Shown piece after piece: positions 1-51,384 of a DNA stretch of 51,384 nucleotides. Source of the DNA: a virus; the IMG/VR virus record IMGVR_UViG_3300036792_000159, positions 1 to 51,384 of that record, one strand, 5' to 3'. The notes beneath the pieces are model-generated. The model was not told where the DNA came from, ran no database searches, and worked only from the letters and a program-made list of their open reading frames with translations. The position numbers and the translations under genes are program-made. The first letter of the stretch is position 1. The number at the start of each line of letters is the position of its first letter.

Positions 1-127
1 TCACAACTATGGACAGAGATACACAAGGCGGCGGCAAGCCTACCCGCAAAGTCCACCCAAGCCAAAGGAAAGGCTACCAAGGGAAAGGCGCGAAAATCAT
101 CTCGCAAAAACACGTCGGGATCGGCCT
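1..127. repeat. Terminal direct repeat, left copy
   Basis: These bases are identical to the last 127 bases of the window. The repeat lies inside the primase-helicase reading frame, which stays open through it, so it is most simply an assembly overlap of one k-mer on a circular or circularly permuted genome, not a physical end. The unique genome is then 51,257 bp. Confidence 0.95.
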
Positions 128-1305
128 CGTCGCAGACGACTTCCAAAACATCAGGAACCTCGCAAACATCCTCTCTCAAGAGATCACCAAAAGGGAGCAA
201 CTCGAAGAGCAACTCAAAAACCTCCGGGAAACGATCGAAGAAGTCTGCGAGATCGACCTCACGTAAAAAGCATGCTTTATCACCTAAAGAGTTATACCAA
301 GGGGTCACGTACAATGACTTCATCAAGCAACGGCTCAAGAAGCCCGAATGGCTCGTGGAATCCATTTGGAGCGAGACTGCGCACGGTGTACTCGCAGGTG
401 AACCCAAGACCTACAAGTCCGTCATATCTACCGACCTTGCTGTATCAATCGCATCCGGTACCCCCTTCCTCGGACAGTTCAAGATCCCGGCAACTGGTCC
501 TGTTCTGATCATCCAGGAGGAGAACGACCCCGGGGAGTTCCAAGACCGTCTCAACCGCATAGCATTCTCACGTGGCCTACTCGGCTCCGGCTCGATGGAT
601 GGAGACTACATCACGCTCAACCCCGACGTAGAGCTACCAATCACCATCTACAACAACCAGGGCTTCGACCTCACCGACAAACGTTCATTCGCCTTCTTAC
701 GTCGCAAGTGTCGAGAACTCAAGCCTGCCCTGATAATCCTCGATCCATTCTACCTGATGACTCCAGGCGTGGACGAGAACTCTGCCGCGCAGGTTGGCCC
801 GATCCTCTCACGCCTGCTCAAGCTCAAGCAGAACTACGGCGTCGGCATCCAACTCATACATCACTATCGCAAGCAGAACCTGGCCTCACCGATATATGGA
901 GCCGCGCGTATGTCAGGTACCGGCGTGTTCCATCGTTGGTTCGAGTCTGCCGTGTACGTGGAACGTGATCCTAAGGTGGAAAACACCGTACGTCTCGTAC
1001 CAGACCACCGAGGCCACGCACCGCAAGGCGCCGTCCGTTGTGCCTTCGACCTGGGTACCGACAGCGACTGGTACTACCACGTGGACATATCACGTGCCAA
1101 GTCCGACAAAGCCGAACAGCACACCAGATTGAAGAAACTCTTGGCCGAAGATCGCAAATGGACGATCAACGAGTTGAGGATGGAGATGGGGATGCAGTCC
1201 AGCAAGCCATTGCGTGAAATGCTACCAGACCACGGCTACACCGTCAAGAAGCTCACGTCAGGCAAGCGCGGACGGCCTGCTGAATATGTGGTATTTGGGG
1301 GCTGA
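1..1305 (+). CDS. Primase-polymerase/helicase fusion, C-terminal part (RepA-like ATPase)
   Basis: This is the C-terminal part of a protein that begins with a TTG at 50448; joined through the 127-base repeat it is about 704 residues. After a Lys/Ser/Thr-rich linker (about residues 283-360) comes a RecA-fold ATPase of the RepA/AAA_25 type. Walker A is GEPKTYKS (about residues 403-410) and Walker B is LIILDPF (Asp about 518), followed by an HHYRK motif (about 557) typical of this family. The last 55 residues look like a small winged-helix domain. The expected role is replicative helicase working with the fused primase. GTG at 355 could serve as an internal start but has no good ribosome site, and the frame is open well upstream of it. 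The fold assignment is firm; helicase activity is inferred from the family. Confidence 0.9.
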   Translation, partial: SQLWTEIHKAAASLPAKSTQAKGKATKGKARKSSRKNTSGSASSQTTSKTSGTSQTSSLKRSPKGSNSKSNSKTSGKRSKKSARSTSRKKHALSPKELYQGVTYNDFIKQRLKKPEWLVESIWSETAHGVLAGEPKTYKSVISTDLAVSIASGTPFLGQFKIPATGPVLIIQEENDPGEFQDRLNRIAFSRGLLGSGSMDGDYITLNPDVELPITIYNNQGFDLTDKRSFAFLRRKCRELKPALIILDPFYLMTPGVDENSAAQVGPILSRLLKLKQNYGVGIQLIHHYRKQNLASPIYGAARMSGTGVFHRWFESAVYVERDPKVENTVRLVPDHRGHAPQGAVRCAFDLGTDSDWYYHVDISRAKSDKAEQHTRLKKLLAEDRKWTINELRMEMGMQSSKPLREMLPDHGYTVKKLTSGKRGRPAEYVVFGG

Positions 1306-1345
1306 CTAATGGCAGTGAATCGCAAGCAAATCACCTTATGATTGC

Positions 1346-1398
1346 TCATTTGTTAAATAAAAACTCTAAGTATGTAAGAGACTTTATTTGTTAAATGA
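1346..1398. repeat. AT-rich nested palindrome, possible origin or operator
   Basis: The 11-mer ATTTGTTAAAT, itself nearly palindromic, occurs twice (1348-1358 and 1386-1396). Its flanks are inverted, so 1346-1361 and 1383-1398 form a 16-base inverted pair that is complementary except for the central GTT. Between them CTCT (1364-1367) faces AGAG (1377-1380). The stretch is much richer in A+T than its surroundings and is the only sizeable gap between the helicase gene and the next gene. An initiator or repressor site is plausible; no function is shown by sequence alone. Confidence 0.6.
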
Positions 1399-1437
1399 GG
1401 CTTCGCAAAGGATATCGCAGTCAGACGATAGTGCCCA

Positions 1438-2001
1438 ATGCCACGTAAAAATGAACCCCATAAGCCAGAGACCGTGGAGTTGATCCGCACTAAGGTGACG
1501 GCGGCACATCAACGTGCGCGGGAAGCGGCTGTTGACGTGGTGCGTGAGAAGCGGTGTACGGCGTGTGGAGAGTGGAAACCCTGCCTGCCAGGAGAGGCGT
1601 TCAGCATGCGGAAACGACGTCTGGCAGACGGTACTGTCAACGTGTACCCGGCGGGCGAATGCAAGCGGTGTGCCAGCAAACGTGCAGCCAAGCACAGGGA
1701 GGGTCTTGGCCGGGAGGAGATGAGAAAGCGCGAAGTGCAGTACCAGCGCACGTACAGGACGAAGCTCAAACAGCGCGAACGACTGCCTCTCGAGCCCATC
1801 GCAGTGTTCCTGGAGGAGCGGGTTCACAGGCATGGTATGTCTGCCATCGAGACGGCCACGGGGATAGATCACAAGATCCTCGGGGACGTGATCGATCGAA
1901 CGTACAAGTCCATAAGCCTACGCAAAGTAGATCGCATCCTAGTTGGGCTAAACTGTGTAGACCAGTTACACATACTATATCCGCAGGAGGGAGGGACATG
2001 A
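1438..2001 (+). CDS. Zinc-ribbon and helix-turn-helix protein
   Basis: The 187-residue product has two CxxC pairs (Cys40/43 and Cys75/78) spaced like the zinc ribbon found at the start of many phage recombination-endonuclease-VII-like proteins. I see no HNH or endonuclease VII catalytic segment after it. A very basic helix follows (about 81-115). The C-terminal region (about 120-175) reads as a helix-turn-helix. A DNA-binding regulator or replication accessory is most likely. The AT-rich palindrome just upstream is a candidate target. No strong ribosome site precedes the ATG, so the start is less certain than the frame. The stop overlaps the next ATG. Confidence 0.75.
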   Translation: MPRKNEPHKPETVELIRTKVTAAHQRAREAAVDVVREKRCTACGEWKPCLPGEAFSMRKRRLADGTVNVYPAGECKRCASKRAAKHREGLGREEMRKREVQYQRTYRTKLKQRERLPLEPIAVFLEERVHRHGMSAIETATGIDHKILGDVIDRTYKSISLRKVDRILVGLNCVDQLHILYPQEGGT

Positions 2002-2246
2002 CCATACACCGCACACCGCAAGAACGGCGACTACAGAAACTAGCCGAGGAGCTCGCGCCCTTGGTAAATGCACGTGAAAGAGTCAAGAACCTCTACGACG
2101 CAATCACTGCCGTGCAGGCAGACGACCTCGCAGCCAGCTACTTCACCATGAACGGTCGAATCTCACTGAACTCCGTAGGACGTGGGGCCGACAGGGTGGC
2201 AACCAAACTCGAAGAGGACATAGACGCCTATGGCAAAGAGGAGTAA
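1998..2246 (+). CDS. Small hypothetical protein, helical
   Basis: Product of 82 residues, not recognised. It is charged and mostly helical by composition, with no Cys or membrane segment. The start is supported by a very strong purine-rich ribosome site (GGAGGGAGG) and by an ATGA overlap with the zinc-ribbon gene, so the two are probably co-translated. The 3' end overlaps the next gene by 17 bases. Confidence 0.75.
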   Translation: MTIHRTPQERRLQKLAEELAPLVNARERVKNLYDAITAVQADDLAASYFTMNGRISLNSVGRGADRVATKLEEDIDAYGKEE

Positions 2247-2499
2247 AACGGTCGAAGGCATGACGCCCGAGGTTCTCCTTGAGCACGAGGAAGCCTGGTA
2301 CAAACATCACGGCAACTGCACGATGATCGGTAGCTGGAGCGCCCGACTCAAAGGAAAGCGGCTCACGATCATCGTGTACAGGGTGAAACCCGAACCGAGG
2401 AAAGATCCTAAATATCACCTGCTCTCCCGCAAGGTGCGTACGCGTCTGGCAGTGGCCTACGGAGAACGGATGATCACCTCAGTGGATCTGGAGGACTGA
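2230..2499 (+). CDS. Small hypothetical protein
   Basis: Product of 89 residues, unrecognised. It is rich in Lys/Arg with a central beta-like segment (KGKRLTIIVYRVK) and no obvious motif. The ATG lies inside the end of the preceding gene with GAGG upstream, and its TGA overlaps the next ATG (TGATG), which fits a tightly packed operon. Confidence 0.7.
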   Translation: MAKRSKTVEGMTPEVLLEHEEAWYKHHGNCTMIGSWSARLKGKRLTIIVYRVKPEPRKDPKYHLLSRKVRTRLAVAYGERMITSVDLED

Positions 2500-2675
2500 T
2501 GCCTACCCTGCTGATAGAAGGGAAGAAGGTCGGACTCTGTGATATCACCTGGAACAGGTCTTCGGGAGAGTTCGACATCCACAACATCCACCCACCTGTG
2601 TTGAGAGATCTCTTGTTGAAATCTGCCGAGATCCACATCGAACAGCAGAACAAACCAAAGAAACGTCGCAAATAA
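2499..2675 (+). CDS. Small hypothetical protein (58 aa)
   Basis: A 58-residue reading frame from an ATG coupled to the preceding stop (TGATG). It starts with a beta-like segment (MPTLLIEGKKVGLCDITW) and ends in a very basic tail (KPKKRRK). It is the last protein gene before the tRNA. No family is recognised. Coding is supported by coupling and by filling the gap exactly. Confidence 0.65.
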   Translation: MPTLLIEGKKVGLCDITWNRSSGEFDIHNIHPPVLRDLLLKSAEIHIEQQNKPKKRRK

Positions 2676-2681
2676 CTACAC

Positions 2682-2754
2682 GCCGCCTTAGCTCAGATGG
2701 TAGAGCACCGCACTTGTAAGGCGGGGGTCGTCGGTTCGATCCCGACAGGCGGCT
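2682..2754 (+). tRNA. tRNA-Thr, anticodon UGU
   Basis: A full cloverleaf can be drawn. The acceptor arm GCCGCCT pairs with AGGCGGC, the discriminator base is T, and a normal D arm and a T arm with GGTTCGATCC follow. The anticodon loop CTTGTAA gives anticodon TGT, reading ACA. The top pair of the anticodon stem is A opposite G, a mismatch where the usual actinobacterial tRNA-Thr has a T-A pair. CCA is not encoded. It is the only tRNA I see. Confidence 0.93.
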
Positions 2755-2760
2755 CTTACA

Positions 2761-2788
2761 AAGGAGGTGAATCATGCGAGGCCGCTAA
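2761..2788 (+). other. Perfect Shine-Dalgarno followed by a four-codon ORF
   Basis: Directly after the tRNA lies AAGGAGGTGA, the full complement of the 16S rRNA 3' tail. It is followed by ATG and a reading frame of only four codons (MRGR, stop at 2786-2788). Such a site would load ribosomes strongly without making a real protein. It may be a leader minicistron controlling the genes downstream, or a chance remnant of a lost gene. Confidence 0.4.
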
Positions 2789-2798
2789 GAACGGCGCA

Positions 2799-2843
2799 GG
2801 GGACAGACGGAATTACTTTCAGCGACTACCCCCGTCTGTCCCC
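2799..2843 (+). other. 12-bp perfect hairpin in a leader region
   Basis: GGGGACAGACGG (2799-2810) is followed 21 bases later by its exact reverse complement CCGTCTGTCCCC (2832-2843). There is no T-run after it, so it is not a standard intrinsic terminator. It sits between the four-codon minicistron and the ribosome site of the next gene. It could be a processing signal for the tRNA transcript or a leader switch. Confidence 0.6.
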
Positions 2844-2870
2844 ACTTCAACCCAACCACAGGAGAGAACG

Positions 2871-3053
2871 ATGCCAAATTTGATGGAAGCAAAGGCAAAA
2901 CTCATAGCTGCGGCTCTTAATATCGCAGCCGACCACGAGAGAGAAACGTACGAGAACCCGAGCATGGGATCCGACGCACAGGCAGAGTTGGACGCCGAGA
3001 TATTCGACCGAGCCGTCGACGAGTACGTGGCTATAAAGGCGGTGGAAAAATGA
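2871..3053 (+). CDS. Small hypothetical protein (60 aa)
   Basis: Unrecognised acidic, helical protein rich in Ala and Glu. The start is given by AGGAGAG seven bases upstream. Longer starts in the same frame run back into the hairpin and tRNA and are rejected. Its TGA overlaps the ATG of the next gene (ATGA). Confidence 0.7.
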   Translation: MPNLMEAKAKLIAAALNIAADHERETYENPSMGSDAQAELDAEIFDRAVDEYVAIKAVEK

Positions 3054-3337
3054 AGCGACTGTACAACATCAGAAACTCCGAAGGTGGAGTGCTCGGACAG
3101 CTGGAGATAGAGCCCGATGGACTCGATCCTCTGAACCTCGTCCTGACTCCGATCGTGCAGATCGACAAGGACGTGGCTCCTGACATTGAAGCATTCCTCC
3201 TGTCGCCGCGTACCGAGCTGGATCCCAGGCCGAGGGAGACGGAGTGGCCCTACCGGCACCTGGGGTTCTGCGTGATAGATACCGGAGGACCCGACGTCAG
3301 GGAGACCCTCGAATTCGAGGAAAGAGGAATACTGTGA
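3050..3337 (+). CDS. Small hypothetical protein (95 aa)
   Basis: Unrecognised soluble protein with alternating beta-like stretches (MKRLYNIRNSEGGVLGQLEI) and an acidic C-terminus. It is coupled to its neighbours on both sides by 4-base overlaps, ATGA at the start and GTGA at the end. No Cys pairs or membrane segments. Confidence 0.7.
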   Translation: MKRLYNIRNSEGGVLGQLEIEPDGLDPLNLVLTPIVQIDKDVAPDIEAFLLSPRTELDPRPRETEWPYRHLGFCVIDTGGPDVRETLEFEERGIL

Positions 3338-3489
3338 CAGGCTGCGAAAAGAGACGGTATCGCAAGAGGATCCAGGAGAAGGATACCGTCATGCGGTTCA
3401 TGCAGAGCAAGCGCGGTTATCTGCGGCCCTACTACCCGTTCGAGCATGCGGCAATGATGAAATGGTGGTTCAATGGCAGAGCCAGCTAA
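3334..3489 (+). CDS. Small basic hypothetical protein (51 aa)
   Basis: A GTG start overlaps the previous stop (GTGA), with AGAGGAA upstream. The product is strongly basic at its N-terminus and aromatic-rich at its end (RPYYPFEHAAMMKWWF). It may bind nucleic acid, but no family is recognised. The end overlaps the next gene by 17 bases. Confidence 0.55.
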   Translation: MTGCEKRRYRKRIQEKDTVMRFMQSKRGYLRPYYPFEHAAMMKWWFNGRAS

Positions 3490-3724
3490 AGCCCAGCAGA
3501 TCCGTACGCTGCGCGTCCGTCTAACGCTCTACACGGGGATGGTACTAAGCAAGGAGTGGGGTCCAGGAGAGGTACTGCCAGAGGGCCTACGGGGGCTTAC
3601 AGTGCCTCCTACGTGGCTACAGAACCCGCACCGTAGAGAGCTACCCGACAACGTGACTGTACTGGAAGGTAATGTTGACTCGGGACACAGTTCAGACGCT
3701 GCTCACTGGATGGGGTTGGAGTGA
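3473..3724 (+). CDS. Small hypothetical protein (83 aa)
   Basis: Unrecognised. The first half reads as beta strands (RTLRVRLTLYTGMVLSKEW) followed by Pro-rich loops. The start ATG lies inside the end of the previous frame and has only a weak ribosome site. The end overlaps the next GTG start by four bases. Confidence 0.6.
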   Translation: MAEPAKAQQIRTLRVRLTLYTGMVLSKEWGPGEVLPEGLRGLTVPPTWLQNPHRRELPDNVTVLEGNVDSGHSSDAAHWMGLE

Positions 3725-3906
3725 ACACGCGGCTGGTGGTTGTCAAGGACGGCGAAGAACTACCGGGGTTCTGTATCCGTGCCGGTGACCACGTAGTGCA
3801 GACTCACTACGATCACGGAGAGAAACTGATGACTGTCTACGTAGGACCCGAGGCCAAGTGGTGGAGGGTGATCTGGGAGAGGATGACTAGACGTGCCCAC
3901 GTTTGA
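3721..3906 (+). CDS. Small hypothetical protein (61 aa)
   Basis: GTG start coupled to the previous stop (GTGA). The product looks like a small beta-rich protein with a C-terminal basic helix (KWWRVIWERMTRRAHV). No recognised family. Confidence 0.55.
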   Translation: MNTRLVVVKDGEELPGFCIRAGDHVVQTHYDHGEKLMTVYVGPEAKWWRVIWERMTRRAHV

Positions 3907-4240
3907 GAAGACCGTAGACGAGGTTTTCGTCGGTACCTTCAGCGGTAGGGAACTCGATCCTACCTGGAGATATACCGACGAAGCAGGCCACCGACACTAC
4001 GCTGAAGGGAAGAACTACCCGACGCTCGAATGGTATGTAGATAGCATCGAATACTGCGATGAGTGCCAAGAAGATCACGAGAGCGGACACTGGGTCTGCC
4101 CCCTGTGCTTGGAGTCAATCAAGCCGGGAGAGCGGGCTGCGAAGCAGTACATACCCGGGATGGTTCACTACAAGATCGACGGCGTAGAGGTCGACGAGGA
4201 CAAATGGCATGAGGAGTACGAGAAGGCCTATGGAGGCTAG
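3893..4240 (+). CDS. Zinc-ribbon protein (115 aa)
   Basis: Two CxxC pairs, CDEC (Cys55/58) and CPLC (Cys69/72), make a compact zinc ribbon in the middle of an acidic protein. The start is a GTG with GAGAGG upstream, inside the end of the preceding gene. The ribbon could bind nucleic acid or a protein partner; I cannot name the family. Confidence 0.7.
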   Translation: MPTFEKTVDEVFVGTFSGRELDPTWRYTDEAGHRHYAEGKNYPTLEWYVDSIEYCDECQEDHESGHWVCPLCLESIKPGERAAKQYIPGMVHYKIDGVEVDEDKWHEEYEKAYGG

Positions 4241-4466
4241 ACGACCGAAGCATGGGAAGCCGTCACAGATCTGGCAGCAGGATCACTCCGAATCGCGCAC
4301 AGGGATACAGGTGATCGACAGGGGAGACCCGAAGGACGACATCAAAGGCGTCCCGTTCGGGTTCTCACGCGCTCTCTACCCAAGCACAGGTAGGACAGAC
4401 GAGCTCGTGTCCGTCATCCCTCACGGATTCCCCGCATTCGGTGCAACGGTCTGGCCTGCCCTGTAG
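4230..4466 (+). CDS. Possible small protein convergent with the next gene
   Basis: A 78-residue frame starting inside the end of the zinc-ribbon gene, with Pro/Gly-rich loops (RGDPKDDIKGVPFGFSRALY). It fills an otherwise empty interval. Its last 100 bases run head-on into the coding end of the minus-strand P-loop gene, which is unusual. Either the overlap is real or this frame is shorter or not used. An in-frame ATG at 4209 is less likely as start. Confidence 0.45.
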   Translation: MEARRPKHGKPSQIWQQDHSESRTGIQVIDRGDPKDDIKGVPFGFSRALYPSTGRTDELVSVIPHGFPAFGATVWPAL

Positions 4467-4718
4467 CTCTGTCTGCACCGCCCGTAGGACGCGCTGCGCG
4501 GCTTCTGCGCGCCTGCCGGAGAGGTACTGGTACTCCCGCCCTACAACGGAGGCCAGCGCCCGTAGGTGCCTGCTACGCATCTGTCGAGGATGGCCCCCGC
4601 TGCGGAGGTAGGCAGACTGCGCCGGGGAGAGAGTGCCGGACAAACCAACCACGAGGTCGACCTGTTCCTGTAGAGCGGTCTTCCCTGAGCGGCGTCCCCC
4701 GATGATTACCTTACTCAC
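4365..4718 (-). CDS. Short P-loop and zinc-ribbon protein (117 aa)
   Basis: The GTG start is preceded by GGAG and overlaps the stop of the upstream microprotein (GTGA). The N-terminus is a clear Walker A (IIGGRRSGKT, residues 5-14), but there is no visible Walker B and the chain is far too short for a complete ATPase. The C-terminus is a four-Cys ribbon (Cys92/95 and Cys108/111). It may be a reduced nucleotide-binding protein or a DNA-binding adaptor. The longer frame back to 4919 is rejected because it overruns two coupled genes. Confidence 0.65.
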   Translation of the reverse strand: MSKVIIGGRRSGKTALQEQVDLVVGLSGTLSPAQSAYLRSGGHPRQMRSRHLRALASVVGREYQYLSGRRAEAAQRVLRAVQTELQGRPDRCTECGESVRDDGHELVCPTCAWVESA

Positions 4719-4828
4719 TTGTTGATCTCCTTCAAGGCTCTCTGAATAGCCAGCAGTAACCGGACAGTGCAGATCACTCCCCACAATGCCCAGGGAAGAC
4801 TTATGAAGAAAGCTAGCTCCCAAGTCAC
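4715..4828 (-). CDS. 37-residue single-span membrane protein
   Basis: A short frame fitted exactly between two genes by GTGA overlaps at both ends. The sequence has one hydrophobic span (ELAFFISLPWALWGVICTV) then a basic helix and ends EINK. The upstream gene also ends in INK, and both stop regions share GATCAACAAGTGA. Role unknown; small membrane proteins of this kind often act in lysis or host interaction (inference). Confidence 0.6.
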   Translation of the reverse strand: MTWELAFFISLPWALWGVICTVRLLLAIQRALKEINK

Positions 4829-5079
4829 TTGTTGATCCTCCGAATGCGAGCGTTGTGTTCATTCTTGTATTCGAGCCAGCAACGCGACTTGCTGTCGACG
4901 AACAGACGATGGCAGGCATCCCATTCGGTCTGCTTCGTGGATATCGGGGCAGCTGGGTTATGCCCTTCCACGACGTGCGTGTGGGGGTGGATGCCGGTGA
5001 TAACCATGAACAGCGCTATCACGGCAACCAGTCCGAGGATGTTCCTCCAGAAGGCATATGCGAGTTTTACCAGCTTCAT
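4825..5079 (-). CDS. Small membrane protein (84 aa)
   Basis: One N-terminal hydrophobic span (about residues 13-30, NILGLVAVIALFMVITGI) precedes a polar domain with two Cys and many charges. The first residues are basic, so the C-terminal domain is probably outside the membrane. It is coupled to genes on both sides. No family recognised. Confidence 0.7.
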   Translation of the reverse strand: MKLVKLAYAFWRNILGLVAVIALFMVITGIHPHTHVVEGHNPAAPISTKQTEWDACHRLFVDSKSRCWLEYKNEHNARIRRINK

Positions 5080-5270
5080 GGTTTTTCTCCTGACGTTGCT
5101 GCGCCAATCTCCTTGTCGGTGAGTCCGCTACCGAGAGGCTTCACGTTCAAAGCCGTGTGGTTCCACACCCTGCGTTGGCTGTAGGTCAGCCCCCACCACG
5201 TAGGAGGCGTCGTGTACTCTTCGCGCAGAGCGGCGGCCCGATACAGCGCGTATAGCTCGGATCCCTTCAT
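5076..5270 (-). CDS. Small protein, tandem paralogue A
   Basis: A 64-residue protein whose pattern (G.ELYALYRAA, then W.GLTYSQRRVW, A.NVKP) repeats in the upstream neighbour. This looks like a small actinophage helical family with a conserved Trp/Arg core. It is coupled by overlap to both neighbours. Function unknown. Confidence 0.65.
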   Translation of the reverse strand: MKGSELYALYRAAALREEYTTPPTWWGLTYSQRRVWNHTALNVKPLGSGLTDKEIGAATSGEKP

Positions 5271-5488
5271 CAGACTTGGCTGTCGTTGATGTCGTCTGCG
5301 CCGGGATGCTCTTCGGCTTCACGGAGCGCCTCGGAGTCCTTGAGCGGGATCGGATGTACCCCTCTCGCCATCTGATCCCATGCTCTACGATCTCCATCGG
5401 TGAGGTTCTCCCAACGGCGAATGCCGGACCAGCTGCCTTGATCAGCCTTGGCTTTCAAATAATGGGCGAATAGCTCGAATCCCTCCAT
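5270..5488 (-). CDS. Small protein, tandem paralogue B
   Basis: A 72-residue protein starting at MEGFELFAHYLKAKA, with AGGAGG six bases upstream. It shares the framework of its downstream neighbour (start M.G.EL.A.Y, then a conserved W..LT...R.W and a VHP/VKP end), so the pair probably arose by tandem duplication. It is the first gene after a promoter-like sequence. Function unknown. Confidence 0.7.
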   Translation of the reverse strand: MEGFELFAHYLKAKADQGSWSGIRRWENLTDGDRRAWDQMARGVHPIPLKDSEALREAEEHPGADDINDSQV

Positions 5489-5523
5489 GATGCCTCCTGT
5501 GTTGGCGTTACGTAGACGGTTAC

Positions 5524-5552
5524 AGCTTACCACTCTGTGCGGTTTATTGCAA
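5524..5552 (-). promoter_or_regulatory. Promoter-like sequence TTGCAA-17-TAAGCT
   Basis: On the minus strand TTGCAA (5547-5552) is followed after 17 bases by TAAGCT (5524-5529), about 35 bases before the ribosome site of the 5270-5488 gene. The -35 matches the TTGCA core of two plus-strand promoters near 48.6 and 49.5 kb. The -10 is weak. Confidence 0.4.
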
Positions 5553-6254
5553 GCCTGGGGTAGGAGGGGGCGTTAGGTCTGCCCGTACCCCTGCACGGCC
5601 TCCCAGGGCGCTCCCTACGGCGCTGCTGTACTCCCTGCTACGTGCCTCCTTGGTCTGCACTCCCTTGTCCTTCATGAATTGCTCGTTGGCTGCTCTCTCG
5701 TTGCGAACAAGTTCCATCCCGTTGCCGGTGATCTGTTCTTCGCGCTCTGCCTGCAACCTTCTCACAATCACAGCAGTAGCACTATCGTAGAAGGCACGAC
5801 GGAAGGAGCGGGGTTTAGGCTCGGGGAGTCCTTCGAGCTCAGATTCCTCCTTGGCGTGATCAAACCCCGAAGACGCCTCTCCTTCGAGCCACGGGATGAG
5901 CGCGTCGGACAGCTTGCGTACGAACGTGATGTTCTCGGGCCTGCCCACTAGGACTACTCTCCATTTGAAACGGCCTAGCTGTTGGAAGTACCCGTCCACG
6001 AAACACTGATGACCCATGAGGATTGGCAGTTTCGCCTTCCACTCTGCCGTGCTGCCCTGGATGATAAAGTCCTCGTCGATGATGTCACCCTTGGCAGAAC
6101 GTCCCGAGACTTCACCCTCTTCGATGTTGTATTTCAACATCATCTCATGAGCACGGTGGGTGGCCAGCTCCCTCTCTGCCTCGGTGCCACCTCTGTCCTC
6201 GTCTGCCAGTTCCAGCAGCTTGGCGATACGCTCGATGATCTTTGCATCTGCCAT
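5544..6254 (-). CDS. DUF2786 family protein
   Basis: The N-terminus (IERIAKLLELADEDRGGTEA, then a helix with HRAHEMMLKYNIE) is the DUF2786 signature common in actinobacterial genomes and phages. The middle (about 70-180) has the mixed alpha/beta body usually found with it, including VVLVGRPENITFVRKL. A disordered Arg/Gly/Pro-rich tail follows. Molecular function of the family is unknown. The ATG overlaps the upstream stop as TGATG. Confidence 0.85.
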   Translation of the reverse strand: MADAKIIERIAKLLELADEDRGGTEAERELATHRAHEMMLKYNIEEGEVSGRSAKGDIIDEDFIIQGSTAEWKAKLPILMGHQCFVDGYFQQLGRFKWRVVLVGRPENITFVRKLSDALIPWLEGEASSGFDHAKEESELEGLPEPKPRSFRRAFYDSATAVIVRRLQAEREEQITGNGMELVRNERAANEQFMKDKGVQTKEARSREYSSAVGSALGGRAGVRADLTPPPTPGLQ

Positions 6255-6766
6255 CAGTTTTTCCTCCTGCGATTAACAAAGTATTTTGCCAGCTCGTCCA
6301 TCGCGCTTTTGAAATCTACTTCGTCGAACAAGTCTTCCGAGACTTTGTGAATGTATTGCCCCCGGTCTTCTGGAGACCCCCCGGACTTGAATCGCGGGCT
6401 CGAATTCCAAAAAGCACTTTGAACATCATCAAAGACGATCTTGGCGTATTTCTCTCTCCACTCACCAGGATCCTCCCCGGTAAGAGTGAAGATCATTTCC
6501 CTACAGAGTTCACCGAACTCCCGAATCTTCGTCTCCTTGAAGTCCGCTTCCGCACACTCGAGGATCAGCTTCCATCCATGCACCGTAGGGGGATCACCGT
6601 CGGCAGCAGCGTCTGCGATGTAACGAAGCTCCAGGTTCCTCTCGGTCCACGGCTCGTGCTCTTCATCCTCCCAGAGCAACCCGTCGATCCAATCCCGTAC
6701 CTCCATCGTGAATGCGAGGATTTTGCCGTCGGGCAGTTTTGAAAGAGGAGGGCCATCGGGGGTCAT
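6254..6766 (-). CDS. Hypothetical protein (170 aa)
   Basis: Acidic soluble protein, predicted mostly helical, with several Trp residues. No motif is recognised. It sits in the same minus-strand run as the DUF2786 gene and is coupled to it by TGATG. The gap to the upstream coiled-coil gene is only five bases. Confidence 0.75.
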   Translation of the reverse strand: MTPDGPPLSKLPDGKILAFTMEVRDWIDGLLWEDEEHEPWTERNLELRYIADAAADGDPPTVHGWKLILECAEADFKETKIREFGELCREMIFTLTGEDPGEWREKYAKIVFDDVQSAFWNSSPRFKSGGSPEDRGQYIHKVSEDLFDEVDFKSAMDELAKYFVNRRRKN

Positions 6767-6771
6767 CGATT

Positions 6772-7062
6772 TTACCTTCCGGAGTATTCGCGGTTCTTTC
6801 GCAGGGCACCTTCGAGGTTGGCAACTTGCTCACCGAATTCCCCCACGGCGCGCTCGAACGTCTGCGCTGCCTCCAGCTGAACGTTCGCTATCTGTTCCCA
6901 CCGCTCTGCTTCTTTTTCCCACTCAGTAAGACGTTTGCTAGCGTCATGCGTGAACGTGTCGGCCCCTACCCTCTCGTCGAGTGGCTTGCGAGCCTGCTCT
7001 GCTGCGATGTCTTTAGTGGTGTGGCCTTGTTCAGCGGGGGTGCGGGGGTCGGTGCCTTCCAT
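6772..7062 (-). CDS. Coiled-coil protein (96 aa)
   Basis: The second half (about residues 40-92) is one long charged helix with heptad spacing, likely a coiled coil. The N-terminus is polar and disordered. AGGAGG lies just upstream of the ATG. It is the first gene after a strong intrinsic terminator, so it probably has its own promoter; TATACT on the minus strand at 7102-7107 is a possible -10. Function unknown. Confidence 0.7.
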   Translation of the reverse strand: MEGTDPRTPAEQGHTTKDIAAEQARKPLDERVGADTFTHDASKRLTEWEKEAERWEQIANVQLEAAQTFERAVGEFGEQVANLEGALRKNREYSGR

Positions 7063-7148
7063 GTCCTGCCTCCTGTGGTTAGGTTGTGCATAGGAGGCAA
7101 CAGTATAGCGCCTCTACAGCAAATACCGCAGGCACGTAGAGGCCAGAG

Positions 7149-7173
7149 AAAAGGCGCCCCGAAGGACGCCCTT
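7149..7173 (-). terminator. Intrinsic terminator with UUCG tetraloop
   Basis: Read on the minus strand the hairpin is GGCGTCC-TTCG-GGGCGCC followed by TTTT, with an A-run before the stem. It sits behind the acidic gene at 7197-7904 and before the coiled-coil gene, and would separate the two minus-strand transcription units. Confidence 0.85.
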
Positions 7174-7196
7174 TCCCGCCGACGTGTAGGGGGAGG

Positions 7197-7904
7197 CTAC
7201 TCGTCGTCCTCGTCCTCGTCGTCGTCCTTGGCGCTGGCCTTCATCGCCTTGACGATCGCTTTGGCTTCGGTTTTGTTGAAGGCGTACCGCCCGAGCTCCT
7301 CGTCTTTGGGGAACTTCTTCTTGTTCGCCTTTTTGCGGAGGAACAGACGGACGCTGCGAGCGTCGGTGTCTGCCATCTCTGCGACGTCCTGCGCGGACAG
7401 CTTGCCCTTGGGCATCTCCCGCGGGCCGGTCGGACCCCGTTTTTTCGATTTGGACTTGGTTTTGGATTTGGACTTTTTGCCTTTCCGCTTTTTCGCGGGC
7501 GGCTCGTCCTCCTCCTCGTCCTCGTCCTCCTCCTCTTCGTCGTCGTCCTCCTCGACGTCGTCCTCGTCCTCGTCCTCAGGCTCTTCGTCCTCCTCCTCGT
7601 CGTCCAGGTCGTCGAGGCCCTCAAGCTCCTCCAGCTCCTCCTCTTCGCGCTTCTGCTTCGCGCTCTTTTTGGATTTGCCGCGTTTTTTGGTTTTGGTAGC
7701 CATCTTGAATCCTTCCTTTGGTTCATTTAGTGGCGTGACACTTACTGCGGTGAAGACTGCAAGCCCTTTGCTGGTGACGAAGAACTCCCTCTTGGCGTCG
7801 GGGCGCTCTACCGAGTTTAACACGACCTGCTTGGTGGGGTGTTTCTTGCTCCGGTAGATTGCGGTCCACTGTGGACAGAGTAGCACGTCCAGCGCCGTGG
7901 TCAT
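7197..7904 (-). CDS. Acidic/basic low-complexity protein with DNA-binding-like domain
   Basis: The 235-residue frame has an N-terminal domain (1-66), a Lys-rich patch, an Asp/Glu run of about 50 residues (about 90-140), a second Lys-rich patch and a C-terminal helical domain (about 170-225). That last domain (VAEMADTDARSVRLFLRKK, then GRYAFNKTEAK) is shared with the upstream gene. The outer ATG has AGGAGGG and overlaps the upstream stop. A second in-frame ATG at 7703 has an equally strong site (AAGGAAGG) and would give a 168-residue form lacking the first domain, so two products are possible. The mixed charges suggest a nucleoid-binding or histone-chaperone-like role (inference). Confidence 0.75.
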   Translation of the reverse strand: MTTALDVLLCPQWTAIYRSKKHPTKQVVLNSVERPDAKREFFVTSKGLAVFTAVSVTPLNEPKEGFKMATKTKKRGKSKKSAKQKREEEELEELEGLDDLDDEEEDEEPEDEDEDDVEEDDDEEEEDEDEEEDEPPAKKRKGKKSKSKTKSKSKKRGPTGPREMPKGKLSAQDVAEMADTDARSVRLFLRKKANKKKFPKDEELGRYAFNKTEAKAIVKAMKASAKDDDEDEDDE

Positions 7905-8620
7905 GCCGCCCTCCTGGAGTAATACTTCCTCGCTACCCGTGCGATCTTCTCGGCCTCGGCTTGCGTGAAGGCATAGCGACCCCCGCGTTTGCCTATCTTC
8001 TTGATTCGCAGGAACTTACGAATTTCGGTAGGCTGAAGGTCTGCCAATTTCGCTACGTCTTTCGCGCCTAGGCCTTGGAATCTTGCGGGCTTACCGTTTT
8101 CCGGTGCTACGTAATCGGAGCGACTGCGACGCTCTTCACGTTTCTGCCTCTTCACCTCGCTTTCTTTGCGGGTCCATTCCGCGAAGAGGAGGGCCGACTG
8201 AGCTCGAGCCTTGTCTCTGCGTTCGTCCCCGGTCAACCCTTCTTCGATGAATTCTGCGAGGAACTTTCCCTTTTCACCTAAGCCTGCCATCTTCGTCCGT
8301 TGCTTTTCCGACAGGCGCCTCGGGTGAACTCGGAAGATGCGCGTTGCGGTCTTGGGCAGTTTCCTGGTGACGTGTTTACCGCGTACCTCTTTGGAGTAAC
8401 CTCCTCTCACCAAAGGGTAGGTTGCCCCACCGACCAGAGCCACGCCGGTGTCCATAGGTATCTCTGCTGCGGTGACGATCTTGTAGAGATCCGGTCGTCG
8501 TTTCCTCAGCACAGGGGGCGTTACCAGCGTGCGTTTGCCCTCCCGCAGGATCAGGTATATCGCAGTGCTGCCGCTCACCTGCCCCGGAATTACGTGGAGT
8601 TTTATCTTCGTAAGGTCCAT
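7901..8620 (-). CDS. Basic protein with the same C-terminal DNA-binding-like domain
   Basis: A 239-residue protein. The first 90 residues look beta-rich (LHVIPGQVSGSTAIYLILRE). A charged helical middle follows, and the C-terminus (about 185-235, AKDVAKLADLQPTEIRKFLR then GGRYAFTQAEAEKI) is paralogous to the end of the next gene. The start at MDLTK is chosen because it overlaps the cupin stop (TGATG); the frame is open eight codons further up. Likely DNA-associated. Confidence 0.75.
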   Translation of the reverse strand: MDLTKIKLHVIPGQVSGSTAIYLILREGKRTLVTPPVLRKRRPDLYKIVTAAEIPMDTGVALVGGATYPLVRGGYSKEVRGKHVTRKLPKTATRIFRVHPRRLSEKQRTKMAGLGEKGKFLAEFIEEGLTGDERRDKARAQSALLFAEWTRKESEVKRQKREERRSRSDYVAPENGKPARFQGLGAKDVAKLADLQPTEIRKFLRIKKIGKRGGRYAFTQAEAEKIARVARKYYSRRAA

Positions 8621-9006
8621 CAGTCGCAGATCCTTCCGTTCCACTCCTGGGTCCCTACTTCACGCTTACCGATCCAGAAGCGCCACTTATCCACAACCCT
8701 GCCGGTGACTACTATCGTCCAGGTTCCTGGCTGACAGTTGATTACGGCGTGGCGCCACTCCTTCCCCCGGTAGCGGACGGCGGGGGCACGAACGTAGTCG
8801 GTAGGCCTGCCCTCCCCTACATCGTCGTACCCCCCTCTCAATACCAACGTGAGGAAGCTCCACGGATGTTTGTGCTGGTACTCCTCGGGATCACCTTTGA
8901 CCCAGTGGTGTAGACGAACGCTGAAGAGGCTGCCTACTTCGATCTTCCACCTGCGAAGATCGTTGCACTTGAAGTGCTCTGCATTGTGAAACTGCACAAT
9001 TGCCAT
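8620..9006 (-). CDS. Cupin-fold protein
   Basis: A 128-residue protein with HKHPWSFLTLVLRGGYDDV (about residues 45-63) and a later WRHAV, the usual metal-binding arrangement of a small cupin; this version is common in phages. Substrate unknown. The ATG follows AAAGGAGG closely. It is the first gene of the leftward unit and faces the rightward replication genes. The longer frame to 9222 runs across the intergenic promoter region and is rejected. Confidence 0.8.
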   Translation of the reverse strand: MAIVQFHNAEHFKCNDLRRWKIEVGSLFSVRLHHWVKGDPEEYQHKHPWSFLTLVLRGGYDDVGEGRPTDYVRAPAVRYRGKEWRHAVINCQPGTWTIVVTGRVVDKWRFWIGKREVGTQEWNGRICD

Positions 9007-9157
9007 CTGTCCTCCTTTGTAAGACTGCGGTGCATAGGGTGCGGGCATACTAACAGCTTTTACAGATACCCGCGCTTGCAGGACTTTTGCAGCTACAGCA
9101 CGGGTTAGATGCCTAGTAGGTATAATTACCGCAGCAACTACAACCAGGAGGACACAC
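9007..9157. promoter_or_regulatory. Divergent promoter region between leftward and rightward early units
   Basis: No gene fits here. A perfect TATAAT (9121-9126) lies about 30 bases before the plus-strand gene, though no good -35 is spaced 16-18 bases from it. TTGCAG occurs twice just upstream (9075-9095 area). On the minus strand CTGCAA, 18 bases, TATCTG is a possible promoter for the cupin unit. Position and divergence make promoter content likely. Confidence 0.6.
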
Positions 9158-9340
9158 ATGGCAGAGAAAGCCACAAAACAGATAGTCATCAAGCTCGAAC
9201 ACGAGAAAGACACGAAAAACAAGGGGCGTTATAAAGAGGTCGGGGGCGCCAAGACGATGGGATACGCCTACGTCGACCTCAAGGAGCTGGAGAAGATCGG
9301 CAACCCGGAAAAGATCACCCTCACGATAACCCCCGCGTGA
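9158..9340 (+). CDS. Small hypothetical protein (60 aa)
   Basis: First gene of the rightward replication block, with AGGAGG before the ATG. The sequence is beta-rich and Lys-rich, with KQIVIKLEHEKDTKNKGRYK then YAYVDLKELEKIG. It resembles single-sheet phage proteins, but I cannot name a family. Confidence 0.75.
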   Translation: MAEKATKQIVIKLEHEKDTKNKGRYKEVGGAKTMGYAYVDLKELEKIGNPEKITLTITPA

Positions 9341-9603
9341 TGGAATCCCAGTCACAGATAGAAACCAGCTGCGCAGGCTCACGTTACTGGGCTCAGGCCC
9401 GACACCACGAAGTGGTGGAGCGTGAGAGACGTCGACGCTATCTCCAGTACGTGTCGATCCCTGGGGTGATAGTAGGTGTAGCAGGGATGGTCCGTTACGT
9501 GACGCTACCCTACCCCGCTGCCCACTGGTACATCGGCCTTGCGTCGGTCATCGTGGTGGCCTTCTTCCTGTGCTTGCCCTCGGGTATGGCACACCGTTCA
9601 TGA
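9340..9603 (+). CDS. Two-span membrane protein (87 aa)
   Basis: Two hydrophobic segments (YVSIPGVIVGVAGMV and WYIGLASVIVVAFFLCL) follow a basic N-terminal helix. The ATG overlaps the previous stop (TGATG); a GTG three bases earlier is the alternative. Function unknown. Confidence 0.7.
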   Translation: MESQSQIETSCAGSRYWAQARHHEVVERERRRRYLQYVSIPGVIVGVAGMVRYVTLPYPAAHWYIGLASVIVVAFFLCLPSGMAHRS

Positions 9604-9866
9604 TGGCTCTCTACCCGGTAGGAGAACGGGTCATGGCCGTGGAGGCTCCCAGCGAGAAGAAGCTGACCAGCGGGCTTATCCTGCCTGCCTCCTTGGAAGG
9701 GATCAAAGTAGCAATCATCGAAAAAGTAGGTATAGGTCTGGCGCTTGAGGCACTGGATCTCTCTGCGGGTGACGTCGTCTACTACATGGAGGCAAGCGAG
9801 CACAAGATCAAGGACAAATTGATCATCGAGGCTGCATACATCATCGCAATAGAGAGGCTTGACTAG
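9600..9866 (+). CDS. GroES-like co-chaperonin
   Basis: The 88-residue product matches the chaperonin-10 layout. It opens with YPVGERVMAVEAPSEKK, then a mobile-loop-like segment (TSGLILPAS, about residues 23-31), then a V..VG turn, LDLSAGDVVYYMEASEHKI and a final AAYIIAIERL. Phage GroES proteins such as T4 gp31 replace host GroES to fold a capsid protein; that role here is inference. It starts at an ATG overlapping the previous stop. No GroEL is encoded, so it would act with the host GroEL. Confidence 0.85.
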   Translation: MMALYPVGERVMAVEAPSEKKLTSGLILPASLEGIKVAIIEKVGIGLALEALDLSAGDVVYYMEASEHKIKDKLIIEAAYIIAIERLD

Positions 9867-10253
9867 ATGGATATTTATGTCGCGGGCAAGACGGACGATT
9901 GGGAACGCGTCCGTCGGGTCCAGGAATCATTGGTCGAGGTTGGTCACATGATTACCTACGACTGGACTGTCAACGTCGAAGATGACGTAGACATGGGGTT
10001 AGAGGCAGACGAGAGAACGCGCCGTGAATGGGCAGACGATGATCAGCTTGGGGTGAAAAGGGCAGATACCGTCATCTTCATGGTTGAATCAGAGGGTCTA
10101 TCAGGAACCCTGATCGAGCTGGGGATGGCTCTGGCCTACGAAAAGAACGTTATCGTCGTAGGGATACCAGAGCGTAACTCCGTCTTCTTCTCCCATGCTC
10201 TGATTACGGAAGTTCCCCACGAGGATGACATCCTCTCGGTTCTCCCCGAGTAG
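9867..10253 (+). CDS. Nucleoside 2-deoxyribosyltransferase-like protein
   Basis: A 128-residue Rossmann-like protein beginning MDIYVAGKTDDWERVRRVQ, with ADTVIFM and the signature GTLIELGMALAYEKNVIVVG (Glu84) of the deoxyribosyltransferase/DUF4406 superfamily. These enzymes cleave or transfer bases on deoxynucleosides or nucleotides. It lies directly upstream of the helicase and close to the nucleotide genes, so a role in reworking nucleotide pools is likely, but the substrate cannot be told. Confidence 0.8.
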   Translation: MDIYVAGKTDDWERVRRVQESLVEVGHMITYDWTVNVEDDVDMGLEADERTRREWADDDQLGVKRADTVIFMVESEGLSGTLIELGMALAYEKNVIVVGIPERNSVFFSHALITEVPHEDDILSVLPE

Positions 10254-11722
10254 TGGCAAAGTACAAATTTAAGACCAAGCCCTATACCCACCAGATAGAA
10301 GCCCTCAAAGTGCTCCTCCGCAACCGCGGGGGGGCGCTATTTATGGAGATGGGAACGGGTAAGAGCAAGGTCTGTATAGACTGGGTAGCCGCGGAAGCCG
10401 TACGCCTCGACGAGCGCGCTCCTGGCGTACGCTGCCTAATTACGTGCCCCCTGTCTGTAGTGGGGGTCTGGCCAAAAGAGATCGCTAAACATGATCCCTT
10501 TGCCGACAACGACTACATGGGCGCTGAATACCGGATAGTCAATTACGACAAAGTCTGGCGTCCACACGTCTACGACGAACTGGTTGAATGGCTCTGCGAG
10601 GTTCCACCCGAGAAACGTCTGATTATCGCAGACGAGAGCCACAAAATCAAAACCCACTCCAGTCGTAGATCCAAGGCCATGCACAGGCTGGGGCACTACA
10701 CCGAAAAGAAGGTCATCGCGTCGGGTACTCCAGTGACCAACAAGAACACGTTGGATCTGTTCTCGCAGTTCAAGTTCCTCCGTGAATCGATCTTCGGTAC
10801 CCACTTCGACCACTTCAAGCAAAAAGTCGCAGTCTTCAAGTGGAACAGCCCGGTCATACACAGGTTCAAGAACAAACGGTGGGTGCGTAAGAAGACGAAG
10901 CATCTTGTCTACCGCATCAAGAAGGACGAATGCCTCGACCTTCCTCCACGTACCCACGAGATCATCCCTGTGTTCCTGGAGCCACAGGCGCGCAGAGTGT
11001 ACGATCAGCTGGCCGAGCAGGCTATCACCGAATGGGCCGGGATGGAGGTAGAGGCGCCCCACGTTCTTACGCGCATGATGCGCCTGTCTCAGATAACCGG
11101 TGGGTGGCTGAAGGGAGACGAAGGGTACCGGAAGATCAGCAACGTCAAGATCGAGAAGCTCAAGGAGTTGCTCGACGACTTCCAAGACAATGAACGCCAA
11201 AAGCTTGTCATCTATGCCCGGTTCAAAAAAGAGTTGATAGACATCCGAAAGGCGGTGAAAGAGACAAACCACTACTACGTCTTGACCATCCGAGGCAAGA
11301 ACCGTAAGCGCCGAGAGCGCATCTACGAGGCGTTTGAGGCTATCGATCTACCTACTGTGCTGGTTGTGCAGCTTGCTACCGGCTCGGAAGGTCGTAACGA
11401 GCTCGTGGTAGCTCGGGAGGCAGTCTTTTTCTCCCACGATCAAAGCATGGTGCATTTCCACCAAGCACTAGATCGACTCCACAGGCCGGGCCAGTTACAT
11501 AAGGTCACGTATTACCATCTACTAGCAGATCTGACGCAGGATCCTCTAATCCTCCTAGGGTTACGCGAAAACTTCAGGGCAGCTGAGATGGCCTTAAAGT
11601 ACCCCAAGATGCTACATTCTTCAGCAGACACAGCACAAGTACAGGAGAGGCGACATGGCAAGAAAAAAAGGGAAAAAGCAGGGCGGCGGAAAGAAAAAGC
11701 CGAAGTTCGTAGGGGACGGTGA
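10253..11722 (+). CDS. SNF2/DEAD-like superfamily 2 helicase
   Basis: A 489-residue helicase. Walker A is MGTGKSK (about residues 33-39), motif II is DESHK (about 126-130) and motif III is ASGTPVTNK. The C-terminal half has YARFKKEL and motif VI QALDRLHRPGQ (about 405-415). This is the SNF2-type core found in many phages. It probably remodels protein-DNA or branched DNA during replication or recombination. The GTG start overlaps the previous TAG (TAGTG). The very basic tail overlaps the start of the next gene by 68 bases. Confidence 0.92.
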   Translation: MAKYKFKTKPYTHQIEALKVLLRNRGGALFMEMGTGKSKVCIDWVAAEAVRLDERAPGVRCLITCPLSVVGVWPKEIAKHDPFADNDYMGAEYRIVNYDKVWRPHVYDELVEWLCEVPPEKRLIIADESHKIKTHSSRRSKAMHRLGHYTEKKVIASGTPVTNKNTLDLFSQFKFLRESIFGTHFDHFKQKVAVFKWNSPVIHRFKNKRWVRKKTKHLVYRIKKDECLDLPPRTHEIIPVFLEPQARRVYDQLAEQAITEWAGMEVEAPHVLTRMMRLSQITGGWLKGDEGYRKISNVKIEKLKELLDDFQDNERQKLVIYARFKKELIDIRKAVKETNHYYVLTIRGKNRKRRERIYEAFEAIDLPTVLVVQLATGSEGRNELVVAREAVFFSHDQSMVHFHQALDRLHRPGQLHKVTYYHLLADLTQDPLILLGLRENFRAAEMALKYPKMLHSSADTAQVQERRHGKKKREKAGRRKEKAEVRRGR

Positions 11723-11873
11723 GGTTGCACAACTGCGACCACGCCGACGCATGCCGCATGTATCACAGGAGTACGCAGAGCTTGGCCACCCGGACGTCGC
11801 GTTCGAGCTGGTGAAGGGGCTGCGCCCAAGACATCGATTTGCAACCATAGGCACGGAGGTACGCCCAGCATGA
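11655..11873 (+). CDS. Small basic protein (72 aa)
   Basis: Begins inside the helicase gene in another frame, with AGGAGAGG before the ATG. The N-terminus is almost pure Lys/Gly/Arg (MARKKGKKQGGGKKKPKF), followed by a short globular part (HPDVAFELVKGLRPRHRFAT). The end overlaps the kinase start (ATGA). A nucleic-acid-binding role is likely. Family unknown. Confidence 0.7.
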   Translation: MARKKGKKQGGGKKKPKFVGDGEVAQLRPRRRMPHVSQEYAELGHPDVAFELVKGLRPRHRFATIGTEVRPA

Positions 11874-12421
11874 TTATCGTAGAGGGTCCCGATGGGGCCG
11901 GCAAGACCACGCTAGTAGACAGTCTCGTAGGGGACTTGATGCTTGACAAGGGGAAGCGAGCTACCAAGGATCGCAACAAGCTGTACGAGGTCACGCGCCA
12001 GGACACCTACACCGCGCTGGCCAAGGGGGTAAAAGGCCACAAGAAACCGCTGATCTGGGACCGTCTGTTCTTCAGCGAGATGGTCTACTCCCCGCTGGTA
12101 GGTAGAGCCTGCGAGTTCTCTGCGGAGGAGCAGGTCTTCGTCAAGAAAATTCTGTCAACCCTAGCGTGTCCGATCATCATGTGCCGTCCCACGTTGGACG
12201 TCGTCGAAAAGAACGTCCTAGAGGCCGACCAGATGGAGGGCGTGAAGGAAAACGTCCGAGGCATCTACAACGCCTACGGTAGTGTGGCAGAAGATATGCC
12301 GTGGCTTATCTGGTATGACTACACCGAAGAGCTGACCGGCAAGGGATCCTTCAAAACCTACGAGGAGATCGTCTTCGCAATCGAGCACTACATGACCCAT
12401 CGGTCAGTCAGGAGCTGGTAA
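11870..12421 (+). CDS. P-loop (deoxy)nucleoside monophosphate kinase-like protein
   Basis: A 183-residue kinase with IIVEGPDGAGKTTLVDSL (P-loop residues 6-13), a DR motif in LIWDRLFFSEMVYSP (about 62-76) and a CPIIMCRP strand, as in thymidylate-kinase-like enzymes. Similar actinophage kinases were predicted to act in base hypermodification. Here it is directly followed by MazG-like, two TS-fold and dCMP deaminase genes, so phosphorylation of a normal or modified dNMP is the expected role. T4 gp1 is the functional parallel. Confidence 0.85.
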   Translation: MIIVEGPDGAGKTTLVDSLVGDLMLDKGKRATKDRNKLYEVTRQDTYTALAKGVKGHKKPLIWDRLFFSEMVYSPLVGRACEFSAEEQVFVKKILSTLACPIIMCRPTLDVVEKNVLEADQMEGVKENVRGIYNAYGSVAEDMPWLIWYDYTEELTGKGSFKTYEEIVFAIEHYMTHRSVRSW

Positions 12422-12425
12422 CACT

Positions 12426-12950
12426 ATGGACTGGCCTACTTTGGTCGAAGAGCGGAATGAGTGGGTGAAGCACAACTTTCCGGTGCCCACCGTCCCCAAT
12501 CCTGGAGAGTCGATCCTCGGTGTCATGGAGGAGGTAGGGGAGCTATCCCACGCCTACCTCAAGTCCGCGCAGAACATCCGCGGTGACAAGGATAAACACG
12601 AAGCCGACGCCAAGGATGCGGTGGCAGATATCACCATCTACCTCCTCGGTGTGATGAATATCTACGGCACTCCTCCCCCCAAGCACTACCTCAGAATCGA
12701 CACGCGGGACACGTTCGAGGCCATGATGATCCTCGGTAGGGCCGTGGGAGAACTCTGCTCCTCCAGTGCAGCGATTCCTGACCTCTACGCAGTAGAGAAA
12801 GTCGTCTGTGCTTGTGAAGAGATCTGCAAGCACTCCGACTGGGACTACGAAGAACTCGTCATCAGAACGTGGGAAGAGGTCAAGAAGCGAGATTGGGCCG
12901 CCTACCCGGAGACCGGACTGCCACCGGAGACGAAGACGGTCAACCTCTAA
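12426..12950 (+). CDS. MazG-like all-alpha NTP pyrophosphohydrolase
   Basis: The motif GVMEEVGELSHAYLK (Glu35, 36, 39) followed by DAKDAVADITIYLLG (Asp64, Asp68) is the metal-binding EExxE...DxxxD core of the MazG/dUTPase-dCTPase superfamily. The chain is 174 residues, longer than a minimal MazG domain, with an extra helical half. It probably hydrolyses one dNTP to dNMP plus pyrophosphate. In this gene neighbourhood a dCTPase/dUTPase role like T4 gp56 is attractive but unproven. The next ATG overlaps its stop (TAATG). Confidence 0.85.
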   Translation: MDWPTLVEERNEWVKHNFPVPTVPNPGESILGVMEEVGELSHAYLKSAQNIRGDKDKHEADAKDAVADITIYLLGVMNIYGTPPPKHYLRIDTRDTFEAMMILGRAVGELCSSSAAIPDLYAVEKVVCACEEICKHSDWDYEELVIRTWEEVKKRDWAAYPETGLPPETKTVNL

Positions 12951-13759
12951 TGCCAGAGGCAAATCTCCAAGACCTCTGGCACGTTGCCTGTGAGGATATG
13001 CTGTACGCGGAGAGGGGTGACGCCCACATGAACGGCGTCACCTCTTTCCAGTTCGGCAAGCAATTCAAATCAGACTCGATGGATTTCGAGTTCGACCTCG
13101 GCAAGGAGCTATGGCTCACCAAGTCGCGCTTTACGTCTCTCAAGCGCGACTACATCGATCCCACTCGCCTGGCCTACTTCTTCAAGCAGGTGGAGGAACT
13201 TCCACACAGGAGGGTGGCTACTGCACAGATGATCTGTAGGATCAAGGGAGAGCGCAGCCACGGAGACAATTGGGTCAGCTACAAGTGGGGAAACTGCATC
13301 CTCGGGTTCTCGTTCCGTTCTGAACCAGAGCCCGAAATGTGCATGTACGCACGAACGACGCTTATCACTCGAATGGGGGGGATGGATCTTGCACTTGCCT
13401 ACGTCCTGGCGAAGTACGTTGCAGACATTCGCGAGGAAGACGTTACGGACTACAAATTCACATGGTACGTCGGCACCCTCTACCACTCGTCCCTCCATGC
13501 CATGCCCTACTTCTACTCGCATGGACATCACCTCAACATGTACGACTGGGACGCACATGACTACCCTGTGCTGGGAGCAATGCACAGGCAGCTGGAGTAC
13601 AACGATCGGCTAGACAAGGAACAACGTATCATCAAACATGGTACCAGGGAGCGACTACGCAAGCAGCGCCGCAAATTTCAGGCAGACGAAGATGCCCAGA
13701 TCGCGGTGCCCTGCCCTGTCGACTCCCTGGACCTCGAGAATCTGGAGGGCAAGCGATGA
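12950..13759 (+). CDS. Thymidylate-synthase-fold protein 1 (possible dCMP hydroxymethylase or methylase)
   Basis: A 269-residue divergent member of the thymidylate synthase superfamily. GNCILGFSFRSEPEPEM holds the expected nucleophile Cys116. MYARTTLITRMGGMDLALAY aligns with the TS phosphate-binding Arg region (Arg135), and Asp146 falls where TS has the uracil-recognising Asn. T4 dCMP hydroxymethylase has Asp at this site, so cytosine nucleotides may be the substrate (inference). The folate region is not clear to me. A Lys/Arg-rich tail follows residue 205. Start at 12950 by TAATG coupling; the next gene overlaps its end by four bases. Confidence 0.7.
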   Translation: MPEANLQDLWHVACEDMLYAERGDAHMNGVTSFQFGKQFKSDSMDFEFDLGKELWLTKSRFTSLKRDYIDPTRLAYFFKQVEELPHRRVATAQMICRIKGERSHGDNWVSYKWGNCILGFSFRSEPEPEMCMYARTTLITRMGGMDLALAYVLAKYVADIREEDVTDYKFTWYVGTLYHSSLHAMPYFYSHGHHLNMYDWDAHDYPVLGAMHRQLEYNDRLDKEQRIIKHGTRERLRKQRRKFQADEDAQIAVPCPVDSLDLENLEGKR

Positions 13760-14562
13760 TGAACTATGGAAATCACCCAATGCCAGGAATCCTGCGTTGG
13801 TTACGAGAGGATCTACTAGCCGCCCCGGAGGCAGACGTCAAAGAAGTCCACTCCCAAGACATCGCAGGAAAACCCGAGTACGTCACGAAGGAGCTGGAGA
13901 ATGTCACCTTCCAGACGTTGCTGCCCAGTGAAGCAGGAGATCTCGCAGCCATCACCGGGGCGAACTTGCCGTGGGCAGAGGATCACTTCTTGGAGCGCGT
14001 CAGTGGCAAACCTTGGAACCCCCCGCCCTCGGCGTCCTGGTGGCCCTACGCACAGAAGGGACACGAAAACCACGTAGACGAGAACGAACAGTTCTCTCAC
14101 ACCTACCCCGAGAGGTTCTGGCCCAAACACGCTGACCTTCCCCGGGGGAGAGAACACCACGGAATCCGTTATCGGTACGGGGACCTGGCAGACGTGGTTT
14201 CCCAGCTGCACAGGAACCCTGCAACGCGCCAGGCATACCTGCCCGTCTGGTTCCCAGAGGACACCGGGGCGCTCCAGGGACAACGCGTACCCTGCACCCT
14301 CGGGTACCACTTTCTCATCCGAGGCAACAGGCTCAACGTCACCTACTTCATCCGGTCGTGCGATTTCATGCGTCACTTCCGTGATGACGTCTATATGGCA
14401 GGGCGTCTCGCGCAGTGGGTATGCAACGAGCTCGTCCAGCGTGAGGGACCCGATGACCTCCCTGTACCACAGGGGTTGGTTGTAGGCCATCTGATCATGC
14501 ACATCGTCTCCATGCATATCTTCAAGGGCGATGTCCCGCTACTCGAAAGGCAGCACTCATGA
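13756..14562 (+). CDS. Thymidylate-synthase-fold protein 2 (possible dCMP hydroxymethylase or methylase)
   Basis: A 268-residue protein closer to classical TS than its neighbour. YRYGDLADVVSQLHRNPATR precedes VPCTLGYHFLI with nucleophile Cys180. Then comes YFIRSCDFMRHFRDD, with Arg200 exactly 20 residues after the Cys as in E. coli TS (Cys146/Arg166). The position of TS Asn177 is Asp211, as in T4 dCMP hydroxymethylase. MHIF (His254, Phe256) stands where TS has the ribose-contacting HxY. Activity on dCMP (hydroxymethylation or methylation) is inferred. The neighbouring kinase, pyrophosphatase and deaminase fit such a pathway. Confidence 0.8.
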   Translation: MMNYGNHPMPGILRWLREDLLAAPEADVKEVHSQDIAGKPEYVTKELENVTFQTLLPSEAGDLAAITGANLPWAEDHFLERVSGKPWNPPPSASWWPYAQKGHENHVDENEQFSHTYPERFWPKHADLPRGREHHGIRYRYGDLADVVSQLHRNPATRQAYLPVWFPEDTGALQGQRVPCTLGYHFLIRGNRLNVTYFIRSCDFMRHFRDDVYMAGRLAQWVCNELVQREGPDDLPVPQGLVVGHLIMHIVSMHIFKGDVPLLERQHS

Positions 14563-14996
14563 GACCTACCCGCGGAGAAATATTCATGCGCGCTGCGCAT
14601 CTGTTCGCAGAACGCTCTACCTGCGAACGTGCGCACGTAGGAGCAGTCCTCGTGGCAAACAAACGCATCATCGCGCACGGCTACAACGGGGCGCCTCCCG
14701 GTATGCCCCACTGTACCGACGTAGGCTGCGAGGTACTGGACCAGGGCTGCCAGCGCACGGTACACGCAGAGGCAAACGTCATAGCCTACGCGGCCAGGGC
14801 AGGCATCCCTACCGAGGGGTCGTTCATGTTCTGCACCCACTCCCCATGTCGCAAATGCATGGAGCTGGCCTCCTGTGCTGGGGTCGTGGAAATAATCTAC
14901 GACAAGAAATACCGGGCTACCCCATTCGAGCTCGCACCGGCAATGGGAATCATCCTCGTAGGGGCGGAGGGCGTCGATGCCAGAGATGAATTCTAA
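14559..14996 (+). CDS. dCMP deaminase
   Basis: A 145-residue zinc-dependent deaminase with RAHVGAVLV, GYNGAPPGMPHC, the catalytic HAE (His69, Glu71) and PCRKC (Cys97, Cys100). This layout is typical of deoxycytidylate deaminases, which make dUMP from dCMP for thymidine nucleotide synthesis. It is coupled to the TS-like gene by ATGA and overlaps the next gene by 20 bases. Confidence 0.93.
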   Translation: MRPTRGEIFMRAAHLFAERSTCERAHVGAVLVANKRIIAHGYNGAPPGMPHCTDVGCEVLDQGCQRTVHAEANVIAYAARAGIPTEGSFMFCTHSPCRKCMELASCAGVVEIIYDKKYRATPFELAPAMGIILVGAEGVDARDEF

Positions 14997-15423
14997 CGCC
15001 GAGGATTCGATGGAGGGCTACGTCGGCCCTGGACGGAAACAGATGCCTACCGACAGAGAGGGGCTCACTCACCGGGTAACCATCGGGGGGATGCAGGGTT
15101 ACATCACGGCAAACCCGCAGGAAGACGGGACGCTCGGGGAGATCTTCATCCACGGGTTCGGCCAGCTCGGTAGCACCAATGCAGGGTGGACCAACGCGTT
15201 TGCGATCATGGTGTCGATCGGCTTGCAGTACGGAGTAGAACTACCGATGCTGGCCCGCAAGTTTGCCCACATGAAATTCGATCCGATGGGTGAAACCGAC
15301 AACCCCGATATCCCACACTGTCAGTCGATACCCGACTACATCTTCAAGTGGATCGCTCTGCACTACGGGGATGAGAAACTCCAGGAAGAACTCCGCAAGA
15401 TCGACGAGGAGTTGGGTAGGTGA
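14977..15423 (+). CDS. Free-standing class II ribonucleotide reductase C-terminal (TSCPD-like) domain
   Basis: The 148-residue protein matches the end of B12-dependent ribonucleotide reductase (NrdJ). GYITANPQEDGTLGEIFIHG is followed by an S/T-rich turn, then FAIMVSIGLQYGVELPMLAR, KFAHMKFDPMGETDNPDIP and SIPDYIFKWIAL. No catalytic ten-stranded barrel is present here or elsewhere in the genome. It may regulate host reductase or bind nucleotides on its own (inference). The ATG sits inside the dCMP deaminase gene with GGAGGG upstream, and the stop overlaps the polymerase GTG. Confidence 0.85.
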   Translation: MPEMNSNAEDSMEGYVGPGRKQMPTDREGLTHRVTIGGMQGYITANPQEDGTLGEIFIHGFGQLGSTNAGWTNAFAIMVSIGLQYGVELPMLARKFAHMKFDPMGETDNPDIPHCQSIPDYIFKWIALHYGDEKLQEELRKIDEELGR

Positions 15424-17798
15424 GCTTCCAGGACAAGATCAGGAACCCGAGGTGTGAGCTATGCCCGATGTACGAGGAGGCTGGGCACGTCTGCCTGATG
15501 GGGGAGGGGACGCGCAAGGCGGAAATAGTAATCGTCGGGGAGGCGCCAGGAGCACAGGAGGATGAAGAAGGGCGTCCGTTCGTCGGATCCTCGGGGCAAC
15601 TGCTCACCAAGATGTTGAAAGAACACGCAGGCATCGACCGCAAAGACTGCTATATCACAAACGTTGTCAAGTGTCGGCCACCTGACAACGCTACTCCCGG
15701 CAAAAAGGACATCAAGGTTTGTGTGGAAGAGTACCTCGTAAAGGAGCTGGAAAGTGTCAAGCCAAAGTGGGTCCTCACGCTCGGGAACTCAGCTCTACAG
15801 GGAGTTCTTGGAAAATCAGGCATTACTAAGTACCGGGGGAGTCGGGTTAGAGTGGGAGACTTCACTGTTTTCCCCTCGTTCCACCCGGCGGCGGTTCTTA
15901 GGAATCCGCGTTACGAGCACGAGCTTATTGCTGACTTGCGGAAGTTCGGAGAAATGGTTCGGGGTGAAGATAACTCTCCGACTACGAAGATTAAGATCAT
16001 CCGCACTAGATCTCAGCTCAAGTGGTTGGGAAAAACTCTCAGCGCAGCCCCCGGATTCACGTACGACATAGAGACAAATTTCCTTCCTTACTTCGACCCT
16101 GACTTTCGGATAGTCTCTATCGCATTCTCTCTCAAAGCAGGGGAGGCTATCGTCGTCCCTGTCTTCCACGATGAATCTCCGTGGAAGGACCCAGCACAGG
16201 TAGTCAACTGGCTAGGGAAGTATATGAAGATGCCCAAGGCAAAGCACGTCGCACACAACGGCAAGTTCGACGCACAAGGCCTCAAGAATTATGGTGTGGA
16301 GACTACGCAGACGTTCGACACCATGCTCGCTGCGCATATGCTCGACGAGAACAGGTCGAAGGGATTGAAGAATCTCTCACAGATCTACTTGCAGGCGGAC
16401 GCGTATGGTCTAGGGGACGAGCTCAAAGACGCACACGAAATTCCGCTCAAGAAACTGGCTCTCTACAACGGACGTGATACCGACTACACGCTCCGGCTCT
16501 ACGAGAAAATGAAGAAAGAACTCACCGAAGAGCCGAGGGTTGCTCGGGTATTTTCACGTCTGATGATGCCAGCATCCAACCACATCGTCAACGTAGAGAG
16601 ACGCGGTGTGCAGATCGACAAAAATCGTTGGGTAGAGCGCAGCCAGATAGTCGTAAATAATGTGAAGAAGATCGAAGCGGCCATGATGCCCTACGTTCCC
16701 AAGCACATGCGCGCTGACATGAACTTCAACTCCCACCCTAAAGTGGCCAAGTGGCTCTTCGAGGAATGTGGGTACGAGGTACTCGAAGAGACCGAGAAAG
16801 GCGCTCCGTCGTCGAAAGAGTCCGTCCTACTACAGATGCAGGACTACAGCCGAGAGGCAGCGATACTTCTCAAACATCGTAAATGGTACAAGTACATGAG
16901 CACGTACTTCAAGCCGTGGATAGAGCGCTCCGACAGCAACCTCAAGATCCATCCCCAATACAAACTGTATGGCACTGTTACTGGGCGCCTCTCCTGTGTT
17001 GAACCCAACTTGCAACAGGTACCTAGAGAGCCCTTCGTCCGTAGCGTCCTCGGCGCCTCCCCAGGCCATGTGTGGGTAGAGGCAGACTACTCACAGGCAG
17101 AGCTCAGGATCGCGGCAATGCTGGCAAACGAGAAGCGCATGCTACGGATGTTCCAAGCCGGCGAAGACATCCATCTCAACACTGCGGCAGAAGTAACCGG
17201 CAAATCGAAAGGCTCGATCGAGAAGGAGGAGCGGAAGAAAGCCAAGGCGGTGAACTTCGGGTTCCTTTACGGCATGATGCCTAAAAAATTCGTCACGTAT
17301 GCGCGTGACAACTACGGAGTAGTGGTAACTCTTGCAGAGGCTACGAGGGTCCGTGAAAGGTTCTTTGCTGCCTACCCTGCCTTGCACCCCTGGCACGAGC
17401 GCCAGAAGCGTCTAGCGCACCGCTACAAGCGCGTAAGCAGCCCCATAGGCAGGGTAAGGCACCTGCCCGATATCGATAGCCACGTAGATGGCATTCGGAT
17501 GGACGCAGAGCGCCAGGCGATCAACAGTCCTGTACAATCCCTGGCATCGGACTTCACGCTCCTGGCGATGATCCTGCTGGAGGAACAAGGCATCCCTGTG
17601 GTGGGTCTTATCCACGATGCTCTGGCCTTCGATATCCCAGAAGACAAACTTGAGTGGGCACTGCCTATCATCAAACACACGATGGAAAACCTGCCGCTCA
17701 AGACGCTGTTCTACTTTGAAGTAACGGTACCTATCGTGGTAGATGTAAAGATCGGCTCTCATTGGAGCGACCCAGAGTCTAAGGAGTGGAGCGGATGA
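15420..17798 (+). CDS. Uracil-DNA glycosylase / 3'-5' exonuclease / family A DNA polymerase fusion
   Basis: The 792-residue protein has three parts. Residues 1-180 are a family 4 uracil-DNA glycosylase with Fe-S ligands Cys12, 15, 85 and 101, GEAPGAQEDEEGRPFVGSSG and FHPAAV. Residues about 190-375 are a DEDD exonuclease (YDIET, VAHNGKFD, NGRDTDYTLRLY). The rest is a PolA polymerase with motif A VEADYSQAELR (about 555), motif B AVNFGFLYG (about 609) and motif C LIHDALAFD (about 730), where Ala replaces the usual Glu after the catalytic Asp. It is the replicative polymerase. SPO1 polymerase also carries a UDG-like domain. The GTG start overlaps the previous stop. Confidence 0.95.
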   Translation: MSFQDKIRNPRCELCPMYEEAGHVCLMGEGTRKAEIVIVGEAPGAQEDEEGRPFVGSSGQLLTKMLKEHAGIDRKDCYITNVVKCRPPDNATPGKKDIKVCVEEYLVKELESVKPKWVLTLGNSALQGVLGKSGITKYRGSRVRVGDFTVFPSFHPAAVLRNPRYEHELIADLRKFGEMVRGEDNSPTTKIKIIRTRSQLKWLGKTLSAAPGFTYDIETNFLPYFDPDFRIVSIAFSLKAGEAIVVPVFHDESPWKDPAQVVNWLGKYMKMPKAKHVAHNGKFDAQGLKNYGVETTQTFDTMLAAHMLDENRSKGLKNLSQIYLQADAYGLGDELKDAHEIPLKKLALYNGRDTDYTLRLYEKMKKELTEEPRVARVFSRLMMPASNHIVNVERRGVQIDKNRWVERSQIVVNNVKKIEAAMMPYVPKHMRADMNFNSHPKVAKWLFEECGYEVLEETEKGAPSSKESVLLQMQDYSREAAILLKHRKWYKYMSTYFKPWIERSDSNLKIHPQYKLYGTVTGRLSCVEPNLQQVPREPFVRSVLGASPGHVWVEADYSQAELRIAAMLANEKRMLRMFQAGEDIHLNTAAEVTGKSKGSIEKEERKKAKAVNFGFLYGMMPKKFVTYARDNYGVVVTLAEATRVRERFFAAYPALHPWHERQKRLAHRYKRVSSPIGRVRHLPDIDSHVDGIRMDAERQAINSPVQSLASDFTLLAMILLEEQGIPVVGLIHDALAFDIPEDKLEWALPIIKHTMENLPLKTLFYFEVTVPIVVDVKIGSHWSDPESKEWSG

Positions 17799-18043
17799 CA
17801 CCAAGAGAGAAGCGAAGGCTACGCAAGATGCGGGAGCTTATCGGAATCGATCTGGTTGCAGGTGCCCGGTCGCTAGAATCTACCGTCGGCTTTACCTCCG
17901 ATAAGGGTTTGATTAACCGTAAATTTCTGACTAAAAAAGAGAAGCGCGTACTCGACAAAGCACAGGATCAGCTATCCGAAGGAGCTCACCTACTCCGCGT
18001 TCTAGGAAATCACCTGGAGAATCCAAAACATGAGAGTCAGTAA
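17795..18043 (+). CDS. Small basic protein (82 aa)
   Basis: Unrecognised helical, Lys/Arg-rich protein. The ATG at 17795 overlaps the polymerase stop (ATGA) with AAGGAG upstream; a GTG nine bases earlier is an alternative. The end overlaps the nuclease gene by 14 bases. A polymerase or DNA accessory is possible from position only. Confidence 0.7.
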   Translation: MTPREKRRLRKMRELIGIDLVAGARSLESTVGFTSDKGLINRKFLTKKEKRVLDKAQDQLSEGAHLLRVLGNHLENPKHESQ

Positions 18044-18980
18044 TTCAAAAATCAAGACGTGGAATCGCTGCCACAAACAGTTCGAGTTCAAGTACATCAT
18101 GGGCTTGCGCCCCAAACAGCGGAAGTTCCACCTAGAGCTGGGTAGCTGGGTCCACGATCTGCTGATGACTCGTGCAGACGGAGAGAACTGGAAGGCCAGG
18201 CACCGGATTCTCAAAACCAAATTCGACAACCTCTTCGAGGAGGAGAAAGAGGATCTCGGGGATCTGCCAGCAGAAGCGAAACGCCTGTTCACCTCTTACC
18301 TGCGGACCTACAAAAAGATCGATGTAGATCACAGGGTCATCGATACCGAGATGGACGAAATCATCACCCTGCCGAGCGGTCATGAATTCAACTTCATCAT
18401 CGACGAAATCTACGAAGATGCCGAAGGTCTGTGGCTGAGGGACCACAAAACCGTCTCGAAGTTCATGCCCAAAGACTTCATGCTATTGGACGCTCAGCTG
18501 ACGCGGTACTTCTACTGCGCCGAAAAGATGGGCTACACTCCGCTGATGGGGGTAGAGTTCAACGAGATCAGGACGAAGGCTCCTACCGTCCCCCACCGGA
18601 ACAAAAACGGTCGGCTGTCAGAGGCGAAGAACATAGACACCGACTACTGGACGTACCTGGCTGCCATCAAGGGACTCGAACAGGACCCGAAGACCTACAA
18701 GGAAACCCTACGTCGTCTGTGGGAACAGGATGAAAAGTTCTTCCGCCGCTCTCGTCTCCCGAAGGATCAGCCTGTCACGGAGACGATGATGGCAGAACTC
18801 GATGAGTGCATCGTCGAGATAGAAGACGCCAAAGCTTACCCGCGCAGCCCGGACAAGTCCTGTGAATGGATGTGCGACTACAAGGATCTTTGCATCATCG
18901 ACTTGCATGGAGGCGACATAAGCAAGACCATCAAACACAGATACGAGACGCGGAAGCGCAGTAGAAAGGATGACGAGTAA
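18030..18980 (+). CDS. Cas4/RecB-like PD-(D/E)XK nuclease
   Basis: A 316-residue nuclease. It has SxSKIKTWNRC near the start (Cys14), a GSWVHDLL motif (His42), the catalytic NFIIDEI (Asp125) and LWLRDHKT (Asp138, Lys140). A C-terminal Cys cluster (Cys278, 282, 288) with Cys14 would hold a 4Fe-4S cluster as in Cas4 and AddB. It probably acts as a single-strand exonuclease in recombination or replication with the Sak4-like ATPase and SSB downstream. No CRISPR array or cas1/cas2 is present. Confidence 0.9.
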   Translation: MRVSNSKIKTWNRCHKQFEFKYIMGLRPKQRKFHLELGSWVHDLLMTRADGENWKARHRILKTKFDNLFEEEKEDLGDLPAEAKRLFTSYLRTYKKIDVDHRVIDTEMDEIITLPSGHEFNFIIDEIYEDAEGLWLRDHKTVSKFMPKDFMLLDAQLTRYFYCAEKMGYTPLMGVEFNEIRTKAPTVPHRNKNGRLSEAKNIDTDYWTYLAAIKGLEQDPKTYKETLRRLWEQDEKFFRRSRLPKDQPVTETMMAELDECIVEIEDAKAYPRSPDKSCEWMCDYKDLCIIDLHGGDISKTIKHRYETRKRSRKDDE

Positions 18981-19222
18981 TGGACTACGCAGCGGAACAC
19001 AAACGCGCCGAGGAGAACGCCCGCCAGATGGGCAACGCTACTGAAGACATCGAAGTCGGTGAGGGAGAGACGGTATCGGAGGTCTCGATAACTCGCAAGG
19101 AAAAAGAACGCGAAGAGCAACTGATCGAGGCAGGCATCGACACCCTAGGCCAGTTCATGGGTCTGATGGTAGACATAGCCCAGAGCCTCGACGAAATAAG
19201 GATGTCATCAGAAAATGCCTGA
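18980..19222 (+). CDS. Small acidic helical protein (80 aa)
   Basis: Unrecognised; about a third of residues are Glu/Asp or Lys/Arg. The C-terminal half is amphipathic (DTLGQFMGLMVDIAQSLDEI). Lies between the nuclease and the Sak4-like gene, overlapping both neighbours or nearly so, and is presumably part of the recombination operon. Confidence 0.7.
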   Translation: MDYAAEHKRAEENARQMGNATEDIEVGEGETVSEVSITRKEKEREEQLIEAGIDTLGQFMGLMVDIAQSLDEIRMSSENA

Positions 19223-19460
19223 CCGTGCAGAACAGATCAGTAAAAAACTACGAACCGCACTCCGAGAGGAGGCGCGTGAAAAGAACAACCTCAATTCATC
19301 CGTGTCTCTTGGCGTCCAGAAAACTCACGCCAGGAAGTACGTCGAGGCTCATCTCAAGGTCAAAGCTCTACGGACGGGACTCATCACCGAGCTAGGTATC
19401 GAGGAGCCGAAACTCGAAGACCTGTTGGGAGACGGCGATGGCCAAGAGACGCAAGCGTAG
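19215..19460 (+). CDS. Small helical protein (81 aa)
   Basis: Unrecognised charged helical protein (SKKLRTALREEAREKNNLN). It overlaps the previous gene by eight bases and the ATPase gene by 23. No Cys or membrane segment. A role as partner of the recombination ATPase would fit the position but is not shown. Confidence 0.7.
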   Translation: MPDRAEQISKKLRTALREEAREKNNLNSSVSLGVQKTHARKYVEAHLKVKALRTGLITELGIEEPKLEDLLGDGDGQETQA

Positions 19461-20196
19461 ATTAAAGTCATCACAGGTTGCCAGCCAGATCAAAGATGTC
19501 GGAGAAGCCAACCCCTACGTCAAGATTCTGGTCTATGGCCGGAATGGAAAAGGTAAGACTAGGTTCGCAGCCTCAGCTCCGAAACCTCTTATCATCGACA
19601 TCAACGAGAAGGGCACCCGATCGGCGCGCAGCTTCAAAGGCGCGAAAGTCATCGAGGTAAGTAACTGGTTCGATCTAGGAGCCATCTACTGGTACCTCAA
19701 GAAGGGTGACCACGACTTCCAGTCGGTAGCCATCGACACGCTCACGGCCTTGCAAGCCCTGTGTATGGAACAGGTGCTTTACGAAGGATTCGAGCGGGAC
19801 TCTACGCGCGATCCTAAAACCCCTACGCAGCGGGACTGGGGGAAGACGGCAAACCTGATGAAGGAGGAAATTCTCAAATTCAGGAACCTTCCCATGAACG
19901 TAATCTTCACCGCACAGGAGAGAGTCACCGGTGACCCCGAAGAGGGAGAGCCGATCCTTGTGACGGTAGACCTACCCAACGGCGCGCGTGTCCCTGCCCT
20001 AGGAGCAGTGGAGGTAGTAGGCCGCGTCTACAAGAAACAGGTGAGGAACAAAAAAACCAAAAAATCGAAGTGGGAGTTCCGCATGCTTGTCGGTGACCAT
20101 GAGGAATATGACACCAAGGACCGAACGTTCTCCTTGGGGCATATCCTGCGGGAACCGTCTGTACCCAAGATCATCAAAGCATCAATCGAGGAGTAG
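19438..20196 (+). CDS. Sak4-like RecA-fold recombination ATPase
   Basis: The 252-residue protein is a phage AAA_24/Sak4-type single-strand annealing or recombination ATPase. Walker A is VYGRNGKGKTRFA (residues 34-41), then PLIIDINEKGTRS, Walker B in FQSVAIDTLTAL (about 100) and VIFTAQERV. The family is short compared with RecA and normally lies beside an SSB-like gene, as here. It has GGGAG six bases before the ATG. Confidence 0.88.
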   Translation: MAKRRKRRLKSSQVASQIKDVGEANPYVKILVYGRNGKGKTRFAASAPKPLIIDINEKGTRSARSFKGAKVIEVSNWFDLGAIYWYLKKGDHDFQSVAIDTLTALQALCMEQVLYEGFERDSTRDPKTPTQRDWGKTANLMKEEILKFRNLPMNVIFTAQERVTGDPEEGEPILVTVDLPNGARVPALGAVEVVGRVYKKQVRNKKTKKSKWEFRMLVGDHEEYDTKDRTFSLGHILREPSVPKIIKASIEE

Positions 20197-20202
20197 ATAC
20201 AG

Positions 20203-20961
20203 TTGGCTAAAAAACGCCGCAGCAGTAAATCGTCCGGTAGTGCTGATGTCTTCAACATCGACTTTTCCAAGGAAGTCGAGGGTGGTGGAGGCGGAGTACG
20301 CGTCCCCGAGAACGACTACAAACTGAAGATCCTCAAACTCAAGAAGATCAGGGCGTCTGAGAAGGACACGCCCGGTATCGCAGTAACGGTGAAAATCGTC
20401 GAGGGCAAGTTCGCCGGTAAAAAACTCACCGACCGGCTCTGGATCACGCCGAAATCTCTCTGGCGCCTGCGCTCCTTGCTCGAAGCTCTGGGCATGGAGG
20501 TCCCGAAAAAAGCCCTCAAACTCCCGGCGAAAAAAATCGTCGGAAAAGAAGTCGGTGCCACGATCATCGACGACGATCCATACAACGGACGCATCAAGTC
20601 GAAGATCGGAGACTGGATCGACCTCGAGACTCTCGCAGACCTCGATGACGAGGACGAAGATGAGGATGAGGACGACCTCGACGAGGACGGGGTAGACGAG
20701 GACGACGAAGAGGAAGAAGACGAAGACGAGGAAGACGACGAGGATGAGGATGAGGATGAGGACGACGAGGACGAAGATGACCTCGACGAGATGGACCGGA
20801 AGGAACTGAAGGCCTACATCAAGGAGAACGAACTTGATGTAAAGATCACCAAGAAGATGGACGAGGACGACATCCGGGAGGCAATCTCCTCTGCGGGTGA
20901 CGAGGATGAGGATGACGACGAGGACGAGGACGAGGACGACCTAGACCTCGACGAGCTCTAA
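20203..20961 (+). CDS. SSB-like protein with long acidic tail
   Basis: The first 145 residues look like the OB-fold SSB-like proteins (DUF669-like) that follow Sak4 genes, with an N-terminal basic patch and KITDRLWITPKSLWRLRS-type strands. From about residue 150 there is an Asp/Glu run of about 65 residues, broken by a SAP/LEM-like helix pair (MDRKELKAYIKENELDVK) and closing with a second acidic run. Acidic tails in SSBs recruit partner enzymes. The only start after the preceding stop is TTG, with GAGGAG upstream. Confidence 0.75.
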   Translation: MAKKRRSSKSSGSADVFNIDFSKEVEGGGGGVRVPENDYKLKILKLKKIRASEKDTPGIAVTVKIVEGKFAGKKLTDRLWITPKSLWRLRSLLEALGMEVPKKALKLPAKKIVGKEVGATIIDDDPYNGRIKSKIGDWIDLETLADLDDEDEDEDEDDLDEDGVDEDDEEEEDEDEEDDEDEDEDEDDEDEDDLDEMDRKELKAYIKENELDVKITKKMDEDDIREAISSAGDEDEDDDEDEDEDDLDLDEL

Positions 20962-20971
20962 GGAGTAGGCG

Positions 20972-21271
20972 ATGAATGAGTCGGACATAACCAAAAAAAT
21001 GGTAGCTCGGCTCAAGAGTCGGGGAGCCTGGGCACGGAAGATCCATGGAAACATGTACACCGCCGGGCTTCCCGACATCATCGCCTGCTATCGCGGGTGG
21101 TGCCTAGGGCTAGAGGTGAAGAAACCAGGACGCGAGAAGACGCTGACCGAAATGCAGGCGAAAACGCTCGGACGAATCGAGGAAGCCGGAGGCTACGGGC
21201 AGATGGTAACCACAGTAGAGCAGGTAGATGACATCCTAGATGCCATCGACGACATGGAGGACAACCCCTGA
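20972..21271 (+). CDS. VRR-NUC domain nuclease
   Basis: The 99-residue protein is a stand-alone VRR-NUC/Holliday-junction-resolvase-like PD-(D/E)XK nuclease. It has AGLPDIIACYRGWCLGLEVK (Asp and ExK catalytic residues) then T..Q...L.RI.EAGGY. Such proteins cut branched or flap DNA. AAGGAG stands before the ATG, and the next gene overlaps its stop. Confidence 0.9.
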   Translation: MNESDITKKMVARLKSRGAWARKIHGNMYTAGLPDIIACYRGWCLGLEVKKPGREKTLTEMQAKTLGRIEEAGGYGQMVTTVEQVDDILDAIDDMEDNP

Positions 21272-21564
21272 TGCCTAGACCTACCGATACCCGCAAGGCA
21301 CGCGGGACGCGCCGAGAACGGGCCGATATCCTGCAAGGGCTAGAGAGGGGGACGGTGCAGATCGTGGATCTCATAAAGGACCCTGACCCCTGTGTGCAGA
21401 CCGCAGACCTGTGGGATGTCCTGATGCGTACTCCAGGCCTCGGACGCAGCGGTATCAAACGCGTCTGCCAGCAGTCGATGGTCTGGCCGCACGAAAAGAT
21501 CGGTGATCTCTCGGTCTTCGAGAAGCGTCGCATCATCGACTGCCTACCAGAGAGGATGAAATGA
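21271..21564 (+). CDS. Mycobacterial-IHF-like nucleoid protein
   Basis: The 97-residue protein fits actinobacterial mIHF: basic N-terminus, RRERADILQGLERGTVQIVD, then LMRTPGLGRSGIKRVCQQ as the helix-two-turn-helix, and a closing LSVFEKRRIIDCL. mIHF binds and bends DNA in actinobacteria. A phage copy could organise replication or packaging DNA, or replace host protein (inference). It is one of the better pointers to an actinobacterial host. Confidence 0.8.
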   Translation: MPRPTDTRKARGTRRERADILQGLERGTVQIVDLIKDPDPCVQTADLWDVLMRTPGLGRSGIKRVCQQSMVWPHEKIGDLSVFEKRRIIDCLPERMK

Positions 21565-21770
21565 ATAAGACACTGCACGGAAAATTTCTGGTTATAACCA
21601 AAGACGGTAAGACTCACATCTGTCGAAGTATAGAGTTATACCCAGTAAACGGGGGCTGGCTATGTCTTCAAGCTTTCGAGTACCCGGAGTCTCATAACGA
21701 CCCCCAAGACCCGACTAGAAGTCTCTCCATCCCCTTTACCAACATCGAGGGAGTCTGGGAAGTAAAATGA
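21561..21770 (+). CDS. Small hypothetical protein (69 aa)
   Basis: Unrecognised beta-rich protein (LHGKFLVITKDGKTHICRSI) coupled by ATGA overlaps at both ends. It reads like a small barrel or SH3-like fold. Confidence 0.7.
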   Translation: MNKTLHGKFLVITKDGKTHICRSIELYPVNGGWLCLQAFEYPESHNDPQDPTRSLSIPFTNIEGVWEVK

Positions 21771-21964
21771 GACTTGACGAGGACGACATCGCGTTCCTCA
21801 AGATGCTCGAGAAACTGGACGAGTTCGAAGAGATAATCGCTGCCATCACAGGGAGGCCTTGGAGGCATCCGTTCAAGTGGTGGCAGGCGCGCAAGATGCT
21901 CGCAGGCATCAAAGAGTTCCGCCAAGAACTCCAAAACAAAACCCCCCCACCGCCGAAGCAGTGA
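21767..21964 (+). CDS. Small helical protein (65 aa)
   Basis: Last gene of the rightward block. Helical and amphipathic, with a Trp-rich middle (RPWRHPFKWWQARKMLAG) and a Pro-rich end. Unrecognised. It is followed by a bidirectional terminator-like hairpin. Confidence 0.65.
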   Translation: MRLDEDDIAFLKMLEKLDEFEEIIAAITGRPWRHPFKWWQARKMLAGIKEFRQELQNKTPPPPKQ

Positions 21965-21975
21965 GGGGGCAGGAG

Positions 21976-21997
21976 GACGAGGGATGACTACCTCGTC
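21976..21997. terminator. Bidirectional terminator-like hairpin
   Basis: GACGAGG (21976-21982) and CCTCGTC (21991-21997) form a perfect 7-bp stem with an 8-base loop. It lies exactly between the converging replication and lysis ends. T-runs on either side are short, so termination may be weak or need help. Confidence 0.55.
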
Positions 21998-22002
21998 TTC
22001 GA

Positions 22003-22248
22003 CTACAACTTCCGCAGGGGAAGCGCAGCCGAAGCTTTTTTCGCGTTTTCCAGCGCCTTGACTTTAGCCACGGGCGTGACTTTCATGCGCTGTACTACCG
22101 CGCCGCCGATGATTATCAAGTCGACGACCAGGGTTTCGACGGTGCCGGTTTCCAGGACGATGCCAGCCTTGGCAAGTCCGGACACAATCACGACTGCAAG
22201 CAGCGCGATGAGTGATACCGGCTCTTCTTTGATCAGACCTTGTTTCAT
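22003..22248 (-). CDS. Holin
   Basis: An 81-residue protein with two hydrophobic segments (VSLIALLAVVIVSGLAKAG and ETLVVDLIIIGGAVVQ) and a basic tail, the usual layout of small actinophage holins. It is next to the endolysin gene at the end of the late operon. It would permeabilise the membrane for lysis. Confidence 0.8.
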   Translation of the reverse strand: MKQGLIKEEPVSLIALLAVVIVSGLAKAGIVLETGTVETLVVDLIIIGGAVVQRMKVTPVAKVKALENAKKASAALPLRKL

Positions 22249-22260
22249 CTACTTCCTCCT

Positions 22261-22932
22261 TTAGTGAACGAAAAAGTGCGGCTTCAGCCTGCTCTCGTCG
22301 AGGCTACGTCCCATCGACAAGTCGGTCCACTGCGTGGCGTCACACTCTGTGGCGTAGCCGCAGGACTTCGGGCCACAGATATGCGGGTGGAAGGTGTAGT
22401 GCGCGCTCCACAGCAGGAATTCATTCCGCTTGAATCCCGAGTCCAGCATTACCGTCAGGATCTCGGGCATCAGGCTGATGCTGCCGTAGAGCACCGGGTA
22501 GAGGTCAGGGTGGCGCTCTAGCATCCCGCGGACCCAGTCGGGTGCCTGTGCCGGGACAGCGTCTCCCGTCTCTATATCGAGGCACCGTGCGTGCCCCCCG
22601 GCGTTGACGGCAATCGACAGCTTGTGGGCATCGGGGAACTGGTCTACTACCTCAGGCCACGTTTCGTAATTGCCGTTGACGTAGCCTGCCACCGCAGGTG
22701 CCTTGCCGGGAATCAGTTCGAGAGAGACGTCGTCGAACATGACTTTCGGAGCCTTGCGCAGACGCTCTCTCTCCCTATGAGAGATGGCGGCTTTCAGCTG
22801 GCGAGCTCGTTTGCCGGCGTGCTTCGCCTCTTTGGCGTGGCCCCGTAGGTGATCCTCTTTCCACAGCTTGTGTTGACGCCGGGCCGCGCGCCTCTCTCGT
22901 GAGTATTCTTTCTCCAACTCTTTCAGTGTCAT
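22261..22932 (-). CDS. Endolysin, GH25-like glycosidase domain
   Basis: Residues 1-62 are a very basic coiled helix. From about 64 to the end is a TIM-barrel lysin of the GH25/DUF1906-like type, with MFDDVS, AGYVNGNYETW, LSIAVN then LDIETGDA (Asp119, Glu121), PVLYGS and a late TQWTDLSMGRSLDESRL. It would cut peptidoglycan glycan strands. No amidase or lipase (LysB) gene is seen nearby. The basic N-terminus may bind teichoic acid or membrane. Confidence 0.85.
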   Translation of the reverse strand: MTLKELEKEYSRERRAARRQHKLWKEDHLRGHAKEAKHAGKRARQLKAAISHRERERLRKAPKVMFDDVSLELIPGKAPAVAGYVNGNYETWPEVVDQFPDAHKLSIAVNAGGHARCLDIETGDAVPAQAPDWVRGMLERHPDLYPVLYGSISLMPEILTVMLDSGFKRNEFLLWSAHYTFHPHICGPKSCGYATECDATQWTDLSMGRSLDESRLKPHFFVH

Positions 22933-22941
22933 CCTGTCCTC

Positions 22942-23271
22942 CTAGTCTCCGTAGATAGACTTACAATTGATTAGATGAAGTTCTCTGATCCTTCGCCTGT
23001 GTTTGACGTTGTTTTCACGGATGATCTTTTCTGCCAAGGCGATGGGTGCTTCGGGGAACAGTTTGTGAATCCGAGGATCATGGGGACTCTCTAGATCTTC
23101 GACTTGTTCGGCTCGGAGGATCTGGCGCAGGGGATTACCGCTCTTTTCGCAATTTTCCCTCTGAGCTTGCTGTTGTCGAGCATGAAGGTACAACAATGCG
23201 ACCACGGCAGACGTAGCCACAAAGAGTACCGCTACCATAACTATCACTACCCACTTGAAACGTCTTCTCAT
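22942..23271 (-). CDS. Membrane-anchored lysis-cassette protein
   Basis: A 109-residue protein with an N-terminal signal-anchor (VVIVMVAVLFVATSAVVALL), then a helical, charged exterior domain with two Cys. Its place beside holin, lysin and an XhlA-like protein suggests a spanin-like or other lysis role, but there is no motif to prove it. Confidence 0.65.
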   Translation of the reverse strand: MRRRFKWVVIVMVAVLFVATSAVVALLYLHARQQQAQRENCEKSGNPLRQILRAEQVEDLESPHDPRIHKLFPEAPIALAEKIIRENNVKHRRRIRELHLINCKSIYGD

Positions 23272-23558
23272 TAGTGCGCCACCTGTACGACTAGATTTGC
23301 CACGGCTATGGTAAACATCAGCCCCACTGCAATCGCCCCAAAAATTCCCCTCTTAATCCACTTGAGATCATTCTTCATCTCTTCGATATCATGACCTTGA
23401 TCGTCCAGCTGCTCTTCGATCCTGATCAAGGACTCACCTTGGGTCCCCTGCTTTTTCCTCAGCTCAACAACTGAATCGTGATTACTCTTGATTCTTGTGT
23501 TGTAATCGTCAAATCTCTGTTCGATCCATTGCCGAAGAGGAATTCCGCCAGCCTCCAT
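23271..23558 (-). CDS. XhlA-like tail-anchored coiled-coil protein
   Basis: A 95-residue protein with a long coiled coil (about 15-65) followed by one C-terminal membrane span (GIFGAIAVGLMFTIAVANLV), the arrangement of XhlA-type cell-lysis proteins. It is the first of the four lysis-region genes and overlaps the next by one base. Confidence 0.7.
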   Translation of the reverse strand: MEAGGIPLRQWIEQRFDDYNTRIKSNHDSVVELRKKQGTQGESLIRIEEQLDDQGHDIEEMKNDLKWIKRGIFGAIAVGLMFTIAVANLVVQVAH

Positions 23559-25898
23559 TTACCCTCCTACCCCCGCTGCCGCAGCAGCCTCCTCCAGACG
23601 TTCAAGCAGTGCAGCCATACCCGATGCCGGTGCAGCCAGATCTAGCTGGTTCTGCCGCTGCTGATGCGTGTAGGATGTGTTTACGATCTTCCTGGGTCGC
23701 CTATCATGTGCGTCGGTTGGTTCAAGATAGTCACCGCTGCGTACCTCCGAGACCGGGTGGAAGTAGCCATGTTCATCCATGATGTACCCGGTCACGGTTG
23801 CAGATCCACTGGTGTCGTTAAGAGCCGCTTCCTCGAGAAACCGTTCGGCAATTTCAAATCCGATCTGTTCCGAGAGGGGGGAGGGGATAATCAGAAGTTT
23901 GGTACGGGTCCTGGACGGGAGCGAGGTTTCACAGCGGGTGCTTTCATAGGTACAACCCGAACCGATCGGCCCTACGTTGGTAAGTTCTCCATTACCGTTG
24001 GTCCACTGCACGACGCATTTGTCGTAGGCACGCGTTGATTCCCTACCGTCTTCGTTGAGAGCACAGGAGGCGACCGTCGTTTTCCACGTACGACCGTAGG
24101 TCCCCGGTTTTTTGTAGGAGAATCGCTTGCCGTTGTAGAAGAACCAATCGTACCACCCATACTTGATTAGTTCCTTTACGATGGCGGCTATGTTGGTACG
24201 TTCGGAGTACCACGCCTCCTGGATGATAAAACCGTCATCGTCAATATCTTCGGCTCGAGCTTCCAGGCCGTTGGTGGCCTTCCGTGCGAAGAGATCAACG
24301 AGCATATCCTTGGCATGAAATCCCCACGTGGCCCCAGTGCCTTCGTTGTAGGCGGGAAGGGACAAGGCGTTAGGGGTGCGGACCCACACGTTCGTAAGCC
24401 TGATGGTAAACTGGAATCCGGAGGCACCAGCAGGACTAGTGGAGTATGTCCAAACCACACCCGCTAGGCGAGCTCCCGTAGAGCTGATTACGAAGAATTC
24501 TCCGGTTTTCGACGTGTAGAAGTCACCCGATTCTACAAGCCCATTGATGAAAGCCTGTAGGATGAAACTAAGATTTTCACCGCCCGTTAGGATCCCTTCG
24601 AAGTTTCCAGTGATTGCCCCGATCAATAGTCCCGGTCCGGCATCAATCCACGCCTCTACTCGAGGGATTACGGGAGACTGCCAAGCGCCTTCTATCACGA
24701 GATTCAATCCCTGCCCATTGACTTCCCAATTGATCTGGGGAGCATTCTGGTTAGGGGAGTTGACTTCTATTAGGGCTTTCTTGCGGCTAGTAGGGGGTTC
24801 GGTAAATTTGGTCAGGTTCTTGGTGGTCCACCCGATGGAGATAGCCTGGTTGTCTTCCATCATCGATTGATAGCCCAGCACAGTAGGGGTGATAGATGCC
24901 TGTGGTCCAGACACGTTAGGCGCCTTGTCGACGTAACCCTCGAAGACGTTTTTGCCGCTGGCCAGGTAGGCCTCTACGTCAGAGTTCGTCTGGAGTTCTG
25001 GCCACACTCTCTGGGGCAGACGGTTAAGGACGTTGGCAAGTTCCTTGAAGCCGCCGTTCATCTCCGTCGTGATACGTAGATTCGACAGGATGTTGTTGGG
25101 GTTATGCTCGTCTTCTGCGAGACGTAGAGGTTGACCCGAAGGGGTGGTAAGCCTGAGACCGATCTTGTCAGGAGGATAAGACCGTCCCGCTTTGAGCGTT
25201 GGAAGAAATTCTTCTTCGAGTTTCGGTTTTTCGGTGAGGGCGCCTACGATGAAGTTGGTCAGGGTAGGGTTGCTGCCGTTGCCGTCTACCCCACCATAGA
25301 ATTCCGTAGCTTTCGCGTTGAACCAGAGGTCTTCAGCTTCGAAGAGGAGTTCCCAGGGAGAGTTTTCGGTCGGTTTGATCATGACGTACAGGAATTTCCC
25401 CCAGCGAGCCAAGCCGAAGGCGCCATTTTTAGTCAGGGAGATCGTACGTTCTTCGATGGGATGGACAGCAGCCCCGACGAAGGCGCGGAACTTCAACCCG
25501 TAGGAGGTACCGGAGCCGTCTTCGAGGCATAACTGGAAGCCGAAGACTTCAGTCCCTTCTTCGAACGCATCTACCAACCATACCGAGCGTTGTCTTTTTG
25601 CCCCACCTTGTTTTTCTCCAAACGTGGGACACTGCAAACCTGCGAAGATCCCCTGACCTTTTGATTCACCTTTTGAGAGGAACGGCAGATAGTACATACC
25701 GCTGTTCGACCCCGTAGGTTCATGTTCGATGAAGCTTTCCGGGTGCCATCCAGCAACGTTCCAACTTCCCCTGTTCAGCGCCCAGGCTAGTTTTTTCCAG
25801 GTCGTTTCCGGAGGAGCTACCGCATGCTGCATGGAGTCGATGATCGTCGCAGTTTCAAATATCTTGACAAGCGACTGCGTTTTCTTGACAGTCATCAT
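23559..25898 (-). CDS. Large minor tail protein (tail tip/hub)
   Basis: A 779-residue protein directly after the distal-tail-like gene. Its C-terminal half resembles siphovirus Gp37-like hub proteins, with an ALP-type domain about 440-650 and a closing VSEVRSGDYLEP then HQQRQNQLDLAAP typical of tail hub domains. The N-terminal 250 residues form a beta-sandwich that may bind carbohydrate. It likely forms the tail-tip hub or adhesin base. The start ATG overlaps the upstream stop. Confidence 0.75.
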   Translation of the reverse strand: MMTVKKTQSLVKIFETATIIDSMQHAVAPPETTWKKLAWALNRGSWNVAGWHPESFIEHEPTGSNSGMYYLPFLSKGESKGQGIFAGLQCPTFGEKQGGAKRQRSVWLVDAFEEGTEVFGFQLCLEDGSGTSYGLKFRAFVGAAVHPIEERTISLTKNGAFGLARWGKFLYVMIKPTENSPWELLFEAEDLWFNAKATEFYGGVDGNGSNPTLTNFIVGALTEKPKLEEEFLPTLKAGRSYPPDKIGLRLTTPSGQPLRLAEDEHNPNNILSNLRITTEMNGGFKELANVLNRLPQRVWPELQTNSDVEAYLASGKNVFEGYVDKAPNVSGPQASITPTVLGYQSMMEDNQAISIGWTTKNLTKFTEPPTSRKKALIEVNSPNQNAPQINWEVNGQGLNLVIEGAWQSPVIPRVEAWIDAGPGLLIGAITGNFEGILTGGENLSFILQAFINGLVESGDFYTSKTGEFFVISSTGARLAGVVWTYSTSPAGASGFQFTIRLTNVWVRTPNALSLPAYNEGTGATWGFHAKDMLVDLFARKATNGLEARAEDIDDDGFIIQEAWYSERTNIAAIVKELIKYGWYDWFFYNGKRFSYKKPGTYGRTWKTTVASCALNEDGRESTRAYDKCVVQWTNGNGELTNVGPIGSGCTYESTRCETSLPSRTRTKLLIIPSPLSEQIGFEIAERFLEEAALNDTSGSATVTGYIMDEHGYFHPVSEVRSGDYLEPTDAHDRRPRKIVNTSYTHQQRQNQLDLAAPASGMAALLERLEEAAAAAGVGG

Positions 25899-27922
25899 GC
25901 AGCCTCTGACATGAAGTGGTACGCAGGTCGATAGAACGGCGTGAGTTCGAAGGTGTTCACACCTATGTCAGCCAGAGATTCTAGATCCCCCTGTGATGGG
26001 ATCACTATACCCTTCAGTGGTCTACCCTCCATGTAGCTCGGGGCGGAGTAGGGCAGGAACCCGTCGTGCAAGGGGAGTTCACCCCAACGTTCTTTGGTTT
26101 CGTGCTGCGCCAGTACGCCATTGGATCCTAGGTTCATGGAGCGGTTGGTGTGCAGCAACGTGTCGACTTCTGGTTCATACACCCGAAACTCGTTACATTG
26201 GATTTTGTCTCCGGCCACCTTGTTCCAATCACAGATGCCTACCTTACCGACTGCGGTAGAAGTAAGATTGGCAGACAGCTGAGACGTTCCCACAAGAGGG
26301 TCCTTATACGTTGCCACCAACCTAGTACCAAGGAGCGTGATATTGAGTTCCCCTACGGCCGTACCTCCTGATCGTTGACCCAGTAGAACCCTGACGTTCT
26401 GTTCTACCTGGCTTCCGAAGATTTCCAGGTAGAATCTGAAGATGCCTTCTGATTCGATGTACTGGGGAATGACGACAATCTTCACTGCTTCCCCGTGGAG
26501 CATGATTCCATATTCTCTATGAACTCCGTTGGTGGAAACGGTATTCGTGAATGCCCACAGGGTGTTGATAGCCACGTTGCCGAAGGTAGGGGTGCTGACG
26601 TGGGCTTGGCGGTATTCCGTATCTGCTTTGGCTACGGCACGTTCTCCTACGTGGCCGGATTCCAGGATGCCGACTTTTAGCCAATCTCCGACAGTGGACC
26701 CAGCAGTTTCCCATAATCCAGCACCCGTGACAAGAGTAGCGCCGTTGATGGCTTCCCCTGCCAGTTTGCTTTTTGGTTCTCCTTGGATGAGAAATGCCGA
26801 GGGGATCCTGACGGCGTACTGTTTACGAAGTGAGAAGTATTGCTCTTGGGCCAGGGGATAGATTTTGTCGAGGTAGACCGCAGCCGTGGTTTCTCCTGCG
26901 GCATTGCGTCCCTGGAGTCGCCATTCCCAGGCCTGTTCACCAAGCGTGGCACGTTCAAGGATGGCTTCTCCGAGATCTACTATCAGCCAGTTGCCCAGAA
27001 CCTCAACTTCTACTTCTTCATTAATCGACCAAGACCCGGCAAGGGATCTCCATTCAAGACGTAGGCGGTTTCCCGTAGGCAGCGCAGCTTCGTTGTACAG
27101 CCTGAGTAGCATCCGCCGGCCTCCGACGTGCCCCATATTCAGTCCTGAGGCAGTGATTTTGTCGGAGAGGATAGTCTGCCATTCAGAGGTGAGGACTCTT
27201 TTGACCACCTTGTTCAATGCGGGGGGCTGTTTTTCTACTTCGGTACCGCCGGCAAACGTGAGTTCGGTAGCCTTGTAGCCAAGCAACGAGTTGGCACCCG
27301 TGATATGGTCTTTGGACTCGATGGACCCTATGAGAGCATTCCAGTCGGTGCCCGTGTTTTTGAGACGCAGACGGAGTAGCCCGGGAGCCGTACCTTTGAC
27401 AGAGGCGATTTCCCATTCTCTATCGCGGCTGTTAGCAGAGACTACAGTGACACCTTCAAGCTCTTTGGTTCCGTAGCAGTAAGGCGAGCACGTAAGCACG
27501 AGCTCGATCGTGTTGGCTACGGCCCTATGCGCCATGAACCATCCTTGAATCCCCGACAGCACGGCGCTGTAGACTTCAAAGCCAACATCCACCGAGGCGC
27601 CTGCGTTATTACTGAAGATCCTCTTGATCCACCCACTCTCTTTCTGGAGGATGCCGACCTTCTGCTGTAGCTTCTGAGCAGCTTCGGCCAAGCTGACGGT
27701 GCCTTCCTTCTTGGCCTGTAGCTTGAGCGTAACCGTCCGGTTAGGTGGATGACGTTCGGCTGGAATTTCTCCGAGTTCCTGGCGAATATAGAAGACTTCC
27801 TGCTGAGCGTCTCCCCATTCGGAGTCGACGATTTTGATCCCTAGTTCGTCCAGGGGCAACTGGGATCGTTCACCGATGAACTCCACCGCATCCAGTACCG
27901 CAGTCTCTACGGGTTTGCTCAT
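25895..27922 (-). CDS. Distal-tail-like protein
   Basis: A 675-residue protein placed straight after the tape measure, as siphovirus distal tail (Dit) proteins are. The first 200 residues have the Dit pattern (RTVTLKLQAKKEG, then WFMAHRAVANTIELVLTCSP). Further beta-sandwich modules (about 260-560) look like inserted carbohydrate-binding domains, as in evolved Dits. It probably joins tail tube to tip and may touch the cell wall. Confidence 0.75.
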   Translation of the reverse strand: MSKPVETAVLDAVEFIGERSQLPLDELGIKIVDSEWGDAQQEVFYIRQELGEIPAERHPPNRTVTLKLQAKKEGTVSLAEAAQKLQQKVGILQKESGWIKRIFSNNAGASVDVGFEVYSAVLSGIQGWFMAHRAVANTIELVLTCSPYCYGTKELEGVTVVSANSRDREWEIASVKGTAPGLLRLRLKNTGTDWNALIGSIESKDHITGANSLLGYKATELTFAGGTEVEKQPPALNKVVKRVLTSEWQTILSDKITASGLNMGHVGGRRMLLRLYNEAALPTGNRLRLEWRSLAGSWSINEEVEVEVLGNWLIVDLGEAILERATLGEQAWEWRLQGRNAAGETTAAVYLDKIYPLAQEQYFSLRKQYAVRIPSAFLIQGEPKSKLAGEAINGATLVTGAGLWETAGSTVGDWLKVGILESGHVGERAVAKADTEYRQAHVSTPTFGNVAINTLWAFTNTVSTNGVHREYGIMLHGEAVKIVVIPQYIESEGIFRFYLEIFGSQVEQNVRVLLGQRSGGTAVGELNITLLGTRLVATYKDPLVGTSQLSANLTSTAVGKVGICDWNKVAGDKIQCNEFRVYEPEVDTLLHTNRSMNLGSNGVLAQHETKERWGELPLHDGFLPYSAPSYMEGRPLKGIVIPSQGDLESLADIGVNTFELTPFYRPAYHFMSEAA

Positions 27923-30900
27923 GTACGATCCCTGCTCCCTCCTGGAGTGCGACCCCAGCTGGCTTGGCGGACAGTGTCTCGGTTGATCGAATCCACCTGT
28001 TGGTCGAAGGGTTCACCGTTAGCCTTCCCGGAAACTCTACCCTCGGCCTCGTGGAAGTGGACCTCTTCAAAGTTGATGTTGGCTCTCTGGCTACGAGCAT
28101 CTGCCACGACGCTACGTCGTTCTGCGTTGCTGACAACGTTGGATCCGTTAGGTACTAGCAGCGTCTCTACACCGTTCTCACCGACCGTAGCAGCTACCAT
28201 ACCGCCTTTAGCAAAGCCACCTGCATTAGCTATAGCCGAGACGGATGCGAATTTGGCCATCACAGGGGTCTCTGCTTTCAACGCGGTGTTTTCCTTCTCG
28301 AGCGTCACGTTGAGTTCTTCCTGGATCCGCAGAAGTTCTTCGGCTTTCTGGCTGGTACCCGACCCACCGGTTATCGCTTCTTCGGTACCCTTCAGCGCAT
28401 CAGCCCACTGGATGATTTCTTCGAGGTTCCCAGACGCCTGTGCTTCACCCAGTCTCCGTGACTCGAAGGCTTTCTCCTGTTCGAGGATCTTCATGTTGTC
28501 TTCGCTGCCAGGCGTGAGTTCTGCCAGAGCCATGGCAGCTTCCATTTCACGCATCGGTTTTTCTCGGGCTTCCGATTCCGTTTCGGTGATCGCTTCGATG
28601 TGTGGATGCAGGGCTTCATCGATGGACTGTAGCTGCTGCTCGGTGGCAAAAACTTCTCCCCCGACTTCATTCATGGCAGGCGCATGACCCCAATGCCCTA
28701 GCGACCCTCCTAGGCCCTGTACCGTCTGGAGACCGACGAAGTTCTGGTTGCCTACGGATCCACCGCTGCTGTAGATCCCGTACTCGGTCTGTTCGAGCCC
28801 TTCCCTCTGTGATTCAAGCGTGGGGATAACTTCGTCCAGCGTGGTTTCCTGTCGCTGGAATCGGGTGACATTCCGTTCTATCTCTTTGACGGCTTTCTGA
28901 TCTCCGTGAATCTTCTTGTTGGTGTCGTTGATCTGTTCATTCAACGCTTTCACGGATTCGTGACTTACGGCTCCAGTGTTGTTTATCGCGTGCTGCTTGT
29001 CACGGATTTGTTCACGGAGGCTCTGCTCCTGGGCGTGTACCGCTGCCGTCTGCTTCTGGTTTTCTGCCTTGGTCAGATCGTGTTCAAGCTGTTTCTGTTC
29101 TTTTTCCAGTTGCTTGGTGTTCTGGTTTTTGGCAAGTTCGATGGTTTTGATTTCTTGTTCAAGCTTCGTCACTTCTTTTTCGAATTCGTGGATTTTCTTT
29201 TCCACGTCTCGTTTGTGTGATTCGGCTTGACGGATATTCTTCATAACCTCATCGAGTTGCTTCTTGGAACTCTTGAAGATCTTGACCACGTAGGCTTTCT
29301 TGCCTGCCACAACTTCGTGCGCCTTTACAAGCTGGTTGTGCAACGTGACAAGGCTACCCAACTTCATGTTCAGCCACTGGCCGTCGTTTTTACCGTTGGA
29401 CTTACCCTGTACAAGCCATTCAGTGGGCTTGCCTTCTTTTTCCAGCTTTTCGATTTCTTTCGCAGGAGCCTGGACGGTTTTGTCCAGGGCTTCGGCGTTG
29501 GTTGCGTATTCGCCGTATTTTTCCTCGTCGGTGGTAAGAGCGGCAAGACGGTTGAGCTGGGGGCCTTTGATGCCGATTCCTTCGATGGTGTGGAGAAGCG
29601 GTTTGACCTTTGCCTGCGCTTTAACCACAGGGGCTGGTTTCTTGGCTCCGGCTCCCTGGACGATTTCTTCGATCACTTTGATCGGGTGTTCTACGGTGCC
29701 GCCTTTTTGCAGGCCCATCGAGAAGGCCTTTTCAGCACCGGCTTCGCGGTTGGCCAGGTTCTCGGTAGCTACCGCAGGATGCTCCCATTCTTCCATGAAG
29801 AACCTGGCAGCGTCCCCAGGTGACTTAGACGCGTTCAGGCCTGAGATGATGCTACCCGAGATATGTTCGAGCGCGAATGCCATCTGGAACGACGGATCCT
29901 TCCAGGCCTTACCTTTCACTTCGGCCGCATGCTCCAAGGCTGCCAGCGAGATTTCTCCTGCCGTGAACCCTAGGAAGCCACCTCCACCCGACCCTACCGC
30001 CCCAGGATCCCAACCCGACTCTTGCCACGCATTACCGAGGATTCCTGAGGCGCCTATCCGGTTCAAGCCGTTGGCAAGCAGGGTTTTACCGGCTGCCTCT
30101 ACCGCGTTGTTCCCCGCGATTTCGGTGAACTTGCCGCCGGACATGGACCCGACCTGTTCCTTCAGGAACTGGTTTACTGCCATGGTCGCTTTGTGAGTTA
30201 CGCCCTGGTCAAGTTCTTTGAGCATCCCGGCCGGGCCTTCGACTTTAGGTTCCCCGATTTTTTTGACCGTGGCGCCAAGCGCTCCCATGTTTCCGCCTGC
30301 GCCACTGAAGATCGCTTTGCCTCCACCGGATGCGAGAGCCTCGAGGAATGCATGCATTTCTTTACCGTACTTGGTTTCGGTACCGTCTTCCTTGCCGACG
30401 TATTCCGGGTTGGCAAGAGGCGTGCCCGACGGGTCAGAGAAGCCCATCTCCAAGTGAGGGTAGGCCGGAAGCAGATCTGCGATCGTCTGACCGGCAGACA
30501 CTTTTGACCCGATCCCTACCGTACGCTTCACATTCTCATAGACGTAGATGTCCTGGCCAGAGCGCGGACCGTTGAGGAGCTGGTACACGAGACCGTCTCC
30601 GGTTCCCGGCCAGCCCCCCTGTGATCCTGCTATCACTTGCGCGTCTCCGATTGCAGCAATAGGACCGGAGCCTGCCATGTCCTGTCCTTGATCGATCCGT
30701 CCCCACGAGATACCGGGGCTGAACGGGTAGACGTAGCCTCCCATGGCCCCACCTTCTTGGAAACGAGGTACGGACTTGTTCAAGGCTTCCAGCTGTCCGA
30801 GCTTCTTCGACGCGCTACGGTTGAGGACGTGTACGATCTCCCCAGGCTCTACCATGGCTGTGAGAGGCACAGAGTCCCCAGACCCGCCTCCCGGTACAAC

Positions 30901-33900
30901 CATGCCACCCGTCTGTTTGCCACGGCCGGTGTGCCCCTGATGCTGGGCTATGCGATTCTTCTTGCCGTGGAACTTGATCGGGGAGATACCCAGTTCCTGG
31001 AGCGATGAGCTTAGCGTATCCATCAGCACACCGATGTTGCTGACACCGTTTCCACTCATGCTTTCGATGGACTTTTCGCTAGCTTCCATCGCCTCTTGCA
31101 CTTCGACACTGAAGTTTCCCGTTTGATGACCGGCCCGCAACAATGCAAGCTCGTGCTTCTGCGCCATCGTCGTGGTGGCGGCAGACATCTGAGGGAGAAG
31201 CGCGATGTAGTCTTTACCCCATTTGTGCTGGCCATCAGTCATGTTGTGATACTGAGCTGCCAGTTCTGGCTGAAGCTGCTTCAACACTTTAAAAGCTTCA
31301 TGGAGTTTTTTCTGGGTGTTTACAAGCTCTTCCTCGGCTTCTGCGACCTTCTTCGTAGTTTCAGTCGTCTTGCCGTTTTCACGCTCGTATTCCTTGGCAT
31401 TTTCGATCTTTTCACGTAGGCCCGGAATCAGCGTCTTATCGTTGTTGATTACTTCCTTGGAGACGGCGATTGCTTCTTCCTGCTTGACCTTGGAAAGTTC
31501 CTGAACACTGGCCCAAGCTTCGGTGTGTTCCTGGTTTTCCTTGCGAATTTCAGACAGTTCTTTTTCGGCTTCGTGTGCTTGTTCGCTGATGGGACCGTAC
31601 TTCTTGACCACTTCGTTAAGGTTTTTCTCAGCTTCGTGCATCGCAACAGTCGTCTTTCGGTTGCCGCTACGATCCTGAGCAAGTTTCTTTTCGGCACTTT
31701 CCATGCCCGAGAGTGCGTTCTTGAACAGAGAGTCAGCGCTCTTGGCCGACCTTACTTCAGCTTCCAACCGTTCTGCGAATGGATGCTTCGGTGAGGACTC
31801 GAACAGCTTGCTCAGAAGTTCTCCCCCGAGCGACCCTAGCCCGACGCCTAGCATCGCCCCTACCGGGCCTCCGACGAAGAAGCCTGCAAGGCCACCTACG
31901 ATTGACCCTCCTGCCTCGAAGCCTGCCTCCTTGAGATGGTTTTTGCCTCCGCTAACCACAGAGGTCAGCAGGTTGACGACCCCGTAGGCTGCGGCTGCCG
32001 CGGGGATCGCTGCTGCAAAGCTGCTCATCAACCCCGTAGCCATCGACCTACCGCTTCCTGCTACCTGCTCAGCATCCTTGGTGATGGCGTTTTTAGGAGC
32101 CGTGCCGAACAGAGACATTTGGCCATTGGGTGGGATGGCCTCGGGGAATAGTTGCTCCATGCTCTGAGCTGACCTTACCGACCGAGCCGGGGCACCAACT
32201 GACCCGATCTCTGATGCTACAGATGAATCTGTCGCTGCTGCCGTCACGGCCTCGAAGGACGCTGCCAGGTCTGCATTGCTCGTGGCAAGCGCCTCGTTGC
32301 TGGCGACAAGTTTGTCGTTGGATACTTCCTGTGCAGTGAGCTTTGCAGGGAGCAACCCCATCTGTGCCCACAGCCAAGCCAGGACCGGTTTAAGCAGACC
32401 CATTTTTGTCGTGATTACAGCGATGCCCAGTGCCCACTTGGCTATCGGTCCCGTTTCGGTGAAGGCTACGAGGATCCTTGCGATAATCCCCAACACAGCA
32501 GTAGCAGCCGCTACGAGCGGAGGCGCCACCTGCATGTAGACCTGGCGGAAGAGAGTGACCATCGGGGGGATGATCTTCAGCAGTGCGATGATCTCTTCCT
32601 TGTGGATCTGGAAGATGTTGTGTAGTTGGCCGCTGCCTTCGGTGGAGTTAACCCACGCATCTGCCTTGTTGATCATTTCGTCCAGGGCGATGACGATGGC
32701 GCTACCGGTGTGCGCGTCGTTGCTGAAGATGTCCATCAGCAGTTTGCCGACGTCCTTGAGGAAGCCCATCCACAGGTGGAAATCTTCGATCAGGTTTTCG
32801 ATGTGTTCTTCCCAGATGGAGAAGTTCTGGGGTTCATTCCATTTGGTGAAGAATTTGTCCAGGGATTCGGTGAAGCCTCCCGTGAACTTAGACGCATCTG
32901 CCACCGTTTTGAGGATGAACTCGATAGCCTGAGTGAACGCATGGATCGACGTAGGAAGATCTTCTTTGAACTTATTCTCCAACGTGTCGAAGATTCCCAT
33001 ACCCTGGGGACCTTCGAGCCATTTGAACAGTGGTTTAATATCTTTGTTGATGATTTTGAAGTTTTCGTCCGCAGCATTGCTGATCTTCGGGACGAATGCT
33101 TCAGCCACGTCCAGCCCTTGACCCAGCAGCATGGCCGACTGTTTCCTGGCGGGGGCGCTTTCATTCTTGAAGAGTTTTTCCAGGTGTTTCGCATGTTCAC
33201 CCAGTTGGAGCTCAGCCTTACCGGCCGGTCCCGCTTCTCTCATCGCTTCGTTGAAGTTCTTCTGTGCGGTGCGCGCTTGGGTGGAATAGTAGCCATACTG
33301 TTTGATGGCTTCGTTCCATTTGGTCTGCGCTTCCGTGATCTCTTTGGTACCTGCTATCGTCGCAGCAGAAACCAGTGCGTCAGAGCCCGCTCCTACCGCG
33401 ATCTTTCCTGCGGTCCCTGCTGCAAGCAACCCGCCTCCGGCAGTAGCTGCCAAGCCTGATCCCAAGACTCCACCGAGGGATAGTGCGAAGTGCTCTGCTC
33501 CGAATCCTGCGAACGACCCGAGAGACCCGGCGCCCGGGAGCCTGCCTCCACCGGTTGCAAGGCGCCCCCACCACGGAAGCACAGATCGTCCCCCCCCTCC
33601 CCCAGAGTGTCCCGTGAACAACTGAGCCGCATCTATCCCAAACCCGCTAGCATCAGAGTTAGGCCGAGAGCCTCCTCGGCCAGCAGTCATCACCTGCATC
33701 ATCTGGATGAGTTTCTGGATGTCGTTGGACCCGGCAGAGCTACCGGTCGACGAGAAGAAGTTAGGGTGGCCTCGATCCCACTGGCGGATCTGAGTCATGT
33801 TCTTGGTGAGAGAAGCTGCCGAGAACGCCCCGGCCTCGCTGGTGCCCCCTACGCCCCCTGCCCCGCCTCCTGAGCCTCCCATGGCCACAGTGATCACTGG

Positions 33901-34335
33901 AGCGATCGTAGGACGACCCAGAGAAGCTACCCTGGCTTCGGCCGCTGCAAAGCTGGCCTCATCTATCTCGGCGAAGAGAGTGGTCGTTACCGGCTCCGAG
34001 AAGATGTGCTTTTTGATGCCACCCTCTTCAAACCCCAGATCCTCGACCTTGGCCTTCAGAGTTGTTATAGCCGGATCCTCGGCAATGTGCTTTTTGATTG
34101 CGAACTCTTCGAAGGCCAGATCATCGAAGTGGACGTTGATGTCGACGTCTATCGGTGCAGACGTCGCGGCCCGGAGCTGGTCGATTTTTTTGTGGGTATT
34201 GTCGATAGACACCCCCGCAGCCTCAACGGTTCCAGCCACTTTCTCCCACTGCTTGTTATAGGCAGACAGTTCGGAGTTGGCCTTATTCAGACCATCTATG
34301 GTGACCTTCGCGCTGAGGACTACGGCGGGGAGCAT
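27919..34335 (-). CDS. Tape measure protein with two peptidoglycan-hydrolase domains
   Basis: The 2138-residue length, Ala/Gly hydrophobic stretches (about residues 270-330 and 800-850) and long coiled coils (about 850-1020 and 1640-1900) identify the tape measure. An M23-like domain lies at about 1195-1320 (WGRIDQGQDMAGSGP ... PHLEMGF); some metal ligands differ from canonical M23. A tail-lysozyme domain follows (about 1400-1530, GILGNAWQESGWDPG ... GFLGFT). At roughly 0.15 nm per helical residue the tail could be up to about 300 nm. It starts just after the chaperone stop with GAAGGG. Confidence 0.95.
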   Translation of the reverse strand: MLPAVVLSAKVTIDGLNKANSELSAYNKQWEKVAGTVEAAGVSIDNTHKKIDQLRAATSAPIDVDINVHFDDLAFEEFAIKKHIAEDPAITTLKAKVEDLGFEEGGIKKHIFSEPVTTTLFAEIDEASFAAAEARVASLGRPTIAPVITVAMGGSGGGAGGVGGTSEAGAFSAASLTKNMTQIRQWDRGHPNFFSSTGSSAGSNDIQKLIQMMQVMTAGRGGSRPNSDASGFGIDAAQLFTGHSGGGGGRSVLPWWGRLATGGGRLPGAGSLGSFAGFGAEHFALSLGGVLGSGLAATAGGGLLAAGTAGKIAVGAGSDALVSAATIAGTKEITEAQTKWNEAIKQYGYYSTQARTAQKNFNEAMREAGPAGKAELQLGEHAKHLEKLFKNESAPARKQSAMLLGQGLDVAEAFVPKISNAADENFKIINKDIKPLFKWLEGPQGMGIFDTLENKFKEDLPTSIHAFTQAIEFILKTVADASKFTGGFTESLDKFFTKWNEPQNFSIWEEHIENLIEDFHLWMGFLKDVGKLLMDIFSNDAHTGSAIVIALDEMINKADAWVNSTEGSGQLHNIFQIHKEEIIALLKIIPPMVTLFRQVYMQVAPPLVAAATAVLGIIARILVAFTETGPIAKWALGIAVITTKMGLLKPVLAWLWAQMGLLPAKLTAQEVSNDKLVASNEALATSNADLAASFEAVTAAATDSSVASEIGSVGAPARSVRSAQSMEQLFPEAIPPNGQMSLFGTAPKNAITKDAEQVAGSGRSMATGLMSSFAAAIPAAAAAYGVVNLLTSVVSGGKNHLKEAGFEAGGSIVGGLAGFFVGGPVGAMLGVGLGSLGGELLSKLFESSPKHPFAERLEAEVRSAKSADSLFKNALSGMESAEKKLAQDRSGNRKTTVAMHEAEKNLNEVVKKYGPISEQAHEAEKELSEIRKENQEHTEAWASVQELSKVKQEEAIAVSKEVINNDKTLIPGLREKIENAKEYERENGKTTETTKKVAEAEEELVNTQKKLHEAFKVLKQLQPELAAQYHNMTDGQHKWGKDYIALLPQMSAATTTMAQKHELALLRAGHQTGNFSVEVQEAMEASEKSIESMSGNGVSNIGVLMDTLSSSLQELGISPIKFHGKKNRIAQHQGHTGRGKQTGGMVVPGGGSGDSVPLTAMVEPGEIVHVLNRSASKKLGQLEALNKSVPRFQEGGAMGGYVYPFSPGISWGRIDQGQDMAGSGPIAAIGDAQVIAGSQGGWPGTGDGLVYQLLNGPRSGQDIYVYENVKRTVGIGSKVSAGQTIADLLPAYPHLEMGFSDPSGTPLANPEYVGKEDGTETKYGKEMHAFLEALASGGGKAIFSGAGGNMGALGATVKKIGEPKVEGPAGMLKELDQGVTHKATMAVNQFLKEQVGSMSGGKFTEIAGNNAVEAAGKTLLANGLNRIGASGILGNAWQESGWDPGAVGSGGGGFLGFTAGEISLAALEHAAEVKGKAWKDPSFQMAFALEHISGSIISGLNASKSPGDAARFFMEEWEHPAVATENLANREAGAEKAFSMGLQKGGTVEHPIKVIEEIVQGAGAKKPAPVVKAQAKVKPLLHTIEGIGIKGPQLNRLAALTTDEEKYGEYATNAEALDKTVQAPAKEIEKLEKEGKPTEWLVQGKSNGKNDGQWLNMKLGSLVTLHNQLVKAHEVVAGKKAYVVKIFKSSKKQLDEVMKNIRQAESHKRDVEKKIHEFEKEVTKLEQEIKTIELAKNQNTKQLEKEQKQLEHDLTKAENQKQTAAVHAQEQSLREQIRDKQHAINNTGAVSHESVKALNEQINDTNKKIHGDQKAVKEIERNVTRFQRQETTLDEVIPTLESQREGLEQTEYGIYSSGGSVGNQNFVGLQTVQGLGGSLGHWGHAPAMNEVGGEVFATEQQLQSIDEALHPHIEAITETESEAREKPMREMEAAMALAELTPGSEDNMKILEQEKAFESRRLGEAQASGNLEEIIQWADALKGTEEAITGGSGTSQKAEELLRIQEELNVTLEKENTALKAETPVMAKFASVSAIANAGGFAKGGMVAATVGENGVETLLVPNGSNVVSNAERRSVVADARSQRANINFEEVHFHEAEGRVSGKANGEPFDQQVDSINRDTVRQASWGRTPGGSRDRT

Positions 34336-34338
34336 CTA

Positions 34339-34924
34339 TTACCCTTCGTCAGCTTGTTCTCGGGACTCTTTGGCGAGTTGCACGTAGTACAGCCTCCAGA
34401 GTTCCTCCCTCTCTTGGCTGATACTATCGAGCATCGCTTCTATGTCGATCCAGCCAAAGTCACGTGCTAGCTGGTGGTGAAACCTCAGTTGACTCGTTGG
34501 ATCCGCGAAGATCCTCCTGTGCTTTTTTCAACTGATCCTTCTGGATGCCGGAGTTTTCGTCGAGCCATTTGATGACCCGAGCAAACCCTGGCCCCGAGGT
34601 GAGGTGCAACTGCCGGACCTGTTCGTTGGTCCACTGGGGATCCTGAACTCCCAGCTCGAACTGCATGATCTCCATCTCAGCCCAGGCTACGGCCGTTTCA
34701 CCTTCTCGGATTGCAAAGCCACGCTGTTTGATGCGCGCGCTCTCCGAGGCGGTGAAAGACCGCAGCTGGACTGAGTAACCCCACTCAGGGATGTCGACCC
34801 ATTCGGTCTTCAGGTCTTTCGGTGCGGCAGAGAGAATCTGCTCGACCGATCCTTTGGGGAGTTTGCCCTGTTGGACGTTTTTTACAGCCTCGCCCACGGA
34901 CGGAGTGTTCGGTGTTTCTGTCAT
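34339..34924 (-). CDS. Tail assembly chaperone, frameshifted long form (G-T type)
   Basis: The short chaperone frame overlaps a second open frame ending at 34339, just before the tape measure. The second frame encodes a helical domain, with HHQLARDFGWIDIEAML, then ISQEREELWRLYYVQLA, typical of T-type chaperones, and has no start of its own. Joining them needs a +1 (or -2) shift between 34528 and 34463. If the shift is at the A6G run the product is about 194 residues. Such long forms bind the tape measure during tail assembly. Confidence 0.8.
34460..34924 (-). CDS. Tail assembly chaperone, short form (G type)
   Basis: A 154-residue protein between the tail tube and tape measure genes, with AAGGAG before the ATG. 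The middle (VDIPEWGYSVQLRSFTASES, then FELGVQDPQWTNEQVRQL) matches siphovirus tail chaperones with the usual tail-assembly GpG position. Its last 25 residues are low-complexity Ser/Thr/Pro and overlap the T frame. Confidence 0.85.
   Translation of the reverse strand: MTETPNTPSVGEAVKNVQQGKLPKGSVEQILSAAPKDLKTEWVDIPEWGYSVQLRSFTASESARIKQRGFAIREGETAVAWAEMEIMQFELGVQDPQWTNEQVRQLHLTSGPGFARVIKWLDENSGIQKDQLKKAQEDLRGSNESTEVSPPAST
34522..34528 (-). other. Candidate frameshift site AAAAAAG
   Basis: In the short chaperone frame two AAA Lys codons are followed by G. The T frame opens just upstream here, after a TGA at codon register AGT-TGA, so the shift must occur at or after this run. A Lys tRNA on AAA can re-pair with AAG for +1, or slip back two bases. 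AGGAGG occurs a few bases downstream. Confidence 0.55.
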
Positions 34925-34950
34925 CTAACTCGTTCTCCTTGGTTGTACTG

Positions 34951-35370
34951 CTATTCGGTGAGACGTTCGATGCCCTGTTCGCCTACGTTTTTGAGGTTGA
35001 CCTGCGTGGTAGACGCCTGGCCGACCTGACCCGACAGAGGGTCGTAGGAGAACAGCTGACTTTCCATCTTGTACATCGGGTTCGTCGGAGATTTCGCTGC
35101 TTTCACAGGGAGAATTTCGACGAAGAACGGGTTTTCACCCTGCGACAGAGGCCACAGAGTTGCGTCTACCTGCGCAACTTCGTAGTCCATGATGAACGTG
35201 ATCTGCATGGAACCGTCGCCGAGTCCCTTGCCGGTCTGTTTGTTCACGGCACCGAAAGTGGTCAGATCGACTTCCTCTGACGTAGTCGTGATCGCGACCT
35301 GGTTTGCCCTGTTGGACAAGTCCACGCCGTTGATGACGATTTTCGGTTTCCGTAGAATGAACTTTGCCAT
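34951..35370 (-). CDS. Major tail tube protein
   Basis: A 139-residue beta-rich protein with the actinophage tail-tube pattern: NGVDLSNRANQVAITTTSEE, DLTTFG, a Gly-rich loop, IMDYEVAQVDATLWPL and NPMYKM. The gene lies upstream of the tail chaperones as expected. It would polymerise into the tail tube. Confidence 0.85.
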   Translation of the reverse strand: MAKFILRKPKIVINGVDLSNRANQVAITTTSEEVDLTTFGAVNKQTGKGLGDGSMQITFIMDYEVAQVDATLWPLSQGENPFFVEILPVKAAKSPTNPMYKMESQLFSYDPLSGQVGQASTTQVNLKNVGEQGIERLTE

Positions 35371-35661
35371 CTACTTCCCTCTTTTCTCTGTGCCACTCGG
35401 CGTGGACGCCTCGGGCTTGATGTCCGGATCCTCGGCGGTCGTCCCCGGGGCAACCCCGGCTTCGTCCCCTGTGGCCGGCTGCTCCTCTGCCACCTCTGTG
35501 GGTGCAGGCTCGTCGTCCTCAATTTTGTCATTGAGGATCTTCAGACCCCCGCCTTCGATGAGAGTCTTCTCCTGGTAGGCGGGTAGATCTGCGATGAATT
35601 TCTTGTGGGGAGAGTGGCCCAGAATCTCGGTCGGACCGATGTTCTCGTATTCTTTCTTCAT
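35371..35661 (-). CDS. Small tail-region protein with acidic disordered end
   Basis: A 96-residue protein with a short globular start (LGHSPHKKFIADLPAYQEKT) and a Glu/Pro/Ala/Thr-rich disordered second half. It sits between the terminator-like and tail tube genes, so a role in tail assembly is likely. No family recognised. Confidence 0.65.
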   Translation of the reverse strand: MKKEYENIGPTEILGHSPHKKFIADLPAYQEKTLIEGGGLKILNDKIEDDEPAPTEVAEEQPATGDEAGVAPGTTAEDPDIKPEASTPSGTEKRGK

Positions 35662-36077
35662 TCTTTCTTCTCCACTATGAGGTCGTAGTTGTGTCCTGTG
35701 TGCTGGAACCTCTCTCCATCACTTGGCTCCAAGTAGTTGATAATTGATGCGGACCTTACGAACAGCACGTCGTAACCATCGATGGAAAGTTCTTCACTGT
35801 TGAGTAGTTCCTTGCAGCGTCTGTCGATGGACTCAGCCTGCTTGGGGGTTCCTACTCCTTTGACTGCTACCTGACCTTCTTCCATAGGTTCACCCCCGAA
35901 GCACCACGATTCATTGCCTGTGGGGTTTTCGAAGATCACGTACGGCAACTCTGCTTCGGGGTTCTGCGGAGCCAGCTGGTAGTACACGCCGGTGGCCAGT
36001 TCCTTGAGCACAGGGTCTTCTTTCAGGAACGACTCCAACGCAGCGCGTACCGGATCGACTTCAGCTTCTGTGGTCAT
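35658..36077 (-). CDS. Tail terminator/completion protein (DUF3168-like)
   Basis: A 139-residue alpha/beta protein in the tail terminator position. It starts VRAALESFLKEDPVLKELA, has a Y..LAPQNPEAELPYVIF strand, and ends with a paired strand region (HTGHNYDLIVE). This is the layout of tail terminators that cap the tail tube. Confidence 0.7.
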   Translation of the reverse strand: MTTEAEVDPVRAALESFLKEDPVLKELATGVYYQLAPQNPEAELPYVIFENPTGNESWCFGGEPMEEGQVAVKGVGTPKQAESIDRRCKELLNSEELSIDGYDVLFVRSASIINYLEPSDGERFQHTGHNYDLIVEKKE

Positions 36078-36400
36078 AGTGCGTATATCTCCGCAACGAA
36101 CGCCTCGAATTCATCTCTGGCTTCTGCTATCGCAGGACGCAACATCGGGTGGGCCGACATATACCGCGTCCCGTACTCGTTGTAGACGGCGTATCTCACA
36201 AGGTTGAAGACGGTCCCTTCGGCCTTGGTATCATCCATGTCGAATTTCCATTCGGAGCGCATCAACCCTGTGTCTACTCGTGAATGACCCATGGCCTTCT
36301 GCACGACGACTGCGCAGGTTTTCTCCACGGCGAGCCGAGCCTTGACAGGAGACTCGTCTATCAGACGAGGAAGCTGTGTGATGAGGGCTACCTCTGACAC
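36074..36400 (-). CDS. HK97 gp10-like neck protein
   Basis: A 108-residue protein with the HK97 gp10 hallmarks: AMGHSRVDTGLMRSEWKFDM, then VFNLVRYAVYNEYGTRYM and HPMLRPAIAEA. These proteins join head and tail. It is coupled to both neighbours. Confidence 0.85.
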   Translation of the reverse strand: MSEVALITQLPRLIDESPVKARLAVEKTCAVVVQKAMGHSRVDTGLMRSEWKFDMDDTKAEGTVFNLVRYAVYNEYGTRYMSAHPMLRPAIAEARDEFEAFVAEIYAL

Positions 36401-36619
36401 TTAGTCCTCTCCGAAAGTCCTAAGATCGGGTCCGGGAGGAGTTATGCCCAGACGTTGTGCAGCGTGGTCGTACGCGCTTCCCAGGGCCTCCACAAGGCTA
36501 TCCGCCAGCACAGGGAGGACATCTGTGGGATCCTCGTCGGGTTCGGTCTTCCCCGATAGCTCGATCCAGACCTTGCGATTCTGGTCGATGTCTATGGATG
36601 CCTCGGCCTTGAGAATCAT
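36401..36619 (-). CDS. Small connector-region protein (72 aa)
   Basis: Starts at MILKAEASIDIDQ, the ATG overlapping the upstream stop (ATGA). One beta hairpin then an acidic helix. Unrecognised, but its place among connector genes suggests a structural or assembly role. Confidence 0.65.
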   Translation of the reverse strand: MILKAEASIDIDQNRKVWIELSGKTEPDEDPTDVLPVLADSLVEALGSAYDHAAQRLGITPPGPDLRTFGED

Positions 36620-37014
36620 GCGTCTACCTCTTTGGCTAGTAGTTGGATGGTGGCTTGATCGGTACGGTCGTTGATTGCAAGGATTTCCCATTTGGACCCG
36701 TCCGGCCGTTCGATCCTGTCGGTCTGCTTGACTTCGACCGATTCGTCCAGGGTGAAGATGTGATCCGTGAACTCGTTGATCTGAGACGCGATGACACCGC
36801 GAGGTTTGCCGCGTTTGTAGGAGTCGATGCGCGCTCGAACAGACGGAGCCTGTCTGCGATACTCAAGTTCGTAGCTTCCTCCACCGTCGTCGGTCTTGAC
36901 GGCTTTGAGGATGTAGACCTGTTCGGTCAACCCAACGCGGCGCCCCAGCTCTTTTGCCGTCTCCGGAAAGAGTTCCGTGCCGGGGCGGCCAGCCTTGTTG
37001 AGACCTCGAGTCAC
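36616..37014 (-). CDS. Head-tail stopper/joining protein
   Basis: A 132-residue beta-rich protein in the SPP1 gp16 position, with RQAPSVRARIDSYKRGKPRG, then IFTLDESVEVKQTDRIERPD, as in phage head-tail joining proteins. It probably closes the portal exit or docks the tail. Confidence 0.75.
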   Translation of the reverse strand: MTRGLNKAGRPGTELFPETAKELGRRVGLTEQVYILKAVKTDDGGGSYELEYRRQAPSVRARIDSYKRGKPRGVIASQINEFTDHIFTLDESVEVKQTDRIERPDGSKWEILAINDRTDQATIQLLAKEVDA

Positions 37015-37406
37015 CAGACTTCTCCGAACTGCTCCTTGCGGATTTCACGACGAGAGAACAGGTCGACGCCCATCTCGATGAGCTCGAAGTCCACCGCCTC
37101 ATCCGACATCGTTTCAAATTTGTCTGCGGTTTTTTCCATGGCAGCAGCCGTGGCAGGGCCGTCGGTCTCGAGTTCGAGGAACGTGATCTTCTTTGCTACC
37201 ATCGCCTCGTTGCCTGCCATGACGCGCAGGGCAGTGGCAGCTGACATCATCAGGTTCTGTTCCCACAGGTTGAGGAACGTTTCGATCTCGAGATCAGTAA
37301 AGACCCATTCGTCGCTCTCACCTTTGCCACCGATGTCAGAGATCAGCAGCCGGACCCGGCCGACCGCTTCTTCGAGGTTGTAGGTGTGAGTCGGGTCTTC
37401 AGGCAT
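37011..37406 (-). CDS. Head-tail adaptor protein
   Basis: A 131-residue helical protein following the capsid region. It begins EEAVGRVRLLISDIGG, then DLEIETFLNLWEQN and AATALRVMAGNEAM, the all-helical pattern of HK97 gp6/SPP1 gp15 adaptors that bind the portal. Confidence 0.8.
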   Translation of the reverse strand: MPEDPTHTYNLEEAVGRVRLLISDIGGKGESDEWVFTDLEIETFLNLWEQNLMMSAATALRVMAGNEAMVAKKITFLELETDGPATAAAMEKTADKFETMSDEAVDFELIEMGVDLFSRREIRKEQFGEVW

Positions 37407-37563
37407 GGCCCGTACGTTCCTTGTGGTACTGCATCACGGATTTCGACGTGAATTTCTGTCCGCAAGAACACTCGTTAGCCACCCCTGTGAGTTGCTTAGG
37501 AGGCTGGGAGGCCGGCTCTCGCCGACCCCCCTTGTCCTTGCCCATGTCAGGCATACCGGGCAT
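37399..37563 (-). CDS. Small C2H2 zinc-finger protein (54 aa)
   Basis: A short frame between the major capsid and adaptor genes. The C-terminus has CSCGQKFTSKSVMQYHKERTGH, that is Cys-x-Cys-x(12)-His-x(5)-His, a plausible single zinc finger. The first half is Pro/Gly/Lys-rich and disordered. The ATG follows the capsid stop by a few bases without a strong ribosome site. Function unknown. Confidence 0.65.
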   Translation of the reverse strand: MPGMPDMGKDKGGRREPASQPPKQLTGVANECSCGQKFTSKSVMQYHKERTGHA

Positions 37564-37567
37564 GGTG

Positions 37568-38740
37568 CTAGGCGCCCGAGCCGTTCGAGGCGACCGTGGC
37601 TTTGAAGCCACCGGTTTCCACCAGGCGCGTCCCACCAAGGACGTGCCGGATGCGCCATGCGTAGGAGTCATCGTCGAACGACTCCAGAGCGTCTCCACCT
37701 CCACCGATGCGGCGCGAAGTCGGAGCACGTTCGTACAGGCTCGGATCTTCGTAACCGCGCAGGAAGCCCATCTCGATGGCAGGGCGTCCCTCGTTGGGGC
37801 TGGCGAAAATGAACCAGCTGGTGGAACCATGTTCTTCCGAGGCGACGACTGGAATGTAACTCTCGATAGCGAGAGTCACGTTGTTCCTCATCCAGTTCTC
37901 AGCGATCAGCCGCTGTTTTTCGGTGCCGCCTTCGTTGTTGACCCAGATCTGCTGGGCGTTCAGGATGTTCTTTGCGGTCACCATGAGTGCCGGGGGCACG
38001 ACAAGGGTGACAGCGTCGATGTTGATCGGTTCCCCGTCGAAGTCCTTCATTTCCGCCAGCGTGAGCATGGCAGCCTGAAGCGCTTCGATGGACAGAGGCG
38101 GGTTTTTTTCCGCTCCCTTTTCGATCACATTCTTGAACGACGTTTTGTAGAGTTTTTCGTGCGGCCCTTTCTTGCCGACGAAAAGTTCCGTCGCGAACTT
38201 CATCTCTGAACGACGTGCCGCGCGGGCAAGCCTTTCCGGAGTACGCGTGAACGCATCCAGGTCGTCGTCGATCAGAGTCTCCCAGGACAGGTCGATACGA
38301 CGGCCGAACTTGGTGACCGCGTATTCGTCCTTCTTGTCCTGGAGCGGAGCCTCTCGGTATTCCCCTCGCTCCTTGATCGGGGGCAGTACGGACTCTGCAC
38401 CGTCGACGGCGAACCGTTTGACGTTGCGGAAATCCGGTACCGTGCTGCGGTGGCAGTATGCCTGCCACGTTGGCGTGGTCTCTCGGTAGTACCCGAGCAG
38501 GGTCCTGTCGAGAATGTCGGCGAACAGGAGAGGGAAGTCTGACGTCGTCAGAGCCTCTTCCATCAACCTCAGCCCTCGACGGGTTTTCCGTGCGCCCTCG
38601 ATCAGGCGCTGCGCCTCCATCATCTGTTTCGGGGAGGCCTTGTAGGTACCCATTTTGGTACCGATCCCCCCGAAGAGAGTCTGGATAGACGCCTCCTCGG
38701 CACGGAGGCTCTCTACAGCCTCCAGAATCTTCTCAGTCAT
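37568..38740 (-). CDS. Major capsid protein
   Basis: A 390-residue protein in the major capsid position between the decoration and connector genes. Features include a helical N-terminus, RETTPTWQAYC, FGRRIDLSWETLIDDDLDAF, then TLVVPPALMVTAKNILN and a C-terminal ASPNEGRPAIEMGFLRGYED. This is the pattern of Mu-gpT-like HK97-fold capsid proteins. No separate coiled N-terminal scaffold is needed because the protease/scaffold gene lies upstream. Confidence 0.88.
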   Translation of the reverse strand: MTEKILEAVESLRAEEASIQTLFGGIGTKMGTYKASPKQMMEAQRLIEGARKTRRGLRLMEEALTTSDFPLLFADILDRTLLGYYRETTPTWQAYCHRSTVPDFRNVKRFAVDGAESVLPPIKERGEYREAPLQDKKDEYAVTKFGRRIDLSWETLIDDDLDAFTRTPERLARAARRSEMKFATELFVGKKGPHEKLYKTSFKNVIEKGAEKNPPLSIEALQAAMLTLAEMKDFDGEPINIDAVTLVVPPALMVTAKNILNAQQIWVNNEGGTEKQRLIAENWMRNNVTLAIESYIPVVASEEHGSTSWFIFASPNEGRPAIEMGFLRGYEDPSLYERAPTSRRIGGGGDALESFDDDSYAWRIRHVLGGTRLVETGGFKATVASNGSGA

Positions 38741-38753
38741 TCAGTGACCCCTC

Positions 38754-39095
38754 TCAGGTCCCCAGTCGAACCAGGATCGTAGCTTCCGCTCCTGATACGA
38801 CTTCTTCCAGGGCGTATCCGACGAACACGCCTTCTTCGTTGTTCTTTCCCAGCACTCCGGATTTGGAGTACAGCTTGTCGCCGATTTCGATTTTCACGTT
38901 ACCGGCTTTGTTGACACCTTTGGCTTTGAGTTCGTAGACGCCACGAGTGGCGACCTCTGCTGTCCCATCGGCCAGCCTGTTGATCAGGGCTACGCCGGCG
39001 ATCTGTCCTATGATCACCAGGTTGCCCGAGACCGTTCCTTCCGGAACCGGCAGAGACAGGTTGATGCCTGCCGCAAATGCGCGATTCTTGGCCAT
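38754..39095 (-). CDS. Capsid decoration protein (DUF2190-like)
   Basis: A 113-residue beta-rich protein directly upstream of the capsid gene. It has NLVIIGQIAGVALINRLADG, an ELKAKGVNKAGNVKIEIGD segment and GVFVGYALEEVVSG, the DUF2190 pattern found in head decoration proteins. Confidence 0.8.
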   Translation of the reverse strand: MAKNRAFAAGINLSLPVPEGTVSGNLVIIGQIAGVALINRLADGTAEVATRGVYELKAKGVNKAGNVKIEIGDKLYSKSGVLGKNNEEGVFVGYALEEVVSGAEATILVRLGT

Positions 39096-39098
39096 CTT

Positions 39099-40655
39099 TT
39101 ACCGCCCCTCTGCGGCCTTCTCCGCCGCCTCTTTGGTCATACCCGACCGTTCGAAGGACTCGGTCAGGGCTTTCTTGTCGGACTCGGACAGCGGCTCATC
39201 CTCGTCGTCCAGGCCACCACCTCCGCCGCCACCGTTCAGGCTCTCGAAGATCCCGACGCTGGCGCCGACTCCCTCGACTTTGCCGTTCTCGTCGATCTTC
39301 TTGCCCGTGAGAGAGGCGATGTACTGAGCCTCTTTCTTGATCTCTTTGTTCGCCTTCTCTTCGAGGGCGCGCTCGTCGAGCGATCCATCGGCCAGCACAG
39401 GGAGGTCTCCGTAGAGGCTCGCCTCGATGACCCGCGTCTGCACGTCGACCGGGATCTTGTCTTTGCTCTCCCGGACGATCTTGGCAACGACGTTGCCTGC
39501 CTTCTCCTTGCGAAGAGACTCTTCGGCCTTGGTCGCCCGGTCCTCGGCTTCCTTGACCTTGGTCTTGCTTTCTTCGTCTTCCTTTTCCTTGTCCTTTTTG
39601 CTCATCGCCTCTGCTACTGCTGAAGCGACCGTGGCGTTGAGAGTTTTCTCATCGATCTCCACGTTTTTCTCCTTTGGTTGTGTACGGCCAGGGCCGCTTT
39701 CTTTGAACGGTACAGGGCAGCTGAGTTTGGAAGCCACCTTCTTGATGAAACCCTTTACGTCATCGCCTTTACCCCGACCGACCGACATGGCTGCGGCTTT
39801 GACATCTTCGCAGTTTGCCATGGGGAAGCGACCTCCGATGATGTTCCCCTTGTCGTCTTTGATCGGGATGGCCTGCCCTTTCTTGGCAAGCGCGATACGT
39901 TCGTCTTTACTGACGTCTCTCTCCAGGAAGAGGTCGTAGTACGTTTCCGCCTCCACGAGCTCCCCTGTGTTCCAGATCTCCATCTCCCCGATGCGCATGG
40001 CCTCGAAGATGATGTCGTCCTCAGGGATGCCGTTTTTCATCATCTCCTTGAGCAGATTTGCGGGAATCGGAGTCTTCCCCGCTGACTCAAGGATCGCGTT
40101 GAATGCGGTTACTGCCTGATCTTCGTAAGACGGCGTGTGCTCTCGCGCCGACTCGATCAGTGCTCCTACCTCACCCCCGGCACCTGCCTTGGTGACGTAG
40201 TCGATGGACAGGCCCTCTGTGAGGCTCTGGACGATCGGTCCCTCTTTGCCTCCGGCGGCGCCGTTCTCGGTGACACCGAAGGCACGGATGGACAACCCGA
40301 TGTCCTGGGCCAGTGCATCTATCGTCGGGATCCAGTGGTCGTAGACCTGTGCGACCGACACTGAGTCGACACCTGCCATCCGGGGAGTCTCGATGACTTT
40401 TCCCACCAGATCCCGAAGATCCCTCTCCGGTCGTTCCCGTTCCTCTTTCACCGTCGGGTGATTGAGATACATCTGGGTACCGGGAGGAAAGATCCTCGGG
40501 ATATCACGCTCGATTACCTCGGGAGCGTAGTACCCCGAAGATCCCCAACCGGACTTGATGACCGTTATATTCCGCCGAGCGCCAGACGGTGAGCCCTCCC
40601 TGAATGCTTGACCTATGGCTATGGACTCAGCTAGTTTTTTACGCTCGGTGGACAT
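39099..40655 (-). CDS. Prohead protease/scaffold fusion
   Basis: A 518-residue protein. The first 160 residues resemble a serine prohead protease fold, with a His in MYLNHPT and a Ser in GLSIRAFG. The next part carries a DUF6582-like segment (GRFPMANCEDVKAAAMSVGR, then a Cys-containing helix). The last 180 residues are a highly charged coiled coil ending in Gly and Asp/Glu repeats, typical of scaffolds. It would shape and then process the prohead. Confidence 0.75.
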   Translation of the reverse strand: MSTERKKLAESIAIGQAFREGSPSGARRNITVIKSGWGSSGYYAPEVIERDIPRIFPPGTQMYLNHPTVKEERERPERDLRDLVGKVIETPRMAGVDSVSVAQVYDHWIPTIDALAQDIGLSIRAFGVTENGAAGGKEGPIVQSLTEGLSIDYVTKAGAGGEVGALIESAREHTPSYEDQAVTAFNAILESAGKTPIPANLLKEMMKNGIPEDDIIFEAMRIGEMEIWNTGELVEAETYYDLFLERDVSKDERIALAKKGQAIPIKDDKGNIIGGRFPMANCEDVKAAAMSVGRGKGDDVKGFIKKVASKLSCPVPFKESGPGRTQPKEKNVEIDEKTLNATVASAVAEAMSKKDKEKEDEESKTKVKEAEDRATKAEESLRKEKAGNVVAKIVRESKDKIPVDVQTRVIEASLYGDLPVLADGSLDERALEEKANKEIKKEAQYIASLTGKKIDENGKVEGVGASVGIFESLNGGGGGGGLDDEDEPLSESDKKALTESFERSGMTKEAAEKAAEGR

Positions 40656-40676
40656 GACGGCTTCTCCTCTAGTTGA

Positions 40677-41009
40677 TCAGGACGACTTGACGATGAATGC
40701 TTCGATTTCGGTTGCGACGGTGAACGAGACTTCGACCTGGCCTTCTTCATTGTTGTACTTCGAGGGTTCGAAGCGGCCGAGGCAGAACATGCCTTCTTTG
40801 CAAGCCACTTCACGAGCGACGACGGCGATGCCATCGACTTTCTGCGTGACGGTGACTTTGACTTTCGATTCTGCCGCCCCTGCTTTGACGAAGAGGAGAG
40901 TGTCCCCATCGTTGGCGAACAGGATCGGGTTTCCCACCACAGGGGTGATTTTGGTTAGTTTTTTACCGGTGGTTGCCGGGTTGTCCGGAACCTTGACTTC
41001 TGCGGCCAT
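40677..41009 (-). CDS. Small virion-like beta protein (110 aa)
   Basis: An all-beta protein (NPILFANDGDTLLFVKAG, then VEVSFTVATEIEAFIV) between minor head and protease genes. A head decoration or minor capsid protein is likely from position. No family name can be given. Confidence 0.7.
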   Translation of the reverse strand: MAAEVKVPDNPATTGKKLTKITPVVGNPILFANDGDTLLFVKAGAAESKVKVTVTQKVDGIAVVAREVACKEGMFCLGRFEPSKYNNEEGQVEVSFTVATEIEAFIVKSS

Positions 41010-41031
41010 GGATCAGCTCCTTGTTGGTTGG

Positions 41032-41826
41032 TTACATCGGTCCCCAGGCCAAGACGCAACTTGGATGCGTTTTTCCGTTCTCTGCCTCTGCCTCGGGTAG
41101 GGTGAAGATTTCTCCGTTGCGCTCCTGGCATTCGGCGTCGTGTTCTACACCGTCGAAGGCCATGACCCTTTCAACCACAGGGGACTCTCCGTAGACGGCC
41201 AGGGAGCTATGACGACTCGCTTCCAGAGTCTCGGTGGTTGCTATCAGCCGTGAGCGATATCCGGAGCCTGCGTGGACGAAACGCCCTGCGGGAACGTAGT
41301 GTTCGATAAGCTTGCCCAGATCACGGGTACTGAGGCCGAGTTCCCGCCCGACTTCCAGCACCTTGAACAGAGCGGCTTCGGTACCGGAGTCCATGTCTAC
41401 GAGCGTGGTACGCGTGGCGCCTGCGTCTCTCATCTTGTCGGAGACACGTCGACGAACTGCGGAGTAGATCCCGTGTTTTTCCAACGCCTGTTCTGTCAAC
41501 AGGGCAGACCGGCTCCAGGCCTTTTCGAAAATCGGTCGCAGGCGCTGGGCCTTCCAAGAGTCCATGCCTGCCTGTGCAAGGATCGTCTTGATCCTCTCGT
41601 CTTCCATGGGGTCGGTATCTGCCTCTGACAGGTACAGGCCTCCCATGGATGCAGATGCAGCAGCTACCCTCTGCCCTGCCTCTACAAAGGCCCCACGTAG
41701 TTCCGAGCGCGTCAGGCGGAGGGCCGCCGGGTGCGTTGCACGTAGGCTATGCACCACTGCCGCCCCAGGCCGTGCGGACTCTTCTAGACTCCGTAGGGTG
41801 CGGGTGTAGTGGCGAACAGCAGGCAT
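41032..41826 (-). CDS. Minor head protein (SPP1 gp7/Mu F-like)
   Basis: A 264-residue protein following the portal gene. The C-terminus has AFDGVEHDAECQERNGEIF and KTHPSCVLAWGP, the D..C...G / HP.C motif of Mu F-like minor head proteins, after a long helical body. It probably helps portal incorporation or protects DNA ejection. Confidence 0.82.
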   Translation of the reverse strand: MPAVRHYTRTLRSLEESARPGAAVVHSLRATHPAALRLTRSELRGAFVEAGQRVAAASASMGGLYLSEADTDPMEDERIKTILAQAGMDSWKAQRLRPIFEKAWSRSALLTEQALEKHGIYSAVRRRVSDKMRDAGATRTTLVDMDSGTEAALFKVLEVGRELGLSTRDLGKLIEHYVPAGRFVHAGSGYRSRLIATTETLEASRHSSLAVYGESPVVERVMAFDGVEHDAECQERNGEIFTLPEAEAENGKTHPSCVLAWGPM

Positions 41827-43379
41827 CAGGCGTTCTTCAGTTCGTGGACGAGTTTGGTGAAGCTCTCTACCGTTTCTTCAAGCTCTTGGTTTTCGGTATC
41901 CGACAACTTACCCAGTGCTTCTTCGACATCCTCGACACCGACCGCTTCAAGCAGGAGTTGACTAAGGAGTTCCGGTGGAACCGTTCCCGCTTCCGGACGA
42001 CCTTCGAGGGTGGCGGCGGCGACAAGTGCTTTGACGTTGTCGATCGGATCTTCTTCGAGGATCGGTGGGAATGCGACCTTGACCTCTGGGTCGATGGCGG
42101 GGATACATACAGCGAGACCGTCCACCCATTCGACTTTTCCGTAGGTGGAATTACCGGCGAAGATCTGTGCGTCAAGGCTATACCTCCACATATCCTTCTC
42201 GAAGTCCGACCACAAGAACTGCTCGCTACGCATCTTCAACCACGTAGGCCGATCCAGCGTCTTGGACGTGGCGAAGTTACCTACGTCGACGTCCCCTGAC
42301 ACGATGGTGTCGGGCAGGTCCATCGACGTACCGGCCATCATGCGTGATGCTCTCGCATCTTCTGCACCAGGCGTGGCTCCAGTCTTGGGGATGGGCGTGA
42401 TTTCATCACCCTCTTTGCCGAGGAATACCCCGCCAGCCGCGCGGTTGTGTTCTTCTCTCCATTCATCCCCGTCCGGGATGGTGCTGCGGAGTTTTTCTTT
42501 GGCATTTTTGATTTTGCTCCCTTTAGTCGTCATTTTCCACGCGAATTTCGCGAGGGATGAGACTATGGTGTGCCAGTCCTCCAGGTACTTCTTGTAAGCT
42601 CGCGCCCAGTCGAGGGCAGCGTAAGTCTCGGGAATCCCGAAGAGCATGGACTTGGTACCGCCGGTGCGCTGATGCATGATGGGAGAGTGCCATTTGACCT
42701 CGACGCCACCGATCTGGCTTGGCTCGCTCCTCGGTTTGTAGCGCCAGTCGGGGTAGAGTGCTTCACGGCTCTTTTGTTCGACATTACCGTTCGTTTCGTT
42801 GAAGAACGCTTCGGTCCAGACCCTGCGGTAGAAGGTCGGACGCCTGATGTCTCCTTGGCGCGTGTGGATTTCCTTGATCGTTTCGGTGGGCACGCTCCTG
42901 ACGAGCACTTTGCCGTCTTCGTCGGTGAACAGCACCATGAAGATGTTTCCCTCGACGATCTGATCTACGTGCGTGAGCAACCGTGCCTGATGGCTGTATA
43001 GCTCTGCTCGGTTGGTGTCCTCGTCCATCTGAGGCGCGACGACCTCCTCCTGGAACTTGTCCTCTTTGGCCTTGATGGTGACGCCCTGGCCCCAGGTGTA
43101 GTAGGTCCGCACGTTGACCGACCGTTTGATGATCGGGTTGCTCAGGTACATGGCCCGGGAGAGGCGGAGGAGATTTTCTATCCCCCGCCTCGTGAATTCC
43201 CGTTCCACGTTGGCTGACAGCCGGCGCCAGCCTTCATCCTCCATGGCCAATTCCAAGAGGGTGAGATTCTCCTGAAGGAGCTCGTTCTGGTTGATGACCT
43301 GCTCAACCCGCTCGTCCAGTCGAACGCTTCCCGGCTCTGGCGCCTCCGCGCCGAATATCGCCTCTCGGATTCGGCCCAT
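41826..43379 (-). CDS. Portal protein
   Basis: The 517-residue protein follows terminase and has portal features: an N-terminal coiled helix, ENLLRLSRAMYLSNPIIKRS, VEGNIFMVLFTDEDG, a wing and a stem helix (about 270-300), VSGDVDVGNFATSKTLDRP and an acidic C-terminal helix. It forms the dodecameric DNA gate of the head. Confidence 0.88.
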   Translation of the reverse strand: MGRIREAIFGAEAPEPGSVRLDERVEQVINQNELLQENLTLLELAMEDEGWRRLSANVEREFTRRGIENLLRLSRAMYLSNPIIKRSVNVRTYYTWGQGVTIKAKEDKFQEEVVAPQMDEDTNRAELYSHQARLLTHVDQIVEGNIFMVLFTDEDGKVLVRSVPTETIKEIHTRQGDIRRPTFYRRVWTEAFFNETNGNVEQKSREALYPDWRYKPRSEPSQIGGVEVKWHSPIMHQRTGGTKSMLFGIPETYAALDWARAYKKYLEDWHTIVSSLAKFAWKMTTKGSKIKNAKEKLRSTIPDGDEWREEHNRAAGGVFLGKEGDEITPIPKTGATPGAEDARASRMMAGTSMDLPDTIVSGDVDVGNFATSKTLDRPTWLKMRSEQFLWSDFEKDMWRYSLDAQIFAGNSTYGKVEWVDGLAVCIPAIDPEVKVAFPPILEEDPIDNVKALVAAATLEGRPEAGTVPPELLSQLLLEAVGVEDVEEALGKLSDTENQELEETVESFTKLVHELKNA

Positions 43380-43381
43380 GA

Positions 43382-43927
43382 TCAGACCGTCTGCTGAACG
43401 GTGGCGCCGGTGTAGACGGCGTACGCGGCGTTGGCCCCGTTTGCGTCGCCTTCCGCGGTGTCACCGGAGAAGTAGTACAGCGTCTCCGCCGTACCGCCTT
43501 CTGCCGGGACGGTGACGAAGCCCGACGTGCTGTACTGCGTGGTGTCGATGCCTTCGAGGCTCGCTTCGGGGTTGACCGTGTAGACGGTCTTCTCCGGCTT
43601 CGCTTCGGTCGGCGCCGCTTCTTCGGGGGCCGGGTGTTCCTCTGCGACCTTGTTGACCTCGGTCTTCAGCGTTTCGACTGCCGACGCGGCCTTGTCCTTC
43701 AGGGCGTCGACCTGGTCCTGGGTGATCTGGCCGACCTCCAGGGCGCCGATCTGCGTGGCCAGCTCCTCGAGCTCACCGACTGCGATGCCCGTCTCGGTCG
43801 AGAGTTCCTCGATGACGGTTTCCAGCTGGGTGATGTCCGTAGCCATCTTGTCCACCTTCCTGTGTAATGAACGGAGGAGATCGATGATCTCGTCTTCATT
43901 GTTGTCGATTGTCAGGGTGATCTCCAT
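43382..43927 (-). CDS. Coiled-coil protein with beta C-terminus, possible head fibre
   Basis: A 181-residue protein: a charged coil (1-100), a Pro/Glu linker, and a Gly/Thr-rich beta domain (about 120-181). The ATG at 43927 overlaps the peptidase stop (TGATG). A second in-frame ATG at 43846 has a much stronger site (AGGAAGG, 8 bases) and would remove the first 27 residues. A trimeric fibre or decoration protein fits the layout. The still longer 220-codon frame is rejected. Confidence 0.65.
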   Translation of the reverse strand: MEITLTIDNNEDEIIDLLRSLHRKVDKMATDITQLETVIEELSTETGIAVGELEELATQIGALEVGQITQDQVDALKDKAASAVETLKTEVNKVAEEHPAPEEAAPTEAKPEKTVYTVNPEASLEGIDTTQYSTSGFVTVPAEGGTAETLYYFSGDTAEGDANGANAAYAVYTGATVQQTV

Positions 43928-44712
43928 CAGGAGTTCTCCCTTGCGATCGCGCGGAGGTCCCCACACAGGGGGCTCAGCACGTACTCCCATGGCAGCCAGA
44001 AGTATCCTTCGTCCTGCACTTCGGGCGTCCAAGAATTTCGGCACTCCACGTGAGTGGGGTTCCAGCCGATGAAGTCGAACTCGTGGCCTCCGATGACGGT
44101 GTCGCCCTTCTGCGGCATCGGGATGATCCCTGTGCGCATGGCTTCGTCGCTCTCGAAGGTGTTATACAGCGTCGCGCCACAAGCGACAGGCTGTTTGTTG
44201 AGGATCATCGCCATGATCTCTCGACCGTTCTTGCGAGGATGCACGTACGTGGCGATCTTGTACTGTCCCGCGTGGGCGTAGGCTTCTTCGTCTGGCTTCT
44301 CGGTCACCGGCATGTCGTAGGTCCAGAATGTCTCCGGCGGGCAGCCATTGTGTCTCAAGACCTTGAAGCCGTCGGAGCCGACTGCGCCTTCGTCTTTCAG
44401 GACGTCGTGCTCGCGTAGCCGCTCCATGTAGTAGAGGAAGCGACGCGACGGGATTCCCATCTCGATGCCGTCGAGCGCCTTGTCGAACTGGAGCAAGAAT
44501 GCGAGCGCATTTGCCGTGCAGTCGTTGGTGTTCTGACCGTACGGAAGCGCGACTTCGTTGCACTGTTCTCGCAGGCTGAACGTGCCAGGCAAGTCCTGCG
44601 CGATCATCGTCGAGACGCGGTCGGGGAATGCCTCGTAGTCGTTGATGTCGTAGAGCGACGGGATGTAGCCGGTGAAGTGGCCTCCCGGCGTGGTTTGAGC
44701 TACGGTAGTCAT
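43927..44712 (-). CDS. Papain-like (C1A) cysteine peptidase
   Basis: The 261-residue protein has a full C1A triad. Nucleophile Cys65 lies in GQNTNDCTANALAFLLQF, His210 in VIGGHEFDFIGWN and Asn226 in ECRNSW. There is no signal peptide or prodomain of normal length. The gene lies between the GH28-like protein and the portal, inside the head operon. Possible targets are capsid proteins or the host surface. GGAGG precedes the ATG closely. Confidence 0.9.
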   Translation of the reverse strand: MTTVAQTTPGGHFTGYIPSLYDINDYEAFPDRVSTMIAQDLPGTFSLREQCNEVALPYGQNTNDCTANALAFLLQFDKALDGIEMGIPSRRFLYYMERLREHDVLKDEGAVGSDGFKVLRHNGCPPETFWTYDMPVTEKPDEEAYAHAGQYKIATYVHPRKNGREIMAMILNKQPVACGATLYNTFESDEAMRTGIIPMPQKGDTVIGGHEFDFIGWNPTHVECRNSWTPEVQDEGYFWLPWEYVLSPLCGDLRAIARENS

Positions 44713-44720
44713 CTGTCCTC

Positions 44721-46268
44721 CTATGATATCCCGGTTTCATCGATCTGGGCGAAGGCCGTAGGTGATACTCCGGCTCCCAGATTGTCGATGCCTAGTTGGT
44801 AGACGCCCGGCGTGATCACGGTGAATTCGAGCGCCTTTGCTTCAAACACCAAGTTGCTGAAGGCCAAGCTGGCAAGCACCGCGCCACCCTGTAACCTTGC
44901 GATCATCCTACACACAGGGCCACTGGACAGGACTTTCGCGCTGAACACGTGGACCCCTGCTTCGAGGAACACTCCCTCTGTTATCGCCGCGTAGCCGAGG
45001 TTGAAGTGATCTATCTGCCCGACGTGATTGGCTACGATCAGTTCGGAGTGGGCGGATCCTTCGAGCGTCCAGAATGAAGTACCGAGCTCGTGGCTGAAGG
45101 CGTTTTTCCCCTCGAAGTTCGAGTTGTAGATCCCGGTCGTCTTGGTGGAGATCGCGAATTTGTAGACGGTCGCATCATCATGGGTCAGGTTTGCCGTCGC
45201 CATTTTTTCGAGTTCCTTCGATTTTGGTTCTGCCCCTGTGGGCGTCCACGTGTTGCGAAGGAAAGTGAGATCTTTGCTCGGCGTTCTCTGGCTGACGACG
45301 TGATACGGGTCGAGGTAGGAGACGCTGAGCGGGACCGGCGCTTTGAAGATGTTGTCGTGGACGTTGATCCTCGAGATCTCGCAGAGTGACTGGTCGGCGG
45401 CCGCGAGCGTCCAGTTGATGAAGAAGAAGCCGTGAGAGGTGCCGGTGTCGATGTTGTTCACTTCGTTGCCGTAGATCTCGATGTCCGTGGACGGCCTTAC
45501 CGTGTCCGAGTTCCACCAGGCAGATCTGCGAGGATCTTCGAAGCTGGCCCAGACGTAGATCCCATCGTCTTTTGTGGTGAGTTTGCAGCCGTGGACCTTG
45601 CCGTGACGACAGTTCATCAAGCTGACGCCGTCGGAGTTGATCGTAGCCGGTTCGAGTGTCTTGAAGTTTTCCACAGTAAAGTTTTCGCAGTCTCGGATGG
45701 TGACGTTGTAGCCGGAGGCGCCTTTGACTGTGATATTCTTCACGGTAAATCCAGGCGCCCTGAACGTCCCGATCCCATGGACGAGTACGCTTTCGGTGTC
45801 GAGGGTTTTTCTCGTCAGCTGGATGACCCCTGACCCTGCAACCTTCGCGTTGGCCACGCCTTCCCCTGCATAGACCAGTGGATAGTTCTGGTCGAGGTAT
45901 GTGATGAACGGTACTTCCGAGCCTGGGATAGCTCGGCCTTTCGTCGGTTCGGGGGAGTAGTGCGACGGTTCCTGGCTCTGAGTCAAGGTCCCTTCCACCA
46001 GGAGGGTGACGTTAGACGCCAGTTTCAGGTTTCCCGAGAGGAATGTGTGACCTGCCGGAAGCAGGACGGTCCCCCCACCCTTTTCGCCCACTTCTTTGAT
46101 CGATTCCTGGATCGCCACCCTGTCGTTGGTGACACCGTTACCTGCGGCGTTGTGCGGGGCATTCATCACGTTTACCACCAGTTCGGTCTGGGGTTCTGTG
46201 ATGAAATGCCGGGACATCACGGTTTTTGGCTCCAGGAACCAACCCAATCTCGCGTCCTTGAGGGTCAC
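44721..46268 (-). CDS. GH28/pectate-lyase-like beta-helix protein
   Basis: A 515-residue right-handed beta-helix protein. The N-terminus (VTNDRVAIQESIKEVG then GGGTVLLPAGHTFLSG) is that of pectate lyase/GH28 proteins. NSDGVSLMNC (Asp213), TKDDGIYVW (Asp234, 235) and TSHGFFF (His279) match GH28 catalytic positions, though no RIK motif is seen. A C-terminal beta-sandwich (about 380-515) may bind carbohydrate. A tailspike or depolymerase role is likely despite the place in the head operon. GTG at 46268 overlaps the upstream microprotein stop with GGAGAG; a longer frame lacks such a site. Confidence 0.85.
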   Translation of the reverse strand: MTLKDARLGWFLEPKTVMSRHFITEPQTELVVNVMNAPHNAAGNGVTNDRVAIQESIKEVGEKGGGTVLLPAGHTFLSGNLKLASNVTLLVEGTLTQSQEPSHYSPEPTKGRAIPGSEVPFITYLDQNYPLVYAGEGVANAKVAGSGVIQLTRKTLDTESVLVHGIGTFRAPGFTVKNITVKGASGYNVTIRDCENFTVENFKTLEPATINSDGVSLMNCRHGKVHGCKLTTKDDGIYVWASFEDPRRSAWWNSDTVRPSTDIEIYGNEVNNIDTGTSHGFFFINWTLAAADQSLCEISRINVHDNIFKAPVPLSVSYLDPYHVVSQRTPSKDLTFLRNTWTPTGAEPKSKELEKMATANLTHDDATVYKFAISTKTTGIYNSNFEGKNAFSHELGTSFWTLEGSAHSELIVANHVGQIDHFNLGYAAITEGVFLEAGVHVFSAKVLSSGPVCRMIARLQGGAVLASLAFSNLVFEAKALEFTVITPGVYQLGIDNLGAGVSPTAFAQIDETGIS

Positions 46269-46339
46269 AGAACTCTCCGTGCCAGCGCGATGACAAGCAG
46301 TACCAAGATGATGACGATCAAGATCCACACGATGCTCAT
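46265..46339 (-). CDS. 24-residue single-span membrane protein
   Basis: A very short frame between terL and the beta-helix gene, linked to both by four-base overlaps (ATGA with terL, GTGA with the next gene) and with AGGATAGGAG upstream. After MSIVW the product is an almost pure Ile/Leu/Val span ending in RRVL. Coupling and a clean hydrophobic span argue that it is made. Role unknown. Confidence 0.6.
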   Translation of the reverse strand: MSIVWILIVIILVLLVIALARRVL

Positions 46340-47763
46340 ATGTCTGCTCCTATCCTGACGGGTTCCCATTCCTCGACGTACGTGTCTTCTTCGTACTCTG
46401 CGAAGAACAACTCGCTGAACAACCACACCAGAGCGTCCATCCGGTCTGGCGATTTGTCTCCTTCACCCGGCACCCACGTACAGAGCTGATCTTCTAGCTC
46501 GGGGAATGCGCCTACGTGCCTGATGCGCGGGGGACGCGTGCTCCCGTTGCCGTAGAGGGTCGAGACAGGCTCCGCGCGGATCTGCTTGCCGCGCGAGGCG
46601 TGTACTTCATGGTACGGCACCATCGGGTCGATCGTTGCGATGACATGCTCAATCATGTTCCCGCCGTTGTTGACCTCGCCGATGATGTAGTCGGCGTTGT
46701 AGTGCTTGAATGCCCTCACCGCCCTTTTGCCCCAGCCGTCCGGCCCGAGATGGCAGGTGAGGTCTGCCAGCAGATATCCCAGGCCGTCTGTCCCTATACC
46801 ACCGACCATGATGCCGGTATCTGCGGACTCCTCACCCGTGGAGACAGCAGGGTCGATGGCAACTGCAACCAGCACCATTTCGGGGATCTGGTCAAGTTCT
46901 GGTCGCAGGCGGCAGGCGTCGAGCACGAGTCGCGTCCAGAGCGCGCCCTCGATGTCATCGAGCAATTCACCGCGTAGCTCCTGCCGTCCTAGCCTGGTTC
47001 CTTCGTATTTCTTCCGCATCTTCTCGACCCACTCGGGTGGGTTGTGCGGGTTATCGAATAGCGAGGCATGGGTGACCACGGTATTCTCGATCTTGAGAAT
47101 AGCGCGGAAATCAGTCGTGTTACGCGGTGTGGTCGACGCAATACTATGTGGGCGTGTGTGTTCTGCGAGTCGAAGACCGAATGCCGCCTGGTCCCACGCT
47201 TCCTTGAGTTGCGCATTAGCCGCCATCTCCTCCCACCAGTCAAGTTCGCGGTTACCTCCCGCCCTGAGCCTGTCGACGTCTTTGGGGAATGGCGTCCCGA
47301 CGACCATCGCCTCCGAGCCGTTGGGCCAGGCGACCTTTGCACCACCCACGGCGTTGGGATGCCAGGTCACATCTGGGTCGATGCGCTTTAGGCCACTAGG
47401 GCCGTCGATGCAGGCTTCCACCGCGTCTCCGAGCGTCGGGGCGATGATGCGTCCACGAGCGCCTGGGTTCTGGTGCATGTAAGTCGCAAAGTAGTGAGAG
47501 CAGGCCTCGGTCTTGCCTGCACCTCGCCCTGCCTGAAGGACCCAGAGGTCGAAGAGTGAGGTCGGAGGCTGCTGGTGCGGCTCGAGGGTCCGGTTGATCG
47601 GACTTACCCACGGTTTTGGGAAGATGATGTCCATCGCCGCCTCGGTCGTACCCTGAGGTACCCCCTGTGATACAGCCGGCTCTCCCTTGGCTTTTTTGGC
47701 CTTGGGAGGCTTTGGCAGCTTGGGAGGCTGCTGAGGAGTGGCTTTCTGCCCCGGACGGCTCAC
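46336..47763 (-). CDS. Terminase large subunit
   Basis: The 475-residue protein has Walker A LQAGRGAGKTEA (about 77-86), a Walker B-like LDWWEEM, a coupling motif ASTTPRNT, and a C-terminal RNase H-like nuclease (VAIDPAVSTG, IIGEVNNGGNMIEHV, DRMDALVWLFSEL). It drives DNA packaging and cuts the genome. GTG start coupled to the small subunit stop (GTGA). The N-terminal 40 residues are Lys/Pro-rich. Confidence 0.93.
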   Translation of the reverse strand: MSRPGQKATPQQPPKLPKPPKAKKAKGEPAVSQGVPQGTTEAAMDIIFPKPWVSPINRTLEPHQQPPTSLFDLWVLQAGRGAGKTEACSHYFATYMHQNPGARGRIIAPTLGDAVEACIDGPSGLKRIDPDVTWHPNAVGGAKVAWPNGSEAMVVGTPFPKDVDRLRAGGNRELDWWEEMAANAQLKEAWDQAAFGLRLAEHTRPHSIASTTPRNTTDFRAILKIENTVVTHASLFDNPHNPPEWVEKMRKKYEGTRLGRQELRGELLDDIEGALWTRLVLDACRLRPELDQIPEMVLVAVAIDPAVSTGEESADTGIMVGGIGTDGLGYLLADLTCHLGPDGWGKRAVRAFKHYNADYIIGEVNNGGNMIEHVIATIDPMVPYHEVHASRGKQIRAEPVSTLYGNGSTRPPRIRHVGAFPELEDQLCTWVPGEGDKSPDRMDALVWLFSELFFAEYEEDTYVEEWEPVRIGADI

Positions 47764-48320
47764 GCTGCATTCTCCTGCGGTGTGGCCTCTCCTTTGGCAA
47801 GCTGGCGCAGACGGCGAATCTGGGATCCATCCCCACCCTCAAGCACCTTGAGATTAGCCTCCACCACTTCTGGCGCTTTCTCCAGCTGCTCGTCGGTCAA
47901 GTTCAGGCTGTCGAGGATCGATTTGATGACCGGCGCCATCACAGAGGCCATGACTTCCGCTGCCCGTGCCTTGCGGTCGTCGATGTTCAGGGTGATCATT
48001 TTCCCTGCGATCATCCAGACTTCCTTGCGGAGGTCCTCTTCCAGGCGGATCCACTCGTTGGGGATTTTTCCTACCATCGTCTCGCGCCAGATTTCGTCGG
48101 CCTCGAGATTTTCGACCCCTGAGATCGCATTTGCCAACATATGCGTGGCACGATCGAGGATGAACTGCATGGCGTTGCTGGGATCGATGTTCTCCTCGGG
48201 GGTGCCGGTCGTCAGTGCCATATTTCGCGCTTCACGCAACGCTTGGCGTTGAGAGCGGCGTTTGGTCTGACGACGTGCTGCGACGGACTCCTTGGATTTG
48301 GAGTTCTTCTTACCGGCCAT
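47760..48320 (-). CDS. Terminase small subunit (likely)
   Basis: A 186-residue helical protein with a very basic N-terminus (KNSKSKESVAARRQTKRRSQ) and helical middle and C-terminus, immediately upstream of the large subunit and coupled to it. The start at MAGKK is chosen because AGGAG stands six bases before it. It would recognise the packaging site; the repeats upstream are candidates. Homology is not visible by eye, so the call rests on position and composition. Confidence 0.75.
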   Translation of the reverse strand: MAGKKNSKSKESVAARRQTKRRSQRQALREARNMALTTGTPEENIDPSNAMQFILDRATHMLANAISGVENLEADEIWRETMVGKIPNEWIRLEEDLRKEVWMIAGKMITLNIDDRKARAAEVMASVMAPVIKSILDSLNLTDEQLEKAPEVVEANLKVLEGGDGSQIRRLRQLAKGEATPQENAA

Positions 48321-48607
48321 CGTGATCTCCTGTAGTGGTTTTTGAGCCAAAAAAATAAAAGGGCCATCGTGATGCTGAGGTTCAGTGGTTCACCGTGCCG
48401 TAGTCACCCCCCACTCGCACTAGACATCGCCACACTATTTCAATCGCACTTCACATCACTGTGCACCGCTACTGTGACGTATAGTGCAATGCGAGTGAAT
48501 GCGGGCGGGCGACGCTCTTCTGAGTGAACGATGGTGCGATCTTGCGTCTTGTGCATGACGGACAGCACGATGACGTATGGACGTTTAGGCCATCTTGCGA
48601 TTTGCAC
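48321..48607. other. Intergenic region with inverted and direct repeats, possible packaging or operator site
   Basis: No gene is supported here. CACTCGCA occurs at 48412-48419 and inverted at 48490-48497; ATCGCAC at 48443-48449 and inverted at 48534-48540. GGCCATCGTGAT is repeated at 48315-48326 (over the terS start) and 48362-48373. The region separates leftward late genes from rightward small genes. Repressor, late activator or terminase sites would all fit. Confidence 0.5.
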
Positions 48608-48636
48608 TTGCATTGTGGACCGCAGGCTGGTACATT
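48608..48636 (+). promoter_or_regulatory. Sigma70-like promoter TTGCAT-17-TACATT
   Basis: TTGCAT and TACATT are 17 bases apart, about 37 bases before the ATG of the 65-residue gene. The block CACTTGCATT...GAC.GC.G recurs before the gene at 49553, which strengthens the call. Confidence 0.7.
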
Positions 48637-48672
48637 GTTCCTATGCACGTAACGCACAAAGGAGACAGTCAC

Positions 48673-48870
48673 ATGCCAGAGAACATCGACATCGAGGTCC
48701 GCGTAGAACAGCTAGCACAACAGATCAACCAGGACCCAGAGGCATTCGCTGCCGCCCTACAGGGCATCGCAGACAGCATGTACGCAGACAAGCCAGAGTA
48801 CAAGCCGCTTGCTCTAGCCCTCAAGCAGGTAGCTGTAAGCGCAGGGGTCGTAGCCAGCTACGCAGAGTAG
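48673..48870 (+). CDS. Small acidic helical protein (65 aa)
   Basis: Starts at MPENIDIEVRVEQLAQQ with AAAGGAG upstream. All helical by composition, with a Tyr/Pro turn in the middle. An ATG at 48643 in the same frame has no ribosome site. Likely an early gene under the promoter at 48608. No family recognised. Confidence 0.7.
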   Translation: MPENIDIEVRVEQLAQQINQDPEAFAAALQGIADSMYADKPEYKPLALALKQVAVSAGVVASYAE

Positions 48871-48929
48871 GGCCTATAGCAGCTACGCAGGACACACATA
48901 CGTCGCCGCTGCTACAGACAGCCAGGAGA

Positions 48930-49394
48930 CTACATCACATCGCCCTCCACACGCCTGTACTGCATGCGCAGCTTGCGTACGTACACCGCGCTGCAACCGA
49001 AGTCCCTAGCTACCAGCCTGCTGCTACGCGTATCGTTAGCTACGGCCTCCTTCCACGCCCTGCTACGGCGCTTACGGCCATCCCTGTACGTACGTGCCCT
49101 GTTACCTGTGGCTAGCTCCAGCGCATGCTGTGCATCGCCTAGCACCTGTAGGCGTTCCCAGTTGCACGTAGCCTCCGCATACCGCGTACGCAAGTCATCC
49201 AGATACGCGTTCGTCTCACCCGTAGGAGCGTTCCCCACGCTCTTACCCCTTGCCGTTTCGCTCCCTACACGCGCAGCGCCTACCGTAGACAGTAGCTCCA
49301 GCTCTGCGCACACCCTACGCATAAGGGACGTCAGCACAGCAGGGGCTTCGCTACGTGTCTTCAATCGCTCTACGTCCACCCACACAGCGTACAT
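48930..49394 (-). CDS. Basic protein with C-terminal helix-turn-helix
   Basis: A 154-residue protein. The end (about 115-148: WKEAVANDTRSSRLVARDFG then CSAVYVRKLRMQYRR) reads as a homeodomain-like helix-turn-helix. The rest is helical and Arg-rich. It is alone on the minus strand between rightward genes, which fits a local regulator. The opposite-strand frame of similar length is Ser/Arg-rich low complexity and rejected. Confidence 0.65.
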   Translation of the reverse strand: MYAVWVDVERLKTRSEAPAVLTSLMRRVCAELELLSTVGAARVGSETARGKSVGNAPTGETNAYLDDLRTRYAEATCNWERLQVLGDAQHALELATGNRARTYRDGRKRRSRAWKEAVANDTRSSRLVARDFGCSAVYVRKLRMQYRRVEGDVM

Positions 49395-49464
49395 CGCAAA
49401 CCCCTACATTCACCACCCCCTGTACACTGCCCTATACCACATTCGTCCGTTTTCAAATTTCCAC

Positions 49465-49492
49465 TTGCATTTCGACTGCGGAGCTGTATAGT
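49465..49492 (+). promoter_or_regulatory. Sigma70-like promoter TTGCAT-16-TATAGT
   Basis: TTGCAT and TATAGT with a 16-base spacer, about 60 bases before the 49553 gene. The flanks CACTTGCATT and GACTGCGGAGCTG match the promoter at 48608, so both genes may be switched together. Confidence 0.7.
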
Positions 49493-49552
49493 CGTCTTAT
49501 CAAGTCAAACAGGGCACTGCACAAACCGCCCTACACGTCCTAGGAGGACAAG

Positions 49553-49813
49553 ATGCCTACCACCAAAAAAACCACCGCTCGCAAGTCCACCAAGACCAGC
49601 ACCGCTTCCAAGAGCACCAAGGTCAGCAAACCGAACAACAGCGCGTCGGAGACCGTCAAGTCGCTTGCAGAGGCGCACAACGTCAACTACCGCAAGGCGC
49701 GTCGGATCGCTCGTGCCGAGGGCCTCGGGGTAGGCAAAGGCGCCAAGTACGATCAGCTCACCAAACCGCAGGTCAAGAAGCTCAGCAAAGCGCTTGCCGC
49801 CGCAAGCAAGTAG
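49553..49813 (+). CDS. Histone-like basic protein with small DNA-binding domain
   Basis: The first 35 residues are nearly all Lys, Thr, Ser and Ala (TTKKTTARKSTKTSTASK), like a histone H1-type tail. Residues 35-80 form a helical domain (KSLAEAHNVNYRKARRIARA, GVGKGAKYDQLTKPQ) resembling the C-terminal domains at 7.2 and 7.9 kb. AGGAGG is just upstream of the ATG. A nucleoid-associated role is likely. Confidence 0.75.
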   Translation: MPTTKKTTARKSTKTSTASKSTKVSKPNNSASETVKSLAEAHNVNYRKARRIARAEGLGVGKGAKYDQLTKPQVKKLSKALAAASK

Positions 49814-49910
49814 CTCCCAGGCGCAGGGGTAGCCAAGCCCCGTCTACAGCAGCAACTCTGTAGGCGCCTCTCCCAGTCACACACAACCCCCCACGCAAAG
49901 GAGTCACCCT

Positions 49911-50009
49911 ATGCAGACCCTCGAGAACATCGCAGCCATCTTGTGCATCTGCATCTTCGCACTTGCACCCGTCCTCACCTACTGCATCTGCACCAAGGAG
50001 CGTGTCTAG
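49911..50009 (+). CDS. 32-residue Cys-rich membrane microprotein
   Basis: A short frame with AAAGGAG before the ATG. One hydrophobic span with four Cys (ILCICIFALAPVLTYCIC) ends in a charged TKERV. Too short to place in a family; good ribosome site and membrane span support it. Confidence 0.55.
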   Translation: MQTLENIAAILCICIFALAPVLTYCICTKERV

Positions 50010-50012
50010 CTC

Positions 50013-50156
50013 ATGTTGCCCACCTACTCACACTACCTGCTCCACCTGCTCACCTACATCACGCCTCTGCACTTCTTTCACCCCTCCGGCCTCTGTCGCG
50101 CGTACTTCGAACAGAGCGGCCACTGCATAGGCATAGCGCCAGAACACCTGCCTTAG
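50013..50156 (+). CDS. Possible 47-residue protein
   Basis: A frame beginning three bases after the preceding stop, His/Leu-rich (YSHYLLHLLTYITPLHFFH), with two Cys. The nearest Shine-Dalgarno-like sequence is 13 bases away, so the call is weak. The intrinsic terminator follows about 28 bases after its stop, which would suit the last gene of a unit. Confidence 0.35.
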   Translation: MLPTYSHYLLHLLTYITPLHFFHPSGLCRAYFEQSGHCIGIAPEHLP

Positions 50157-50184
50157 CCCTCCTACGCCTCTCCCACCCCCTACA

Positions 50185-50209
50185 GGCCTTGCACCTTGCA
50201 GGGCCTTTT
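50185..50209 (+). terminator. Intrinsic terminator
   Basis: GGCCTTGCA (50185-50193), a three-base loop and TGCAGGGCC (50197-50205) form a 9-bp stem with one wobble pair, followed by TTTT. It would end the small-gene unit started near 48.6 or 49.5 kb. Confidence 0.8.
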
Positions 50210-50250
50210 CCTTGGCTCCGTACGCGCTCCCACGTCGGTCAAACAGGCCA

Positions 50251-50296
50251 CAGAAAAGGCGCCTAGTGCCGGGGAAGCCCTAGACGCCTGTTTCTG
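50251..50296. other. Long stem-loop upstream of the primase gene
   Basis: The segments 50251-50266 and 50280-50296 are reverse complements over about 16 positions with one mismatch and one extra base, with a 13-base GC-rich loop. No T-run follows. The rest of 50157-50447 holds the terminator, this hairpin and, near the end, a possible promoter (CTGCAC, 18 bases, TACAAT at 50405-50410). An in-frame weak ORF here is not supported. Confidence 0.5.
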
Positions 50297-50447
50297 CACG
50301 ATCCCTATGCACAACTCCCAGTCACAGGAGAACACTGCACCTACACAGTCTACACCACTGCCCTGCTCGTCTCCCACCTCCCTGCACTCACCCTCCCAGC
50401 AGACGTACAATACTCCTCCCTAGCATCCAGTCTACAGGAAGGTCACA

Positions 50448-51384
50448 TTGTCTCTATCTATCTCCGCAGGATTTCTCACGCGCATCTGGGATTCACAACC
50501 ACAGACAGGGGTGAAGTTCCTCTCCTACTTCGACGCTGAGCGGGAGTGGCAGGACAAAGCTTATCGCAAGCCACCGAAGGAACTACCTCACGATTCACTG
50601 GACGTCTACTTCGCACCGAATGTCTTCGACGACACAGTACGCCGAAAGCCCAACGCATTACCGGGAGTGTGGCTCTATGCAGACCTTGACGAGGTTGATC
50701 CTCTATCTCTTACTGATCTTAGACCTACTGTCGCCTGGACCACCTCTAAACTTCGCTATCAATGCTTGTGGCATCTTAGTCGCGCTCTACCTCCTGCGAA
50801 ACTGGCACGTCTCAATCAGCTCACCACATATTACACGAAGGCGGATAAAGGTGGATGGGGACTGACCAAGGTACTGCGCGTACCAGGCTCCATCTCAACC
50901 AAGCACGGATACAACTTCGCAGTCAAACTTCTATGGGACGACGGCCCCACCTATTCACCGAAGGAGGTACTGGATGTCGTCAAAGTCGCTCGATCAGGAA
51001 CTCCGAGAGTTGACACCAAGGCAACGGAAAGCCTACCTAAGCTACCTAAGATCACTGCATCGCGCATTATACGGCGACGTAAACCGAACGCGAAAGCGAG
51101 GAAGCTCTACAAAGCCAAAGTCGCAAGAGGAGATCGAAGCGCACGGCTCTGGGAACTAGAGTGCCTGCTACTGAAGGCAGGCTGTACGCCAGAGGAGACG
51201 CTGATAGTCGTACGCAAGACGATCTGGAACAAGTACGCAGGACAAGACAGAGAGGTCTCACAACTATGGACAGAGATACACAAGGCGGCGGCAAGCCTAC
51301 CCGCAAAGTCCACCCAAGCCAAAGGAAAGGCTACCAAGGGAAAGGCGCGAAAATCATCTCGCAAAAACACGTCGGGATCGGCCT
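50448..51384 (+). CDS. Primase-polymerase/helicase fusion, N-terminal part (RepB-like AEP primase)
   Basis: A TTG start with AGGAAGG five bases upstream is the only usable start after the stop at 50421. The first 200 residues are an archaeo-eukaryotic-type primase-polymerase. WLYADLDEVDP holds the metal-binding Asp77 and Asp79, QCLWHLS the motif II His107 and KADKGG the motif III Asp131; LRVPGSISTKHG is the R.PG signature of RepB-like primases. A helical domain (about 205-280) and a Lys/Ser/Thr-rich linker follow, and the frame runs off the window end to continue at position 128 with the helicase domain. Confidence 0.88.
   Translation, partial: MSLSISAGFLTRIWDSQPQTGVKFLSYFDAEREWQDKAYRKPPKELPHDSLDVYFAPNVFDDTVRRKPNALPGVWLYADLDEVDPLSLTDLRPTVAWTTSKLRYQCLWHLSRALPPAKLARLNQLTTYYTKADKGGWGLTKVLRVPGSISTKHGYNFAVKLLWDDGPTYSPKEVLDVVKVARSGTPRVDTKATESLPKLPKITASRIIRRRKPNAKARKLYKAKVARGDRSARLWELECLLLKAGCTPEETLIVVRKTIWNKYAGQDREVSQLWTEIHKAAASLPAKSTQAKGKATKGKARKSSRKNTSGSA
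51258..51384. repeat. Terminal direct repeat, right copy
   Basis: Identical to bases 1-127. Joining the two copies keeps the primase-helicase frame open, which supports circular closure of the assembly at this point. Confidence 0.95.

Follow-up and report, generated by a model that had tools for sequence, protein, structure and literature searches.

A phage gene cassette with a linked pair of diverged thymidylate synthase-fold proteins and a proposed route to modified cytosine

Thymidylate synthase (TS), the T4 dCMP hydroxymethylase and MilA all act as homodimers, and TS-fold enzymes that carry Asp at position 177 are known with several chemistries: T4 gp42 hydroxymethylates, engineered TS methylates and AfhB is described as hydroxylating with flavin. 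In T4, the single dCMP hydroxymethylase is accompanied by functions for a kinase, a pyrophosphatase and a dCMP deaminase, and the phage also has glucosyltransferases. Asp177 TS homologues have already been published as a mark of modified-cytosine phages (MetaGPA, 2021; PMC8670742). In that study, a change from Asn to Asp at position 177 shifts the substrate of TS from dUMP to dCMP, and the TS genes of modified-cytosine contigs are distinguished at two positions, by Asp at 177 and an altered residue at 147; on such contigs PF00303, dCMP deaminase and pyrophosphohydrolase are associated (PMC8670742).

Here we describe a cassette that shares these features but encodes two TS-fold proteins. It lies in a 51,384-nucleotide stretch of viral DNA, hereafter the window (IMG/VR record IMGVR_UViG_3300036792_000159, positions 1 to 51,384). 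A check of open reading frames and annotations bore out the coupled order of five + strand genes at 11870-14996 given in a preliminary description: kinase, MazG-like, TS1, TS2 and dCMP deaminase. The first (11870..12421, +) encodes a thymidylate-kinase-like P-loop (d)NMP kinase (phrog_761 thymidylate kinase, E 2e-11; TIGR00041, E 1e-6, far under the family cut-off), occupies the same position in relatives' cassettes and, by analogy with T4 gp1, probably phosphorylates modified dCMP. The second (12426..12950, +) encodes a MazG-like, all-alpha NTP pyrophosphatase (phrog_715 MazG-like, E 2e-5) for which a Pfam search gave no match of note; its counterparts in relatives are annotated as MazG or dUTPase, and it probably removes dCTP (or dUTP), the role of gp56 in T4. 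The genes for TS1 (12950..13759, +) and TS2 (13756..14562, +) overlap by ATGA and are followed by the dCMP deaminase gene (14559..14996, +; PF00383, E 1e-20; phrog_174, E 4e-44). Also within the cassette is a gene for a TSCPD-domain protein (14977..15423, +; PF12637, E 8e-12) resembling the C-terminal part of B12-dependent ribonucleotide reductase (PRK06556 region 735-862, E 2e-37). Beyond it lies a gene for a family-A DNA polymerase (PolA) that carries a family-4 uracil-DNA glycosylase domain at its N terminus (15420..17798, +; PF00476, E 3e-81; PF03167, E 8e-35). The cassette thus has the same set of functions that surrounds gp42, and its parts parallel T4 gp1, gp56, gp42 and cd, as the earlier label of a 'T4-like' toolkit implied. 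Kinship with T4 is unsupported, because the phage is of the PolA type and gp42 stands no nearer to TS2 than MilA or TS does.

TS2 is recognisably a member of the TS family, scoring 29.4 bits against PF00303 (cut-off 24.3) and also matching phrog_160; its best single-sequence PDB match is the N229D dCMP mutant of L. casei TS. The nucleophilic Cys (C180), the phosphate-binding Arg (R200) and the equivalent of Tyr94 (Y117) are all present, and D211, T181, R158 and S201 correspond to Asp177, Thr147, Arg126 and Ser167. The spacings first counted by hand, 20 residues from C180 to R200 and 11 from R200 to D211, proved exact. Every one of the 131 TS2-family members with a residue at 177 has Asp; just two sequences in the TS2 set depart from this, the canonical and ViI-type outgroup TS sequences. 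Residue 147 is Thr or Ser across the family and Thr in T4 gp42 and AfhB. Aligned with these two enzymes, TS2 ends about 12 residues past its His254-Ile-Phe256 motif and is missing the C-terminal tail that TS must have to close its site for methylation, a tail likewise absent from T4 dCMP hydroxymethylase (PMC6400193). Ser167 and Arg126 equivalents typify dCMP rather than CMP enzymes (PMC5175136).

Most public records annotate TS2 as thymidylate synthase, an assignment to dUMP-type ThyA that we rejected given Asp rather than Asn at 177 and Thr rather than His at 147. Searched against the PDB, the TS2 profile matched MilA (E 8e-8), AfhB (7e-7), TS (1e-6) and T4 gp42 (3e-5). As the first three score as well as or better than gp42, we do not file TS2 as its orthologue: the two share the TS fold, Cys-Thr, Asp177, Tyr94, Arg126 and the absence of the tail, but their similarity is at superfamily level only. 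MilA, the best profile match, is a CMP 5-hydroxymethylase acting on ribo-CMP, whereas TS2 carries the Ser/Arg pair of deoxy-specific enzymes. These sequence features make TS2 a probable dCMP 5-hydroxymethylase.

TS1, assigned to phrog_13667 (unknown function), gave no match in searches of Pfam and PDB sequences; neither PF00303 nor a TS profile matched it significantly. Its TS fold, previously judged by eye, is supported by an AlphaFold model (pLDDT 88, pTM 0.88) built from an alignment (A3) without GenBank phage sequences. Foldseek returned 91 PDB matches to this model at E < 0.001, and the best 50 of the 91 are TS-family structures (TM 0.3-0.5) except 4f2v, titled a designed hydrolase; MilA is among the best TM-scores (0.49), and both proteins have an extra helical C-terminal part. 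Y68 (placed by spacing), C116, R135 and D146 are the equivalents of Tyr94, Cys146, Arg166 and the Asn177-to-Asp position of TS. D146 lies 11 residues after R135, exactly as the preliminary description had it, which supports its claim of a cytosine-selecting Asp in both proteins; the interval from C116 to R135 is 19 residues in this protein, against 20 in some relatives. Across 52 family sequences, down to 12% identity, only five columns are invariant (Y68, G114, C116, R135 and D146), and the chance that two preset columns of 269 both fall among these five is 10/36046, or ~3e-4. Y68, C116, R135 and D146 are all kept in 115 of 115 gap-free distinct relatives. Because they are retained without exception, we ruled out a dead or decayed copy; with the TS-like model, they make TS1 a probable catalytic enzyme of the TS fold.

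Actinophages, Muddy among them, share the order kinase-TS1-TS2-dCMP deaminase-PolA with Brevundimonas, Pseudomonas and Yersinia phages, and it is unbroken in 144 of 144 pairs. Isolates with the pair include Muddy (host M. smegmatis; TS1 is gene 47 and TS2 gene 46), Cozz (G. terrae), Zuko (Streptomyces) and PMBT14 (P. fluorescens). Although the pair had at first looked new, its recurrences comprise at least 117 distinct TS1 sequences, and two public records label TS1 'pyrimidine hmase synthase'. When TS1 alone was the query, TS2 lay directly downstream in 77 of 80 loci and the remaining three ran off the contig, giving linkage in 77 of 77 testable loci. A TS2 profile search additionally found seven MAG contigs, five with TS1 alongside, which are likely phage contigs binned with their hosts. 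In a large-phage group TS2 occurs without TS1, which was not found elsewhere in 16 such records of up to 434 kb, several of them fragments; the TS1 model used for this search did detect 7 of 7 positives, among which Muddy and Yersinia P744 had not contributed to the model. A search for TS1-TS2 fusion ORFs found none, and the literature searched gave no nucleoside data for any relative. What is new is the linked second TS-fold partner, essentially unrecognised before: T4 has no known TS1, the AfhB gene in a Mosigvirus phage has no annotated TS neighbour, and the sections of the MetaGPA study drawn on here mention no second, Pfam-invisible TS-fold protein (PMC8670742).

From homology, fold, conserved residues and gene linkage, we infer the substrate, product and step order of a proposed pathway in which dCMP is substituted at C5 ahead of replication; its product would most likely be 5-hydroxymethyl-dCMP, with a probability of about 0.6. 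The MazG-like enzyme would take dCTP down to dCMP; the TS1/TS2 pair would place the one-carbon group of methylene-tetrahydrofolate on C5 of dCMP, with water completing the reaction; the kinase would lift the modified dCMP towards the triphosphate; and PolA would incorporate the modified nucleotide into DNA. TS2 would be the main dCMP enzyme and TS1 its diverged, probably catalytic partner, either pairing with TS2 as a mixed dimer or acting on the same nucleotide in a second step. Asp177 throughout the TS2 family, Thr/Ser147, the missing tail and the Ser167/Arg126 type all favour this pathway, as do the Asp of every TS1 sequence, the matching gene association on modified contigs, a separate dTMP-making enzyme in several relatives, and the TS1-TS2 linkage and gene order. 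Against it, a scan of window ORFs recognised no glucosyl-, arabinosyl- or carbamoyl-transferase, so any hydroxymethylcytosine would stay bare, unlike in T4, and TS2 scores no better with gp42 than with MilA, AfhB or TS. Together, TS1 and TS2 probably allow the phage to make modified cytosine as protection for its DNA. It is quite conceivable, if short of an even chance, that the two TS-fold proteins, neither recognisable from the other and both having a complete Tyr-Cys-Arg-Asp site, form an obligately joint two-component enzyme (mixed dimer or relay) making a modified dCMP, possibly undescribed, across a large phage group to which Muddy belongs.

One form of such a partnership, an obligate TS1:TS2 heterodimer with composite sites in which Arg158 of TS2 serves the TS1 site, is compatible with the 5-hydroxymethyl-dCMP pathway rather than an exclusive alternative to it, and we regard it as possible but doubtful. 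TS enzymes are dimers whose active sites draw on both subunits (PMC5175136), TS1 was met only together with TS2 in the loci examined, and the two genes overlap or adjoin; the large-phage records with TS2 alone argue the other way. A linked-chain AlphaFold model of the pair from a relative (L011), in which Gly stood in for the intervening stop codons solely for modelling, gave good domains but, at a pTM of 0.54, did not fix their mutual placement. TS1-TS2 distances correlate (r 0.52), but given PolA, which TS1 distances follow (correlation 0.88), the partial correlation is -0.13 and no co-evolution beyond PolA is seen, all on raw identities that may be saturated. The earlier suggestion of a two-subunit enzyme thus gains no backing from either result. 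BLASTP between the two proteins gave no match, and a profile-profile alignment (hhalign) sets the landmark C, R and D of one against those of the other at E 0.19, not significant alone; with no significant sequence homology, their kinship rests on fold and invariant residues.

The product itself is not fixed by Asp177 and Cys-Thr, because AfhB (phage HY126; PDB 9iqu, 9iqc) has both, together with a TS fold and a short C-terminus, and is described in its PDB titles as an FAD-dependent dCMP hydroxylase/monooxygenase. AfhB aligns with TS2 at the landmark residues, and both TS1 and TS2 have it among their nearest structures (TMt 0.71 with the TS2-containing model), so TS2, with TS1, might make 5-hydroxy-dCMP instead; we consider this unlikely, as no flavin reductase was recognised nearby in the window, the TS2-AfhB sequence relation is not close, and the hydroxylase role is known from PDB titles alone, our literature search having found no paper. 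Still less probable is synthesis of 5-methyl-dCMP by the pair, as in phage XP12: TS with the Asn-to-Asp change does become a dCMP methylase (PMC8670742), but TS2 is without the tail needed for sealing and methylation, and the window has no recognised DHFR for dihydrofolate recycling, unlike RcRudolph, the type of Asp177 methylase used for comparison, whose tail-bearing enzyme adjoins a DHFR gene. We give similarly little credence to ordinary dTMP supply, with TS2 a divergent thymidylate synthase, TS1 a decayed copy and the DNA unmodified. PF00303 membership, the prevailing annotation and an adjacent dCMP deaminase that provides dUMP would suit it; Asp177 in all TS2 members, the invariant TS1 residues and a separate dTMP-making enzyme in several relatives (ThyX in L005; canonical TS in Huwbert and large-phage records) speak against it.

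Two diverged TS-fold proteins conserved as a pair, with one classed as 'unknown function', would be a new arrangement. On this reading, modified cytosine is predicted for many isolated actinophages in which we found no base modification reported, the therapeutic phage Muddy among them, and existing isolates allow a quick test of the prediction. Modified cytosine in these actinophages would bear on their restriction, CRISPR editing and sequencing.

In the window (51,384 bases, a whole IMG/VR virus record), genes for structural proteins (terminase, portal and head proteins) fill one half, on the minus strand, and replication genes the other, on the plus strand, where the cassette genes are coupled. 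The gene order given in the preliminary description is present there: a P-loop kinase (11870-12421), a MazG-like protein (12426-12950), TS1 (12950-13759), TS2 (13756-14562) and dCMP deaminase (14559-14996). An SNF2-type helicase (10253-11722) precedes them, with a GroES-like co-chaperonin (9570-9866) and a nucleoside 2-deoxyribosyltransferase-like protein (9867-10253) just upstream. Beyond the deaminase, also on the plus strand, lie a stand-alone TSCPD domain (14977-15423), similar to the C-terminal region of B12-dependent ribonucleotide reductase, and a family-A DNA polymerase, PolA (15420-17798), whose N-terminal domain is a family-4 uracil-DNA glycosylase; PolA of several relatives (for example, loci L043 and L060) has a similar N terminus. 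Observed/expected dinucleotide ratios across the window are 0.65 for TA, 1.29 for GA and 1.00 for CG, which is not depleted.

On its predicted structure, TS1 is a protein of the thymidylate synthase (TS) fold. Its sequence has no match in Pfam, NCBIfam or PDB, and PHROGs lists its family, phrog_13667, under 'unknown function'. The AlphaFold model (pLDDT 88, pTM 0.88; input of 57 window and IMG/VR sequences) matched TS, DHFR-TS, T4 dCMP hydroxymethylase (gp42), the CMP 5-hydroxymethylase MilA or phage HY126 AfhB among the best 50 PDB chains in Foldseek, with a single exception titled as a designed hydrolase; E-values start at 2e-5 with probability 1.00, but TM is just 0.3-0.5. Model and matches back the fold earlier assigned by eye, and the 11-residue step from R135 to D146 holds. 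C116 sits directly ahead of one strand; R135 is part of the strand that follows, and D146 of the helix after that, a strand-strand-helix order repeated in the TS2 half of a model joining TS1 and TS2 of a relative (L011) in one chain. Among 269 residues, Y68, G114, C116, R135 and D146 alone are invariant (52 sequences, identity down to 12%). As Y68, C116, R135 and D146 are kept in all 115 gap-free sequences (117 distinct sequences surveyed), TS1 is not a decayed copy. Y68 is probably the counterpart of TS Tyr94, judging by its spacing to the Cys (48 residues, against 52 in TS and 45 from the equivalent Tyr in AfhB).

Pfam recognizes TS2 as a TS (29.4 bits against a cut-off of 24.3), and its top single PDB match is the Lactobacillus casei TS N229D mutant crystallized with dCMP. 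Its landmark residues are Y117, R158, C180, Thr/Ser181, R200, D203, D211 and H254, with the spacings already counted by hand (20 residues from C180 to R200, 11 from R200 to D211). T4 gp42 and AfhB carry Cys-Thr and Asp at the same positions, whereas canonical TS has Cys-His and Asn, and a Kuttervirus (ViI-type) TS has Cys-Asn and lacks this Asp. For the Ser/Arg pair that distinguishes dCMP from CMP enzymes (PMC5175136), TS2 has the dCMP version; in TS1 the Ser is mostly replaced by Thr or Ala. The TS2 C terminus lies about 12 residues beyond the His254-Ile-Phe256 motif; in E. coli TS a C-terminal tail closes off the site so that methylation can proceed, a tail that T4 dCMP hydroxymethylase does not have (PMC6400193). 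In these features TS2 resembles the dCMP hydroxymethylases.

The TS1-TS2 pair is ancient and widely distributed. With small variations, the same cassette occurs in Streptomyces Zuko, Microbacterium Huwbert, Mycobacterium Muddy, Gordonia Cozz, Brevundimonas Polewnik, Yersinia P744, Pseudomonas PMBT14 and a freshwater genome. The order kinase-TS1-TS2-deaminase-PolA is unbroken in 144 TS1-TS2 loci, individual genes being sometimes missing or undetected. A TS1-only search of IMG/VR gave 80 loci; TS2 lies directly downstream on the same strand in 77, and the other three stop at a contig edge. Among the 80 loci from a TS2 search, those lacking TS1 fall into two sets: some are truncated by the start of their contig, and the rest come from a group (L057-L083) that includes contigs of 118-434 kb and encodes a TS2-type Asp177 protein. 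The TS1 model, which matches 7/7 positive records, matched none of 16 records from this group; 11 of these 16 carry a separate TS above the Pfam cut-off. TS1 therefore seems to depend on TS2, but TS2 can occur alone. In one phage two TS1 genes stand in tandem ahead of TS2 (L052:4086-5974), and in Huwbert (L002) a canonical TS lies close to TS1 and TS2. A frameshift in the contig, possibly an assembly error, splits TS1 of the closest relative (L008:97-926; 95% identical over the best segment).

An earlier study (PMC8670742) identified Asp177 (E. coli numbering) as the determinant of dCMP use and, with a changed residue 147, as a mark of TS genes of modified-cytosine phages, which co-occur with dCMP deaminase and pyrophosphohydrolase domains. 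Given this determinant and association, the best reading is that TS2 together with TS1 would modify C5 of dCMP ahead of replication. Hydroxymethylation is favoured, because TS2 is without the tail and no DHFR was recognized in the window; both points make methylation by the pair to 5-methyl-dCMP quite improbable. Flavin-dependent hydroxylation by TS2, with TS1, to 5-hydroxy-dCMP is unlikely, but is retained as a rival because AfhB, titled a flavin-dependent dCMP hydroxylase (PDB 9iqu/9iqc), has the same landmark residues. How TS1 would contribute to C5 modification can be read in two ways. A TS1:TS2 mixed dimer, suggested by TS architecture, is plausible; the single structural test, the linked model, gave a pTM of 0.54, which favours neither outcome, and distances between TS1 sequences track those between TS2 sequences no further than PolA accounts for. 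A second step by TS1 on the same nucleotide fits the gene linkage equally well.

A separate phage TS group, in Rhodobacter RcRudolph (L091:5650-6540), Xanthomonas DoCa6 (L092:5590-6540) and Achromobacter LB7 (L093:5674-6540), has Cys-Pro together with Asp177, and its C-terminal tail is long, as in TS; in RcRudolph a DHFR gene is present as well. Members of this group are candidate dCMP methylases making 5mC. The RcRudolph protein and that at L004:6037-6915 are publicly annotated as ThyX, yet their sequences are ThyA-type (TS fold), with Cys and Asp177.

That TS enzymes with Asp177 are linked to modified cytosine is already known, and two GenBank records label TS1 'pyrimidine hmase synthase', so its nature had already been sensed by someone; the other annotated phage records examined call it 'hypothetical protein'. 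What is new is the evidence on TS1 from its fold and residues, together with its near-obligate linkage to TS2, from which follows a new prediction of modified cytosine in named phages such as Muddy.
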